Source: Oehlia diaphana (lineage: Eukaryota; Glomeromycota; Glomeromycetes; Glomerales; Glomeraceae). Taken from it: a DNA stretch of 64,000 bases. The notes under the pieces are model-generated. The model did no database searches. It had not been told where the DNA came from and saw nothing but the letters and a program-made list of their open reading frames with translations. Both the position numbers and the translations under genes were made by a program. The stretch spans positions 78,833 to 142,832 of the forward strand of contig QZLH01000088.1 in assembly GCA_003833135.1 (NCBI GenBank). Direction: 5' to 3'. Shown here in pieces: positions 1-64,000 of the stretch. Every line of letters starts with the position of its first letter. Position 1 is the first letter of the stretch.

Positions 1-216
1 ATACTGTATAAACATAAGCCATAAGGTTTCCAGATTCAAATTCCCGTAATCCTAGTACCCAATTTAGCTAGTTCTGATCATCAAAGATTTTGCAGATTTG
101 TGACCTATTGGTTAAATTTAGAAACACGGTATGTAAAAAAAAAAAAAATCGGTTGCTCTCTTACTTTCCAATTTTTTAAAAAAGTTGTTAAATATATTTA
201 ATTTTAAATAATTGAT

Positions 217-1907
217 ATGGCAAAATCATTTTCTGGATCAACTGCTGTGGTAATTATTTATTTATTTTTGGGAATTTCTAACATACGCCGATGGTTATCG
301 TAACGTATAATAGGAAGATTTTTTTTTTTTTAAAAAAAAAAAAATAATTGTGAAAATAATTTTTTTTAATCATAGATTTTTATTATGTGATTTAATAGGA
401 TCATGCAATGGCAGGATTCACAGCGGGTGCCGTTACTACATTATGTTTACATCCATTAGATTTAGTAAAAACGAGATTTCAAGGTGGGTTAATTCGGTAA
501 GTTGACTATTTTGATAGGTTCAACCTATTCAAATTCACTTTCTTCAATTTTTGATCTAATAATTCATCCATAATAAAAAAGATGATCTTGTTAATTAATA
601 TTTTTATTATGTTAGTTGATGAAACTGCAAGGCGAAAACATAAGTTTGGAGCTACATTTATAACGATGAAAAAAATTGTATCAAAGAATAAATTTATAGG
701 GTTATATCGTGGTGTTGCACCAAATTTAGCTGGTGCTACTTCTAGTTGGGGATTTTATTTTTACCTGTAAGTGAGGAAGACATCTTTTTTTTTTAAAAAA
801 AAAGTGTAATACTCATTTTTTGATCAAAATTTTTTACTTTAGTTATGATTTGACTAAAAAGAGGATGGCAGGTGATGAAAAGTTATCAATACTTTCTCCG
901 ACACAACATTTATTAGCATCAGCTGAAGCAGGTATACAAAAACGAATTTCATTAAATTCATTAATTCAATTTTTTTTTTAAAAAAAAATACCACATTATT
1001 TTATTTTGTCGAAATCAAAATTTCCTAACAATTCTGTTCGTCACTTACGTGAAAAATTCTCGAGATTTCCGCGTTTATTCACTCATGTGTATTTATTATT
1101 ATATTAGGCGCGATAACTGCATTTTTTACAAATCCGTTTTGGGTAGTAAAAACAAGAATGTGCGCAACAGATCGTACAGATCCAGGAGCATATAAAGGAT
1201 TATTTGGTAAGAAGATGTTTATTTAGTCATATGTTTTCCTTTACTTATGCTTTATTAATTAATTTTTGTTATTTAGATGGATTATATCAAATAGCTAGAT
1301 ACGAAGGAATTAAAGGATTGTATAAAGGAATGGTTCCAGCATTATTTGGTGTATCTCATGGTGCATTACAATTTATGGCCTATGAGGAATTAAAAAAGTG
1401 GAGATTTAAAGTTAATATGAAAGATCCCGATAGATTGGTACGTGTTAAGAAGAATATTTGAAGTAATATCGATAATCCTGATAATTAAATTGAATGTGAA
1501 GTTAATTGTATTATTATTATTATTATTATTTTTTAGAATAATGTGGAATATCTTTTAATGGCAGCAACATCAAAAATATTTGCAACGATAATAACTTATC
1601 CGTATCAACTTGTTCGTGCAAGATTACAATATCAAAGGACTGAAATTAAATATAATGGTGTTATAGATACAATAAAAAAAGTATACAGGTATTGTTTAAT
1701 AATTTTTACATCATATTTATCATTTAATTAGTGACTTATTTAATTAAATCCTTTTTATTTGGTAATAAAAGGACCGAAAGCATCCTTGGATTTTATAAAG
1801 GATTGGCACCTAACTTGATACGCGTGTTGCCTGGAACATGTACTACATTTTTAGTGTATGAAAATATGATGTCTTTTTTTAAGAAACATGCTAGGTATGA
1901 GACGTAA
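217..1907 (+). CDS. FLX1: Mitochondrial FAD/folate-type carrier (SLC25A32/FLX1 family)
   Basis: Six-helix inner-mitochondrial-membrane carrier, 301 residues, the usual length of the family. Eight exons join in one frame with GT-AG introns: 217-249, 399-483, 616-766, 843-931, 1108-1206, 1277-1437, 1537-1688, 1772-1907. Each of the three carrier repeats has its signature: [11 protein letters not shown] in repeat 1, [10 protein letters not shown] in repeat 2, and [11 protein letters not shown] in repeat 3. The stretches [16 protein letters not shown] and [12 protein letters not shown] are close to what is known of SLC25A32 (human mitochondrial folate/FAD carrier) and yeast Flx1 (FAD). The W in the repeat-2 signature is also typical of that subfamily. 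Expected role: moving FAD or a folate across the inner membrane. The start is the only ATG that splices in phase to repeat 1. Substrate is inferred; the carrier fold is near certain. Confidence 0.93.
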
Positions 1908-4108
1908 TATATTTAAGTCAAATGTTGGTAACTATTTTATTTTGAAATAATAATTTATGGTTTGGTAATGTAATCGCGGCAAATAGATAGTTATGGTTTG
2001 GTAATATATAGATATTGTTTTGAATAAAGGAATCTAAAATACGGATACACTATCTTCTAATTACATGTTTTAGTTAATAGAATGGATGGATGTAGCTGTT
2101 ATCCATTCCATTTGCAAGAATTATTATTATTTTAAATCTCTATTCTATCATCTAATTCAAAAAATTTTTATATGGTAATTATTATATAATGATTATTCAT
2201 ACTTATTGAAAGAGAGATTGGTTTATTATATATATGAATTCAAACAAAGCGAGATAAAAATTTACGTGTAAGCCATTAAATATTTAACTACGATAAATAA
2301 AAAATAATTCAGTATATTTGAAATTTTTATCCTAAAAAATTTGACATCGGATTAAATGATTTATTTCGCCGTAATACTGTGATTAACGTAGGGGAAATTA
2401 TTTATCAAATATTTATATCAATGTTCCAATATTTTCGATGAAATTAGTTGTCTTTTAAAAATTACATGAAAGATGAAAGACAGGTATTTCCCAATATGAT
2501 AATTTATGTAATATTTATTTCACGGGAAGCCGTAAGAACATTGATCGTCACGACGTCACGATGATAATGAGATCGAGGCTGATAACTTGTTTATACCACG
2601 GAGATTAATTTCCTGTATGCATTTTCAAACTTTCTAGCTTATCCTTTTAAATAAACATCACCCATAACAATATTAATAAGGAAAATCATGAAAGACTATT
2701 AGGAAACGTGATATAAAATCAGACATATTTCAATTGCGTAATCTTTTTTAAAATTGGTAATCAATTAATGGACAATACTAAAAATCTGAAATACAGATTT
2801 AATAGAGAAGTTGTAAAATTAAAAAAGGAAATTTTAAATATGAATCAATCTAGGAATACAAAATTATTTGAGAATATTCGAATTAAATAACCTAATTGGA
2901 ATTTAACGAAAGTGAATAGATTCAGATATTAATATCAGGTACATTAGATATAACAGAACCAAAACAATGATAAAAGGATAATAACAAAAACTTTCATGTT
3001 TATGTTTAATCTGGGGGTAATGTTATTATCTGATCGTGTGATTTTCTATTTTTAAACTTTGAAATGATTACCCGATATTATTGTAACAAACTAATAATGA
3101 CGCGCAAGAATTATAATTTATACAAAATTTCTATTTTTAATGTATTACGAATGTATTATAGAAGGTGTTTTAACTCTTTGATGAGCAATATATAGAAAAT
3201 CACGTCTTAAGCTAGAAGTACTCGATTTTATAATTATTTTTTTTTAATTTTGTAAACTTTAAACCTTCGCTTACTGCCTCAGAAGTGGTAACAAAAACAC
3301 AAAGGAATGTTCCAGAGAAAAAAAATATATAATGTGTATAATGTAACATCTTATACCAAATGATCATCAATCACGTGATATTTTACCAATCGTTGAGGCA
3401 TTACACATTTTATTCTTGTGTGGTTTTGTCACCACCTTACGTGATCGGCATCAATTTCAACCATTTTGAAAACGGAAATCAAAAAACAGTTGAAAAATTT
3501 AGAATTTTGTAATAGTCTAAATATGTCTAAATATTTGGAATTATTAATTTTTTTTTTCTTTTTTATATGTATAGAATTTGGATTTTATGCATGACTTTAT
3601 TATTCCGTAAGATTTATGTGACCACGTGCAACTTATATCGCGTAACCTAAGATTTTTGCGTACTCACCCATCACACTGTCCTATTGTTACAATCATGTAA
3701 AATATAGGATACCTAGTTGAGTTAGAAATTGTTACAGTTTGAGAAGTTTACTTATATTTGTATTCTTTAGTTTATTGGTTAAAATAATTATTAATTAACC
3801 TAAGTACAACGTTTGAAAGGTTTGTAGTTGAATTTGGATATCTATATTCCGGTAATTGTATAGTTACTGTAAATATTTATGAATGAAAAGATATCGATAT
3901 CTATAGACTTGATAAATGATTTTGTAAAGTTTGAAATTAGAAATTGTTACTTGCACAAAAACAAAAAAATTTGTGAGGTAGAGACTTATATATTTAGAGT
4001 TGAAAACCCATGAAACTCCGATTTTTAAAATTTCAAATTTTAAAATCTTCCTTATTTTATAAATTTCAAAATCTTCCCTATTTATAAAATTGAGTGATAA
4101 TTAACGTG
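1908..4108. other. Intergenic, no gene seen
   Basis: About 2.2 kb of AT-rich DNA between the carrier and the first kinase. No open frame with recognisable homology and no clear terminal repeats. CACGTGAT-type motifs occur (for example near 3373), as in many other spacers of this window. The last 200 bases before 4109 presumably hold the kinase promoter. Confidence 0.5.
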
Positions 4109-6239
4109 ATGACTGAGATTCGAGAGATCGTTTGGACTGCAATTAATAGAGCATATGATTTAGTAGATTATACTATTCATGATACTCTTTATAAGAGACA
4201 TGAATTTAGAAAACAAATTATTATTGACGACGAAAATCTTACAGATGATGAAAAATTATATATAATATTTTTATTATATAAAGATTATGACTATTATAAA
4301 ATTATCAATAATGAGGGAACAAAAAGAATTTGTGAAAATTGTCGAAAAGAATGTTTAGCACAATTATATTGTGAACATTGTGTTCGAAATTATTTAGAAA
4401 AAAAATTTTTAGGTTGGACATCTGGAAATAAAGACATTAATAATTTAATACAAAAATGTCAGAAGGAAACATTTTCTCCACTTAGGGTAATTGAATGGAT
4501 TCCATTTAAAGATTTACAAAATGTTGAATATTTAACTAAAGGTGGATATTCTAACATTTACAAAGCAATTTGGAAAAAGGGTCGTTATGATGAATGGGAT
4601 TTAAAAAAGAAACAATTAACGAGACTCGGGGAGCAGCATGTAATACTTAAAGAGTTAGAAAATGTTGAAAATGCCGATAATAGATGGTTTGAAGAGGTAT
4701 GTAATTAAAAAATATTGTTATATTATTCTTTTGGAATTGGTTAATAATTAAATATTTATTTTAGAGCAAATCTCATTTAACTATAAGTAATAAATGGGCA
4801 GAAATAGTAAGATGTTATGGTTTAACGAAAAATCCATCAAGTGGAAATTATATGATCGTAATGAATGAGATGGAAATGGATCTAAGACGATATCTGAAAG
4901 AAAATTATAATAAACTCATGTGGAGAGAAAAAATTCAGATCGCTTATGACATAATATATGCCATTCGCAGAATTCATAATGAAAAAGCGATTCATAGAGA
5001 CTTACATTCTGGAAATATATTATTCGAATATACTCGACATTTTCGGATCAGTGATCTCGGGTTTTGTGGACCTGTTGATAAATCACTAAATAGTGTATAT
5101 GGAAATCTTCCTTATATAGCACCAGAAGTAATTAATGGAAAAAAAACCACTTTTGCATCTGATATTTATAGTTTTGGTATACTTATGTGGGAAATTTCGT
5201 CTGGACAACCACCCTTTATTAATTATGAATATAATTATAATCTTGCAATGAAAATAGTAAATGGAATGAGACCAAAATTAATACCGGGAACTCCTTTAGA
5301 ATATAAAAAATTAATGGAACAGTGTTGGGATGCTGTTCCAATAAAGAGACCTAATGCTGATACATTAGAAGTTGAAATACAAAAATTATTAATATATTTT
5401 CAAAATGATCAAAATAATGATCAAAATGAAATTAAAGAGCAAATAATTTCTAATCAACACCTACAATTAAGTGATGATTATATGAGTAATCATACTAGTA
5501 AGTTTTATCAATTTAAAAACTTTCCTGAACCAAAAAATGCGACAGAAGGTATGAATATTAATATTATTTTATAATATTACATTATATTTAAAAGCATACT
5601 AATATTTCTTTTTATTCAAATACTGTAAAAATACAAAATAGAAGAACAAGAAGGTATATTTTTTTACGCGGGTGTTTTAAACACGGGTTTCAAAAAAGGT
5701 GCCAATCATTTAATGTTGACCGGAATTAAATTTAACGAAAAAAGAAAAGGATTTGTTAAATAAGCCATCTTTAACGCTTTAAGTGAAGTTGCAGAACTGG
5801 GCAAAATATATTGTAATAAGGTCACGTGATACGTGTTTTGAAACCCCCGTGTAAATTAAGAAATTTTCAATTTTTTAATACTTTTAAGATTTAACAGATA
5901 AATTTATTTATTTATTTGATTTTTTTAGTATTCCATAGTAAACTATATAGTTTTAATATTCCTCATGAACGTAAGTATTTTTAGCTTTAAATTAATATAT
6001 AATTGAATTTTATTGATTTTTTTCTTTGTTTTTAGTTGATGAATTTGTTAACAAATCAAAATCAAATAGTGTATGTAAAGGTAAGTGTTCATTATTAAAG
6101 TTTGAAATTAATTTTAAAATAATAAATTAATAACTCTTAAATCAATTCAAAGTTTTTATTATAATGTAACATTATTTTAATCGAATATAAATTTTTTACA
6201 GATATTCAAAATAATTGTAAAAAAGAAACTGTAGAATAA
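4109..6239 (+). CDS. Protein kinase with N-terminal Cys cluster and short-exon tail (copy 1)
   Basis: Predicted 502-residue protein kinase of the large tyrosine-kinase-like families expanded in Rhizophagus. Exons: 4109-4696, 4765-5548, 5642-5653 (12 nt), 5929-5970, 6036-6080, 6202-6239. An N-terminal cysteine cluster (CENC ... C ... CEHC) precedes the catalytic domain. Kinase landmarks: glycine loop LTKGGYSNIY, lysine in VILKEL, catalytic loop IHRDLHSGN, metal-binding SDLGF (DLG, not DFG), APEV, and SDIYSFGILMWEI. The start at 4109 matches the start of the paralogue at 23640. The GTG reading upstream is not needed. The last exon ends in a stop before the position where the paralogue continues for two more segments, and remnants of those follow downstream. 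A 193-bp MITE-like insert sits in the intron after the 12-nt exon. Substrates unknown. Confidence 0.85.
5663..5855. mobile_element. MITE-like insert in kinase intron
   Basis: The two ends are inverted copies of each other: the left reads TTTACGCGGGTGTTTTAAAC and the reverse complement of the right reads TTTACACGGGGGTTTCAAAA, followed by ACACG in both. The intron is 275 nt here but 71 nt in the paralogue at 25193-25263, and the difference is close to the insert length. No convincing target duplication was found. No coding capacity. Confidence 0.55.
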
Positions 6240-6427
6240 AGAAGCATGGTTTGAAAATTAATGGTATATCTTTTATATAATGTTTTTATGATAATAATGA
6301 AAAACAATTTTAATTTTGTTTTTTATTTTATAGATGTTAATAACGCGAATTTCATTCAGGAAAACAAGCTGGTTTAGAAATTTCTAATGGTAATAATTCT
6401 AAAAGATTTAAAACATCGAATATTTAG
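6240..6427 (+). pseudogene. Decayed last exons of kinase copy 1
   Basis: Directly after the stop of kinase copy 1 the sequence still resembles the paralogue's tail: the end of its exon 7 (AAGAAGCAT...AATG then GTATAT) and its exon 8 (here 6334-6427, same AG acceptor). Exon 8 is frameshifted and stopped relative to 25773-25867. These are leftovers of a longer ancestral tail. Confidence 0.6.
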
Positions 6428-8690
6428 TATTTTTTTTTTCTTTAAATAATGTATTTATGTATTATAAAACATATTTATTCTTAGTTTGTAATTTTTAAAT
6501 AATTTATCTTTTTTCTATTATTATTTGTTCATTTCAATAAATTTCGATGGTTACTGTATATTTAATTTTATAATTTTTCATTATTGTCGATAATTCTAAC
6601 AATTTGGAAAGTAATCTAATCGATCAAGTTACAGTAATTGTCCTTAATTGATGTGGTTAATGTAATCGATCAATTAATCGATCGCGATTTTTTTGTGGGA
6701 AGAAATAATGTTAATAGCAAGCAAAACAAGCTGAGAACTATGTATGATAAATAAGATGAAACTTTGTTAACTTTAAAGTGAGATATTTGATCACAATTGC
6801 ACATTGGTTACGTCATGATTTCCGACAACCATTTTTCCGACGACGTGCCAACGATTGTCTGACACGAAATATTACTGAATCCCAACATGATATTGTCCCT
6901 GACAACATATATATCCCATCAACAGACATTTTACCGACAGGTACCGTATATTACTTTTCGTGTCTAAATAGTTTAATTTAATCGAAAATTTCATATAACC
7001 TGTGATCAACAACTAATGGCATTTATAATACATGCTAATTTTTTGCGTCAGCTCCATGCACATTTGTGGCAACTAGCGAAAAAAAAGCGAAACAGGTCGG
7101 TCAAAAGGGATGATGTAAAGGTTAATCAAGAAATTGTTTACAAATTGGTAACATCATCATCGCTTTCCAATCGGGCATTTCTAAAATGAACAAAGACCCT
7201 GTTAATTTTCTCGATATATATAGTAAGATTATTATCGTTGAAGATAATTGTTCAGGATATTGTCGGTTGCTATTATAATTTTAGGAAATAGTAATCCGAG
7301 AACATATCCCAGATAAATTACAGAAATTAATTCTCGAAAGAAAGTTCATAATTGGAATTTAAAAGATACATAAAGATTTAGAAAAAGAAAGGAAAGAGCT
7401 TAAACTTTTCAATAGTGTAGGCGGTAAGGAGGTGATTGGTCGAATTAAATCTTTTTATCGTAAATTATTTATTTGTTGTAAATATAACCATTGTTCGAAT
7501 TTTATTGCATTCAAATAATTAATGTTATTCTAGATATGTGATTAAATTTTATTAACTTTACTAAAATACTAAAAATACATATAAAAATATACTCTTGTTT
7601 ATAATAACTGCTTTCAAATGAAATACATTCCATTGATTTTCGCGGTGCTTAAACAATATCACTCTAGTTATCGATGGGCGTAAAAATATTTTCACTTGTG
7701 AACATCTTCCTTTCAAAGATTTCTGCCATTTTTAATATTATTCTTCCAGATGACAATTCAACTCTTAAAATAAACCTAAAAAAAGTTAACGAATTAATAT
7801 GACAGTATTGCGACGTTTTTTGAATGGCGAGACTAAACGTACTCCAAGCGTTCTAAAAGCTATCATGGTTTTGAATGCCTTTATTAAACATCAGTTCACA
7901 TTGGTAGATCTTTATATGCACGTGATGAATTTAGAAATTTAATCACTGAAGCTTGACAAGGGCATTATCAATCTGCACGTCCTACACCAGCAGGTAAATC
8001 TTGATTCGATACTTCACTTTTACAATAATTTTAATATGCTCATGTTATATTATTTTAATTAATGATGATTAATATAAACTTGACTGCGACTGCATTCTGT
8101 GAAAGTGGTCTATCAGGCGTATGGTGGATATTTGCTCTAAGAAGTGATCTAATTCAAAAAAATTTGCATAAACACGTATTTCACGACCTTAGCAATCCAG
8201 GGAAAGTCTTTTAACGAAGTTGGTATCTTAAAATAAATTTTTTTTTAACAAAATACATAAATTAGGTTAAAATGTTTAAAATATTTGGAGTTCGGACACC
8301 AAATCAAAGAGATCATAAATTTGAACATACTTTGTAAAGCAGATTTCTTAATAAATTTCCTTCTGTTAATGTATTACCGATTAAGGTTCTATTATTATCT
8401 GCATCATTTTTGTTAAAGTAAATCGGTTAATGTATGTGCAAATAATGAACAATAGATAATCGAATAATATAAAGTAATGATAATGTATATACAGTATATC
8501 AATTAGTTTATAAGTGAAATTAAACTGTGTATAACTAAAGGTCAATATAGGATAATGAACACTTCATATCGGCTGATTGGAAATCAAGCCAATTAATATT
8601 TAAGCTTAGTTGATGGGTTTATTGTATAACTGATGGGTTACTTATTGTCATTAGCATATAAAATTATGGGAGGCTTTTCTAATCATAGAT
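6428..8690. other. Long spacer with weak decayed coding traces
   Basis: No intact gene. Around 7800-8000 and 8080-8220 the composition is less AT-rich. Broken open stretches read RRFLNGETKRTPSVLKAI and ATAFCESGLSGVWWIFALRS, which suggest an old gene or transposon I cannot identify. An open frame at 6778-6981 has no support as a gene. Confidence 0.3.
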
Positions 8691-8699
8691 AAATAAACG

Positions 8700-8952
8700 A
8701 GTTGTAATAAATTGGAAACAAGCGGGCGGGTTTATTAACAATTGAACAAACAATATTACTGCCTCTATCGGCGCTCTGTAATATCCGTACTATATCTATC
8801 TGTTGAAAATAAAACCTAGTATACAAAACTAAAACTAACTAGCTACTCCAACTGCACCTCCACTGTCTTTCGAACAGAATGGCCACCCGGCCAATTGTGG
8901 CGATCTGGTCATATTTGTCTATTCAGCCACCTGTATTCAGCCACTTCCCACC
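8700..8952 (-). mobile_element. Possible LTR fragment
   Basis: A GC-richer block in AT-rich DNA. On the - strand a purine run (GCGGTGGGAAG) is followed at once by TGGCTGAATACAGG, then by an AATAAA signal (in TTAATAAACC) and an end in TTATTACA. This order fits a polypurine tract plus 3' LTR. I found no second LTR, primer site or target duplication, so the call is tentative. Confidence 0.25.
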
Positions 8953-9055
8953 GCTAAGCTTCCGTTTTATAACTCTATGTAATATAGCTAAAAATAAATA
9001 AAAGATAAAAATAAATTAAAAATATATAAAAAAAAATATCCCGTGACAATAACAA

Positions 9056-10039
9056 ATGCGCTCCAATCTTAGTGTAACTATAACATACATTTTATTCATT
9101 TAATATCGTTGCGGTTTTACTTATAGTAGCCAATTTATTTATTAGTTACTGTTTGTTTTCTATTAAGAAAATGAAGAAATTTTCCATAAATGAGTCCTAT
9201 GAGATTATTTCGGAACCCATTATGCTTAAAAGAAAAAGAAAGAAAAACAGTGCAACATTCTGAATTATCCGAGGGGACGATGAATTGTCAGTGTCACTAC
9301 GAATGAGACTCAAGAGTCATCATTCTGCTGATTGGACCACTGTTTTTCGTAAAGGTACTATGAGTGTTTATTGTTAGATAAATTATGACTAAATTGAATA
9401 CACTTGTAATACATGTATATTTAGGTAGAAATGGCAAGAAAGAAGGATTTCCCTATAAAAACGAAATGTGTTAAATTTGTTGTTCATGTGTAATAAATGT
9501 CTAAAAAAGCACCATTTTGTCCGATTTATGTCTTATTACAAAAAAACGAAAATTAAACAAAGTGGTGCTTTTTTAGACATTTATTACACATGAACAACAA
9601 ATTTAACACATTTCGTTTTTATAGGGTTTATGCGTACACCTGGACTCTTCCTACATGCAAACAATTCCAAATTACATCCCGCTTCACAGGAAACTGGGAG
9701 AGTAATGCAGGAATTGATGCAATTGGAAACGGACTTCTGTTAAATAAATGGTATCATATAACTTATACACTTTCCGATCGTGAAAAAAGAATGGATATCT
9801 ACATAAATGGTGTATGGACCGCATTCTATGCTATCGAAAATGTTCAAATGCATAAAGTTAAATTTAATGATGCACCATTGCATATTGGATTGCTTAATGG
9901 TGAAAATGGGTATGATTATAATAATAATAAATTGTTAATTTTATATTGTCATCTAAGTAGCCTCTATTATTAAAACCATAGTAATTTTCGTTATTTTAAC
10001 TGGCGTCTATCTGCAGAGGAGGTGACAAAAAATTATTTG
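9056..10039 (+). pseudogene. Broken LamG-like membrane protein gene (copy A)
   Basis: Same layout as the intact family members: a membrane-anchor exon, a LamG-like exon (RTPGLFLHANNS-type, NKWYHITYTLSD, DIYINGVWTAFYAIENVQ) and a short exon encoding NFRYFNWRLSAEEV. Comparison with 10283 onward shows single-base frameshifts in the anchor, in the KRKRKK stretch, at CCGAGGGG and at TACATCCCG. A 176-bp hairpin element interrupts exon 2. The final six-codon exon seen in other copies is not found here. Exon 1 starts at 9056; the third exon ends at 10039. Confidence 0.8.
9451..9626. mobile_element. Hairpin MITE with 70-bp inverted arms
   Basis: Arms 9451-9520 and 9557-9626 are reverse complements with a single mismatch, around a 36-bp centre. 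Ends read CCCTATAAAAACG ... CGTTTTTATAGGG. The insert is flanked by TTT on both sides (9448-9450, 9627-9629). Removing the element and one TTT restores the alignment with the other LamG copies. The near identity of the arms suggests a recent insertion. Confidence 0.85.
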
Positions 10040-10282
10040 GTAAGATACATTCAGACTATTACACATGCTTGTTAAATTGCTCACTGATCGATATTTTGAA
10101 AAAAAATAATGTTAAATCAAAAATGCCATTATCCCAAAACTACCTGTAAAGTCTAAGTAAATTGCAGAGCAGGTAAAAATACTGTACATTTATTATACTA
10201 TTTTTGATATTCTGAAAAGTTTTTTCTGTAATATTTTCTGCGCTACAACGAATTTTGAATAGATACAGTAGATGCATAACAA

Positions 10283-11861
10283 ATGCACACCAATCTTAGT
10301 GTAACTGTAACATGCATTCCAATATTTAATATCGTTGCAGTTTTACTTATAGTCAATTTATTTATTAGTTACTGTTTGTTTTCTATAAAGAAAATGAAGA
10401 AAACTTCCATAAACGTGTCCTATGAGGTTATTTCAGAACCCATTATGTTAAAAGAAAAAGAAAGAAAAACAGTGCAACATTCTAAATTACCCGAGGTGGA
10501 CGATGAATTGTCAGTGTCATTACGAATGAGACTTAAGAGTCATCATTCTTATTGGACCACTGTTTTTCGTAAAGGTATGAGTGTTTATTGTTAGATAGTA
10601 AATTATGACTAAATTGACTACACTTGAAATACATATTTATTTAGGTAGTGACGATGAAGTAGGACTTATGCGTACACCTGGACTCTTCCTATATGCAAAC
10701 AATTCCATATTACATCCCCGCTTCACAGGAAACTGGGAGAGTAATGCAGGAATCGGTGCAGTTGGGGATGGGCTTCTGTTTAATAAATGGTATCATATAA
10801 CTTACACACTTTCCGATCGTGAAAAAAGAATGGATATCTACATAAATGGTGTATGGACTGCATTCTATGCCATCGAAAATGTTCAAATGCATAAAGTTAA
10901 ATTTAATGATGCACCATTGCATATTGGATGGTTTGATGGTGAAATTGGGTATGATTATAATAATAATTAAGTTGGTCTAGATTGTAAATCTTATATTATC
11001 TAAGTAGTCTCTATTATGAAAATCATAGTAATTTTCGTTATTTTAACTGGCGTCTATCTGCCGAGGAAGTGGCGAAAAATTGTTTGATTGGAAACATTCA
11101 GACTATTACACATGGGTTTCATGAGATTATTTCAGAACCCATTATGTTAGAAGGAAAAACAGTGCAACATTCTGAATTACCCGAGGTGGACGATGAATTG
11201 TCAGTGTCACTACGAATTAGACTTAAGAGTCATCATTCTGGTTGGACCACTGTTTTTCGTAAAGGTATGATAGATGGATTATTCTTAAATTATGACTAAA
11301 TTGACTATACTTGAAATATATGTATATTTAGGTACAAGTGACGAGAATGAAAGACCTATGCGTACACCTGGACTTTTCCTACATGCAAACAATTCCAAAT
11401 TACATCCCCGCTTCACAGGAAACTGGGAGGGCAATGCAGGAATTGTTGCAGTTGGGGACGGACTTCTGTTAAATAAATGGTATCATATAACTTACACACT
11501 TTCCGATCGTGAAAAAAGAATGGATATCTATATAAATGGTGTATGGACCGCATTCTATGCTATCGAAAATGTTCAAATGCATAAAGTTAAATTTAATGAT
11601 GCACCATTGCATATTGGATGGTTTGATGGTGAAATTGGGTAATATTATCAGAATAATTAAGTTTGTTTGAATTATAAAATCGTTAAATTAAGTTAACACT
11701 GACCTTTATTAAAATAGTTATTTTCGTTATTTTAACTGGCGTTTATCTGCCGATGAAGTGATGAAAAATTATTTGGTATGGCATATTCAGACTATTATAC
11801 AAGTTTGTTTGATTGCTCACTATAATATTTTAAACTTTAGAATCATCAACCCTTCTGTTAA
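10283..11861 (+). CDS. Membrane-anchored protein with two fused LamG-like domains
   Basis: Six exons (10283-10574, 10645-10948, 11029-11264, 11332-11638, 11718-11775, 11841-11861) read through in frame to 405 residues. One hydrophobic helix lies at about residues 13-34 and is followed by a KK-rich stretch, so a signal-anchor topology is likely. Two LamG-like (concanavalin A-like lectin) modules follow, each with NKWYHITYTLSDREKRMD and INGVWTAFYAIENVQMHK. Exon 3 is the key oddity: it begins as the third exon of one unit (NFRYFNWRLSAEEV) and, without an intron, becomes the first exon of a second unit lacking its anchor (EIISEPIMLEGK). This is what deletion between two tandem genes would leave. 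The last exon encodes NHQPFC, matching the NQRPFC tail of relatives. Ligand unknown; a carbohydrate-binding surface role is inference. Two separate transcripts cannot be excluded. Confidence 0.7.
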
Positions 11862-12379
11862 GGATCAAAAGGATAGGATGAGCAGTAGGTATCAAAAAAT
11901 GTTATGTAATATATGGCTGACATATAATCCGATTTATCTTGGTAATATCGATCAAAAGAAAACCGTGTATTTGTAATTTATATTTGGGTGAAAACAGCAA
12001 GGCATATCAGACTTTTTATTACAATATTAATAAACCAATAATTTTTAATTTATTGCTTACCTCGATAAAAAGATTAGAATTAAATTTTCATTTCTTGATT
12101 TGGATGTTTATTTATCTATATGTAATCATCCTACACTTATTATAAAAATTTTGAAATCTGATGCAATCATACTTACTTAAAAATAGTAAAATCGTTATTT
12201 AGGATTTAATCTACAAGCAAAATTATATACATTTAAGTTCTAAAGGTTTTATCCCTATACCAAGTAGACTTGGTGACAGGCGGGATCACGGCCTCACGGG
12301 TTTTAAAAAGTTTGGATACGATGCGTAAATAGGTCATGAATATACTGTTGCATAAAGTGAAGTTGCCTGCTGTAAGTAT

Positions 12380-13320
12380 TAATTACGGCGTTTTGGAATA
12401 CGACTTTTTGGGTTTCAACCCTGATTTACAACTACGGCTTAAAGTTATAACGTGCCGTATTAAAGTTGTAAATCGGCAAATTATAATTAAAATGTAAATC
12501 ATAAACATTTAATTTAAAAAAAATCAGGTTTTTGATAAAGATCAAAAACGTATTGTAAATGAAAAGTTAAACTCCTATATAGCTCCATATTCAATTGGAA
12601 GTGATACACCATTAATGTAGTGGAATACATGTGAAGATTGTGAAGTCAAGCCAAATCATCTGCAACGATTAGCAATTAAGCTCTTCTCCATTACACCAAG
12701 TTCTGCAGCATGTGAACGAATGTTTTCATCTTTGGGATGGCTATATGGAAAGCGCTGAACTCAATTATGAGTGGATAGATTAGAAGGATTGGCAAAGGTT
12801 TATCGATTTAATCTGCAGAATAGTTTTATCAAATTCAAGAAGAAATTTCTCCTAATGATAAAAAATATCAGATAAACAGTTTTTAATGAACTTGAGGAAG
12901 AAGCCTCTCCAGCTGAGTACCTTCATGCAGACGAGTTGAACTTAAACTTGAAATATTTCGGATATGATTGATTTCCGATCTCCAATTTTTCACCCTAATG
13001 AACTCATTTTAATAAATAATGAAAGAGAGGAGTATGGTGATGAATCTAGATACACACATTTGTATACAATTATTTATGAATGGAGTTTTCAGTATTAAAT
13101 AGTTAATATTTAATACTTTTGCAAATGAAAATCCTAAGAATTTTTATTAAAAATGTTCGTGTGTACAAAAAAATTATTAAAATATTTATTTAAATCAATA
13201 TTAATAAACTGACCAATTACAACTGGTTGGAAAATTACGGCAAAACGTTACTAGTTCTACGACATTACGTCATAACCTTCCAACTCTGTTACAACTATTA
13301 CGGCACGCAACACTAGCATA
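12380..13320 (+). mobile_element. Dead hAT transposon remnant
   Basis: At about 12525-12975 one frame carries the hAT C-terminal dimerisation signature: LAIKLFSITPSSAACERMF, then SSLGWLYGKR, VDRLEGLAKVYRFNLQNSF. It holds several stops (TAG, TGA, TGA, TAA). Motifs of the form TTACGGC/GCCGTAA recur on both flanks, and CGTGCCGTATTAAAGTTGTAA near 12451 resembles the inverted sequence near 13290-13310, as in subterminal repeats of hAT elements. Exact ends and target duplication were not resolved. Confidence 0.7.
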
Positions 13321-14926
13321 AAGTATAACAGGTAACTTGTTATGAAAAATTACTTATATAATAAAATATCATTAAAGCAATTTAAAAGTGGCATTCATAT
13401 TTTTACAATATTCTTAAGAGATTTGACAATTAAATATTAACCAGAAAAAGCTAATTATAGCATAAAAGTATCTTTACATATTATTTACCTTCGTCTAAAA
13501 ACTTTTTTTCTGGCCTTTATTCCCTGATTTCTTAATTTACTTTTAATGTATTATTAAGTTTTTCAATACGTTATATATCTCATAAATAACGTGATAGTAA
13601 GTTTATCAGGAAATTTGATATAAAGCGTTGATGCTGAAGGTCCCTAAAATACATATTGTTTAGATCTTTTATGTAACAATTGTGAAAAAGCTATGCCATG
13701 CTATAAGTGGGTTAATTACATACATATCTGCTCATGATACTAAGTGCCAAGCGGTTATCTGTTATGAGTTAAAAGTCTTGCAAGATTATAGCATTAGCCT
13801 TGACCTTAACAAGATTGAAAAGTTATTTATGGTATTATAATATCTTTGTAATAATAATACAAAATTTGATGTTAAAGAAGTTTTAAAAATGATACTTTTT
13901 TAAAACTTCTATACATTTTCAGATTTAATTAGATAGGATTTCTTTAAAATTTAAAATAATCTATAATTGAAGTAGAATATCCATAAAGCTATTTAAGGTA
14001 ATATATTACCTAAATTATAAAATCATTATTTATTGATATGCACTTTTTTTCATTTATTTAAAAACATAACTTTTACTGTTTCACTCTTTTTATGAAGAGT
14101 CATTGCTTTATGAAAAATCAAATCAACTGAATTTATTTTTTTGTAAAAGGAAAATACAAAATATGAAAATATTTCAAATCATAAAATTTTTAATATTCGC
14201 TAGGATTGTTTTCTCATTATCTCTTGTACCAGTTAAAGTCTTCGGAATGTATATTTTTTAAATAGTAAAACATATCTTAATTTTCCTTTTTACTTAAACG
14301 ATCTGGAATTTTCTGATCCAAATTTTAAAAAAGATATGCTAACTTAATAATTTGTTAAAGCAAATTAAAAAAATATATATACAATAGACGAATCTCTGAT
14401 ATTTTACATAATTAAACGTTTTTATTTATAATTCCGGCCTAAATTATATGAATTCTTTCTCTTATTTTTATGAAAACTGGGGAGATTGTGTTAAGCAAAG
14501 ATTGAGTTATTATATTCTAAATATATACAAAATATTTATAATTCCATTCATTATTACTATATATTTTTTATTGAAACAATACTATTATATCTAAATTTTG
14601 AAAAAGAACGTCACTTGTAATAACCTTTATTACTTATGGAAACTGCAAATAATTTTATATTGCAGATTTGGAATAATTGATACAAATGATTCGTCATTAA
14701 TAACAAAATTCTCTACTCTATTTTAATTTTAATTACTTAAATATTTAGGAACAGAACATTTTAAACCTTGTTATAACCTATAATAATATTATCATATAAC
14801 AGTATCTGAAACGTTTTTGTAATCAAAGAGAAATCATTTAAAATTCTTGATATAATTATAATCTATAAAATACACACTGACATTAGTACTTTATTTGAAC
14901 AATTTCCCCTTTTTTCTTTTTGTTTC
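13321..14926. other. Spacer, no gene seen
   Basis: AT-rich sequence with no supported open frame, partly the 3' flank of the LamG-like copy on the - strand that follows. Confidence 0.45.
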
Positions 14927-15876
14927 TTAACACAAGGGTCGACGATTCTAAATTTGAAAAAATAAAAATTTCGAGTACATAATTAAATAATTAAAAGTAT
15001 TAAAAATAAACATTTGTAATAGTCCGAATATATCCTACCAAATAGTTTTTTCATCACCTCTTCGGCGGATAGCCGCCAGTTAAAATAACGAAAATTACTA
15101 TTTATAAGGGGGTTTGACTTAACATAACGATTTAATAATCTAGGACAACTTAATTATTATTATTATAATCTTATCCAATTTCGCCATCAAAGCATCCAAT
15201 ATGCAATGGTCCATCATTGAACTTAACTTTATGCATTTGAACAATTTCGATGGCATAGAATGCGGTCCATACATCATTTATGTAGATATCCATTCTTTTT
15301 TCACGATCGGAAAGTGTATAAGTTATGTGATACCATTTATTTAACAAAAGTCCGTCCGTAACTGCTTCAATTCCTGCATTATTATTCCAGTTGCCTGTGA
15401 AGCGAGGATGTAGTCTGGAATTGTTTGCAAATAGGAATAGCCCAGCCGTATTATTAAAATTCCCTTCTGTTTCGATACCTGATACAAGTGTATTTTATGT
15501 GTATGTGTAATCAATTTGGACGTAATTCTAAAAATAAATTACCAAATAATCTGAGCTCAATAAAGAGTCATACCTTTTTGAAATATACCGTCCCAACCAG
15601 AATGATGACTCTTAAGTCTCATCCGTAGTGACACTGACAATTCATCGTTCACCTCGGGTAATTCTGTATGTTGCACTATTTTTAATTCGTTTAACGCAAT
15701 AGGCTTTGAAATAATCTCATAGAACTCATTCATGGAAAATTTCTTCATTTTCTTTATAGAAAACAAACAGTAAACTAATAAATTAATTGATTATAAGATA
15801 AAGTAAAGAAAGAGACATTAATAATGGAAAATTGTGAATAAATATATATTATGGTTACATTGAGATTGGCGCGCAT
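14927..15876 (-). pseudogene. Broken LamG-like gene (copy D)
   Basis: Exon 1 (15876 down to 15574) has the family start but one extra base in the membrane segment (TTTATTAGTTTACTG against TTTATTAGTTACTG), which shifts the frame. A shorter in-frame start inside remains possible. Exon 2 (15478-15177) is open and encodes the LamG-like core (LFLFANNSRLHPRFTGNW, NKWYHITYTLSDREK). Its splice donor is altered: where relatives have GG|GTATGA this copy has GGATAAG, giving a stop at 15171-15173. Exon 3 (15050-15105) and the last exon (14927-14947, encoding NRRPLC) survive downstream but can no longer be joined. Confidence 0.7.
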
Positions 15877-17066
15877 CTATCTTTTCCAAAATATATTTTA
15901 GTCTCAAAATAAATGGGTGTATTTTTACTTGCTCTGCATTTTATTTAGGCTTCACATGTGGTTTTGGATGTCATTTTTGACTTAACTCACTAAACTTTTG
16001 AATAATTGGAATATCGTTCAAGTCGGTTATACTAATTTTCGCCTCTAGTTCTAGGGTCTGGTTGATTAACATTTGGAATTTTTTGATTTGTAATCATTTC
16101 CGGACTCATGACTTCTGCCATTGTAAAGATTAAGCCCGTGATAATAATCACGTTGCCACCTTAACCTTTAACAAAGTAATTTATTAATAAAATTCAAGAT
16201 ACATATGCTTGGTTTGATCTAAGTTAATATTAGTAAAAATCAATAACAAAAATCATTAATAAAATTTCCTTAATATTTTTCATTCACGAAGTTGATCCTT
16301 AATATCCTCCCAAAATCTCACTCTTTTTATAGTAATTTCCTGATCTACATAATCCCTGGGTTTTAATTTACAAGTTTTCCTGGATTTCTAGTTCCAATTT
16401 TGTAGATCCTTGATCATATGATAAGTATATGATAGTTTAGAGTCATTCCGGACTCCTATTGGTCCTCTTTTATATATATTAGTTTAAAGTCTTTTCGGAC
16501 TCACGTGATAAAGCAGACTAACTAAATTAAACAAAATAAAATTTATACACTAAATCTAAATATAAAAACTGCGCCACACAATTAATAAATTACTATGTAT
16601 ATCACGGCATTACACCATCGTTACATGAATCCGATTTAGTTCCACATCGGATCCAATAGGAACCTAGAGTGAAAATTAGTATAGTATCAAGTCACCTTAG
16701 GACTAATTTTTGAAGTTGCTACTGTACGCCACGAGCTTGTTATCAGAATTATATAATGACGGCTGGAATTATTCGAAAGAATTTTGTAATTTTTTTAGTA
16801 TTTTTTTGTAATTTTTCGTAATAAAGTTTGAGAAACAAAAATAATAATTTAATAAAACTCAAATTGTGAACAATAAAAAAACATCATGTTTTATTATAAA
16901 TAAATTTTTAGTATCAGACATAGTTATTATTTTGTTATTCTACAGCCAAATAGGAACATGCTTTTTCATCATGCTGACATTTTTTTATTATACTATAAAT
17001 AAACTATCACATAATTATTATTGATATTTTTGATAAGATGATCATTGGCGGCTGCAGAATAACACA
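15877..17066. other. Spacer with short direct repeats
   Basis: No gene seen. A 23-bp unit of the form TAGTTTAGAGTCATTCCGGA(CTC) at about 16432 recurs about 46 bp later near 16478 with a few changes, and a related TTTCCGGACTC lies near 16088. One CACGTGAT motif follows. Function unknown; this could be part of an old promoter or element. Confidence 0.4.
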
Positions 17067-17141
17067 GTTATTTGATAGGGGGTTAGAATATCACCGAACT
17101 GCTTCGCAGTTCGGTGATATTCTAACCCCTTATCAAATAAC
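17067..17141. repeat. Near-perfect 75-bp hairpin
   Basis: Two 36-bp arms, GTTATTTGATAGGGGGTTAG... and its reverse complement, match at 35 of 36 positions around the 3-base loop TTC. The centre is GAACTGC-TTC-GCAGTTC. One more A-T pair extends the stem. No flanking duplication was found. As RNA or single-stranded DNA it would form a very stable stem. Confidence 0.9.
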
Positions 17142-17199
17142 TAATATATATCCTATCACCTATTCAGTTTCACCTATTTTACATTTTGTTAATTTGTTT

Positions 17200-17340
17200 T
17201 TGAAGGGTTCGATGATTCTAAAGTGTATTGTGAGCAATAAAACAAATATGTAAAAAAATAAAAATGTCTACTTATTTTTCATTGCTTCTTCAGTAGATAA
17301 ACACCAGTTAAATAACGAAAATTACTATAATTACTATTAA
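17200..17340 (-). pseudogene. LamG-like gene fragment (copy F)
   Basis: On the - strand, 17202-17222 resembles the last exon of the family (AG|AATCATCGAACCCTTC) and 17279-17337 resembles the third exon (TTTCGTTATTTAACTGG...) with a base missing. The earlier exons are absent. Confidence 0.6.
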
Positions 17341-18179
17341 TGAAAATTATACTTTCAATCTCTTATATTTGATAAATCATGATCAATCTCACCATTATAC
17401 GATCCATATGATTATATATTCTTAATTTCTGTGATTGCGTTATGTGAAAATTCAATTTCAATATGAAAATAAAAACGCTTCTCAGTTTTTTTTATTGATT
17501 TTGTGTATTTACAAAAAATATAACTTTTTAATATTATTTTATAACATACTTATAATATAAATAAATCAAAACACGAGTATCCTTGGGTTTTTTAATAAAT
17601 AAATAAATAAATAAATATTTTTTTTTCTTTCATCAGTGATCGATCACAGTCCACAGACTCAATATTATCACTTTAAAATTTAAAATTTAAAAAAATTATT
17701 AGGCACAAATTTTTTATAATAATGATTAATTGAAAGTCATTTTTCGTTAAAAATAATTATTTGTTGTTGATATACAAATTATTATATATAAAACAAATTT
17801 CGGAGTATTAATTTTGAGGTGATGCTAAATTTTATCATATGTTACTGCTAAAGGAACATTTAATTTTAAACAACATCAGACTAATTATAAGTACACGATC
17901 TGTATAATGATAGGTATAAACTGATGTGGAATGTACAGTATTTTAATACTGTTTTATCTCAGTTTAGTTTATTTTTATTTAGAGCGTCTATTAATATACT
18001 ACTTTGACCCTAAACAAAATGAATTGTCAAAATGAGAAAATTTCATTAGCCCTATTCTTGCAAAATTGTTTGATGAAATAATGGAAATTATTTGAGTAAA
18101 AATGTGGGGTTTGAATTTTTTATTGAGAAGAGCCCGCCATTTATTAGAATATACTACCTATTCTCATTTACAGCGGTAA

Positions 18180-18965
18180 GATTGAAAATATTTCTAGTAA
18201 GACCAACGAAACGAAACCTGATAATACTTGCAACGAGGTAGCATCATATGTCATCAAGATGGTATTTTTGAAGTAAACGTTAATACAACTACATTGGAAA
18301 TAGGTTTCCTAAAGGTGATAGGAAATTGACATTAAAAAGCTAAATGATGATTTCAATAAAATGCTGAAAGGTAAGTGATTTGCTATGCAATAATTGTCTT
18401 TTTTATACTTTTATCTTACACATTATTCCGATAGATATCATTAGTTTACCAACTACAGCATCACATTCAACGTGAAGCTAAAGAGAATCAACTCACCTGT
18501 TTGGAATTATATGGGATGTGAATTAAGTTAATTAAGAGATTCCATAAATCTTATGTCCCTATTTTATTAATCTTTACTTTTTATGTTATGTTAGAGGTCT
18601 TTATGTTGTGGACAAGTTAATTAAGATCTTCATACCAAATTCCAAAGACCAACTATATGCACTAAAAGAGGTTGTCGAGAAGGTCTACATGTTCAAGGTA
18701 TTATGCCAACAGTTCAACGTGTTTGTCTTTATAACTCATGACCTTATTTCATCCTTTGTATTACAGAGCTGAGTCATGGATTATTAATTGAAAATACAAA
18801 AAAATAACGCCTAATTCTACATCACCTTCAAAAAACTCTAAAAGGCGATTATCAATATATTGAATTAATTAAATCCGCTTGTAATGTAAATTGTGAAAAT
18901 TTATTTTGTTCCGTTTGTTCCAAAAAGGAACGCGCGTGTGGAGAATACTTAACTAGCGTCTAAGG
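18180..18965 (+). pseudogene. Decayed gene of unknown family
   Basis: Several open pieces on the + strand are separated by plausible introns but not in one frame: KLNDDFNKMLK (ending at a GTAAGT), YQLQHHIQREAKENQLTCLE, GLYVVDKLIKIFIPNSKDQL, ALKEVVEKVYMFK, and a Cys-rich end CNVNCENLFCSVC...CGEYL at about 18880-18962. The spacing of the Cys residues could bind zinc. I do not recognise the family. Frame breaks suggest a pseudogene, though an intact multi-exon gene cannot be excluded. Confidence 0.35.
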
Positions 18966-19384
18966 ATGTATAGAACTTTAATACTATATAGTAAAGAAGA
19001 AATAACGCGGATTACAGTATATCTACCTCTCCCAATGATGCATAATATTGCGCCACATTTTACTGCGCCCTAGTGACCTTTAAAGAGATTTTTTTTACGT
19101 TCGTTCATTTCGCTGTCTATTAAGGAGGACGGAAAAATTTAGCACTTAAGCCCTGTTATATATCACATTAATGAAAAACACTACCGGTGATAAATAATAG
19201 AAAACTTATTATACAAATTGACACCATATACAGATCACGCTATATAGTTAATGATATCAGGTGATCTTCATTTTAATAGTGATATTCCTTGTGATTGGTT
19301 GTTCTGCTAATTGTGCTATCCTGGAAAGGAAGAAAAATTTTACTAATTTGGTTAGCTATTATGCGCTAAGTATAGGGTACGTTT

Positions 19385-19490
19385 TTTATATTATTGATAT
19401 TGATATTGAAATTGAATTGATATTGAATTGATATTGAATTGATATTGATATTGATATTGATATTGATATTGAGTTGATATTGAGTTCAAT
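19385..19490. repeat. TTGATA-type microsatellite
   Basis: Runs of TTGATA with interspersed GAATTGATA variants. It is followed by a two-copy repeat of about 36 bp (AGAGCTAACCATATATTGAC-type) at 19553-19590 and 19609-19645. Confidence 0.85.
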
Positions 19491-19719
19491 ATTACGAACA
19501 ATGGTCGTTTATATAAAAAAATTGATCATGATCTGCAGCATGAGATCAAAATCCAAGAGCTAACCATATATTGACATCAAGGAATTATGAATTGACTGGT
19601 CAAATATCTAAGAGCTAACTATATATTAACATCAAGGAAATATTATTATTCATAAACATTGTTCAGGAGGCTAATTCTTGTGATTATAATAGGAATTGAA
19701 GATCAAAATTTATAATATA

Positions 19720-20460
19720 TAAAATTCGGATGTATATATATATATACATATATTAATAAAATTTGGATATATATATATATTTTTAATATATATCCGAATT
19801 TATTTTGTTAAAAAAATATATATACCTGAATTTATTAAATTTCTTTATTAAAAAAATATTATACAATTTATTTAAAAAAAAACAATTTATTAAAAAAAAC
19901 AATTTATTAAAAAAAACATTATATGAATTTATTTATTAAAGAACAAAAACATATATGTTAAAAAAAAATTATATGAATTTATTTATTAAAAAATATTATA
20001 TGAGTTTATTTATTAAAAAAAAGCAATATACAAATTTAGTGATTATTTAAAAACTTTAATTATTAAAAAAATTTAATGAGTTTACTTATTAAAATATATA
20101 TTACATGAATTTGATTTATTAATAAAATTATATACCCAAATTTATTAAATTTTTTTTACTAAAAAAATATTATACAAATTTATTTTAAAAAAAACATTAC
20201 ATGAATTTATTTATTGAAAAAACATTATATGAATTTATTTATTAAAATAAAGGCATTATATATTAATAAAAAAATTATTTATTAAAAAACATTATGAGTT
20301 TATTTATTAAAAAAAGCATTATATGAATAATATGATACAAATTTAGTAATGATAAAAAAACATTATATGAAATTTATTATCAAAAAAAATATATGAATTT
20401 ACTTATATTACATGAATTGATTTATTAAAAAAAAATTATATATATTACACAAATAAAAAA
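19720..20460. repeat. AT-only minisatellite, about 27-30 bp unit
   Basis: More than fifteen degenerate copies of a unit like ATTATATGAATTTATTTATT followed by an A run. Unit lengths vary through the A tracts. No coding potential. Confidence 0.8.
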
Positions 20461-21732
20461 AATGTGGACATAGAATCGTCCAAATTTAATTCGTGTGAAA
20501 TAAATTTTATTGAATAATTTTATTTTGATATGAATATAAATTATAATTACGTTTAATATAAAATTTTTAAAAAGTTTACTACAGTACAGTATGGTTAGAA
20601 ACTTTAGAAACTGAAAAAATTTTTTTAAAAAAATTGTTAAATGTTTTTTATAAATTAAAAAAATCATAATATTTCTTCTTTTAAAGCCAATTATAAAGAT
20701 TATTAAATCGAAATGCAAAAAAAAAATAAAATAAATTATTTATTTATTACCAATATTATTGTTTCTGCAAATAAGTGTTAAAATTTATGGTATATATCAT
20801 ACTCTTAGTAAGGGCCGGCAACTGGCCCTATGGTATGACTCTAGTTATATACATCAAAAAGTATTAAGTTGATATTTATAACTTTTTGGTTAAAAATTGC
20901 TTTATGATAAATAACATATTCCTTTTATATAGAAATTCTACTTGAATTATATATGACACCAAACTAAAAATATATATATATATATCATCTATCTCATTGA
21001 TTTTAAGACTCATTTATTTATTTAAGTTCATATTGTTTATTTTTGACTTGTAGTAATATTAAAATATAAAATTCTTGAAGGATATGATTCAATTGAATAA
21101 TGATAATATGATAATAATATATATTATTTTATTTTTATGTGATGCATAGAAATTTTTAACGTTAGTTCCTTTATTAATTTATGATGAATTATTTGTAAAG
21201 AAATATTCCAAATTAAAAAAAATACTTTTTAACGTCTAATAAATATTCTTTAAGTATTCACTTGGAATGATTTACTATTTGAGAATACTGTAATTGAATT
21301 GTTTTTATAGTTCAAATTATAAAAGCGAAAGGAACATAAATTTAAATAATTTTGTTAATACAAATATAAATATTTATTTCAAGGATGTGTATGAAAAAAA
21401 ATGAACATATTTAAAATTAATCATAAGAACATTTTTTTTTTAAAAAAAAGAATAATAATAAGAAAATAACATGCATCCCGAACATTATGTATAATAAGTA
21501 TAAAATTTCCATTATTATTAAGTTACTATACTTCTTCGTTTATAAAGCTTTAATAATGCAAATACTATAAATATAATATTAATACCCAGAAATTTGAGAA
21601 ATCATTTTTGAGACGAAAGAAAAATTTGGTCAACTTACATGGTATACAAAAAGAAAATCAGTTTATTAAAAATAAACCACAGACATTTTTGTTACTGATT
21701 TTATTTCCTTTTTTTCTTTTTTTTTTTGATCC
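20461..21732. other. Spacer, including conserved 3' flank of LamG-like copy E
   Basis: No gene supported; the long - strand frame at 20425-20718 is AT-driven. From about 21230 to 21730 the sequence resembles the regions 33840-34140 and 43400-43870, which lie in the same place relative to other LamG-like copies. A small GC stem AGGGCC-GGCAACT-GGCCCT lies at about 20813. Confidence 0.45.
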
Positions 21733-22603
21733 TTAACAGAAGGGTCGTTGATTCTAAATTTAAAAATCGAAATAAATATCATTGTAAATAAGAACAAACA
21801 TATGTAATAGTATTAGTGTGTCATACCAAGTAGTTTTTCATTGCCTCTTCGGCAGATAGACGCCAGTTAAAATAACGAAAATTACTATTTTATTAATAGA
21901 CTACTTAGAATATATAAAATTTTTAATTTATATCAACTTAATTATCACTAAAATAATACCCAATTTCTCCATCAATGGACCATCCAATGTCCAATGGTTT
22001 ATCATTGAATTTAATTTTATGCATTTGAACATTTTCGATGGCATAGAATGCGGTCCATACACCATTTATATAGATATCCATTCTTTTTTCAGAATCAGAA
22101 AGTGTATAAGTTATGTGGTACCATTTATTTAACAAAAGTCCGTCACCAACTTCACCAAGTCCTACATTATCCTTCCAGTTTCCTGTGAAGCGGGGATGTA
22201 ATTTGGAGTTGTTTGCATATAGGAAGAGTCCAGGTGTACGCACAAGATTTCCTGGTGACTCTTTACCACCTAAATGTATATCTCATGTGGTCAATTTAGA
22301 CAAAATTTTAAAAATAAACTGTCTAATAATCCATGAAATAAACACTCATACCTTTACGAAAAACAGCGGCCCAACTAGAATAATGACTCTTAAGCTTTAT
22401 TCTTAGTGACACTGACAACTCATCATCCACCTCGGGTAATTCAGCATGTTGCACTGTCAAACCACTTCCATTAAATATCCTAGGTTCCGAAATAATCTCG
22501 CAAAATTCTTTTACAAAAAATATCTTCATTTGCTTGATAAAAAACAAATAAACTAAAAAGTAAGTTAATTGACGTCTTTTAACTTACGTATGAGCAAAAA
22601 CAT
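21733..22603 (-). CDS. Membrane-anchored LamG-like protein (copy E)
   Basis: Main exons: 22552-22352, 22269-21960, 21884-21827, 21733-21753. They join in one frame: LPEVDDELSVSLRIKLKSHY, then RTPGLFLYANNSKLHPRFTG, NKWYHITYTLSDSEKRMD, NFRYFNWRLSAEEAMKNYL and the terminal NQRPFC. The 5' end is uncertain. A 16-nt exon (22603-22588) with a 35-nt intron would supply a hydrophobic start, MFLLILYLFF, joined in phase, giving 201 residues. Otherwise translation starts at a Met inside and the anchor is lost. Core domain is a concanavalin A-like fold; ligand unknown. Confidence 0.65.
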
Positions 22604-23639
22604 GCAATCATCGTAGTATTATTATAATACGAAAAATTTTAAATAAAAATGTATGTTACACTAATTTGCATGTTACTGTTTCAAAACAATTAAAATGCTT
22701 CTGATTGTTCACATATGGAATGAGATCGGCACATTTCATCTCGAAAGTTTGTGGCACAGCTGATGAACGATGCAAAAATTTCAATATACTATGTATATGT
22801 AATTTCAAGCAAAATAGATAATAAATGTATTTTGATCACATGTTAATAATTCTGCATCCATTCTCTTCTTCCAATAGTGATCACATGTATAATTTTTATG
22901 GGTTGCTTCATTTCTTGCGGTTTTAAGTCAACAATAGAAAATAAATGAAATTATTATTATAAAAAATTCTTTTCATAGAAAGAATTATTCTATCCTTTTT
23001 AATAATAAATATAAAGAAAAAAAAACCAAGTTCTTTTAAAAAGTAATAATATTCAATTATGTAATTACTATATGAATCTGTAATTTTTCAACCCTTTCAT
23101 TAAGCATATTAAGCATATGTTTCTTTCTAGTATTAATAATAATGTCAAAAATATTTATCAAAAATTAATTTCTAAATAAAATTTTTTTATTGGTAAAAAA
23201 ATTTTTTTCGCTTTATTTAAATATAAAATTTAATCTGATAATACAACTTTGAATTAAACTTATACTCTTTAATTTTGGGATAAAATCTTCCAGTTATTTT
23301 TGTTTAATTATTTTGCTAATTTCCCTGTCTTTTTTAGATTTATAATGATTTTCAAGCATTTTAGAATTTTATGCTGATCATTGTAATTTCTGTCGTACAT
23401 ATTTGTACAGTTGTACAAATTATAAAAAAATTCAAATTTAGAAATGGAGTTTTACACGACATATTTTTTGGAGTTAAGAATCCGTGAAATTCACTTGGCA
23501 ACTTTTTTCCTTTTCAAAATTTTCTCGATCCACTTATATCTTTATGAGTTTTTTTTTAAAAAAAAAAGAGTCAAAATAACTCTTAAATACAAAAAGGGTA
23601 ATCATATGTTATAATTACATACTTAATTGAAATTGCATT
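22604..23639. promoter_or_regulatory. Spacer with duplicated kinase upstream region
   Basis: About 23230-23640 resembles 46070-46490, upstream of the third kinase copy, over roughly 400 bp with many substitutions (shared blocks such as TTCAAGC, TTTCTGT-GTAC and CATTTTCAAAATTT). The promoter was therefore duplicated with the gene. No other feature seen. Confidence 0.5.
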
Positions 23640-25867
23640 ATGACTGATATTCGAATGGATGTCGTTTGGGCTACATATAATAGAGAAAAAATATTGGATT
23701 ATACCAACTGTAATAATCTAGATGAACGACATGAACTTAGAATACAAACAGCTCTTATTGATGAATCTCTTACAGAAGATGAAAAATTAGTAGTAATAAA
23801 ATTTATAAATGAAGATTATGACTATTTTAATATTCGTGATAATGAAGGAACAAAAAGAATTTGTGAAAATTGTCAAGATGAATGTTTAGCAACATTATAT
23901 TGTGAACATTGTGTTCGAAATTATTTAAAAGAAAATTTTTCAAACTGGACATCTGGAAATAATGACATTGATAATTTAATACGGGAATGTCAAATGAAAA
24001 CATTTCGACCAGATAATATAGTTGAATGGATTCCATACAATAATTTACAAGATGTTAAATATTTAACTAAAGGTGGATGTTCTGAAATTTACACAGCAGA
24101 ATGGATAGATGGACATTATGAAGAATGGGATTCTAAAGAAAATCAATTAATAAGATTTGGAGACCAATGTGTTATACTTAAAGAGTTAGAAAATGTTGAA
24201 AGTGCTAATCAAAGATGGTTTGAAGAGGTATGTAATTAAAAATGTTGTATTATTATTTTGAAATTGGTTTAACAATTATGTATATAATTTTTTAGAGCAA
24301 ATCTCATTTAACTATAAGTACCAAGTGGCCAGATGTAGTACAATGTTTTGGTTTAACAAAAAATCCATCAAGTGGAAATTATATGCTTGTAATGAATGAA
24401 ATGGAAATGGATTTAAGAACATATCTGAAGCAAAACCATAATAAACTTATGTGGAAAGAAAAGATACAAATTGCTTATAATATAATAGATGGAATTGACA
24501 GTATTCATAAAGAAAATGCCATTCATAGAGATTTGCATTCCGGAAATATATTATTTGAAGATAGTCAAAATTTTCGTATTAGTGATCTTGGATTTTGTGG
24601 ACCTGTTGATAAACCACTAAATAGTGTATATGGAAATCTTCCTTATATAGCACCAGAAGTAATTAATGGAAAAAAAACCACTTTTGCATCTGATATTTAT
24701 AGTTTTGGTATACTTATGTGGGAAATTTCGTCTGAACAACCACCCTTTATTAATTATGAATATAATTATAATCTTGCAATGAAAATAGTAAATGGAATGA
24801 GACCAATAATAAAACCAGGAACTCCTTTAGAGTATAAAAAATTAATGGAACAGTGTTGGGATGCTGATCCAATAAAGAGACCTGATGTTGATACATTATC
24901 GGATGAAATAATAGATCTATTATTAAAATTTCAAAACAATCAAGATGAAAACCAAAAGCAAATAATTTCCATTCAATATAAACAATTAAGTAATTACTAT
25001 TTAAGTAATTCAATTGATTCAATGAGTAAAAATTATACTAGTAAAATTTATCAATTTGAAAATTTTCCCGAACCAAAAAATGCAACAGAAGGTAGTAATA
25101 TTATTTTGCAATAAATTATATGTTACATTTAATAATATATTAACATTTATTTTTTTTCATTTAATCAAAATACAAAATAGAAGAACAAGAAGGTATATAC
25201 AATAATTTGTTTTTAATACTTCAATATTTAATTTAATTCAAAATATTTGTGATAATTTTATAGCATTTCATAGTAAACCTTATAGTTTTGACATTCCTAA
25301 TGATAGTAAGTATTTTTAGTTTTAAATTAATATATGACTGCAATTTACAAATTATTTCTTATTAAAATACTTTAGTTGAAGATATTAATAATTCAAGTAA
25401 TGAGAAAAATAATAACACAAAATCAAATAGTGTATATAAAGGTAAATTATTATAATTTAAATTCAAAATTACTATAAAATAATAAATCAATTAACTTATA
25501 ATAAATTTTCAAAGCACTTGGAAAATTAGAAATAATTTCAAATTATGGTAAGTAAACATATTATCATTATTAAATCAATCATTATTAAATCAGCCATTAT
25601 TTTTAATTAAATTATTATAATTTTAATAGATATTCAAAATGATCATAAAAAAGAAAATAAACAACAAACAAAGAAGCATAGTTTAGACACAAATGGTATA
25701 TAATTTTTACAATGTTTTATATAATAATAATGGAAAACAACAATTTATAATTATGTTTATATTTTATAATAGATGATGACGATATATATAATAATCCAAA
25801 TTTTCATTCAGAAAATCAAGATTTTGAAATTTCTGGTAATGTATCTAAAAAAATTAGGACATCTTAG
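23640..25867 (+). CDS. Protein kinase with N-terminal Cys cluster and short-exon tail (copy 2)
   Basis: Predicted 565 residues from eight exons: 23640-24227, 24296-25091, 25181-25192 (12 nt), 25264-25305, 25376-25441, 25515-25547, 25630-25695, 25773-25867. Cys cluster at C75, C78, C82, C88, C91, possibly a zinc ribbon. Kinase domain from about 131: glycine loop 143-150, Lys181 in VILKEL, catalytic Asp275 in IHRDLHSGN, Asp293 in SDLGF (DLG variant), then APEV and SDIYSFGILMWEI. The catalytic residues are present, so activity is expected. The tail is low-complexity, rich in N, K and D, and encoded by exons that all start and end in phase 1. Residue identity with copy 1 is high throughout the kinase part. 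Target and pathway unknown. Confidence 0.88.
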
Positions 25868-26318
25868 TAAGTTTAGTATTTTTCAAATTTTTTTAAGTTA
25901 TATGTTATAAATCAAATCAAAAACACTATTTATATATTCAATTATTTAAACACTAAGACTAGAGTAGCAAAATAATTTGCAAGTTTCTTAGTTTGTAATT
26001 TAAATAATTTACAGTATTTATTTGTTATCATCGATCTTTTAATAATTAATGAGCTTGTATTTTGAACAAACATTGTAATTATTATCATTGTGAATAATAT
26101 CAATAATTTAATTTTATTTTGGAATTCATCATAAAAATAAATTAGGATGAGGTCCCTTTCGAATTACAAGACAATAAATATAGTATATACTAAAAATGTT
26201 CAGATTTGTTGTTTATATAATATGGAAACTTAGCAAATTTAATATATAAAAAAGTTTATAATGAATTGTCTCCACACTAAAAATAATTCTTTTTGTAGTA
26301 AAGGATCAAAATAATTTA
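25868..26318. other. Spacer, no gene seen
   Basis: AT-rich 3' region of kinase copy 2. Nothing supported. Confidence 0.5.
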
Positions 26319-27963
26319 CTATTTCTGTGCGAAGCTTGTTAAAATTACTATCTGAAAAACTGTTATTCGTACCTCGCTGTTGTTATTTGTAACTGTCAAA
26401 GAATTGTATGTAGTAAACGCAATATTAGTATTCCCCTGATTATCTTTGTAAATCTTGCCATTGCTAGGATAAAATAGACAGGTACGGAACACTAACATTA
26501 AATTTTCAGTCAATCACTGAAAACAGGGAAAAGCTGTTAAAACGCAATAGTCAAGTACGAAGCTCCTATTAATCTCCGAACGTACAGTATATCATTCCTT
26601 AATTAAACAGTATCTGATCGCTGATGACATAATATATTCATGCATAGCCTGGGCTCCCATTAGTGTGCCTTTAGCCAGTTTCAGCAAAAGGTACCGTTTA
26701 TTTCTGTAATATGACATTTGTATTAGATAACTGAAAAATAGAGGACTGGAACAATTGAAAAAACCACGTGATTTTTGCAAACATTGTTCACTGAAATTTC
26801 TTGGCAAATTTTTTATTAAATATAAAGATAAATACAGAGTTCAGGATGTACCCGTAATAGAATACAAAGGATACATGATGATTTTTTTTACACTAAGACT
26901 CGACTATAGTTTCCGATTTTCCTGCTAGATTACTCAATGATTTGTTCCCTCCCACTTTGAGAAGCTTCCACAGGCTTTTGTGCCTCCTCCAGCAACCATA
27001 CAATATGCCCGAAGACCTTTTCCATCTTAATTTGCATATTCTTATCATTATACTTAACAATTATAGGCTCTGACAATTTAAACGATAGCTTTCTCTTGTG
27101 CATTCCATAAAGTACCATTTTTCTGCATCAGTTACATTCCCCAATACTTTATCCATATCATATTCAAGGCCTCTTAATTTCAACACCTCGTTCGAAGTGG
27201 TGGTCGAAGTAGGCTGTTTGACTATGACATGAAATATTTCTTCCGCAGGCAGGTCAGCAGGGTAGAGTTTGGAACCGGATGGTACATCCGGTTCCAATTT
27301 CCAAATTCAGTTTGCAACCGATTTTTGATGATTCGGTTTAACCCGGATTCATATTATGAAAACCGGTTTGCGTTTAAACCAGATGCAACCAAATACTCAA
27401 CCCGGTTTGATATTGAAACTTTTTATAGTGCTGGACTGCTGGCCTGAATTGCGAAATTTAAATCACGTGACCACGGCTAAATAGTTTAGCCATATGTTAC
27501 ACAAAATTTTTTTATAGATAATTGTGTCCCACAAAATTTCATATTGTGTTACACAATGTTTGTAATTCCGGCTGGAGTTATAACTTGGCCAGATTTATGC
27601 CGATCACATTTAATTCTGGCCAAAATTATCAAATATAAACCAGATGCGCAAATCGGTTATTCAGTTTCAACCGGGTTTTGCGAAATCGGGTTGAACCAGG
27701 TTGAACCAGTTGCACCCGTTTTAAATTCAGTTTTCGAAAATAGAACCGGTTCTAAACTCTACAGCAGGGAAGTATTTTGAAAGGAGCTCGTCATTGTCTT
27801 GGAGTAAGAGATTACTCAACTGATCATCACGATAGTCAAGAATTTCTACTTTTCATAGTTTAAGTTTGTCTACACCAGCAAAGTCATTTTGCTTTTTAGT
27901 TTTTATAGCCTCCTTGAGGTTTCCAACAAAACTATTCTGTCTCATCAAAGGAAATACAGCCAT
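26319..27963 (-). pseudogene. Crinkler-like (CRN) gene, dead
   Basis: Read from 27963 downward, the - strand encodes a Crinkler-type N-terminal ubiquitin-like region: NSFVGNLKEAIKTKKQNDF, AGVDKLKL, DDQLSNLLLQDNDELLSKYF, then PADLPAEEIFHVIVKQP. The last motif is typical of the end of the CRN translocation region. Crinklers are modular intracellular proteins first known as oomycete effectors and expanded in Rhizophagus. Damage: a TGA at the position where relatives usually have Trp (after KLKL), a 499-bp MITE splitting DELLSKYF from PADLPAEE, and a frameshift at the AEKW/MVLYGM junction near 27115. Open pieces continue to about 26319 and may be the C-terminal domain, which I do not recognise. 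Confidence 0.7.
27263..27761. mobile_element. hAT-type MITE, 499 bp
   Basis: Flanked by the 8-bp direct repeat CAGCAGGG (27255-27262 and 27762-27769). Ends are inverted: left TAGAGTTTGGAACCGG, right (reverse complement) TAGAGTTTAGAACCGG. An 8-bp duplication with a TAGAG-type end is characteristic of hAT elements. The inside repeats GGTT/AACC motifs and has no transposase, so it is non-autonomous. Open frames across it are chance. Confidence 0.9.
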
Positions 27964-28234
27964 AAATTCTTTTCCTATTATTGTATCAGTTCTTTACGCT
28001 TAAAAATATTAAGCAATTTATATAGTTAGGTAGCAGAAGGTTATTTAGTGTATAATTAAACAATGTATCAAACGATGTATAAAAATTATCCAATCAGACG
28101 TGTTGTATAGCGCTGTACGTCGACATATACTTCCAAACACGAATAAAGGATTTCACTTGATAAAAACTATCACTTTATAACTTAAAATGAAAACTTTATT
28201 TATTCCCTTTCATTACAACAAGAAAATTGACCTA

Positions 28235-28942
28235 NNNNNNNNNNNNNNNNNNNNNNNNNNNNNNNNNNNNNNNNNNNNNNNNNNNNNNNNNNNNNNNNNN
28301 NNNNNNNNNNNNNNNNNNNNNNNNNNNNNNNNNNNNNNNNNNNNNNNNNNNNNNNNNNNNNNNNNNNNNNNNNNNNNNNNNNNNNNNNNNNNNNNNNNNN
28401 NNNNNNNNNNNNNNNNNNNNNNNNNNNNNNNNNNNNNNNNNNNNNNNNNNNNNNNNNNNNNNNNNNNNNNNNNNNNNNNNNNNNNNNNNNNNNNNNNNNN
28501 NNNNNNNNNNNNNNNNNNNNNNNNNNNNNNNNNNNNNNNNNNNNNNNNNNNNNNNNNNNNNNNNNNNNNNNNNNNNNNNNNNNNNNNNNNNNNNNNNNNN
28601 NNNNNNNNNNNNNNNNNNNNNNNNNNNNNNNNNNNNNNNNNNNNNNNNNNNNNNNNNNNNNNNNNNNNNNNNNNNNNNNNNNNNNNNNNNNNNNNNNNNN
28701 NNNNNNNNNNNNNNNNNNNNNNNNNNNNNNNNNNNNNNNNNNNNNNNNNNNNNNNNNNNNNNNNNNNNNNNNNNNNNNNNNNNNNNNNNNNNNNNNNNNN
28801 NNNNNNNNNNNNNNNNNNNNNNNNNNNNNNNNNNNNNNNNNNNNNNNNNNNNNNNNNNNNNNNNNNNNNNNNNNNNNNNNNNNNNNNNNNNNNNNNNNNN
28901 NNNNNNNNNNNNNNNNNNNNNNNNNNNNNNNNNNNNNNNNNN
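28235..28942. other. Assembly gap (708 N)
   Basis: Run of N. Any open frame across it is an artefact. Confidence 1.
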
Positions 28943-28959
28943 AAGAAGAAATCTAATAT

Positions 28960-29095
28960 ATTTACTATGTATAATATGACTAACATGTTCAATACGTTGA
29001 TCATAACCAATATGTTGATTAGGTTCGACATGTTAATTATGTTCGGCATATTAATTATGTCCGGCATGTTAATCATGTTAAATATTTGCAACATC
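28960..29095. repeat. Minisatellite beside the gap
   Basis: Units of 18-20 bp such as AATATGTTGATTAGGTTCG and ACATGTTAATTATGTTCGG are repeated about seven times and run into the N gap, so the gap was probably caused by this repeat array. Confidence 0.75.
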
Positions 29096-29359
29096 GATCA
29101 ATTTCATAATTTCGGAGTGGCACATGACGATCACATGACACTATCAAGTATGTGAGAAAAATGATCATTTCACAGTCCTACTGTATCATTTACAATATTT
29201 TCAGCCATGTAATGACAGATCATGCCCAAAGTATAATAACTTAATTTAATAAATAATGTTGGCTTACAGTGCATAAAAAAAATGTGAATATATCGCTATT
29301 ACATGATGTGGAAATAAGAATTGACAGTATAAATTAATTTGTAAATGAAATTGAAAAGC
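29096..29359. other. Spacer, no gene seen
   Basis: Nothing supported. Confidence 0.4.
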
Positions 29360-30983
29360 AAAGAAAATTATCTCTGTAATGATAATAGCCACTTTAAGAT
29401 TTCTATTTGTATAAACCTTATCAATGGTAAGAGGTTTTTGTGATAGAGGATCAAAAGGCTCCTTTTCAAGCCATGTTTCAGTTCTGCTCTAACCCACAGG
29501 GTGTTATAATGGGATTTTCCATCCAGTCAAGAGATATGGGGACACATGTATTGACTTGGAATGAAGGGAAATGCTTCTGCACTTCTCACTCGTTAAATGA
29601 TTCTGGAGCACCGACGAGCGAGATCTCTCCAATATTATTATCAAACTGAGGTCTTTCTTCTTTAAATACAGTACATCAATTGCTTGTTGAATACATTACG
29701 CAAAACTACCAACAGTATTTATCCATGCACAGAGAAAAACATCCATTGACACTTTCCAAATCCTTTTTCCTTAGTTATTCGCCATTATTTTAATTTGTTG
29801 CTTTGTACTTAGAACGTGAAGGGAAAGTTGAGTGAACTTCTACAGCTAACATTGTCGTGTGATGCTAAGAAAACTTTGAAAGCACATGCTAACAGAATTT
29901 TGATTCCTTTTAGTTTAGCGATCAACTCTGCAAGACTCAAAGTAGCTTTACGCCTGTAGATCTCGGAATTGCGAAGTCCTCAACCTTTCTAACATATGGT
30001 TTTGACGTAAATATTAACTTATACAGAGGACCCAGTGTTGTAACAAAGCATCTTTTTCACTTTTTTCTCAGTTATTTGAGGAAAAATGATCTCCGCTCCA
30101 AAGCACTAGTCAATGATCTCTTGATTCCGAAATTTCAAGTCGTTCTGCTTTTATAAATTGGCAAACTTTTTCTTAACTCATTATTTTTTTAAAAGAATTG
30201 TAAAATTCGTTATATCAAAATTCGCTATAGAAAGGGCTGACTTAATTAATGATAACCATATGATTGAATATTCGCACCGCTTTCGTCATGTACTGTACTT
30301 TACCGAAAGTTCCAGCATATCCTGCATCACATTCTTACATTAATGCGGGCCTTAAAGAAATCATTAGGAGTTTATGATTAATTAAAAGTTATGATACATA
30401 TTTTTAACTAATACCATTATTACTATATTGATTTAATTTATCCCTATTTAAATTTTCTAAATGTTCTCTTCTTGCAAACTTAAATTTCTTTATAATCACG
30501 AAAAAATTATAGATATGAATCCAAAACAAATTATTAAGAGTGTTGATTAGAAAAAGAACAAAGGTTGAAAAACTTGCAGAAAGAATGGGGTTGGTAAGTA
30601 AAGCCACAACTGATATTTCCATATATAAAAGAACTAATTAAATGAATTTTATGTCTTTAGCGACATTAGCTCTTCCAGTTTTTTTACGAAATAAAAATAC
30701 TGCTAAATTGATTCTCAAAGCAGTGAAACATATGAATGTTGATGACCCCGCTAATGGAACACTAATGGATTCAATGATACCGTGGTGACGAACTGCTGTA
30801 ATGGTATTCCTGGACAGACACAATCTGATATTGTAAATTATATTGTAGGAAACGGCAGCGTAAATTTCAATGGGTTAAACACACTATTTTTATTCAGAAA
30901 TAATTTGGCCATCACCACTTGTCAATATCAGTTTCCTTCATGGTATGAAAATTTTCTATTATTTTTTTAGACTTATTAGCCAT
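29360..30983 (-). pseudogene. Dead gene ending in a U-box domain
   Basis: On the - strand, 29620-29360 carries a U-box in two frames: CVPISLDWMENPIITPCG, then after a one-base shift WLEKEPFDPLSQKPLT followed by DKVYTNRNLKVAI. These match the U-box pattern (PI.L..M..P.ITPCG ... DPLS..PL....Y.NR.LK.AI), so the ancestor was probably an E3 ubiquitin ligase. An in-frame stop lies upstream in SFNE*EVQKHF. Further coding traces lie at about 29830-30060 (ATLSLAELIAKLKGIKIL) and 30638-30823 (VRHHGIIESISVPLAG, INLAVFLFRKKTGRANVA). A possible start is ATG at 30983 (MANKSKKIIENFHTMKE). Treating all of this as one gene is inference; the U-box itself is clear. Confidence 0.55.
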
Positions 30984-31380
30984 TTTAATGATTTCTTCTT
31001 AAAGGACCCATCATCAAGCAGGAGTTGCGGATGTGTGTCTCTCAGTTTGCCAAATAAATAAGCTATCAGCTGCCGGACGAATAGATTATGAACTCTTTGA
31101 TTATCCTCTTATGGTGTAAATTAACATATTAGAGGAGTTAAAAAGAATTTTTCGGAAATAACAATGCAATGAATATAACGAATTTCATACTTGAGATATT
31201 TTAAATACATTAATAAATAAATACTTGTCCATATCAGATATGATTTTTTGGTAATGGTGCAGTATCAAATTACCTGCTTATTTATTGTTAAGAAATCGAG
31301 ATCTGTATATCATTCTAATTTCAGGATGCTTGCACAAGCTATGATACAATAGACCAATGGGTTTTTTTCGTAATTTACAT

Positions 31381-31481
31381 CATGTGACACCCCACAGAAT
31401 TCTGTAGGATATTATGTGTCAGCGCAAACCGATTTATTATTAATATATGACATCCTACGGAATTCTGTAGGGTGTCATGTG
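31381..31481. repeat. Compound inverted repeat, possible small MITE
   Basis: CATGTGACACCCCACAGAAT(TCTGTAGGAT) at 31381-31410 is inverted with a few mismatches at 31451-31481 (ATCCTACGGAATTCTGTAGG...). Each arm contains the self-complementary core CAGAATTCTG or CGGAATTCTG, so either one large or two small stems can form. Confidence 0.7.
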
Positions 31482-31755
31482 CAAAGAATTTTAAAAATTG
31501 AAAATCAGTACATAGTTAAATGAACATAGAATGCATAAAATGAAATTCTTGCCAAGAGCAATAACATAATCGACTTGACAAAGTATCACACTATTAGAGG
31601 TTATGTATCTGTAGTTTGATCTTAGCCCAATGACGTTTCTTTATTTTTTTGACGTTGACGCACATCACATGAATTCTCCATCTTTCGAAATTGAATTTAA
31701 TTTATAACGATATAAATCATAACAAAAAGAGTTATTATATTCAACAGACTACAAT

Positions 31756-32117
31756 ATGTCTTGCTTCCCTTTCGAAATTATTGAAATAAGCAGTAAGGGA
31801 CTTGAAGTCCAAATTCTTGGAATGGATTTTATATTTGTGAAGAATGATAATGACCTTATTGTTTTTGAGGGAGAAGAGAAGACAATCGACAGGGAAGTGA
31901 TGATGTTAATCCCTAATATCGATTACAATGGTACAAAAATTTATTTTGACAGGTATATATAATTATATTGGTGATATGGAGTACGCTCCGATCATAAAAT
32001 CAATAATCGGGTATTTATAAGAATATTTTCTTCAGAAATACAAACTGGTATTGCTTCAATGTAACACGAGCGACATACGTCGCTCACATTATTTTTTATA
32101 TACGAGAACTGCTATAG
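31756..32117 (+). CDS. Small two-exon gene, unknown function
   Basis: Exons 31756-31952 and 32036-32117, with a GTATAT donor and a TTCTTCAG acceptor joined in phase, give 92 residues starting MSCFPFEIIEISSKGLEVQ. The second exon adds NTNWYCFNVTRATYVAHIIF and a stop TAG. Local composition is less AT-biased than the surroundings, which supports coding. No domain recognised. It may form one locus with the next frame, which begins 28 bp after its stop. Confidence 0.4.
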
Positions 32118-32145
32118 ATTGATAGCATCACATGAAATTTCTATA

Positions 32146-32403
32146 ATGAATAGTAACGAGATAATATTGATTAATAATACAATGAACACGTTAGAAATGC
32201 AATCAGGTGAATCAGGTGAGGATTTCCATTCATGGCCTACCCGCCGAATTTACAAAAAAATTAAATTCTATAATGTATTAGCTCCGGTTCCTGAGTCAGA
32301 AAAAACGGTTCGTTCATATATCAACATTATTAATGAGCGCATGAACAAACCAAATGTCTATCAATGTTACAATTGTAACGAGTTAATAAGATCATGGACA
32401 TGA
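32146..32403 (+). CDS. Small open reading frame, unknown function
   Basis: 85 residues from ATG 32146, including SGEDFHSWPTRRIYKKIKFY and NERMNKPNVYQCYNCNELIR with a CxxC pair. A degenerate copy of its middle part lies at about 33375-33475, which argues that it was once a real gene. No family recognised. Confidence 0.35.
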   Translation: MNSNEIILINNTMNTLEMQSGESGEDFHSWPTRRIYKKIKFYNVLAPVPESEKTVRSYINIINERMNKPNVYQCYNCNELIRSWT

Positions 32404-34138
32404 TCAGAATTTACATATGCATAGTCTTATTTGTAGAGATACTTCGGAATTTAAGAGCTATAACAACGTCATTCAAAATTGAAGTATATTATTTCATGGC
32501 TCTATAAGCCGAACGGTTTGTTAATGAGGAAATTTGAATAACACTACTATTATAATGAACTTGTACTGAGAAAACCATTAATAATGTCATAGGTAATTAT
32601 AATATATCATTGATTATTTTTTTTCCGATGCACATCTAACGCCAGGAACTATAACAATTATTTTTTATCCCGTGAGAAAGTAATACAAAATATATGACAC
32701 GGAAAATTGAATTTGCATATCAGGTAGTATAATCAAACAAAATAATACATATTAAATAATCTATGATGAACGCATTAAAAAAAAAGATTATTTCCATTAG
32801 AAAACTTATTGTACGAGGTATCATTAACTTTAAGATTTGGAAATAGTATAAACATTGTAAGATAGAAGTCACGCAGTTACTAAAAATAAGTGATCTATAC
32901 ATGACATTTATTTATGATAAAATATGGAAACCAAGATGTGACGAAGTAATATAGTTTGAGAAATCACAAGGTATTAGTAAATTGGACAAAGGAAAACATA
33001 TCAAAGGATAAAGCAGAGAATCTGATATTGAGGAGATATTTCGAATGATGATAATTTTAGTAAAATTAATAATAATAATAATCAAAAAAATTTAGAAAAT
33101 AACCAAATTATAAAAAAAAAAGAATTAGATTAGAAAATTTAAAAAATGGTTTAATGAATAATCAGGTAAACGATCTAGATAATAATATACAAAATTGAGA
33201 ACTTGCAATTTACAGTATAGTTAACTTAAGGTAGTACTACAACGTTACTATATGGAGTAACGGTTTTTGGTAACTTTGTTACCTAACTTTAGATGTATTT
33301 TATAAAATTTTGTATGTTCTTTATCATAAAAATAATAAAATATTTTCATTTTACCCCAAAAAAAAACATTACAAAAATGATCAGGCGAGTCATTCAAATA
33401 ATGGGCTACGCGTATTCATGAAAAAATGATGTTTTATGAAGGATTCTGAGATAGTCATTATTCATGAACGTATGAGTAAAAAAAAAAATTATTTCCGTCC
33501 CAAGTTTAAGTTGTGAAGAAAAAAAATATTTTTGCCCAAAGTTAAGAAAATATTGTTTTACTTCATAAGTTTAAGTTGTGAAGTAATTCATAAATGCTTT
33601 TCTATGATTAGTGTCTTGTTGATGTGAGTAAATTTAACTAGTAGAAACTAATGAGATATAATGATATAATCCAATTTAGTAATTATGATATAAATTATTT
33701 AATGCGTAAATATCCTTCATGTATTTACTTCTTATTTTTATGATAAATGACGGATTATAAAAATGTTTTTACGAAAGATCAAAATTAAATAATTTTTCCG
33801 TAAATATAGAATATGAAATATTTCAAACTATAAAAATTTTTTAAAAGTTTTATATTCTTTAAGTATTTCTCTTGGAATGTTTTCATATTTGAGGATATTT
33901 TATTTTATAGTTGAAATTATAAAAAAAAATCATAATTTTAATCGATTTATCAATTAAAATATAAATATTTAACTTTTAATGTATGTTTTTTTTTGGATAT
34001 ATTTAAAAATTAATTATAAGATCAGTTTTTTAATAAGATAAGAAATTTACGTGTATCCTGATCATATTTGAAACATTTATTAAATTATATATTAAATATA
34101 CTACTTGCATTGTTATTACTAAATTTATATTTTGATAG
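32404..34138. other. Spacer with a degenerate gene copy and LamG 3' flank
   Basis: At about 33375-33475 the sequence (TCAGGCGAGTCATTC ... ATTCATGAACGTATGAGTA) resembles 32208-32345 of the small frame upstream, with stops. From about 33840 to 34138 it resembles the 3' flanks of the LamG-like copies at 21230-21730 and 43400-43870. Confidence 0.45.
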
Positions 34139-34415
34139 CAACAAAAGGATCGTTGATTCTAAATTAAAAAATTTGAAAGAAAATATCATTATTAACAATT
34201 AATAGAAAACAAAATTACTTATGTAATCATTTGAATGTGTTCATACAAAATAATTTTCAGCGCTTCTTCGGCAGATAAACGCCAGTTAAAATAATGAAAA
34301 TTACTATTTTAATAAAATGACTACTTAATATATCGTCCATTCTCTTTTCAAGATCAGAAAGTGTGTAAGTTATATGGTATCCCCAACTGCATCAATTCCA
34401 TATTATCACTGAAAA
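34139..34415 (-). pseudogene. LamG-like gene fragment (copy H)
   Basis: On the - strand: last-exon remnant AG|AATCAACGATCCTTTTG, third exon (ATTATTTTAACTGGCGTTTA-type), and shortened pieces of exon 2 (CTTACACACTTTCTGATCTT and GATGCAGTTGGGGATACC). Exon 2 has internal deletions and exon 1 is missing. Confidence 0.7.
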
Positions 34416-34960
34416 AATAAAAAATAAATATTATTAATTTCTTTTTAACTTCGCTAAATCAAAAGCTTATATCAATAATGGTATTTTCGCTTTAATACAT
34501 AATTTGTAAAACTACCTCGTTATCATTTCAATTTTTGCATTTTTAGTTTTTCAAAAAACCTCACATTAAGCAATTTTTTGTGGTACAATAATTTTTGCGT
34601 TTCAATATAATTTTTAGTCATTAAAGGTTTTTTTTTTTAAAAAAAAAAAGTAGTAAATAAAGTTCAAATTAATTTAAATATTTCATAAAGCATATTGTAC
34701 GGTCATTAAATTTTAAACGAATTTTGAAAACCTTTTTCAGTCATAGAGTATTGATATAGAAAATGCAAGATAAAATTTAATAAATTAATTTCATATTTCA
34801 ATTGTAATAATTTTTTCAAAATTTATAATCATATAAAAATTTTATTGTTTATTAATAAAAGTTCCCTGTTATGTTTAATGCTAATATTTATAACTAATAA
34901 ACATATAATACATAAAATATAATTTATTACTAAATTCAAATCCAAAAAAAAATTCTCTAG

Positions 34961-36391
34961 TTATTGATAATAATCTGATTCTTCATCCATTTCCTCTTCT
35001 TCAAACCCTTTAGTCCAAAATTTAATAATACCAAGATTTTTATATTTTTTCAAAATTTCCAAATTTTCATTATTTTCAATATCATCAATAAATGTTAAAG
35101 AAAGTAATTTCTTTGGATTTCTGTTTTTCCATCCTATAAAAAATGATTCCCAATCTTCTGGAGAAACATCAGAACTTGAACTACAGAATATTTTTAATTC
35201 ATGAAAATTACTTGGTGAATGATTTACTACAGTTTCCAATACTTCCTTTTTCATTAAATACCCATTTCCACACCAAATTTTAATACTTTCTAAATATTTA
35301 CAATTAATAAATATAGTTTTTAAAATATCTATTTCATCATTATTAAATATAATAAAAAGTTTTCTAATATTTGGACAATATTTAGCAATGGATGAACTTA
35401 AAGCTTTATTCTTTTCACCCACATAAAACATTTTAAGATTCTTTCCATTATTTTCTAAAAATTTAATTACATACTCAGATTTTGGACATTGATAAGGAAT
35501 TTTTAAAATTTCTAATTTAGGGAAATTAGCATATTGTAACTTTTTAAAATCTTCAAAAATTACTCCATCAATAAATGAAAATATAAATTTTTGTAAATTT
35601 GTGAATAAATTAACAAATGAAAATGGTAAACAATTATCATCACTATAAAGTTGTAAGTTTGTTATAGTTTGAGAATGTTTTATTACAGCAGGTATAATAA
35701 TTTCCCAATTAATCCTATCATAAGTTGATAAAGTTAAATTTTTTAATTTATTTTGTGAAAAAATTAATTCTTTTAACCCATTTGAAATAAAATCTTCAAA
35801 TAATATAGAAATTGTTTGTAAATTATGACTTATTTGTGATAATTTAAAGAAAAAGTTTGAAGGAATATTTGAACTACAACATAATTCTGAAAGATCTTTT
35901 GCTCCAGGAAAATAAGGAATAAAAATTTTGGAATGAGAATAATGCTCATAATAATAAGTAAATTTTTCTAAAGAAGAAATTTCATTTGTAAACATTTTAA
36001 TAATTTCATTCACAACTAAACCATATCTATCATTTATAACAACTTTAATTATTGAAACAATTTTATTAATTGAAAGTACTTTGCAAAATTCTGCATAATT
36101 AAATAATGATGAATTTAATGTAGGTGTTGAAATGAAAATTTTATTTTCATATAAGAGATTTTTTGATTCATTAGGAAGATTAGCAATTAATGTACTAAGA
36201 ATTGATAATGACATCCTTAATGAACGTGGTTGATAAGAATTTTTAAAATTCCAAATATTTCTCCACAAAATTCTAATAGCTATTTTACACCAAAGTCGAT
36301 TAACTAACAAACATGAATGTAATGTGAGTTTATCTTCTTCTAAATATTCAAGAATTTCATTCAAACATTCAGTTGGAAGTTGAAAAGCCAT
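34961..36391 (-). CDS. F-box protein with degenerate leucine-rich region
   Basis: Single exon, 476 residues. The N-terminus PTECLNEILEYLEEDKLTL followed by LHSCLLVNRLWCKIAIRILW is a clear F-box, the Skp1-binding motif of SCF ubiquitin ligases. The rest has irregular leucine-rich spacing (LKNLTLSTYDRINW, ITNLQLYSDDN, LEILKIPYQCP, IRKLFIIFNND) and likely forms the substrate-binding part. It ends in an acidic tail (GFEEEEMDEESDYYQ). The layout and length fit the large F-box/LRR family of Rhizophagus. The start at 36391 lies at the first residues before the F-box, just after an A/T homopolymer run. It is divergent from the RING/TPR gene with about 0.8 kb between them. Substrate unknown. Confidence 0.85.
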   Translation of the reverse strand: MAFQLPTECLNEILEYLEEDKLTLHSCLLVNRLWCKIAIRILWRNIWNFKNSYQPRSLRMSLSILSTLIANLPNESKNLLYENKIFISTPTLNSSLFNYAEFCKVLSINKIVSIIKVVINDRYGLVVNEIIKMFTNEISSLEKFTYYYEHYSHSKIFIPYFPGAKDLSELCCSSNIPSNFFFKLSQISHNLQTISILFEDFISNGLKELIFSQNKLKNLTLSTYDRINWEIIIPAVIKHSQTITNLQLYSDDNCLPFSFVNLFTNLQKFIFSFIDGVIFEDFKKLQYANFPKLEILKIPYQCPKSEYVIKFLENNGKNLKMFYVGEKNKALSSSIAKYCPNIRKLFIIFNNDEIDILKTIFINCKYLESIKIWCGNGYLMKKEVLETVVNHSPSNFHELKIFCSSSSDVSPEDWESFFIGWKNRNPKKLLSLTFIDDIENNENLEILKKYKNLGIIKFWTKGFEEEEMDEESDYYQ

Positions 36392-37201
36392 TTTTTTTTT
36401 AAAAAAAAAGAAAAAAAAAATATTGGCGTATAAAAGGATTTTAAATCGTCATCGTACTTTTTGTGTTTTTCAGGACGCACATTGTGTAATCTTATTTTAT
36501 TTGTGTAATGTGTAACAAAATTAAATGGAATTAAATAATTTCGGTGATCATCAGCTGATTTCTTGAACTCCTGGCCTAAATTAAAAATGATTGTCAATCG
36601 CTGCTGTCCTACTGTAATACGTTAAGTCGTTTTTACTATTGCTGCATTATATAACATTATATAACTCTGACCAGAATTATGGTCAAATAATTTTAACTGG
36701 TTAACCAATTTTTTGAGATACCTTACCTTAACCCGATCAACCTTTAGTCTTTAAGATGATCACGTAATACAGGGTTGTCCCTTTTTTTTTGTTGAATTTT
36801 AGGCCGATCCTGTAGAGAGGTTTTATTAATAATGTTTCACATTAATTACATTATTTAAAAAAATAGTACACAATTTCTCTATACCAAAGATTAGAAGAAA
36901 TAATTTTTTAATGAAATTTTAAATAAAATACATGAAACGTATGTTGGACTTACTCCATCACATTTTGATACTACGCCACAATATTAGTAATGATATCATT
37001 GAATAATGATGTGCAACTGTTTGGTTGCACAAATCATACTAAATAAGCTCATTTTGAATGGACGCTTGTTACAATGTAAATTTACACTATTTTTTGCCAA
37101 CTTGCAGTTGCACAAACTTATATTTAAACGAAAATATTATTCCTAAAAATCTTACGCCGGTAGAAGTTTAATTCTTTATTCTTTTGCAACAAAAAAAAAA
37201 T
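36392..37201. promoter_or_regulatory. Shared spacer between divergent F-box and RING/TPR genes
   Basis: About 36960-37200 reappears, reversed, at 56640-56870 in front of the dead RING/TPR copy (shared blocks: ATTAGTAATGATATCATT, TTTGGTTGCACAAAT, GCAAGTTG/CAACTTGC and the segment just before the start). This marks the RING/TPR promoter as part of the duplicated unit. No gene inside. Confidence 0.55.
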
Positions 37202-40200
37202 ATGGAAGGAAGTTCAAGTCAGGTAAATTATAATTTTAAGTAATATTAAATATTTTAATTAATTAAAAGTTGTATTTATAATATTTTTATAAATATGTAG
37301 AGCGGAAGTTCTTCTAGTAATACTGTTCCAGAAATTCACGACTCTGCTTTTTCATATGAAACGGCTTCGCATAAAAACTTCTTCAACAATAGTATTCTTT
37401 TAAAATTAGAAGAGGATGGATTTACAACTCCTGATGAAAAGGCAAAAGAACTTATTAAAGAATTGACCGACATAAAATATTTATCTTCATTAAAATTACT
37501 TTTTGAAAATTTACAAAATGAATTTTCACCTCGAATTCTTCGAGACACTTTAGTTGCCTTAGCGGATCCGACCCCATTCGATTTTTATGAAAAACAAAGT
37601 GTGGCTATATTGGAGTTACATTTAAGAACTTGGGTAACAGTCTTAGAAAGGATATGCTTTTCGCCAATAGTACTTAGTAAAGAACTTCGAGATAAAGTTT
37701 ATGATTCTTTATCAAAATTTGCAGAAATTCATCGTAAAACAACACAAGTTAATGAAATAGGACTTGATAATAATTTTAGATCAAATTTTAACCAATTCAA
37801 TCAACAAAGCAATAATCAAGATGATCAAATTACAGCCAAAAAGCGTAATTATAACATTGACTTCTTGTTAATCCACTTACGAGACACACTCCATAGTTTG
37901 CGTGATGATGAAACTTGGTTTCAAGAAATTATACGAAGAACTAAAGAATTACTTAAAGCTGCATTGAATATTACCCCAGGAGTTTTATCAGCAGCAGGAG
38001 TCGCTCTTCCAAATGATAATTGTTCAATCTTATCAATGCTTACACAAATACGCAAAAGCTTAAGTTTTAAATATCCAGTAGCACCTTATTATGTAGATTG
38101 GAGAATTATGCTGATGATTCAACATAATCTTTTTACTTGGTCTGAAGGTACTGAAATGATAATTAGTAAAAAATTCTGTGAATTGATATTAATGGAACAT
38201 CTTTGGAGCTTTTTGGAAAGAGAATGGATTGACGTAACTAATAAATCTATTTTAGATTCTCAAACAAAATTCGATGAAGTATCAAATAAAGTTACTAAAG
38301 CTTTAAAAAACACTGGAAGTTTCTTAAATGATCTCGCTGGAAATGAACCTATTGCATTACCACATACTTTATGGTTTGGAATATTGGATCTTGCACAAAA
38401 CCTTATTCAAAAATCTACTCAAACTTCTACATATGGTCTTTGTTATTATTTAGCAATTGAATCACTTAATAAAGCTCCAAGTAGTTTCATTCAATTTAAA
38501 GCAGTTGAAATTTTATTACATTTACATAATATTGATAGTAATATGTTTTCAATGATTGAGGATGATTTTGATCAATATATAAAAAAATTAAATGAAAATA
38601 AATCATCAGATTTTTCAGAAAAATTTCAAAATTTATTATTATTTATTAAAGAAAAATATCTTGAAGACTTAAAAATTTCAAGTGAAAATATTGGAAAAGA
38701 AAAGAAAGGAAAAGGAAAAAGTTTAAATAAAAATTCATATTTAAAAAGAGAACAGGCATCTAATTCTGATGTTATAGATATTATAGCAAATGAAATGACT
38801 TGTCCAGTTAGTAGTGAACCAGAGGATCAATTATGTATTTTAAAATGTCAACATATATTATCATTAAATAATTTAAAATTATTAAAACGAAAAATTTGTC
38901 CTAAATGTCGAGAAAAAATTGAAGAAAATGATATCAGATATTTACCACAAAATTCTATTTATAAAAATTTATATACTAAATTTTCTGAATCTGGACATAT
39001 TATACCTCCAATTAAATTAGAAAATTCAGATCAAATATATGATAGTGATGATTCAGATAATTCAGAAGCTGATCTTATATTAGCTAAAAAGAAAAAATCT
39101 ATAAATTCAATTATTAAATTAAATTCAAATATATCATTATCATCAATACTTTCAAGAAATTCAAAAAAACAACATCCAACATATCAAAATATTATAAAAG
39201 AAATAAATGAAAAACATTATGAAAAAGCTGAATCATTGTGTAATGAATTTTTAAAATTTTTTCCTAAAAGTTATTCTTTAAGATGTATTTTAGGTTATAT
39301 TTATAGATGTCTTAAAAATTATGAACAAGCACACTTCTATTTAAAAAAAGCCATTAATTTAAAACCAAAAGAACCAATTGCTTATTTAATTCGTGGAGAA
39401 ATATTTTTTTGGCAAAGTAATTATAATGAAGCAATAAATAATTTAGAAAAATCAAAAAATTATAAGGCTAAAATAAATAACTTATATATAATACTTGGAA
39501 ATAGTTACTTATTTTGTAATAATTATGTTGATGCATATTATTATTATAATATTGTATTAAAAAATAATCCAGATAATTATTTATGTTTTAAGCATAGAGC
39601 ATATAGCCATGAAAAGCAGTATAAGTTTCCAGAAGCTTTAAAAATATTAGATAAACTGCTGAATACCAACAAGGATGATTCTTTAATTTTATGTTATTAT
39701 GGAGAAATTTTATGTAATATGAAACAATATAGTAAAGCTATATCATATTTTACAAAAGCAAATGTTATTGATCCAGAAAATACTCATAATTTAAATAAGA
39801 GAGCTATTACATATTATAATATTCAAGATTATAATAAAGTTTTATTAGATCTTGATAAAGTTATACAATTAGATCCATTAAATAGTTTAGCATATTATTT
39901 CAAGTGTCTAACTTATTATACAAAAAAAGATATTGATAATGCTATAATGGTATTTAAAAAGTGTAAAGAATTATTAGATTTTAATGATACATTAGTAGCA
40001 AAAATTCAACTATTTCATCTGGAATGTTTACTGAATAAAAATAATTCTACAGAATTAAATAATATATTGACAAAAATTAATCAAATTTCTAATATTAGAG
40101 ATTATAAATTATTAATTTTAGTTAGATGCAAAGTATATGTAGAATTAAAAATGTATCATGAAGCAATGTTAGACTTGAATTTGTTATATGATAAATCTGT

Positions 40201-41225
40201 TAGTTATAGTGATTATATCTCACATATTTATTTATTACAAGAATACACTGATTTTTGGTTATATTTAAATGTTAATAATAACAATAATAATCTTTTCAAT
40301 CTTGGAATTGTTAATGAATTTAGCAAGCACATGTATAAAAGTAAGAGAATGTTTATTTTGTTAATTTCTTATAATGTTTAATAATTAATCTATTAATTAA
40401 TAAATTATTTTAGAAACAAATGTTTATTTTATATCAAATCTGGTAAATTTAAATAGTGAACTTCATCAACTTCAAGAAAATGATATAAATAGGTAAGTGG
40501 ATGTATTTATTATATTTTAAAATTTTCAAAAATTGTGGTAAATATTTTAATTTTAAATTTTTAGTTTATCAGAAAAGATAATAAGTTCAAAAAATGAAGA
40601 GCTTTATTTGAATTTGCCCATGCTATATTTTAATTGGAGAGTTATTTGGAAAATAAATGTTAAAGAAATACTAAATATAGATTGCTTTATAAAATTTATA
40701 ATTAAAAGCACTGTAAGTTTTATTAATTGCTAAAATCTCTTTTTTCACTATTAAAAATGTTATTTTTAATTAATATGTGGAATTATTATAGAATTCTGAA
40801 CAGTATAAGAATTCTGAACTAGAACATTATGAACATGTGTTAAAATATGAAGATGTGTTAAAACTTGAGGGATTAGGTTGGATTGAATATCAGCTTCCAA
40901 AAGATGTAAAAAATAATTATGTTCAACTTTTGGTTGAAATAAATGGTTCTATTAATATGGTATATTTCTATTTTACTTGTAACTTTCTATTTAAAAGAAA
41001 CTTGATTTTAGTAACTTATCATTATTTATTAATTAATAGCAAATAGATTATGTTCGAAATGGGTATAATAAGGAAGAGATAACTTACATTCATAACATTG
41101 GTGATTTATTACCAAATTTTCATAAAATTTGTCCAAATATTCCAGAAATTTTTGAAGATAAATATTTTTCAAGAAAAGAAATGGAAAATTTGCTTGAGCT
41201 GAAAGATATAATTAACCACCTATAA
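37202..41225 (+). CDS. RING/U-box-like protein with tetratricopeptide repeats
   Basis: Six exons (37202-37222, 37301-40340, 40414-40492, 40565-40712, 40792-40959, 41040-41225) join in one frame to about 1213 residues. The first exon encodes only MEGSSSQ; its presence is supported by the duplicate at 56633. A helical region of about 500 residues precedes a Cys/His module at about 506-560: MTCPVSSEPEDQLCILKCQH ... ICPKCREKI, a RING- or U-box-like fold suggesting ubiquitin ligase activity. An acidic linker (DSDDSDNSEADLI) follows, then about seven TPRs at roughly 640-950 (for example NYEQAHFYLKKAINLKPKEP and QYSKAISYFTKANVIDPEN). The C-terminus includes LGWIEYQLPKDVKNNYVQLL, of unknown fold. TPRs usually bind partner proteins. 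The substrate is unknown. Confidence 0.85.
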
Positions 41226-41591
41226 CTGTTTTTTTTTAATTATTTTAAATTAATACTGTTGTAATTTTTTTCATTTGTAATATTTCAAAATTAATAAATT
41301 CATTTTATTTATTATAAATAAACTTCAATTTAAACTAAATATTTTAAAACTTTAGACAGCACTGAATCTTGACCTAAACTTAAAAGGTGAAAGATCAAAA
41401 AAAAAAATAGAAAGAAAAAAAATAGTAAATAAATAATTAGGAAAAAAATATTATCAAAATAAAAATCGGAGATACTTACCATATCACTACAGCATCTTAC
41501 CATTCACTGATCAGGTGAAAGAATGAAAAATTATTAGCAAAAAAAATTATTATTGAAAATGAGGATTGAAAAAAAGGATTACCATAACAAC
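41226..41591. other. 3' spacer of the RING/TPR gene
   Basis: A-rich spacer; nothing supported. Confidence 0.5.
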
Positions 41592-42046
41592 AGGACCCAG
41601 AAATATATAATATAAGGGTCAGGTGGCGAAAAATTTTTTTGCTATGAGCTGTACGCAGAGACTTTTTATATGAGTAGTACGCATAATTGACACCACAAAA
41701 TTATATTATCATGATTTCTATATTATTTGAAAAAATAGAATTTATTCTAATTTACTATTTTTTCAATAATATTTTTCTAAAATTTCACTTCTTAACCCTT
41801 AGAATTTTCTTTCAATTAATACTAAATATGTATTACAATGCGGTTAACGTACAGTAAATATATTATAAAAATACGCAAACTAATTTTTTACATATAAAAA
41901 TTTTGATAAAAAATACGCAATCTTGATGCCTAACTATGGATGAAAATTTCTTAAATTGTACGCAAATCAAAACTTTACTCCGTCTAATTCCACTAGATGG
42001 CGACTCATCTGTGTACCCTACCCCTGTATGTATATTTCTGGGTCCT
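41592..42046. mobile_element. Non-autonomous DNA element, 455 bp
   Basis: Terminal inverted repeats AGGACCCAGAAATATA (left) and TATATTTCTGGGTCCT (right) match over 16 bp. Flanks ATAACAAC (41584-41591) and ATAACACC (42047-42054) are an 8-bp duplication with one change, as in hAT elements. The inside has repeated TACGCA motifs but no transposase. Confidence 0.75.
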
Positions 42047-43871
42047 ATAACACCGCAATATCAATCTGATCACTGATTTAGGTTCAAGTCTAAAAAAAAA
42101 AGAATGTACTCATATAACAATAAAAAAAAAAAATACAGTATATAAAAAATTATACAAAAAAAATAGTGTAGACTATAAAGGACACATTAAAAGAAAAATG
42201 TTCAGTTTTATAAAGCAAAACTGAAAAAATAAATTAAAAAAAAAACCAGTTTAAAAATAAACTGAAATAAAAATTGAAAAAAATATTTCAGTTTTGAAAA
42301 AAAAACCGAAAAAATAAATTCGAAAAAAAAAATTCAGAAAGACAAACTGAAAAAAGAAGGAATATTGATAATTTAAGTAAAAGAACTATTGTGTATTATA
42401 TTTTTCAATAATATGACAATATATTGAAATTTTTTTTATGTAAATTAAGCTCATTATTTTACTAGTTATTGATTAATTTATAAAATTAATATTGTAAAAT
42501 CGTATGAACTATAACTAACTACACGATCGCAATTATATAGCTTTCGCTAGTACCTGGAGTCAACATCTATTACAATTTCTAAAAGAAACGAGAATGTTCT
42601 CTTCAATCTCAGGGGAGCTTTCTAAATTCATAGACAGATAAAGGAATTCCTACTATATGACAGTTTTCATAAGTGAAATATAAATGTATAATTTTAATGA
42701 TAACCATATTACCAAAATATATCAGTAGAATTTATACACCAACTTAATTGAGTCTTATAATGAAATTTCAATATAATTAACGGTTTTAAAAACTATAATG
42801 GCGGAAAATTTTATACAAATCAAATAGTATTGTTGTCTTGTTCATATTGCAGGTTATGCTGTTATACTCAGGTTTAACTCAAGATCATGTGAGAAACTAT
42901 TTATCGTATAATTTTTTTATCAACAATAATATAAAATCTGATATATTAATATTAAATAATTTTTGAGAATGATCTTTTCTTAAAACTTCAAAAACACTAT
43001 GGCTTTAATTCCAAGATACTAGGAAAAATATTAGTAGCGTTAGTTATACTCAGTGTCTAAAATTAGCTTGCGAAACATACATTAAATAAGCACATACGGA
43101 ATAGCCTGAGCGTTAAAGTTTTTGATTTTAAAAAGATTTGGACTCGTTTATTTGAAATGACTTTTAAAATGAAATTCAAGTTTGAAAAATGCATAATTAA
43201 TAATTGTACAAAATGATGATATTTTAAGCTTCTCTATTATAACCTTATATAGAAATTTTGGCTGAATAATATATCAATTTAAAATGGATTAAAATGGATT
43301 GGTATTACAGAAATGTGCACTAATCCAAATTAATGTTGGTAATGTTTAAATGGTTTATATTTTTATGGAAAATCAAATTAATTAATTTTCTATAATATCA
43401 AATAAATATTAAATATTTCAAATTAAAAGACTTTTAACGTCAAAAATTTTTTGTTATTGAAGATTAATTTGTTTTTATAATTTTAAGTTATAAAAAAGAA
43501 TATAAAATTTAATAATTTTATCAATACAAAATATAAAAGTTAATTGTTTAAAAAATAAGAGTAATTTATTTTAATAGAAGTTTGTAATAAGAAAATATAC
43601 ACAAGATATTTATTAAACCGAATATATATTAGATGTAAATATTCCATTTCTTTTATATCCATTATTATTTATATATGAATTTTATTGAGCAAAACTTTAT
43701 AGTAAAAAATAATGCGAGTATATAATCTAATTTTAAAAATTTGTTCATTTTATACAGTAAAAAGAAAAATAAGTTTTATTAAAAACTAAATAAGCTATAA
43801 ATCACACATTGACATTTTTGTTAATATTCATTGTAAATTTTATTTCCCTTTTCTTCTTTTTTCTTTGATCC
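42047..43871. other. Spacer, including LamG-like copy G 3' flank
   Basis: 42180-42360 is an A-rich run of degenerate AAACTGAAAAAATAAATT units. From about 43400 the sequence matches the 3' flanks of LamG-like copies E and H. No gene seen. Confidence 0.45.
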
Positions 43872-44805
43872 TTAACAGAATGGTCGTTGGTTCTAAATTT
43901 AAATAATTTGTAAGATTAAAATATATTCAGTTAAAATATATTATACATATAAATATAATTACTATGAACAACAAATAATTGTATGTAACAGTATGAATGT
44001 GCCATACCAGGTAATTTTTCATCACCTCTTCGTTAGATAGACGCCAGTTAAAATAACGAAAATTTCTATTTTAATAAAAATGACTAATACTTAATACAAA
44101 AATTTTTAATTTATGAAAATTATTATGAAAAATCGTACCCTATTTCGCCATCAACGCACCACCCAATATCCAACTGCTTATCATTGAATTTAACTCTATG
44201 CATTTGAACATTTTCGATGGCATAGAATGCGGTCCATACACCATTTATGAAGATATCCATTCTTTTTTCAGGATCAGAAAGTGTGTAAGTTATATGGTAC
44301 CATTTGTTTAACAAAAGTCCATCCCCAACTGTATTAATTCCTAAATTATCATTCCAGTTACCCGTGAAACGGGGATGTAATTTGGAATTATTTGCATGTA
44401 AGAAAAGTCCAGGCGTGCGTACAAGTTTTTCTCTCTCATTACCACCACCTAAATGTATTTTCAAGTGTAGTCAATTTAATCGTAATTTTAAACGTAAAAA
44501 AAAATAATCTAATAAACGTTCCTACCTTTACGAAAAATAGTGGCCCAATCAGAATAATGACTCTTAAGTTTTATTCGTAGTGTCACTGACAATTCATCAT
44601 CCACCTCGGGTAATTCAACATGTTGCACTGTGATACATTGTTTTTCTTTTAATTTAATAGGCTCCGAGATAATTTCATAGAATTCTTTTACAAAAAATTT
44701 CTTCATCTTCTTTGATAGAAAACAAACTAATATTAATTTAATTAATGTTATACTAAAATGATTCTTATCACAATAATGAAGTTGCTCCTGATTATTCAAA
44801 TACAA
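43872..44805 (-). CDS. Membrane-anchored LamG-like protein (copy G)
   Basis: Four exons (44805-44526, 44448-44139, 44065-44008, 43892-43872) give an open 222-residue protein, the best intact single-domain member here. A hydrophobic segment near residues 19-32 (ITLIKLILVCFL) is followed by KKMKK, suggesting a signal-anchor. The LamG-like core has LPEVDDELSVTLRIKLKSHY, GLFLHANNSKLHPRFTGNW, NKWYHITYTLSDPEKRMD, INGVWTAFYAIENVQM, and NFRYFNWRLSNEEVMKNYL. The last exon is 21 nt and encodes NQRPFC plus stop. Concanavalin A-like folds often bind sugars, but no binding residues can be named here. Function unknown. Confidence 0.75.
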
Positions 44806-46492
44806 GATGAGTCCAGGTTTGTGGCACAGCCACCCGAAAAAATTTCAGCATTAAAAGGTTGGCATTACTTAATATAGGTACCCGCAATGCCGATCATTAT
44901 AATTCTGCCCAAAATTGCACGTTCAGTTGTTAGTTACAAATAAAATTTTCGATATGATTTTGACATAATAATGTAATAAACGAGTTTTTACCTGTTTGCA
45001 AGTCTACTTTGGTAGAGAAAATTACGGAAATGGTTAGCAATACGGTATTATTAAAATTCAGCTTACGATAGGTTTTCAAACTGCTTTTTGTAATTTTTTT
45101 GAATATAACAATCGTCATTAGAGACGGAATTACATAATGCTGGTTAAATTATATACATAGAAAGAAAGACCTTTGTATTACTGATGACGTTAATGTAATT
45201 ATTACCTTAAAATTTCACGAGTTCTGCAATAAATTTTTATAATTTATTAAAAGATAAAATATCGACCATAAATTATCATATTTTATTATGGACAATTGAA
45301 TAATGAGAAAACAAAAATATAAAGCTCTTTCCAAATAGTTTTCATTTTATATATAATACCTATTTGAAACATTTTGGAAGCTATACAGCTATAGAATACA
45401 CCATTTATATAAATATCTTGTGGGTATACATGATCATAGTGATCACATGATGTTCAGTATACTTCGAAAATAATTCTCTTTGGTTACAAAAAGATAACAT
45501 CATGGTTACACGTATTTAAAAAAAAGGATTTGATTTCTATTTTTGGGTTGTTGTTTTATTATTTTCTCTTTTATTTCCTTAAAATAATTAGTTATTTCTC
45601 ACTCTATCGTGTATATTTAAATTGATTAGTACAAAAAGTTTCTAGAAATAGTCTTTAATTTCGTAAGTTAATGAAATTATGTAATAAATAAATTAAATTA
45701 TAAACAAAATGTTGTATTCCGCGATGATAATAAATACAATTTACTTTCGTTTCTAAATATATTTTTCATTTCATGTTTTTGATAAATTTTGGAATACATA
45801 ACATTTATTTATTCATTTTATAAAAAGAAATTTTGAATAAAAAATTATTATGAAAAATTCTTACATTTTTATTTTCATTGTACAGTAAGTATTTTACATT
45901 TTTAATAAACAACATGTAGAAAAAATAATTCAAGCTCTTAAAATAACAATACTCGATCATGAATCTGTAATATTTCAAAATTTTCATCATAAATACTAAC
46001 CTTAATAATAATATTAAAAAAACTTTTTTCATTTCCAAACCTTTTATTATACAGAAAATATTGTATGTTTAATTAAAACTTGACGATAGTAATAAAACTT
46101 TTTTTAAATATTTTTTATTAGCAAAGCACTTAACTTACATTTGTTTCAATACTTTCAATAATCTTATAATACTGACTTTGAATTTAAACCGTATTTATAT
46201 AATTTTGGAGTAAATTCTTCTAATTATTTTTCGTTCAATTATTTCATTGCTTCTTAGATTATCTTATCTCTTATTATCTTTTGTAATTATAATGAATTTC
46301 AAGCGTTTAATTTTATTGTTGACCATGTGTTATTTCTGTTGTACAGATTGCATAGGCGTACAAATTGCACAAATTCGAAATTTATGAATTTATGCACGAT
46401 ATATATTTGCAAAACAAATCGAAACTTTACACAACTTTCTCATTTTCAAAATTTCGAGACTTTTATTTTTACAAAATTAAAAAAATCATATT
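44806..46492. other. Spacer with kinase-type upstream region
   Basis: No gene seen up to about 46060. From 46070 the sequence resembles the upstream region of kinase copy 2 (23230-23640). Confidence 0.5.
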
Positions 46493-47140
46493 ATGAATGA
46501 TATTCGAGAAGATGTTGTTTGGGCTGCTTTAAACAAAGCATATGCATTATTAGATCTCAATATAAATGATTTGGATAAACAATATGAATCTAGAAAAAAA
46601 ATTTGCTCTTGCTGATGAATCTCTTACAGAGGATAAAAAATCAGAAATAATAAAAATGTTAAATGAATTATGATCTTGCAATGAAAATAATAAACGGAAT
46701 GAGGCTAAAAATAGTATCAGGAATTCCTTTAAATATAAGAAATTAATGGAACAGTGTTAATAAAATTTCAAAACTATCAAGATGAAAGCCAAAAACAAAT
46801 AATTTCTGATCAACATCAGCAATTAAGTAATTCAACTGATTCAACTCAACTGATTCAACAGACATAAATTATACTAGTAAATTTATCAATTTGAAAATTT
46901 TCCTGAACAAAAAAAATGCAACAGGAGGTAGTAGTATCATTTTGAGATATATTGTATTTAATAATATACTAACATTCATATTTTTTAATTAAATAAAATA
47001 CGAAATAGAAGAACAAGAAGGTATATACAGTACAATAATTTATTAATATTTAACATTTAATTTTATTCTAAATATATATGTGATAAACCTTATAGTTTTG
47101 AACATGGTAGGTATTCTTAGCTTTAAATAAATAAATTACT
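46493..47140 (+). pseudogene. Gutted kinase copy (copy 3)
   Basis: Starts like the other kinases (MNDIREDVVWAALNKAYAL), frameshifts within an A run near 46600, then jumps from the codons after KMLNE directly to the late kinase segment (YDLAMKIINGMR-type). The glycine loop, HRD and DLG are all lost. The tail follows with small indels, including the 12-nt microexon AAGAACAAGAAG with its AATAG acceptor and GTATAT donor at about 47009-47020. It ends abruptly where the dead RING/TPR copy begins on the other strand. Confidence 0.85.
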
Positions 47141-47144
47141 AGTG

Positions 47145-49829
47145 AAAAAAGAGATTTTAGCAATCAATAAAATTTACAGTACTTTTAATTATAAATTTTA
47201 TAAAGCAATCTTTATTTAGTATTTCATTAACAATTATTTTCCAAATAATTTTATCAAACTTCTTAAAATATAGCATGGGCAAATTTAAATTAAGATCTTC
47301 ATTTTTTGAACTTATTGTCTTTTCTGATAAACTAAGAAATTCAAAGTTGAAAGATTTACCACAATTTTTGAAAATTTTAAAATGCATGATAAATACATTC
47401 ATTTACCTATTTATGTCATTTTCCTGAGGTTGATGAAGTTCGCTATTTAAATTTACCAGACTTGATATAAAATAAACTTGTGATTCTAAAATAATTTATT
47501 ATAAATAATCAATAATATTAATTATTAAACATTATAAGAAATTATTAATAAATTAAACATTCTTACTTTCATATATGTATTTACTAATTTCATTAACAAT
47601 TCCAAGTTCGGAAAGATCATTATTGTTATTTACATTTAAATAACCAAAAATCTGTGTATTCTTGTAATAAATAAATGTATGAAATATAATTAGAATTATA
47701 ATAATTTTTACTACGTAACAAGTTCAAGTCTAACATTGCTTCATAATACATTTTTAATTCTACATATACTTTGCATCTAATAAAAAGTTGTAATTTACTA
47801 TCTTTAATATTAGAAATTTGATTAATTTTTGTTAATATATTATTCAATTCTGTAAAATTATTTTTATTCAGTAAATATTCCAGATGAAATAGTTGAGTTT
47901 TTGATAATGTATCATTTAAATCAAATAATTCCTTATACTTTCTAAATACCATTATAGCATTATCAATATCTTTTTTTGTATAATAAATTAGACACTTGAG
48001 ATAATTTGCTAAACTATTTAATGGAACCAATTGTATAACTTTATCAAGATCTAATAAAACTTTATTATAATCTTGAAGAGTATAATATGCAATAGCTCTC
48101 TTATTTAAATTATGAGTATTTTCTGGGTCAATAATATTTGCTTTTGTAAAATATGATATAGCATTATTATATTGTTCCATATTACATAAAATTTCGCCAT
48201 AATAGCATAATATTAAAGAATCATTCATATTTATATTTAGCAGTTTATCTATCATTCTTAAAGCTTCTGAATACTCATACCTCTTTTCATAGCTACATGC
48301 AATATTCTTAAGACATAAATAATTATCTGGGCTATTTTTTAATGCAAAATTATAATCATGATTTGCATAATAATATTTATTAAATAAGTGATTATTTCCA
48401 AGTATTATATATAAGTTATTTATTTTAGCTTTATAATCTCTTGATTTTTTTAAATTATAAATTGCTTCTTCATAGTTCATAGTCACTTTGCCAAAAAAAT
48501 ATTTCTCCGCAAATTAAATAAGCAATTGGTTCTTTTGGTTTTAAATTAATGGCTTCTTTCAAATAAAAGTGTGCTTGTTCATAATTCTTTAGACATCTAT
48601 AAATATAACCTAAAATGCATCTTAAAGAATAACTTTAGGAAATAGGAAACAATTTTAAAAATTCTTTACACAATAATTCAGCTTTTTCATAATGTATTTC
48701 ATTCATTTCTTTTATAATATTTTGATATGTTGGATGTTTTTTTTTGAATTTCTTGAAAGTATTGATGATAATGATATATTTGAATTAAATTTAATAATTG
48801 AATTTATAGATTTCATCTTTTATCTAATATAAGATCAGCTTCTGAATTATCTGAATCATCACTATCATATATTTTATCTGAATTTTCTAATTTAATTGGA
48901 TGTGAAATATATCCAGATTCAAAAAATTTAGTATATAAATTTTTATAAATAGAATTTTGTGGTAAATATCTGATATCATTTTCTTCAATTTTTTCTCGAC
49001 ATTTAGGACATATTTTTTGTTTTAATAATTTTAAATTATTTAATGATAATATATGTTGACATTTAAGAATACATAATTGATCCGCTGGTTCACTACTAAC
49101 TGAACAAGTCATTTCATCTGCTATAATATCTATGACATCAGAATTAGATGCCTGTTCTCTTTTTAAATATGAATAACTTTTTCCTTTTCCTTTTCCTTAC
49201 TTTTCTTTTCCAATATTTTTACTTGAAATTTTTAAGTCTTCAAGATATTTTTCTTTAATAAATAATAATAAAGTTTAAAATTTTTCTGAATAATCTGATG
49301 GTTTATTTTCATTTAATTTTTTTATATATTGATCAAAATCATCTTCAATCATTGAAAACATTTTACTATCAATATTATGTAAATGTAATAATATTTCAAC
49401 TGCTTTAAATTGAATGAAACTACTTGAAGCTTTATTAAGTGATTCAATTGCTAAATAATAACAAAGATCATATATAGCAGTTTGAGTAGACTTTTGAATA
49501 AGGTTTTGTGCAAGATCCAATATTCCAAACCATAAGGTATGTGGTAATGCAATAGGTTCATTTCCAGCGAGATCATTTAAGAAATTTCCAGTGTTTTTTA
49601 AGGCTTTAGTAACTTTATTTGATACTTCATCAAATTTTGTTTGAGAATCTAAAATATATTTATTAGTTGCGTCAATCCATTCTCTTTCCAAAAAGCTCCA
49701 AAGATATTCCATTAATACCAATTCTTTACCAATTATCATTTCTGTAAAAAGATTATGTTGAATAATCAGCATAATTCTCCAATCTACATAATAAGATGCT
49801 ACAGGATATTTAAAACTTCAGCTTTTACG
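47145..49829 (-). pseudogene. Dead RING/TPR copy, 3' part
   Basis: Homologous on the - strand to about 38052-40755 of the intact gene: QHNLF...SFLEREWIDATNKY, the RING-like module MTCSVSSEPADQLCILKCQH (49112 down to about 48940), the TPR array (48486-47626) and the start of the C-terminal exons. The frame is broken by indels at about 49740, 49200, 48800 and 48490. Homology stops at about 47145, where a truncated kinase tail abuts. Upstream it stops exactly at 49829, the edge of a transposon; the missing 5' part continues at 55725. Confidence 0.9.
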
Positions 49830-50132
49830 AGCATGAGCGAAATTCTATATGACCCCTATTGTTACACAATTATTTATATTAAATTTACAGTACAACGTAT
49901 ATCAAAAATACGCAGTTATAAGGTTATATAATTTTTTTACTAAGTAACTATCGACGATACTTTACACAACCGTTCTTTAGCTTGTTAACTTTCGTTCTCT
50001 TTGCCCTGATCCAGTCTGATTCAGTGTTTGAAGGTTTTGGCTATAGAACATATAATGCCAATACCTGATAGGTTGGAAGTTAATAACCCTTATATTTATG
50101 AATAGTGAAAAAGAAACTGATAAACTTTTATT

Positions 50133-50877
50133 NNNNNNNNNNNNNNNNNNNNNNNNNNNNNNNNNNNNNNNNNNNNNNNNNNNNNNNNNNNNNNNNNNNN
50201 NNNNNNNNNNNNNNNNNNNNNNNNNNNNNNNNNNNNNNNNNNNNNNNNNNNNNNNNNNNNNNNNNNNNNNNNNNNNNNNNNNNNNNNNNNNNNNNNNNNN
50301 NNNNNNNNNNNNNNNNNNNNNNNNNNNNNNNNNNNNNNNNNNNNNNNNNNNNNNNNNNNNNNNNNNNNNNNNNNNNNNNNNNNNNNNNNNNNNNNNNNNN
50401 NNNNNNNNNNNNNNNNNNNNNNNNNNNNNNNNNNNNNNNNNNNNNNNNNNNNNNNNNNNNNNNNNNNNNNNNNNNNNNNNNNNNNNNNNNNNNNNNNNNN
50501 NNNNNNNNNNNNNNNNNNNNNNNNNNNNNNNNNNNNNNNNNNNNNNNNNNNNNNNNNNNNNNNNNNNNNNNNNNNNNNNNNNNNNNNNNNNNNNNNNNNN
50601 NNNNNNNNNNNNNNNNNNNNNNNNNNNNNNNNNNNNNNNNNNNNNNNNNNNNNNNNNNNNNNNNNNNNNNNNNNNNNNNNNNNNNNNNNNNNNNNNNNNN
50701 NNNNNNNNNNNNNNNNNNNNNNNNNNNNNNNNNNNNNNNNNNNNNNNNNNNNNNNNNNNNNNNNNNNNNNNNNNNNNNNNNNNNNNNNNNNNNNNNNNNN
50801 NNNNNNNNNNNNNNNNNNNNNNNNNNNNNNNNNNNNNNNNNNNNNNNNNNNNNNNNNNNNNNNNNNNNNNNNNNNNN
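50133..50877. other. Assembly gap (745 N)
   Basis: Run of N inside the transposon. It hides the end of the transposase-like gene. Confidence 1.
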
Positions 50878-53829
50878 ATTATAACATGTCCGATGATAAC
50901 CATGTCCACAGATCAATATATCGCTAACGTTATTTAATATAGTATCACATGCGTCACAAACATTTGGTTTTGGAGGATGTCCTGTATGATACCCCATTGG
51001 TAAATTTTTAATGTCTACTTGCTGATCTAACGTAGCAAGGTAATAGGTTGTAGGATTTTTTTTTCTTTTTCCTTTCGTATCAAATGCATGACTACGATTG
51101 AGATTTTGGTAAAGCTTGTGAAAATATTGTAACAAAAATAAACTTGTTTTATTTGTTAGGAAATCAAGCTTTGATGGAGTATAAGGATAATGCCGATGTG
51201 TTTGATATGTTTCTTTAAATTCATCTAAAACGTGAGAATTTTTACAAAATTTTAATTTTTTTAATGTTTTTGAATTGAAAATAATTTTAAAACACTTACC
51301 AATTATACATGCCTGTTTAATAATATCATCAGCACTTGCATTTATAGATATACTTGTTCAAATTTTGCTATGCATATTTTCTACTGGATAATCATTAAAA
51401 TTAGGTAAAAACATTTTTATTGTTTCAAGAAAAGGATGGTTAATATCTTCCCAATAAAAAATATCTGACAAAAATAATAATGGTGCTTTATTATAATTTT
51501 TATGCTTCCAACGTAATGCAAATGTCCATATACGAAAAATAGTTTCAACATATTCATTGAACGAACCCGAGCGAAAAAGTATTGCATATACATCAAGAGT
51601 TGCCGGAATCAAATTATCTAATAAATCAAGCACCATTTGGTATTCAATATCTTTACATATAGACCTGAATCTATTTTTTATAGTTGTTCTAATTTTTATC
51701 CATCCACTATATGCTAATTCTAATAAAAGATTTATTCTCCAAGGCTTAGGCTTCTTTGCTAGTTTTACGCGTTCTCCAAAAAGAAAATGAAACAAAAGTT
51801 TAAAAAATGAATAATGCACCAGCATTATTTGTTCTCTACTGTTAAGTGATACATGTAAGGGTCCAAGAATTGGAATAAAAGATTGTATATTAGATGGAAT
51901 TGGATTTCTTGTTATTTGTGCTTGTTCATTTAAATGAACTAAGGCTTTTCGAATAAATAATTGGCCTGGCCAATCTGCAACAACTGGGGCTACATAACCA
52001 TTAAGGTGTGTATTGTTGCTACTTTCTAAAATTATTTTTAATGCATTTATGTAGTCTTGCATTGAATGTAACTGTTGTTCTTTCATTCCAACTAGACGCA
52101 TATTTTTCATTGATCATTCATCCTTTTTTTCTAAAATAGCATTATCGTAGCTATGTACTGTAAGTAATTCAATACGATCAAAACTGATAAGTTCCATTTT
52201 TTGCTGAATCCATTCAAATTTACGTTCAGTGTATGATTTATCAAAGATTCCGTAATATTTATGAATTAAATGATAATTAATATTATATGCATCTACATAT
52301 GCAGGATTGTGAATTGAAGCACCATTATAAGTAATAGGAATTTGTGGGCAGCTAGTAATTTGTTTACTTATGCATGTTGCCATATGATGAGCTGTTGAAA
52401 GCCAAACAGCATCGGGTCTTCTTTTTTCTTTAATTGAATGAAAATCATCTACATTAAATACATATAAAAAATTACTCTAGTAAAAGAATGCAAAGCAAAT
52501 CATTAATATTACAATTATTATTAAAATTACATGTTTAATGTACTGTATATTTACATTTTTTTGAAAGTATTCTTTTATACTAATTTTATGATTTCGTGCA
52601 ATTTTTGTTTTATGTAAATCAACTGTTCTTGCACATACTGATACTCCGATTTTATGCATTGTATCTATAGATTCATTAGTTGATCCAGTAGAATCTAAAA
52701 ATAATCCAATATTTAATGCAAATTCTTTAGCAAACATATTTTGTTGTGTTGCCATAATATAACAAATTGCTACAATTTTTTTCTTTGCTTCTTTGCTGAA
52801 CGTTGTTACCCCTAATCACGTGTGGAGTTACAATTTACTGCGCCAAAAGATCATGTGGAAAATTAAGATCTACTGCGTCTAACTGTGCCAAGCCGACCTA
52901 GCCGCAGCCATCCTAGCCTATTATTTTTATTATATTTATTATATTAATTATATTTAATATTAACAATATATTTATTTTATTTATTATATTTATTATACTA
53001 GTTATATTTATTAAATTAGTTATATTACTTATATTTATTATACTTATTATATTTATTATATCTTTATATGTAGTAACTTTTATATAAATAACGTTGGTAT
53101 TTTCCTTCGTTAAAGAAGTTCCTAAGTTCCAATTAGTTTGTAATCAGTTCCTATAAAGTTCTATAATAAAGTATAACCTTTTACACTATAAACGAACTCC
53201 CTACTTTAAGCGTGTCTTGTTTGATTGGATTTCAGTCATAGTTAAACGTACTTAATCTCCCTGACTGCAAATCATAGTTAATCTATTCAACGTACCGAAT
53301 CGGTTAACAACGTGTATTAGGTATTATTGCATTAACCATCATATCAAAAAATCCTATTAAACGTGGATCTGTTTCCTCAATCATAACCTTAAATGCTGCT
53401 GGATTTAATAATAAACCTGCATGATCTTTTCGCTGTTTTTTACGTAAAACTTCAGTAAGTAATGGTATACATTTCTGAAAGTCTAAAAATAAATGTTAGT
53501 CAATATAATCATAATATCAAATATTGCTATCTTTAATTATTTAATTTACCTAGTGTAATATGATTTGCAAAATTTCTATTGCATATTCTGTAATTTTCTT
53601 TATTATCAATATTTGTATTCTCATTTTTTTTATACTTAGTATAACGGTCTGGCTCACAAATTTCTAAATAATGACTATGACAAAGTTGAAGTCCAACTTC
53701 TATATTGTAATTATTATAAGTTTTTTTGGCTATTGCCTTATTTTTACAATTTACTGTAAAAGTACGAAAGCGGTTTGTAGATTTATTGCATTCTGCTATA
53801 GCACAAGGACCCAAGTTTTTTTTTGTCAT
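50878..53829 (-). pseudogene. Transposase-like protein: zinc finger, DDE-like core, RING-like end
   Basis: Read from ATG 53829. Exon 1 (53829-53550) has a Cys/His cluster, CAIAECNKSTNRFRTF ... LCHSHYLEICE, a likely DNA-binding zinc finger. Exon 2 (from 53482) runs LLTEVLRKKQRKDHAG, is cut by the solo LTR, and resumes in frame at 52799 (MATQQNMFAKEFALNIGLFL, DSTGSTNES) to 52555. The next exon starts at 52476 (SNFLYVFNVDDFHSIKEKRR). Conserved-looking blocks follow: VAPVVADWPGQLFIRKALVH, PILGPLHVSLNSRE, AKKPKPWRINLLLELAYSGW, DLLDNLIPATLDVYAILFRS. Two TGA stops interrupt it, near 52112 and 51358; the second could come from CGA by CpG decay. A RING-like CDACDTILNN..ICGHGYHRTC precedes the gap. The DDE assignment rests on LFLDSTGST and VVADWPGQ being Asp-bearing strands; this is inference. 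Confidence 0.65.
52804..53309 (+). mobile_element. Solo LTR inside the transposase gene
   Basis: Begins TGTTACCCC and ends GGTTAACA, flanked by ACGT on both sides (52800-52803, 53310-53313; AACGT is also possible if the end is one base shorter). Removing it with one ACGT joins the transposase frame exactly (MMVNAIIPNTRSAKKQRKK). It has a TATA-like TATATAAATAA and an AATAAAG on the + strand and no coding. Its inner part is a TTATATTTAT-type simple repeat. Confidence 0.85.
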
Positions 53830-53863
53830 AGTTAGCAAAAAAGTTAAGTTATTTGAGGAGACG

Positions 53864-54101
53864 ATCTACCCCAGTAATTTTTTCACCCCCACGTGACTTT
53901 GGCCGGCATTATGAGATTTGGCTGGAATTAAGAAATTAACCATGTGACGAATAACGAGTGACAAATAGGATTTTAGACACCGAAAAAAATCTGTCCCCAG
54001 AATACTTATAAAAAATGAGAAAGTGGAGGGGTGTGACATGGGTGACAAATTATTTAGGGTCACGTGGGGGTGAAAAAATTTTCTGGCGATACTGGGGAAG
54101 A
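53864..54101. mobile_element. MITE with 10-bp target duplication
   Basis: Flanked by TGAGGAGACG (53854-53863 and 54102-54111). The copy of the same region at 55594 onward lacks the insert and has the sequence once. Ends are inverted: ATCTACCCCAGTA at the left and TCTTCCCCAGTA in reverse at the right, then TTTTTTCACCCCCACGTGAC in both. A 9-10 bp duplication suggests Mutator-like mobilisation. About 238 bp, no coding. Confidence 0.85.
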
Positions 54102-54354
54102 TGAGGAGACGCGTAGCGTCATGTGATTGTTAGCCAATCATATTTATACTGATCAAAATGATCGACAGCCAATTAAAAACACTTTCTCTCATGCTGTTTT
54201 TGAAAACTCGAGTTTAGTTTTGCACCGCTCTTGGGCGGTTTGATTATAGCGTAGTTTTAGATAATGTTCGACTTCTTTATGTAGTTCTTATTTATCTTTC
54301 TGTAATCTAGTTCACATGGTTATAAAAATAAAATCGAGTTTAGTTTTGCAAAAC

Positions 54355-55494
54355 ATGTCTTCGCCTGAGTATTACCCTGGTTACTTTGGTTAGTCCCGTG
54401 GCTCAATCTGCTATCCAAATTTTTTCTTCTAAACTTATGACTTTTCAGCTCTTCTTGATTACATGAACGGGAACACAAGTTGGTCGTATTACGAGTTTTT
54501 AACCCTCTACCATGATGTGATTGTATCTTCACCTCCGTTTTCGGATGAGTGGACCGGACTCGACGGCACCTGGACACGCAGGTTTCTAAAAAAGCAGAGG
54601 ACCTCAGACCAGAAGAACTTGAGGATTTAAAGGTCAAGGTATCTTTTTATCTTTTTCTCTTGTTTAATCAAGGGAGCTCCTGATCAGTCTGCGTCCTGAT
54701 CAGGAGTATCAGTCTGCGTCCTGGCCCAAGTGATGGTGGTGCACTCTTGATCAGTCTGCGTCCTGACTCAAGAGTATCAGTCTGCGTCCTGAGCTTCACC
54801 ATTGCGAATCTGCATTTTCTTGGTTATTTGTTGTAAGCTCGCCATTGTATTGTTTTCGTTAACTTTTACTTTCCATTATTGCCTCTCCTGCAACAGGTGG
54901 AACTTGAACGTTCAGGCAAAGGGTTACAGACCTATTGGGAGGGTGTGATCCATAAACGGAAGAAGGTAATTTAAACTTTTTATATCACTGCCCTTTCATT
55001 CTTATTGACCTTGATCAATATGTAAAATAGTTGGAAGTGAAACGCACTCACATTCTTGGAAGCCTTCGTCTTTTAAATGATGCCGGAAAATATAATGTTG
55101 AAGATCTCTCGTCGGAAGGATTCTCGAACTCTTTACCCATTGATGCATCATCCACGTCCAAACACACTTTAGATAGCACAATACCAGTTTCTTCCAAGAG
55201 AACTAAGAAGGTTAGTACAAAACACAATTTGTAGATAACACAAAAATATCACTAATATTTTTTGATATTTAGGTTAAAAGTAATAAAGATGGATCTCTGG
55301 AAAGTTCGGAACAACGTCTGCAATATTCGCCTCATGATACGCAAAATGCCAGAGATGATTATACACCACCCCCTCCTTACTGTAACAATAAACGTAGCGC
55401 TGAATCAAATGAACACGCTTTAGATAATTTGGTAGTAAGTGATATAGAAGTGATTGAAATAGATGAGGAAGATGAAATCAAGAATCTTACCGAG
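54355..55494 (+). pseudogene. Divergent second gene in the transposon, unknown family
   Basis: Exons 54355-54388, 54449-54638, 54897-54965, 55031-55210 and 55273-55494 have clean GT-AG borders. Protein pieces: MSSPEYYPGYF, ALLDYMNGNTSWSYYEFLTL, VSKKAEDLRPEELEDLKVK, VELERSGKGLQTYWEGVIH, VKRTHILGSLRLLNDAGKY, and an acidic end EVIEIDEEDEIKNLTE. Exon 2 needs one frame change between about 54545 and 54580, so it is damaged or spliced in a way I cannot see. The gene is cut at the single n near 55535. It starts about 0.5 kb from the transposase-like gene and points away from it. Function unknown; the basic middle and acidic end would fit a nuclear protein. Confidence 0.5.
54673..54798. repeat. Two hairpins with identical loop in an intron
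   Basis: Hairpin 1: CTCCTGATCA (54677-54686), loop GTCTGCGTCC, TGATCAGGAG (54697-54706). Hairpin 2: ACTCTTGATCA (54743-54753), the same loop, TGACTCAAGAGT (54764-54775, one bulged C). Each is followed by TATCAGTCTGCGTCCTG. The stems differ in sequence but still pair, while the loop does not vary. Four copies in all of ATCAGTCTGCGTCCTG. The region lies in intron 2 of the gene above. Confidence 0.85.
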
Positions 55495-55534
55495 GTATTT
55501 TGGTATTTGCTCTATTTTATGTATAGTAACTATC

Positions 55535-55724
55535 NGCTATAGCACAAGGACCCATGTATTTTTTTTGTCATAGTTAGCAAAAAAGTTAAGTTATTTGAGG
55601 AGACGCGTAGCGTCATGTGATTGTTAGCCAATCATATTTATACTGATCAAAATGATCGACAGCCAATTAAAAACACTTTCTCTCATGCTAATGATCGACA
55701 GCCAATTAAAAACACTCTCATGCT
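55535..55724. repeat. Repeated transposon right end after a single n
   Basis: From 55536 (GCTATAGCACAAGGACCC) the sequence repeats 53797 onward without the MITE. The final 39 bp (AATGATCGACAGCCAATTAA ... CTCATGCT, 55652-55690) is then tandemly copied with a 4-bp deletion (55691-55724). GACGC-GTA-GCGTC forms a small stem near 55600. The single n probably marks an assembly join. Confidence 0.85.
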
Positions 55725-56633
55725 GCTTTTACGTAATTGAGTAAGCATTAATAAGATTGAACAATTATCATTGTTTTTTTACTATAGATCTTATATCTGT
55801 AAATTGGCACTCTGTACTGGTTTTTCTTTGATAAATAAATATGCGCTCTGCGCCTTTTGCCTACCAAAAAAAAAAAAAAAAAAAAGATTGAACAATTATC
55901 ATTTGGAAGACCAACTTCTGCTGCTGATAAAACTCCTGGGTAATATTCAATGCGGCTTTAAGTAATTCTTTAGTTTTTCGTATAATTTCTTGAAACAAAG
56001 ATTCATCATCACGCAAACTATGTAACGTGTCTCATAAGTGGATTAATAAGAAGTTAATGTTATAATTACGCTTTTTGGTTATAATTTGATCTATAACTAT
56101 TATCAAGTCCTATTTCAATAACATGTGTTGTTTTACGATGAATTTCCGCAAATTGTGATAAATAATTATAAACTTTATCTCAAAGTTCTTTACTAAGTAC
56201 TACTATTGGCGAAAGGCATATCCGTTCTAAGAATCACACTTTGTTTTGCATAAAAATCAAATGAGGTCGGACCGCAAAGGTAACTAAAGTGTCTCGAAGA
56301 ATTTGAGGTGAAAATTCATTTTGTAAATTTTCAAAAAGTAATTTTAATACATATAAATATTTTATGTCGGTCAATTCTTTAATAAGTTCTTTTGCCTTTC
56401 GATCGGGAGTTGTAAATCCATCCTCTTCTAATTTTAGAAGAATACTATTGTTGAAGAAGTTTTCATGTGAAACCGTTTTATATGAAAAAACAGAGTCGTG
56501 AATTTCTGGAATAGTATTGCTTGAAGAACTTCCACTCTAGGTATTTATAAAATTATTATAAACTCAATTTATAATTAATTAAAATATTAATATTATTTAA
56601 ATTATAATTTACCTGACTTGAACTTCTTTCCAT
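55725..56633 (-). pseudogene. Dead RING/TPR copy, 5' part
   Basis: Homologous on the - strand to 37202-38060 of the intact gene, from its ATG (56633) and short first exon (MERSSSQ) through exon 2 to the transposon edge. It has frameshifts (for example near 56260 and 55935) and stops such as TTTGAGATAAAG and CTTATGAGACAC. A retroposon with poly(A) interrupts it at 55773-55885. Together with 47145-49829 it makes a nearly complete duplicate. Confidence 0.9.
55773..55885 (+). mobile_element. Short poly(A) retroposon
   Basis: About 93 bp followed by a run of 20 A, flanked by the 20-bp direct repeat AAGATTGAACAATTATCATT (55753-55772 and 55884-55903, overlapping the A run). The sequence outside the repeats is continuous with the RING/TPR gene. 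An AATAAA lies shortly before the tail. This is the signature of target-primed reverse transcription of a polyadenylated RNA. No pol III boxes are obvious, so a truncated LINE or mRNA end is likelier than a classical SINE. Confidence 0.85.
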
Positions 56634-56870
56634 ATTTTTTTTTTGATGCAAAGAATTAAATCTCTACCAGCGTAAGATTTTTAGAATAATATTTGCGTTT
56701 AAATGTAAGCTTGTACAACTGCAAGTTGGCGTAAATTAGCATCCTTGACCATTCAAAATATCCTAAATGAACTTATTTAGTATTATTTGTGCAACCAAAC
56801 AATTGCACAATGATATCATTACTAATATTGTGGTGTAGTATCAAATCCCAATATCAAGCTCAGATTCCAG
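56634..56870 (-). promoter_or_regulatory. Duplicated RING/TPR promoter region
   Basis: Reversed counterpart of 36960-37201 with scattered substitutions and indels. It shows the duplication reached at least 240 bp upstream of the start. It no longer drives an intact gene. Confidence 0.6.
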
Positions 56871-59800
56871 TGTGCGTAACTCTTCTAGTTTTGGAGTTAT
56901 TCTCGATATCTGATATTCTATCTCGAATATAGTACATCCACCACCTCCCTTGACTTAGCATGTAACTGCTGTCGATCATTCTCAATTTTATCACTAGTGC
57001 CGTTATTTATATATTTTTTACTTTATTGAAAAGTTTCATATACCATCATCTCATATTAATCAACGTGTCAAAGATCGTGAGGCTCAGATCAAATGTGTAA
57101 TTGATGTTTGGTCATTAGTAGAGTTATCAGTTCTATGGAATTATAAGATTTGTAGTTTAGTTAAATTGATCAGATGTTTTGCGTCTATTTTGTATTAAAT
57201 TAGATTTTATGTCAAACTTCTTACAATACTAATAAAGAGAGATTAAAAAAAAAAGTTTCACATATTAAAATATTACCAAAATTTACTGAAAATCTTATTT
57301 TATAAAATATTTTAATTAATTATATTTTTAACCAAATCAAATCATTATTGGCCAACTTTCATAAGTAACAACTTTTTAATTTTTAATAAGCAAATATTAT
57401 AATTAACTTAAATTCTTTACGAGTAAAAAACCTGCTATTTCCAATATATAATAAAGTTCATCAATACTTTTAAATTGATGCAAAGATTATAATATATAGG
57501 AAGGAAAAATAATCATTAAGGCTTTATATTATTGGATAATGCGATATATAAAGCTGTATGGCTTCTTTTTTAAAATCTATTTTATATGATTTTTTTTTCT
57601 TTTTCAAAATGAAGATGATGAAACGTAGATGGTAATTATACCATGTGATATCATTTTAATCAGACTATTTCAAGAGTTAAATTAGTAAATTGAATAGTAA
57701 ATAAGCTTAATAACAATTATTAATATGCACAATAGACGTGTGCGGTTAATAATAACTTATATTTAAAGTTTAGAAAAAAATCTTAGTTTTGTAGTAATAA
57801 TCATGATAAATTAATGTATTAAAATAAATTATACCGGTGGAGTAATTTACAAAAAAATCCATTGGTGCATACATAATACCGATGGTATAAATATCGTGCT
57901 ACTAAATCTTCTAAGATATAGAATTCCTATGATTATTTTACAATAGGTCAAAAGTAGGTGAGAAAGATTTGTAAGGCGATCGTTACCATTAGCTTTTTTA
58001 CATAAAATTAGTATGATGGAAAGGTTGGTCTGCTTCTGATCTTACTTATGGGAGATAATTATACATATCTTATCAATAAATATAAAGATTATATAATCTT
58101 TATAGTAATTAATTAAAAATTGACAATCAAATGTTTAGATAAATCATTAGCAAAAAATTTATATTATTGTTAGTTTTGTATAGCGGGATAAGTTCAATTT
58201 AATAAATTCAGAAAATTTTTAAAGATAAAAGTAAAAAATAATTCATTACTTTATTTACCAAATAAGAAATTTAATATTATTTCTTAAAATATTGTGAAAA
58301 AAACCTTACGTTATTTAATAATAAAATACAAAAATAAAATTAACCACCAGGCGTCCAGAGTTTATTTTTTATAAAGAAAAATATTTCTCAGATTTAAAGA
58401 TTTCCAACTTGTTAGATTGAATTATTTATTACCTAAAAAATAAATATATGGTAAAAATATGTTAGAAGACTCGAGTACTCTAAGTAAGCTTTGCAGAAAA
58501 GACAGATTCAAGCCCCCACGCCTACTATCAACTGACATTAACGATATATCGTGAGTGATCAAACTCGTGCAGAGGTACTGTCACTTTGATAATAAGACGT
58601 GAGACCCACCACCAAAGGGAAGGGCCCCACATACAGAAGTCTGCGACATAGCTTGAGAAATTATTTCTCATTTAAGGTAACCAGACTTCTAGAAGAGGAG
58701 GATAACCAAAGCACTCTAGGTGCACAAATCCCTTATACATCCCAGCTTAGTCATTTCCACTTACCAAATATAACAAAAAAAGCCCAATAAAAATTATCTT
58801 TATTGACATTTAAGTAGAAACCTTCCAAGGCTTTTGTATAAAGGATAAGAACGAAAGTCTTATATTGTATGTATTAATATAAGTTCAAAAAATTGGGCAG
58901 TCCGACAGTATAAAAAAACACGAGATAGATAACGCGTAAATATTTAACAAGAGTTGGAGGACGGTTGTTTAAAGGTGCTAGAAAAATATTGGTGTTTGTA
59001 TATTAAAGAAATAAATAAATGTTAAAGAAATAGTAAATATTTAAATAATATTTAAAGATAATAAGAAATAGTAAAAGGAGAAAATAAACTTTCGAGAGAA
59101 ATAAACTTTCGAAAAAAGGCGTTTTTATAGATAATTTTACTGTGAGTCATTGTGATTAGTATGATGATATGATGTAATATATTTTACGCGCCATATCCAT
59201 TACGCGTATGTTGATTATCGGTCCGGCTTATATAATAATGTGTGTAACCCTGAGTTTCTGTGATATGTTTGTGGATTTGAAGAGTTTAAAAAATTTAAAA
59301 CTTTGGCGACCGATAGAGGAAGTCCCTAAAATTTTGGGGATATTTTTGCGATCAGTAAGAGGGACCGTCATATCAATTGTCAGCCAATAAATTAAACTAC
59401 GCCACTTAAATATACTTCTGGTGACCACTTTACATTTATTATATATATACTCGCATCAATACTCTATAAAGATTTTGACTGATCATAATACTTGGGACAA
59501 TGGGTTAGGAAGAGGGACAATGGGTTAGACGTGATTTACATAATAGTATACATAATAAAATAAGGGTTAGACGCGATTTTACATAGTGAAAAGGGGCTTA
59601 AACGCATAAAAAAGGAAAAATTTTTTTGTTTTAGGGAATCAGATTACGTAATATTAATGGATTTAGGAAACAATTAAGGCCCAATTTCCCCAATCAGCCG
59701 ATATGATTTACACATAAGGTATAATAAACTTAATTAGTAAAATATTTTTTAGGTTCAAAAATATCGAATTTAATAAGCACAATAAAGTTTTGAACAAAGA

Positions 59801-60189
59801 CCATAAACTAATAGCTTTAATTGCTAGATACCAATATTACAAATATTACTGATATTTTTTTCGAAAAAAATATACAAGTTCCTTTGAAGTACGATACATT
59901 ACCAAACCTTCTATTTCTATTTAATTTTACAATGACTGTTTTTGTGTGAGTTGAGTAGAAATCAAGGTGAACAAAAAAAATGGTTTCTTTTTGAAATTCA
60001 CATCATATCGATCTTATAAATTAGTATTTGGTGATATTATAGATTATTTTTAACACAAAGTACATATCATGTTTTGTAAAAAATACTGTATCTTTATTAT
60101 AAATTGAAATTTCAATTACTAGAAATTGCTATGTAAATAAAATTCAATAATTGAATTTTATATTACCAATATTATCTAATTTAATAGTT
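56871..60189. other. Long spacer, no intact gene
   Basis: 57466-57600 resembles 63420-63535. 58480-58800 and 59200-59430 are less AT-rich but give no recognisable protein. 59497-59590 has short direct repeats (GGGACAATGGGTTAG twice; GGGTTAGACGTGATTTACAT and a variant). A 23-bp palindrome, TAAAATTCAAT-A-ATTGAATTTTA, lies at 60138-60160. No RNA gene recognised. Confidence 0.45.
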
Positions 60190-61466
60190 AAATCATAATA
60201 ATTCTTAATTTTAACAAAAGATTGAATTTCTTTAAATAGTAATTCCAAATTATTAAGAAATTAAGAATCATTTCTAATAGAATAAGATCAATAATTCAAT
60301 TTCTTATTCTTAATAAAATCATTTATAACATTTAAAGTAACATCTAAATTATGGCGGGAACTTCTATTTCTTTCTAATTAATAATCTTTTAAGATCAATT
60401 TGATCACGATTATTAAAGAGTAATTTTAAATCATCAGAATTAACCACAAGATTTAAATCCAAATAACATAAATTAGGAGGTAAAAAATCACATAATAATT
60501 TTAAAAATCATTGAACTAATTTTTAATTCATTAACATCATCATTAAAAATAATATTACAAGAAAAATGTTCATAAAGACTTCAAGGGTAAGAAATTTAAG
60601 AGTATTATTAAAATAAGAAATCATTTTAGTTTAATTTAGGAAAAACATTAAAATCAATATGACATAAATGAAGAAATGAATATTTTCACAATAATTAATA
60701 ATAGCATCAAATAAACGTTCTTTAAAATGGTAGTCATTTCTATAAATATATCCAATATCCAAAACTGAATTTTTTATATAATAACAACTTTTTGAACAAA
60801 TAATTCGATTTCGATAATTTTTCTAACCTGAATATTTTTTAATGACCAAAGTTTTGATTCTTCAATAGTATGTTAATTTAAGTAATGATTGAAAAATATT
60901 TGAATCTAAATCGCAATCTATAAATTGAAGAGATTCAAGTTGAGTAAGATGAGAAAAGTGCATCATAACTCAAATCAAATGGAATATCTGAGTCAAAATA
61001 TAATGATGTTAAAGTATTTGATGAATTTTTTAAAGAATCCAAGAATGAATGACTTAACATATCATAAGAAAATCTTATTTTAATTGAAGAAAGTTGTGAC
61101 TGTGATTTAATTAAATCTGTAATAATATCTTTTTCTTCTCTATCTTGATCCTTTAAGAAAAAATTCAATATGTTTAATATTTGATGGAAGTTAAAACAAA
61201 AATTGTTTTATTATAGAGAATTGTTTGTTATAATTAAATAAATGAAAAGTAAATTCAACATTAAAAATCCTTTTAATTTTATAAAAGAGATCACAGGATT
61301 TATTCTTTTTTATTTCCATTCAAAATTTTTCAAATGATAAGAAATTATAAATTTCAAGTAAGTCTATCTGAAATAAATTATAGATATCTATTAATTTAAA
61401 CATCTCAAGATCTTTTTTTAGTAAAGAGACGTCGTTAATTTGTTCATTAAGAAAGTCAAATTTCAT
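60190..61466 (-). pseudogene. Dead leucine-rich (F-box/LRR-family) gene
   Basis: From ATG 61466 on the - strand: KFDFLNEQINDVSLLKKDLE, a stop at about 61311, then DIITDLIKSQSQLSSIKIRF, DSLKNSSNTLTSLYFDSD, LESLQFIDCDLDSNIFQSLL and ERLFDAIINYCENIHFF in different frames. The leucine spacing and phrases are like the C-terminal parts of Rhizophagus F-box proteins. A proper F-box is not seen at the start. Several frameshifts and stops. Confidence 0.6.
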
Positions 61467-63632
61467 ACGGTAATTATCTTTTATAATTAGCAGAATGAGG
61501 TAACGCCAACTGGCGCTTTGCTAATACGAACAAGTAGATTATAATATAGCTCATATAGAAAAAAATTTGTAACAATAGATCGTTACAATATGATGATAAA
61601 ATAAAATTTGTTTTTCTTTGTAACAATAAGTCACTATAGTAGTCTTCTTAAAAGATAATTTTTTATATAATGATAGGCTATATAATGAACTTGTGAATTA
61701 TTATAAATAAATCGTAAATTCACATAAATATACTCCTTCAAAAAATGATTGAAAGTGAAACATAAAAATGGTTAAGAAATAAAAATCAAAAAAAAATAAG
61801 GGCAAAAACATTGTATATAATGAAGTTTTTCAAAATATTTAATAACACATATTAGTTGCAAATATAATTTAGATTAATTTAATACTGCAAATATAATCCA
61901 TATTATCCTAATTGTAGCTATATTTTCTAATATGTCAATAATTTTATTAAATAAAAAAAAAATAAAAAATTATATTTAATAATTTTACAAAATTATTTTT
62001 TTTTTCAAAATCCATATAATATTCAGTTTTTTGTGGTTTACTTTACCAATCAGTATCAAATTTGTTGCTAATAATAATTTACTCATTAAAAAATTCATTA
62101 TGTATAGAAATTAATTAATTATGAATAATATATTGTAGGTAATAAATTTCCTGGTTTCTTAAAAATATCAAATTTATCGCAAGTTAATCATTATAATCAA
62201 TTTCTATTATTTACTTTATTTGATTTGATTTTGGTGATAGAAAAGTGGTCAATATGATAAATTACAAAGAAGAATAAGAAAGAGATAAACTAATATCCCA
62301 TGTAGTGATCTATTGATATTGTTCTGTATACAGACCCTAAAATAAACTAATTCGCTAGGATAGGAATTATGAAGGTTGTAACATCAAAATCGGGAAACAT
62401 CGAAATCTAGATGAGATTGTGTAAAAGGTTAAGCTTGTGAAACGTATCCATATTGAATCGTTGGTACACGTAAGCTCCGTAAGATATACTGTAACTTTAC
62501 CATTACGACTAAGAAAATAGTTAAACGCTAATGTGTGCGATTTAATAAAGTTTGGTCATGCATGTTAATTACCATTGAATAATTGCCTTGACCGACTTTA
62601 TTTTAATAAAAAAAAAATAAGTGTATCAGTTTTTTCTTAAAAAATAATTTCCTTTTAAAAGAATCCATTTTGAAAATACTTTTTTTAAAATTTATATTTT
62701 CTTTGTTTTTTGAAAAAGCGAATAATTTAAAGGTTGTTAAATCATCCGGCTAAATAAAAAATAGTGAATTTACATTATTTCAATTAACAGGCTCATACTT
62801 CAGAAAAAAAGAGCTATAATGAGAGCAGCATAAAAAAAGGGATTAAAACCAAGTTCATAATAAAACATTATTTATGTTATAATCTTTGAAATGATCAAAT
62901 GAGACGGTCGATCAAATAGTCAGCCTTTGACCCGATCACGTCATGACTTTGATCGAGATTGTAATTGTTATTGGATATGTCGACGTAAACAACTGTGTTA
63001 CCGCAATCTCTTTTAAATCAAAGTAAATTATATACATGTTTAAGATATATCTATTATAGTATGTTAAATAGTTTCTCGTGTAATATCTTGATTGAAATCT
63101 CATTTTTGGTTACACTGGATCAAATGTGTAAATTTATTTTTTAAGTAAAAAGATAATTACAGTAAATTTATTATTCGAATTTAATAGTAAATATAAATTC
63201 AATATGATAAAATAATGTTATACTGACATTCAAGATCATATTTATTTACAAATTAATTTTTTTTTAGCGTAATTAATTTTGAAACCACCCAATAACTCAT
63301 CCAAAGAAAAATTTATAATTTAACTGTGCCACAAATCGATTAACGTAACATATGTTCAAGAATTCCTTATAATATATTAATGCAATAAGCCCCTAGATTT
63401 GAATGAATAGATAAACCTAATTTAAATTGATGCAATGATTATTACCTCATTATTAGGGTTGTTTAAGTTTGCTTATTATTATATGATCTATAAAGCTGTA
63501 TTGCTTCTTTTTTTAAAACTTACTTTTTATACATTTTTACTTACTAACTAATTAAACTAATTAAACAAATACTTTCAACAGATTTTCTTTCAAGATGATG
63601 ATTATGATTTATGATATGTGACATATTAATAT
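61467..63632. other. Spacer, no gene seen
   Basis: AT-rich. A short stem around GCCAACTGGC occurs near 61506. 63420-63535 resembles 57466-57600 (shared blocks TTTAAATTGATGCAA, ATAAAGCTGTAT and GGCTTC/TGCTTC followed by T runs). Confidence 0.45.
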
Positions 63633-63925
63633 TATTGTCCGGAGCGAAGCGAAGGACAATATATGTTTACGCACTATGAAAAAAAAACGGTCACGTGTGT
63701 TTCTCTGTCCGCTCACGATGATATGATTGGTTTATCCGCTCACGATTATTTTATTGGTTTATTTTTGATCAGATTATCGATCGCGTACATCTTTTTTTCA
63801 ATAAATGCTTATTATTGTCCGGAGCGTAGCGAAGGACTATATAAATTACGAAGGTCGATGACAATTAGTGTCACGTGGCGATTTCCGGTTGTCCGCACGC
63901 GTCATTTCTGATTGGTCCGCACAGA
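63633..63925. repeat. Two tandem promoter-like modules with hairpin
   Basis: ATTGTCCGGAGCGAAGCGAA(GGACAAT) at 63634-63660 and a variant at 63814-63840 both form a 7-bp or near 7-bp stem (ATTGTCC/GGACAAT) around GGAGCGAAGCGAA. In both modules the order is hairpin, ATATA, TACG, GTCACGTG, TGTCCGC, then CCAAT-type ATTGGT. The open frame at 63663-63911 crosses both and is probably chance. Confidence 0.7.
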
Positions 63926-64000
63926 ATGTGTATTGAAATTTCGTGCTACATCAAAAATAAACAAGTTATGATTACCTTTTTTTTTTAGATTTCGGCTAGT

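Follow-up and report, generated by a model that had tools for sequence, protein, structure and literature searches.

The described systems closest to the element reported here are the P, Mutator-like (MULE), hAT, RAG1/Transib and KDZ groups of DDE transposons. The Drosophila P element carries an N-terminal THAP domain and makes 8-bp target duplications. MULEs, to which the IS256 family (ISCth4) is related, make target duplications of 9-11 bp, and their inverted repeats are normally longer than 14-16 bp. RAG1 is a RING-bearing recombinase. Duplication lengths for the fungal superfamilies are given in PMC12730594, which counts 24 Repbase superfamilies: hAT duplications are 8 bp, with 5-7-bp variants reported; KDZ (Kyakuja-Dileera-Zisupton) duplications are 7-8 bp; and CMC/Transib/RAG1 duplications are 2-5 bp, the termini being mostly CA..TG.

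PMC11075540 reports that two-thirds of transposable elements in Rhizophagus irregularis were unclassified; in the curation it describes, DNA elements were retained when they had a match to one of 19 known transposase models. A family lacking such a match could therefore be missed by design. The window analysed here (the whole stretch of DNA, 64 kb) holds what is quite probably a dead copy of such a DDE transposon family, most likely cut-and-paste, which is unplaced and probably represents a superfamily-level lineage. Its ends, duplication length, alignment and fold are now available for annotating such copies.

Borders and parts of the window element

The preliminary description had set the borders by a 9-bp target duplication and inverted-repeat ends, and both hold. 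GCTTTTACG lies at each flank, directly outside the exact ends AGCATGAG...CTCATGCT, so the element spans 49830-55724 (5,895 bp). The 64-kb window contains GCTTTTACG at exactly two places and its complement at none; among the 56 AGCAT/ATGCT pairs in the surrounding 8 kb, one exact 9-bp match is observed and about 0.0008 would be expected by chance. The empty site is found in the same window, where a host paralogue (37504-38574) is continuous through the insertion point with a single near-identical target, matching the two host flanks at 91% and 78%. With its exact 9-bp duplication, inverted ends and empty site, 49830-55724 is a transposon insertion. The host sequence is repetitive (26 DNA matches in the genome, self counted), and the element's left end is common to a 589-bp copy on contig C1574 (94% over 80 bp). 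The features of the locus are as follows.

49821-49829, plus strand: left target duplication GCTTTTACG
49830-55724, unstranded: whole insertion
50133-50877: N gap of 745 bp (the equivalent stretch in the copy on contig C168 is about 230 bp)
50878-50961, minus strand: RING-like end, six of eight ligands ahead of the N gap
50879-53829, minus strand: transposase pseudogene, from the ATG (53827-53829) to the N gap
51379-51381, minus strand: third conserved acid, E of PVENMHS
51853-51855, minus strand: conserved His of GPLHVSLNSRE
51973-51975, minus strand: second conserved acid, D of VADWPGQ
52444-52449, minus strand: first conserved acids, DD of FNVDDF
52804-53309: nested 506-bp repeat, flanked on each side by ACGT (the C168 copy is without it)
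53671-53805, minus strand: N-terminal finger, C-x4-C-x35-C-x2-H
53864-54102: nested 239-bp MITE upstream of the start codon, with 9-bp duplication GAGGAGACG and ends ATCTACCCCAGT
54112-54195: first right-end copy, identical to 55606-55689 (84 bp)
54196-55534: stretch between the two right ends, running up to a single N (55535) and containing a SINE-like repeat and a gene-like fragment
55725-55733, plus strand: right target duplication GCTTTTACG

The interrupted host gene (49275-49817 and 55904-56300) belongs to a repeated family, of which 37504-38574 is a nearby copy; a Pfam scan of one of its pieces gave no match. Beside the transposon, the same gene also contains a short A-tailed insertion (55750-55903) with near-identical 23-bp flanking repeats (22 of 23 positions), which resembles a SINE with its own target duplication.

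The copy in the window is dead, a pseudogene with many interruptions. The main pieces of its minus-strand gene align in order with relatives, and what look like two frame breaks are introns bounded by GT...AG (53483-53549 and 52477-52554). Damage consists of in-frame TGA codons at 52114-52116 and 51358-51360 and the nested 506-bp insertion, parts of which recur elsewhere in the genome; the 3' end is covered by the 745-bp N gap. The second right end shows the nested MITE's empty site. This copy has the finger noted earlier, together with the quoted motifs and the RING-like end. The LFLDSTGST block, which had been singled out for its Asp, is not catalytic: that Asp is not conserved in relatives, and the conserved acids lie instead in FNVDDF, VADWP and PVENMHS.

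An element of this kind would not normally contain either the stretch 54196-55534 or a second right end; the stretch is either a capture or a scaffold error. It is a serious possibility, if somewhat short of an even prospect, that faulty scaffolding at the single N (55535) joined 54196-55534 into the window element, which would then be an assembly artefact in part. The presence of that N and the identity of the right ends over 84 bp on both sides of the stretch point this way, whereas the outer ends keep a perfect target duplication, which implies that both borders stem from one insertion. Within the stretch, a SINE-like repeat at 54207-54350 (112 bp at 54222-54333) has an 18-bp near-identical flanking repeat and takes 37 of the 40 matches listed for the stretch. 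A plus-strand gene-like fragment with intron-like gaps also lies between the two right ends, at 54433-55500, and is possibly captured host sequence.

Related copies in the same genome

The genome assembly comprises 108.8 Mb in 1,672 contigs (G000) and yields at least 61 matches to the intact protein, spread over at least 29 contigs (scores cover 49 of 87 candidates). Copies on contigs C141, C562 and C772 are identical over a 3,592-bp element with an open frame of 933 amino acids. Those on C562 and C772 have different flanks, 9-bp duplications (TTATACACA and TTACAATAT, respectively) and perfect 14-bp inverted ends, while the C141 copy begins at the contig end. A 3,273-bp element on C1541 has exact ends AGCATAGGGAAAGTTT and the 9-bp duplication CCGCTGATC. 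The preliminary description would have been abandoned had no other copy with such ends and 9-bp duplications existed in the genome; they are present, for example on C562, C772 and C1541. The intact relatives in the genome look recently active, and the identical copies on C141, C562 and C772 make activity testable.

Duplications matching at eight of nine positions flank the 589-bp copy on C1574 and the copy on C971, and paired ends with no target duplication are present on C65, C122, C302 and C411. A scan blind to end sequences recovered the borders at three of five loci and found nothing at the other two. Three short elements (L063, L064 and L065; 609-1,116 bp) have exact 14-bp AGCATAGCGGACAT ends and no target duplication. 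A fourth short element with 14-bp AGCATAGCGGACAT ends, L066, has a duplication matching at eight of nine positions.

Predicted core fold and comparison with DDE superfamilies

A first predicted structure was too poor (pLDDT 67.9), and a wider alignment gave a second model, of a family member, with a pLDDT of 88.5. The RNase H-like core sought by the preliminary description is present in this model, where a large helical insertion separates strand 5 from the last acidic helix, and the conserved Asp, Asp and Glu occupy the expected places of the predicted core. On this model the protein appears to have the general hallmarks of a DDE transposase, an RNase H-like fold and three conserved acids. 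Its best solved fold matches are Hermes (hAT), the P element, ISCth4 in third place, RAG1 and Transib. A viral fold library gave nothing at E <=0.001. Against solved structures, phmmer returned one match, attributable to chance, and the family profile returned 38 PDB chains, which are RING or other zinc proteins and include no transposase.

No Pfam transposase model matched the window pieces, 19 relatives or 18 finger sequences, and NCBIfam gave no transposase match for four proteins. The earlier view that no named superfamily could be assigned stands for the relatives scanned. By fold the family sits with hAT, P, IS256 and RAG/Transib, but it joins no compared family by sequence, and we therefore file it as unplaced and probably superfamily-level. 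"Unplaced" is meant relative to Pfam (19 relatives), NCBIfam (four proteins) and the MULE comparison below.

Membership of hAT or P as a very divergent branch is unlikely, even with Hermes and the P element as the two best folds and with the helical insertion described above, which gives the predicted model the hAT arrangement of an RNase H core interrupted by helices. The duplications are 9 bp, against the usual 8 bp of P, and the N-terminal finger has no BED or THAP match. The 9-bp length likewise differs from the 8 bp given for hAT in PMC12730594. The hAT dimerisation domain (PF05699) has no match in 19 relatives; in the genome it has at least 150 matches (150 of 273 candidates scored), none of those listed falling at a family locus when compared by eye. 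The family further differs from Hermes in the RING of many members.

Still less probable is a divergent MULE, the relationship suggested by the preliminary description. The part of that suggestion that stands is the duplication, 9 bp in the window and on C562, C772 and C1541, a length that MULEs also make; ISCth4, the third-best fold, adds to it through the kinship of IS256 with MULEs. Sequence comparison does not support a relationship. The MULE domain PF10551 has no match in 19 relatives. The Pfam MULE model matches the genome at no fewer than 137 places, scores having been computed for 150 of 166 candidates, and by eye no listed match lies at a family locus. In hhalign comparisons with six MULEs of the same genome, probabilities were 0.1-0.3%, against 0.1% for a reversed-MULE control and 99.7% and 100% for positive controls. 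Since profile comparison stays below 1%, the 9-bp duplication is left to carry the Mutator relationship by itself, and inverted repeats of 14-16 bp are short for a MULE.

Other groups are set apart by both ends and motifs. The RING of RAG1 lies at the opposite end of the protein from that of the present family, and the 9-bp duplications and AGCAT...ATGCT termini found here depart from the 2-5-bp duplications and CA..TG termini of CMC/Transib/RAG1. The C(2)C and H(3-4)H motifs of that group, between the second D and the E, were not seen by eye in an 11-sequence alignment (A7). KDZ elements resemble the family in being fungal DDE transposons, but their duplications are 7-8 bp; the KDZ domain (PF18758) has no match in 19 relatives, and in the genome its model matches at contig C1154 only, which is no family locus by eye. 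DUF6589, tried for a likeness in motif order, had no genome match, and its control likewise matched nowhere.

Zinc modules, proposed mechanism and distribution

Of the 238 retrieved proteins, 111 carry the finger pattern C-x(2-7)-C-x(26-39)-C-x2-[HC]-Y, and the remainder include fragments. The finger's spacing, C-x(2-4)-C-x(34-39)-C-x2-[HC], is one we take to be THAP-like. Identification as a THAP domain was dropped for want of a profile match: 18 finger sequences gave no BED or THAP match (THAP at E up to 1). A weak likeness to GATA fingers alone appears in three of the 18 (best E 0.005), and a finger profile search of solved structures gave nothing significant.

At the other end of the protein, the eight RING ligands (C-x2-C...C-x-H-x2-H-x2-C...C-x2-C) are complete in the C1541 relative, and 62 of 95 relatives longer than 600 amino acids carry the strict pattern. 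The 33 that miss it include truncated or variant ends and the three jellyfish-type proteins. By profile, the best solved relative of the RING is the E3 ligase RNF38 (E 0.0004); Pfam RING models scored below their curated cut-offs in the window pieces and 19 relatives. Judged by its ligand pattern, the RING is genuine in many members from fungi, and the jellyfish-type proteins lack it; its acting as a ubiquitin ligase would be a guess. The presence of a RING on a transposase makes RAG1 a natural comparison.

We propose that a single protein performs transposition. The N-terminal zinc finger probably binds the element ends; the RNase H-like DDE domain would then cut at the AGCAT...ATGCT ends and join the element to the target strands with a 9-bp stagger, presumably by cut-and-paste rather than copy-out. 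The C-terminal RING of many fungal members is probably regulatory, acting either in a ubiquitin-ligase-like manner or through protein contact. That the gene is a host RING gene merely lying between chance repeats has a negligible probability: several relatives are publicly named "RING-type domain-containing protein", but the fold is predicted to be that of a transposase and mobile-element borders surround the gene in several copies, for which a host gene is refuted. Single copies could nevertheless be domesticated.

Three protein searches returned 111, 162 (best 120 listed) and 106 hits, amounting to at least 238 distinct proteins. Among the hits listed, the closest named proteins are from Rhizophagus irregularis (99% identity), so the host is probably a Rhizophagus or a close relative. 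Named hits come from Rhizophagus, Gigaspora, Acaulospora, Diversispora, Entrophospora and Ambispora, and nearly all are from Glomeromycotina. The others are Rhopilema esculentum (P0228), a jellyfish, one EukProt record and one MAG contig; many hits are metagenomic. Jellyfish-type proteins share the core with fungal members (hhalign 100%, 454 columns) and stop before the RING. Prokaryote genomes contain one relative (L078, VBAS01000141.1), on a 4,276-bp contig of 24% GC deposited as a Bacteroidetes MAG, in which proper transposon ends were not found; this contig is probably mislabelled fungal contamination. The viral contigs searched hold no relative, and no description of the family was found in the titles and abstracts retrieved from the open-licence literature.

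A broader proposal, which we rate about evenly, is that the family is an unnamed eukaryotic DDE superfamily with 9-bp duplications, present in Glomeromycotina and at least one jellyfish and recently active in Rhizophagus. Its fungal branch would have fused a RING ubiquitin-ligase-like module that controls the element's own dose or the host, and the annotation of the gene as a "RING-type domain-containing protein" would keep the family hidden in the pool of unclassified repeats. In a EukProt protein (P0238), a piece of the transposase is joined to a NIF3-like domain, which is either a fusion or a gene-model error.
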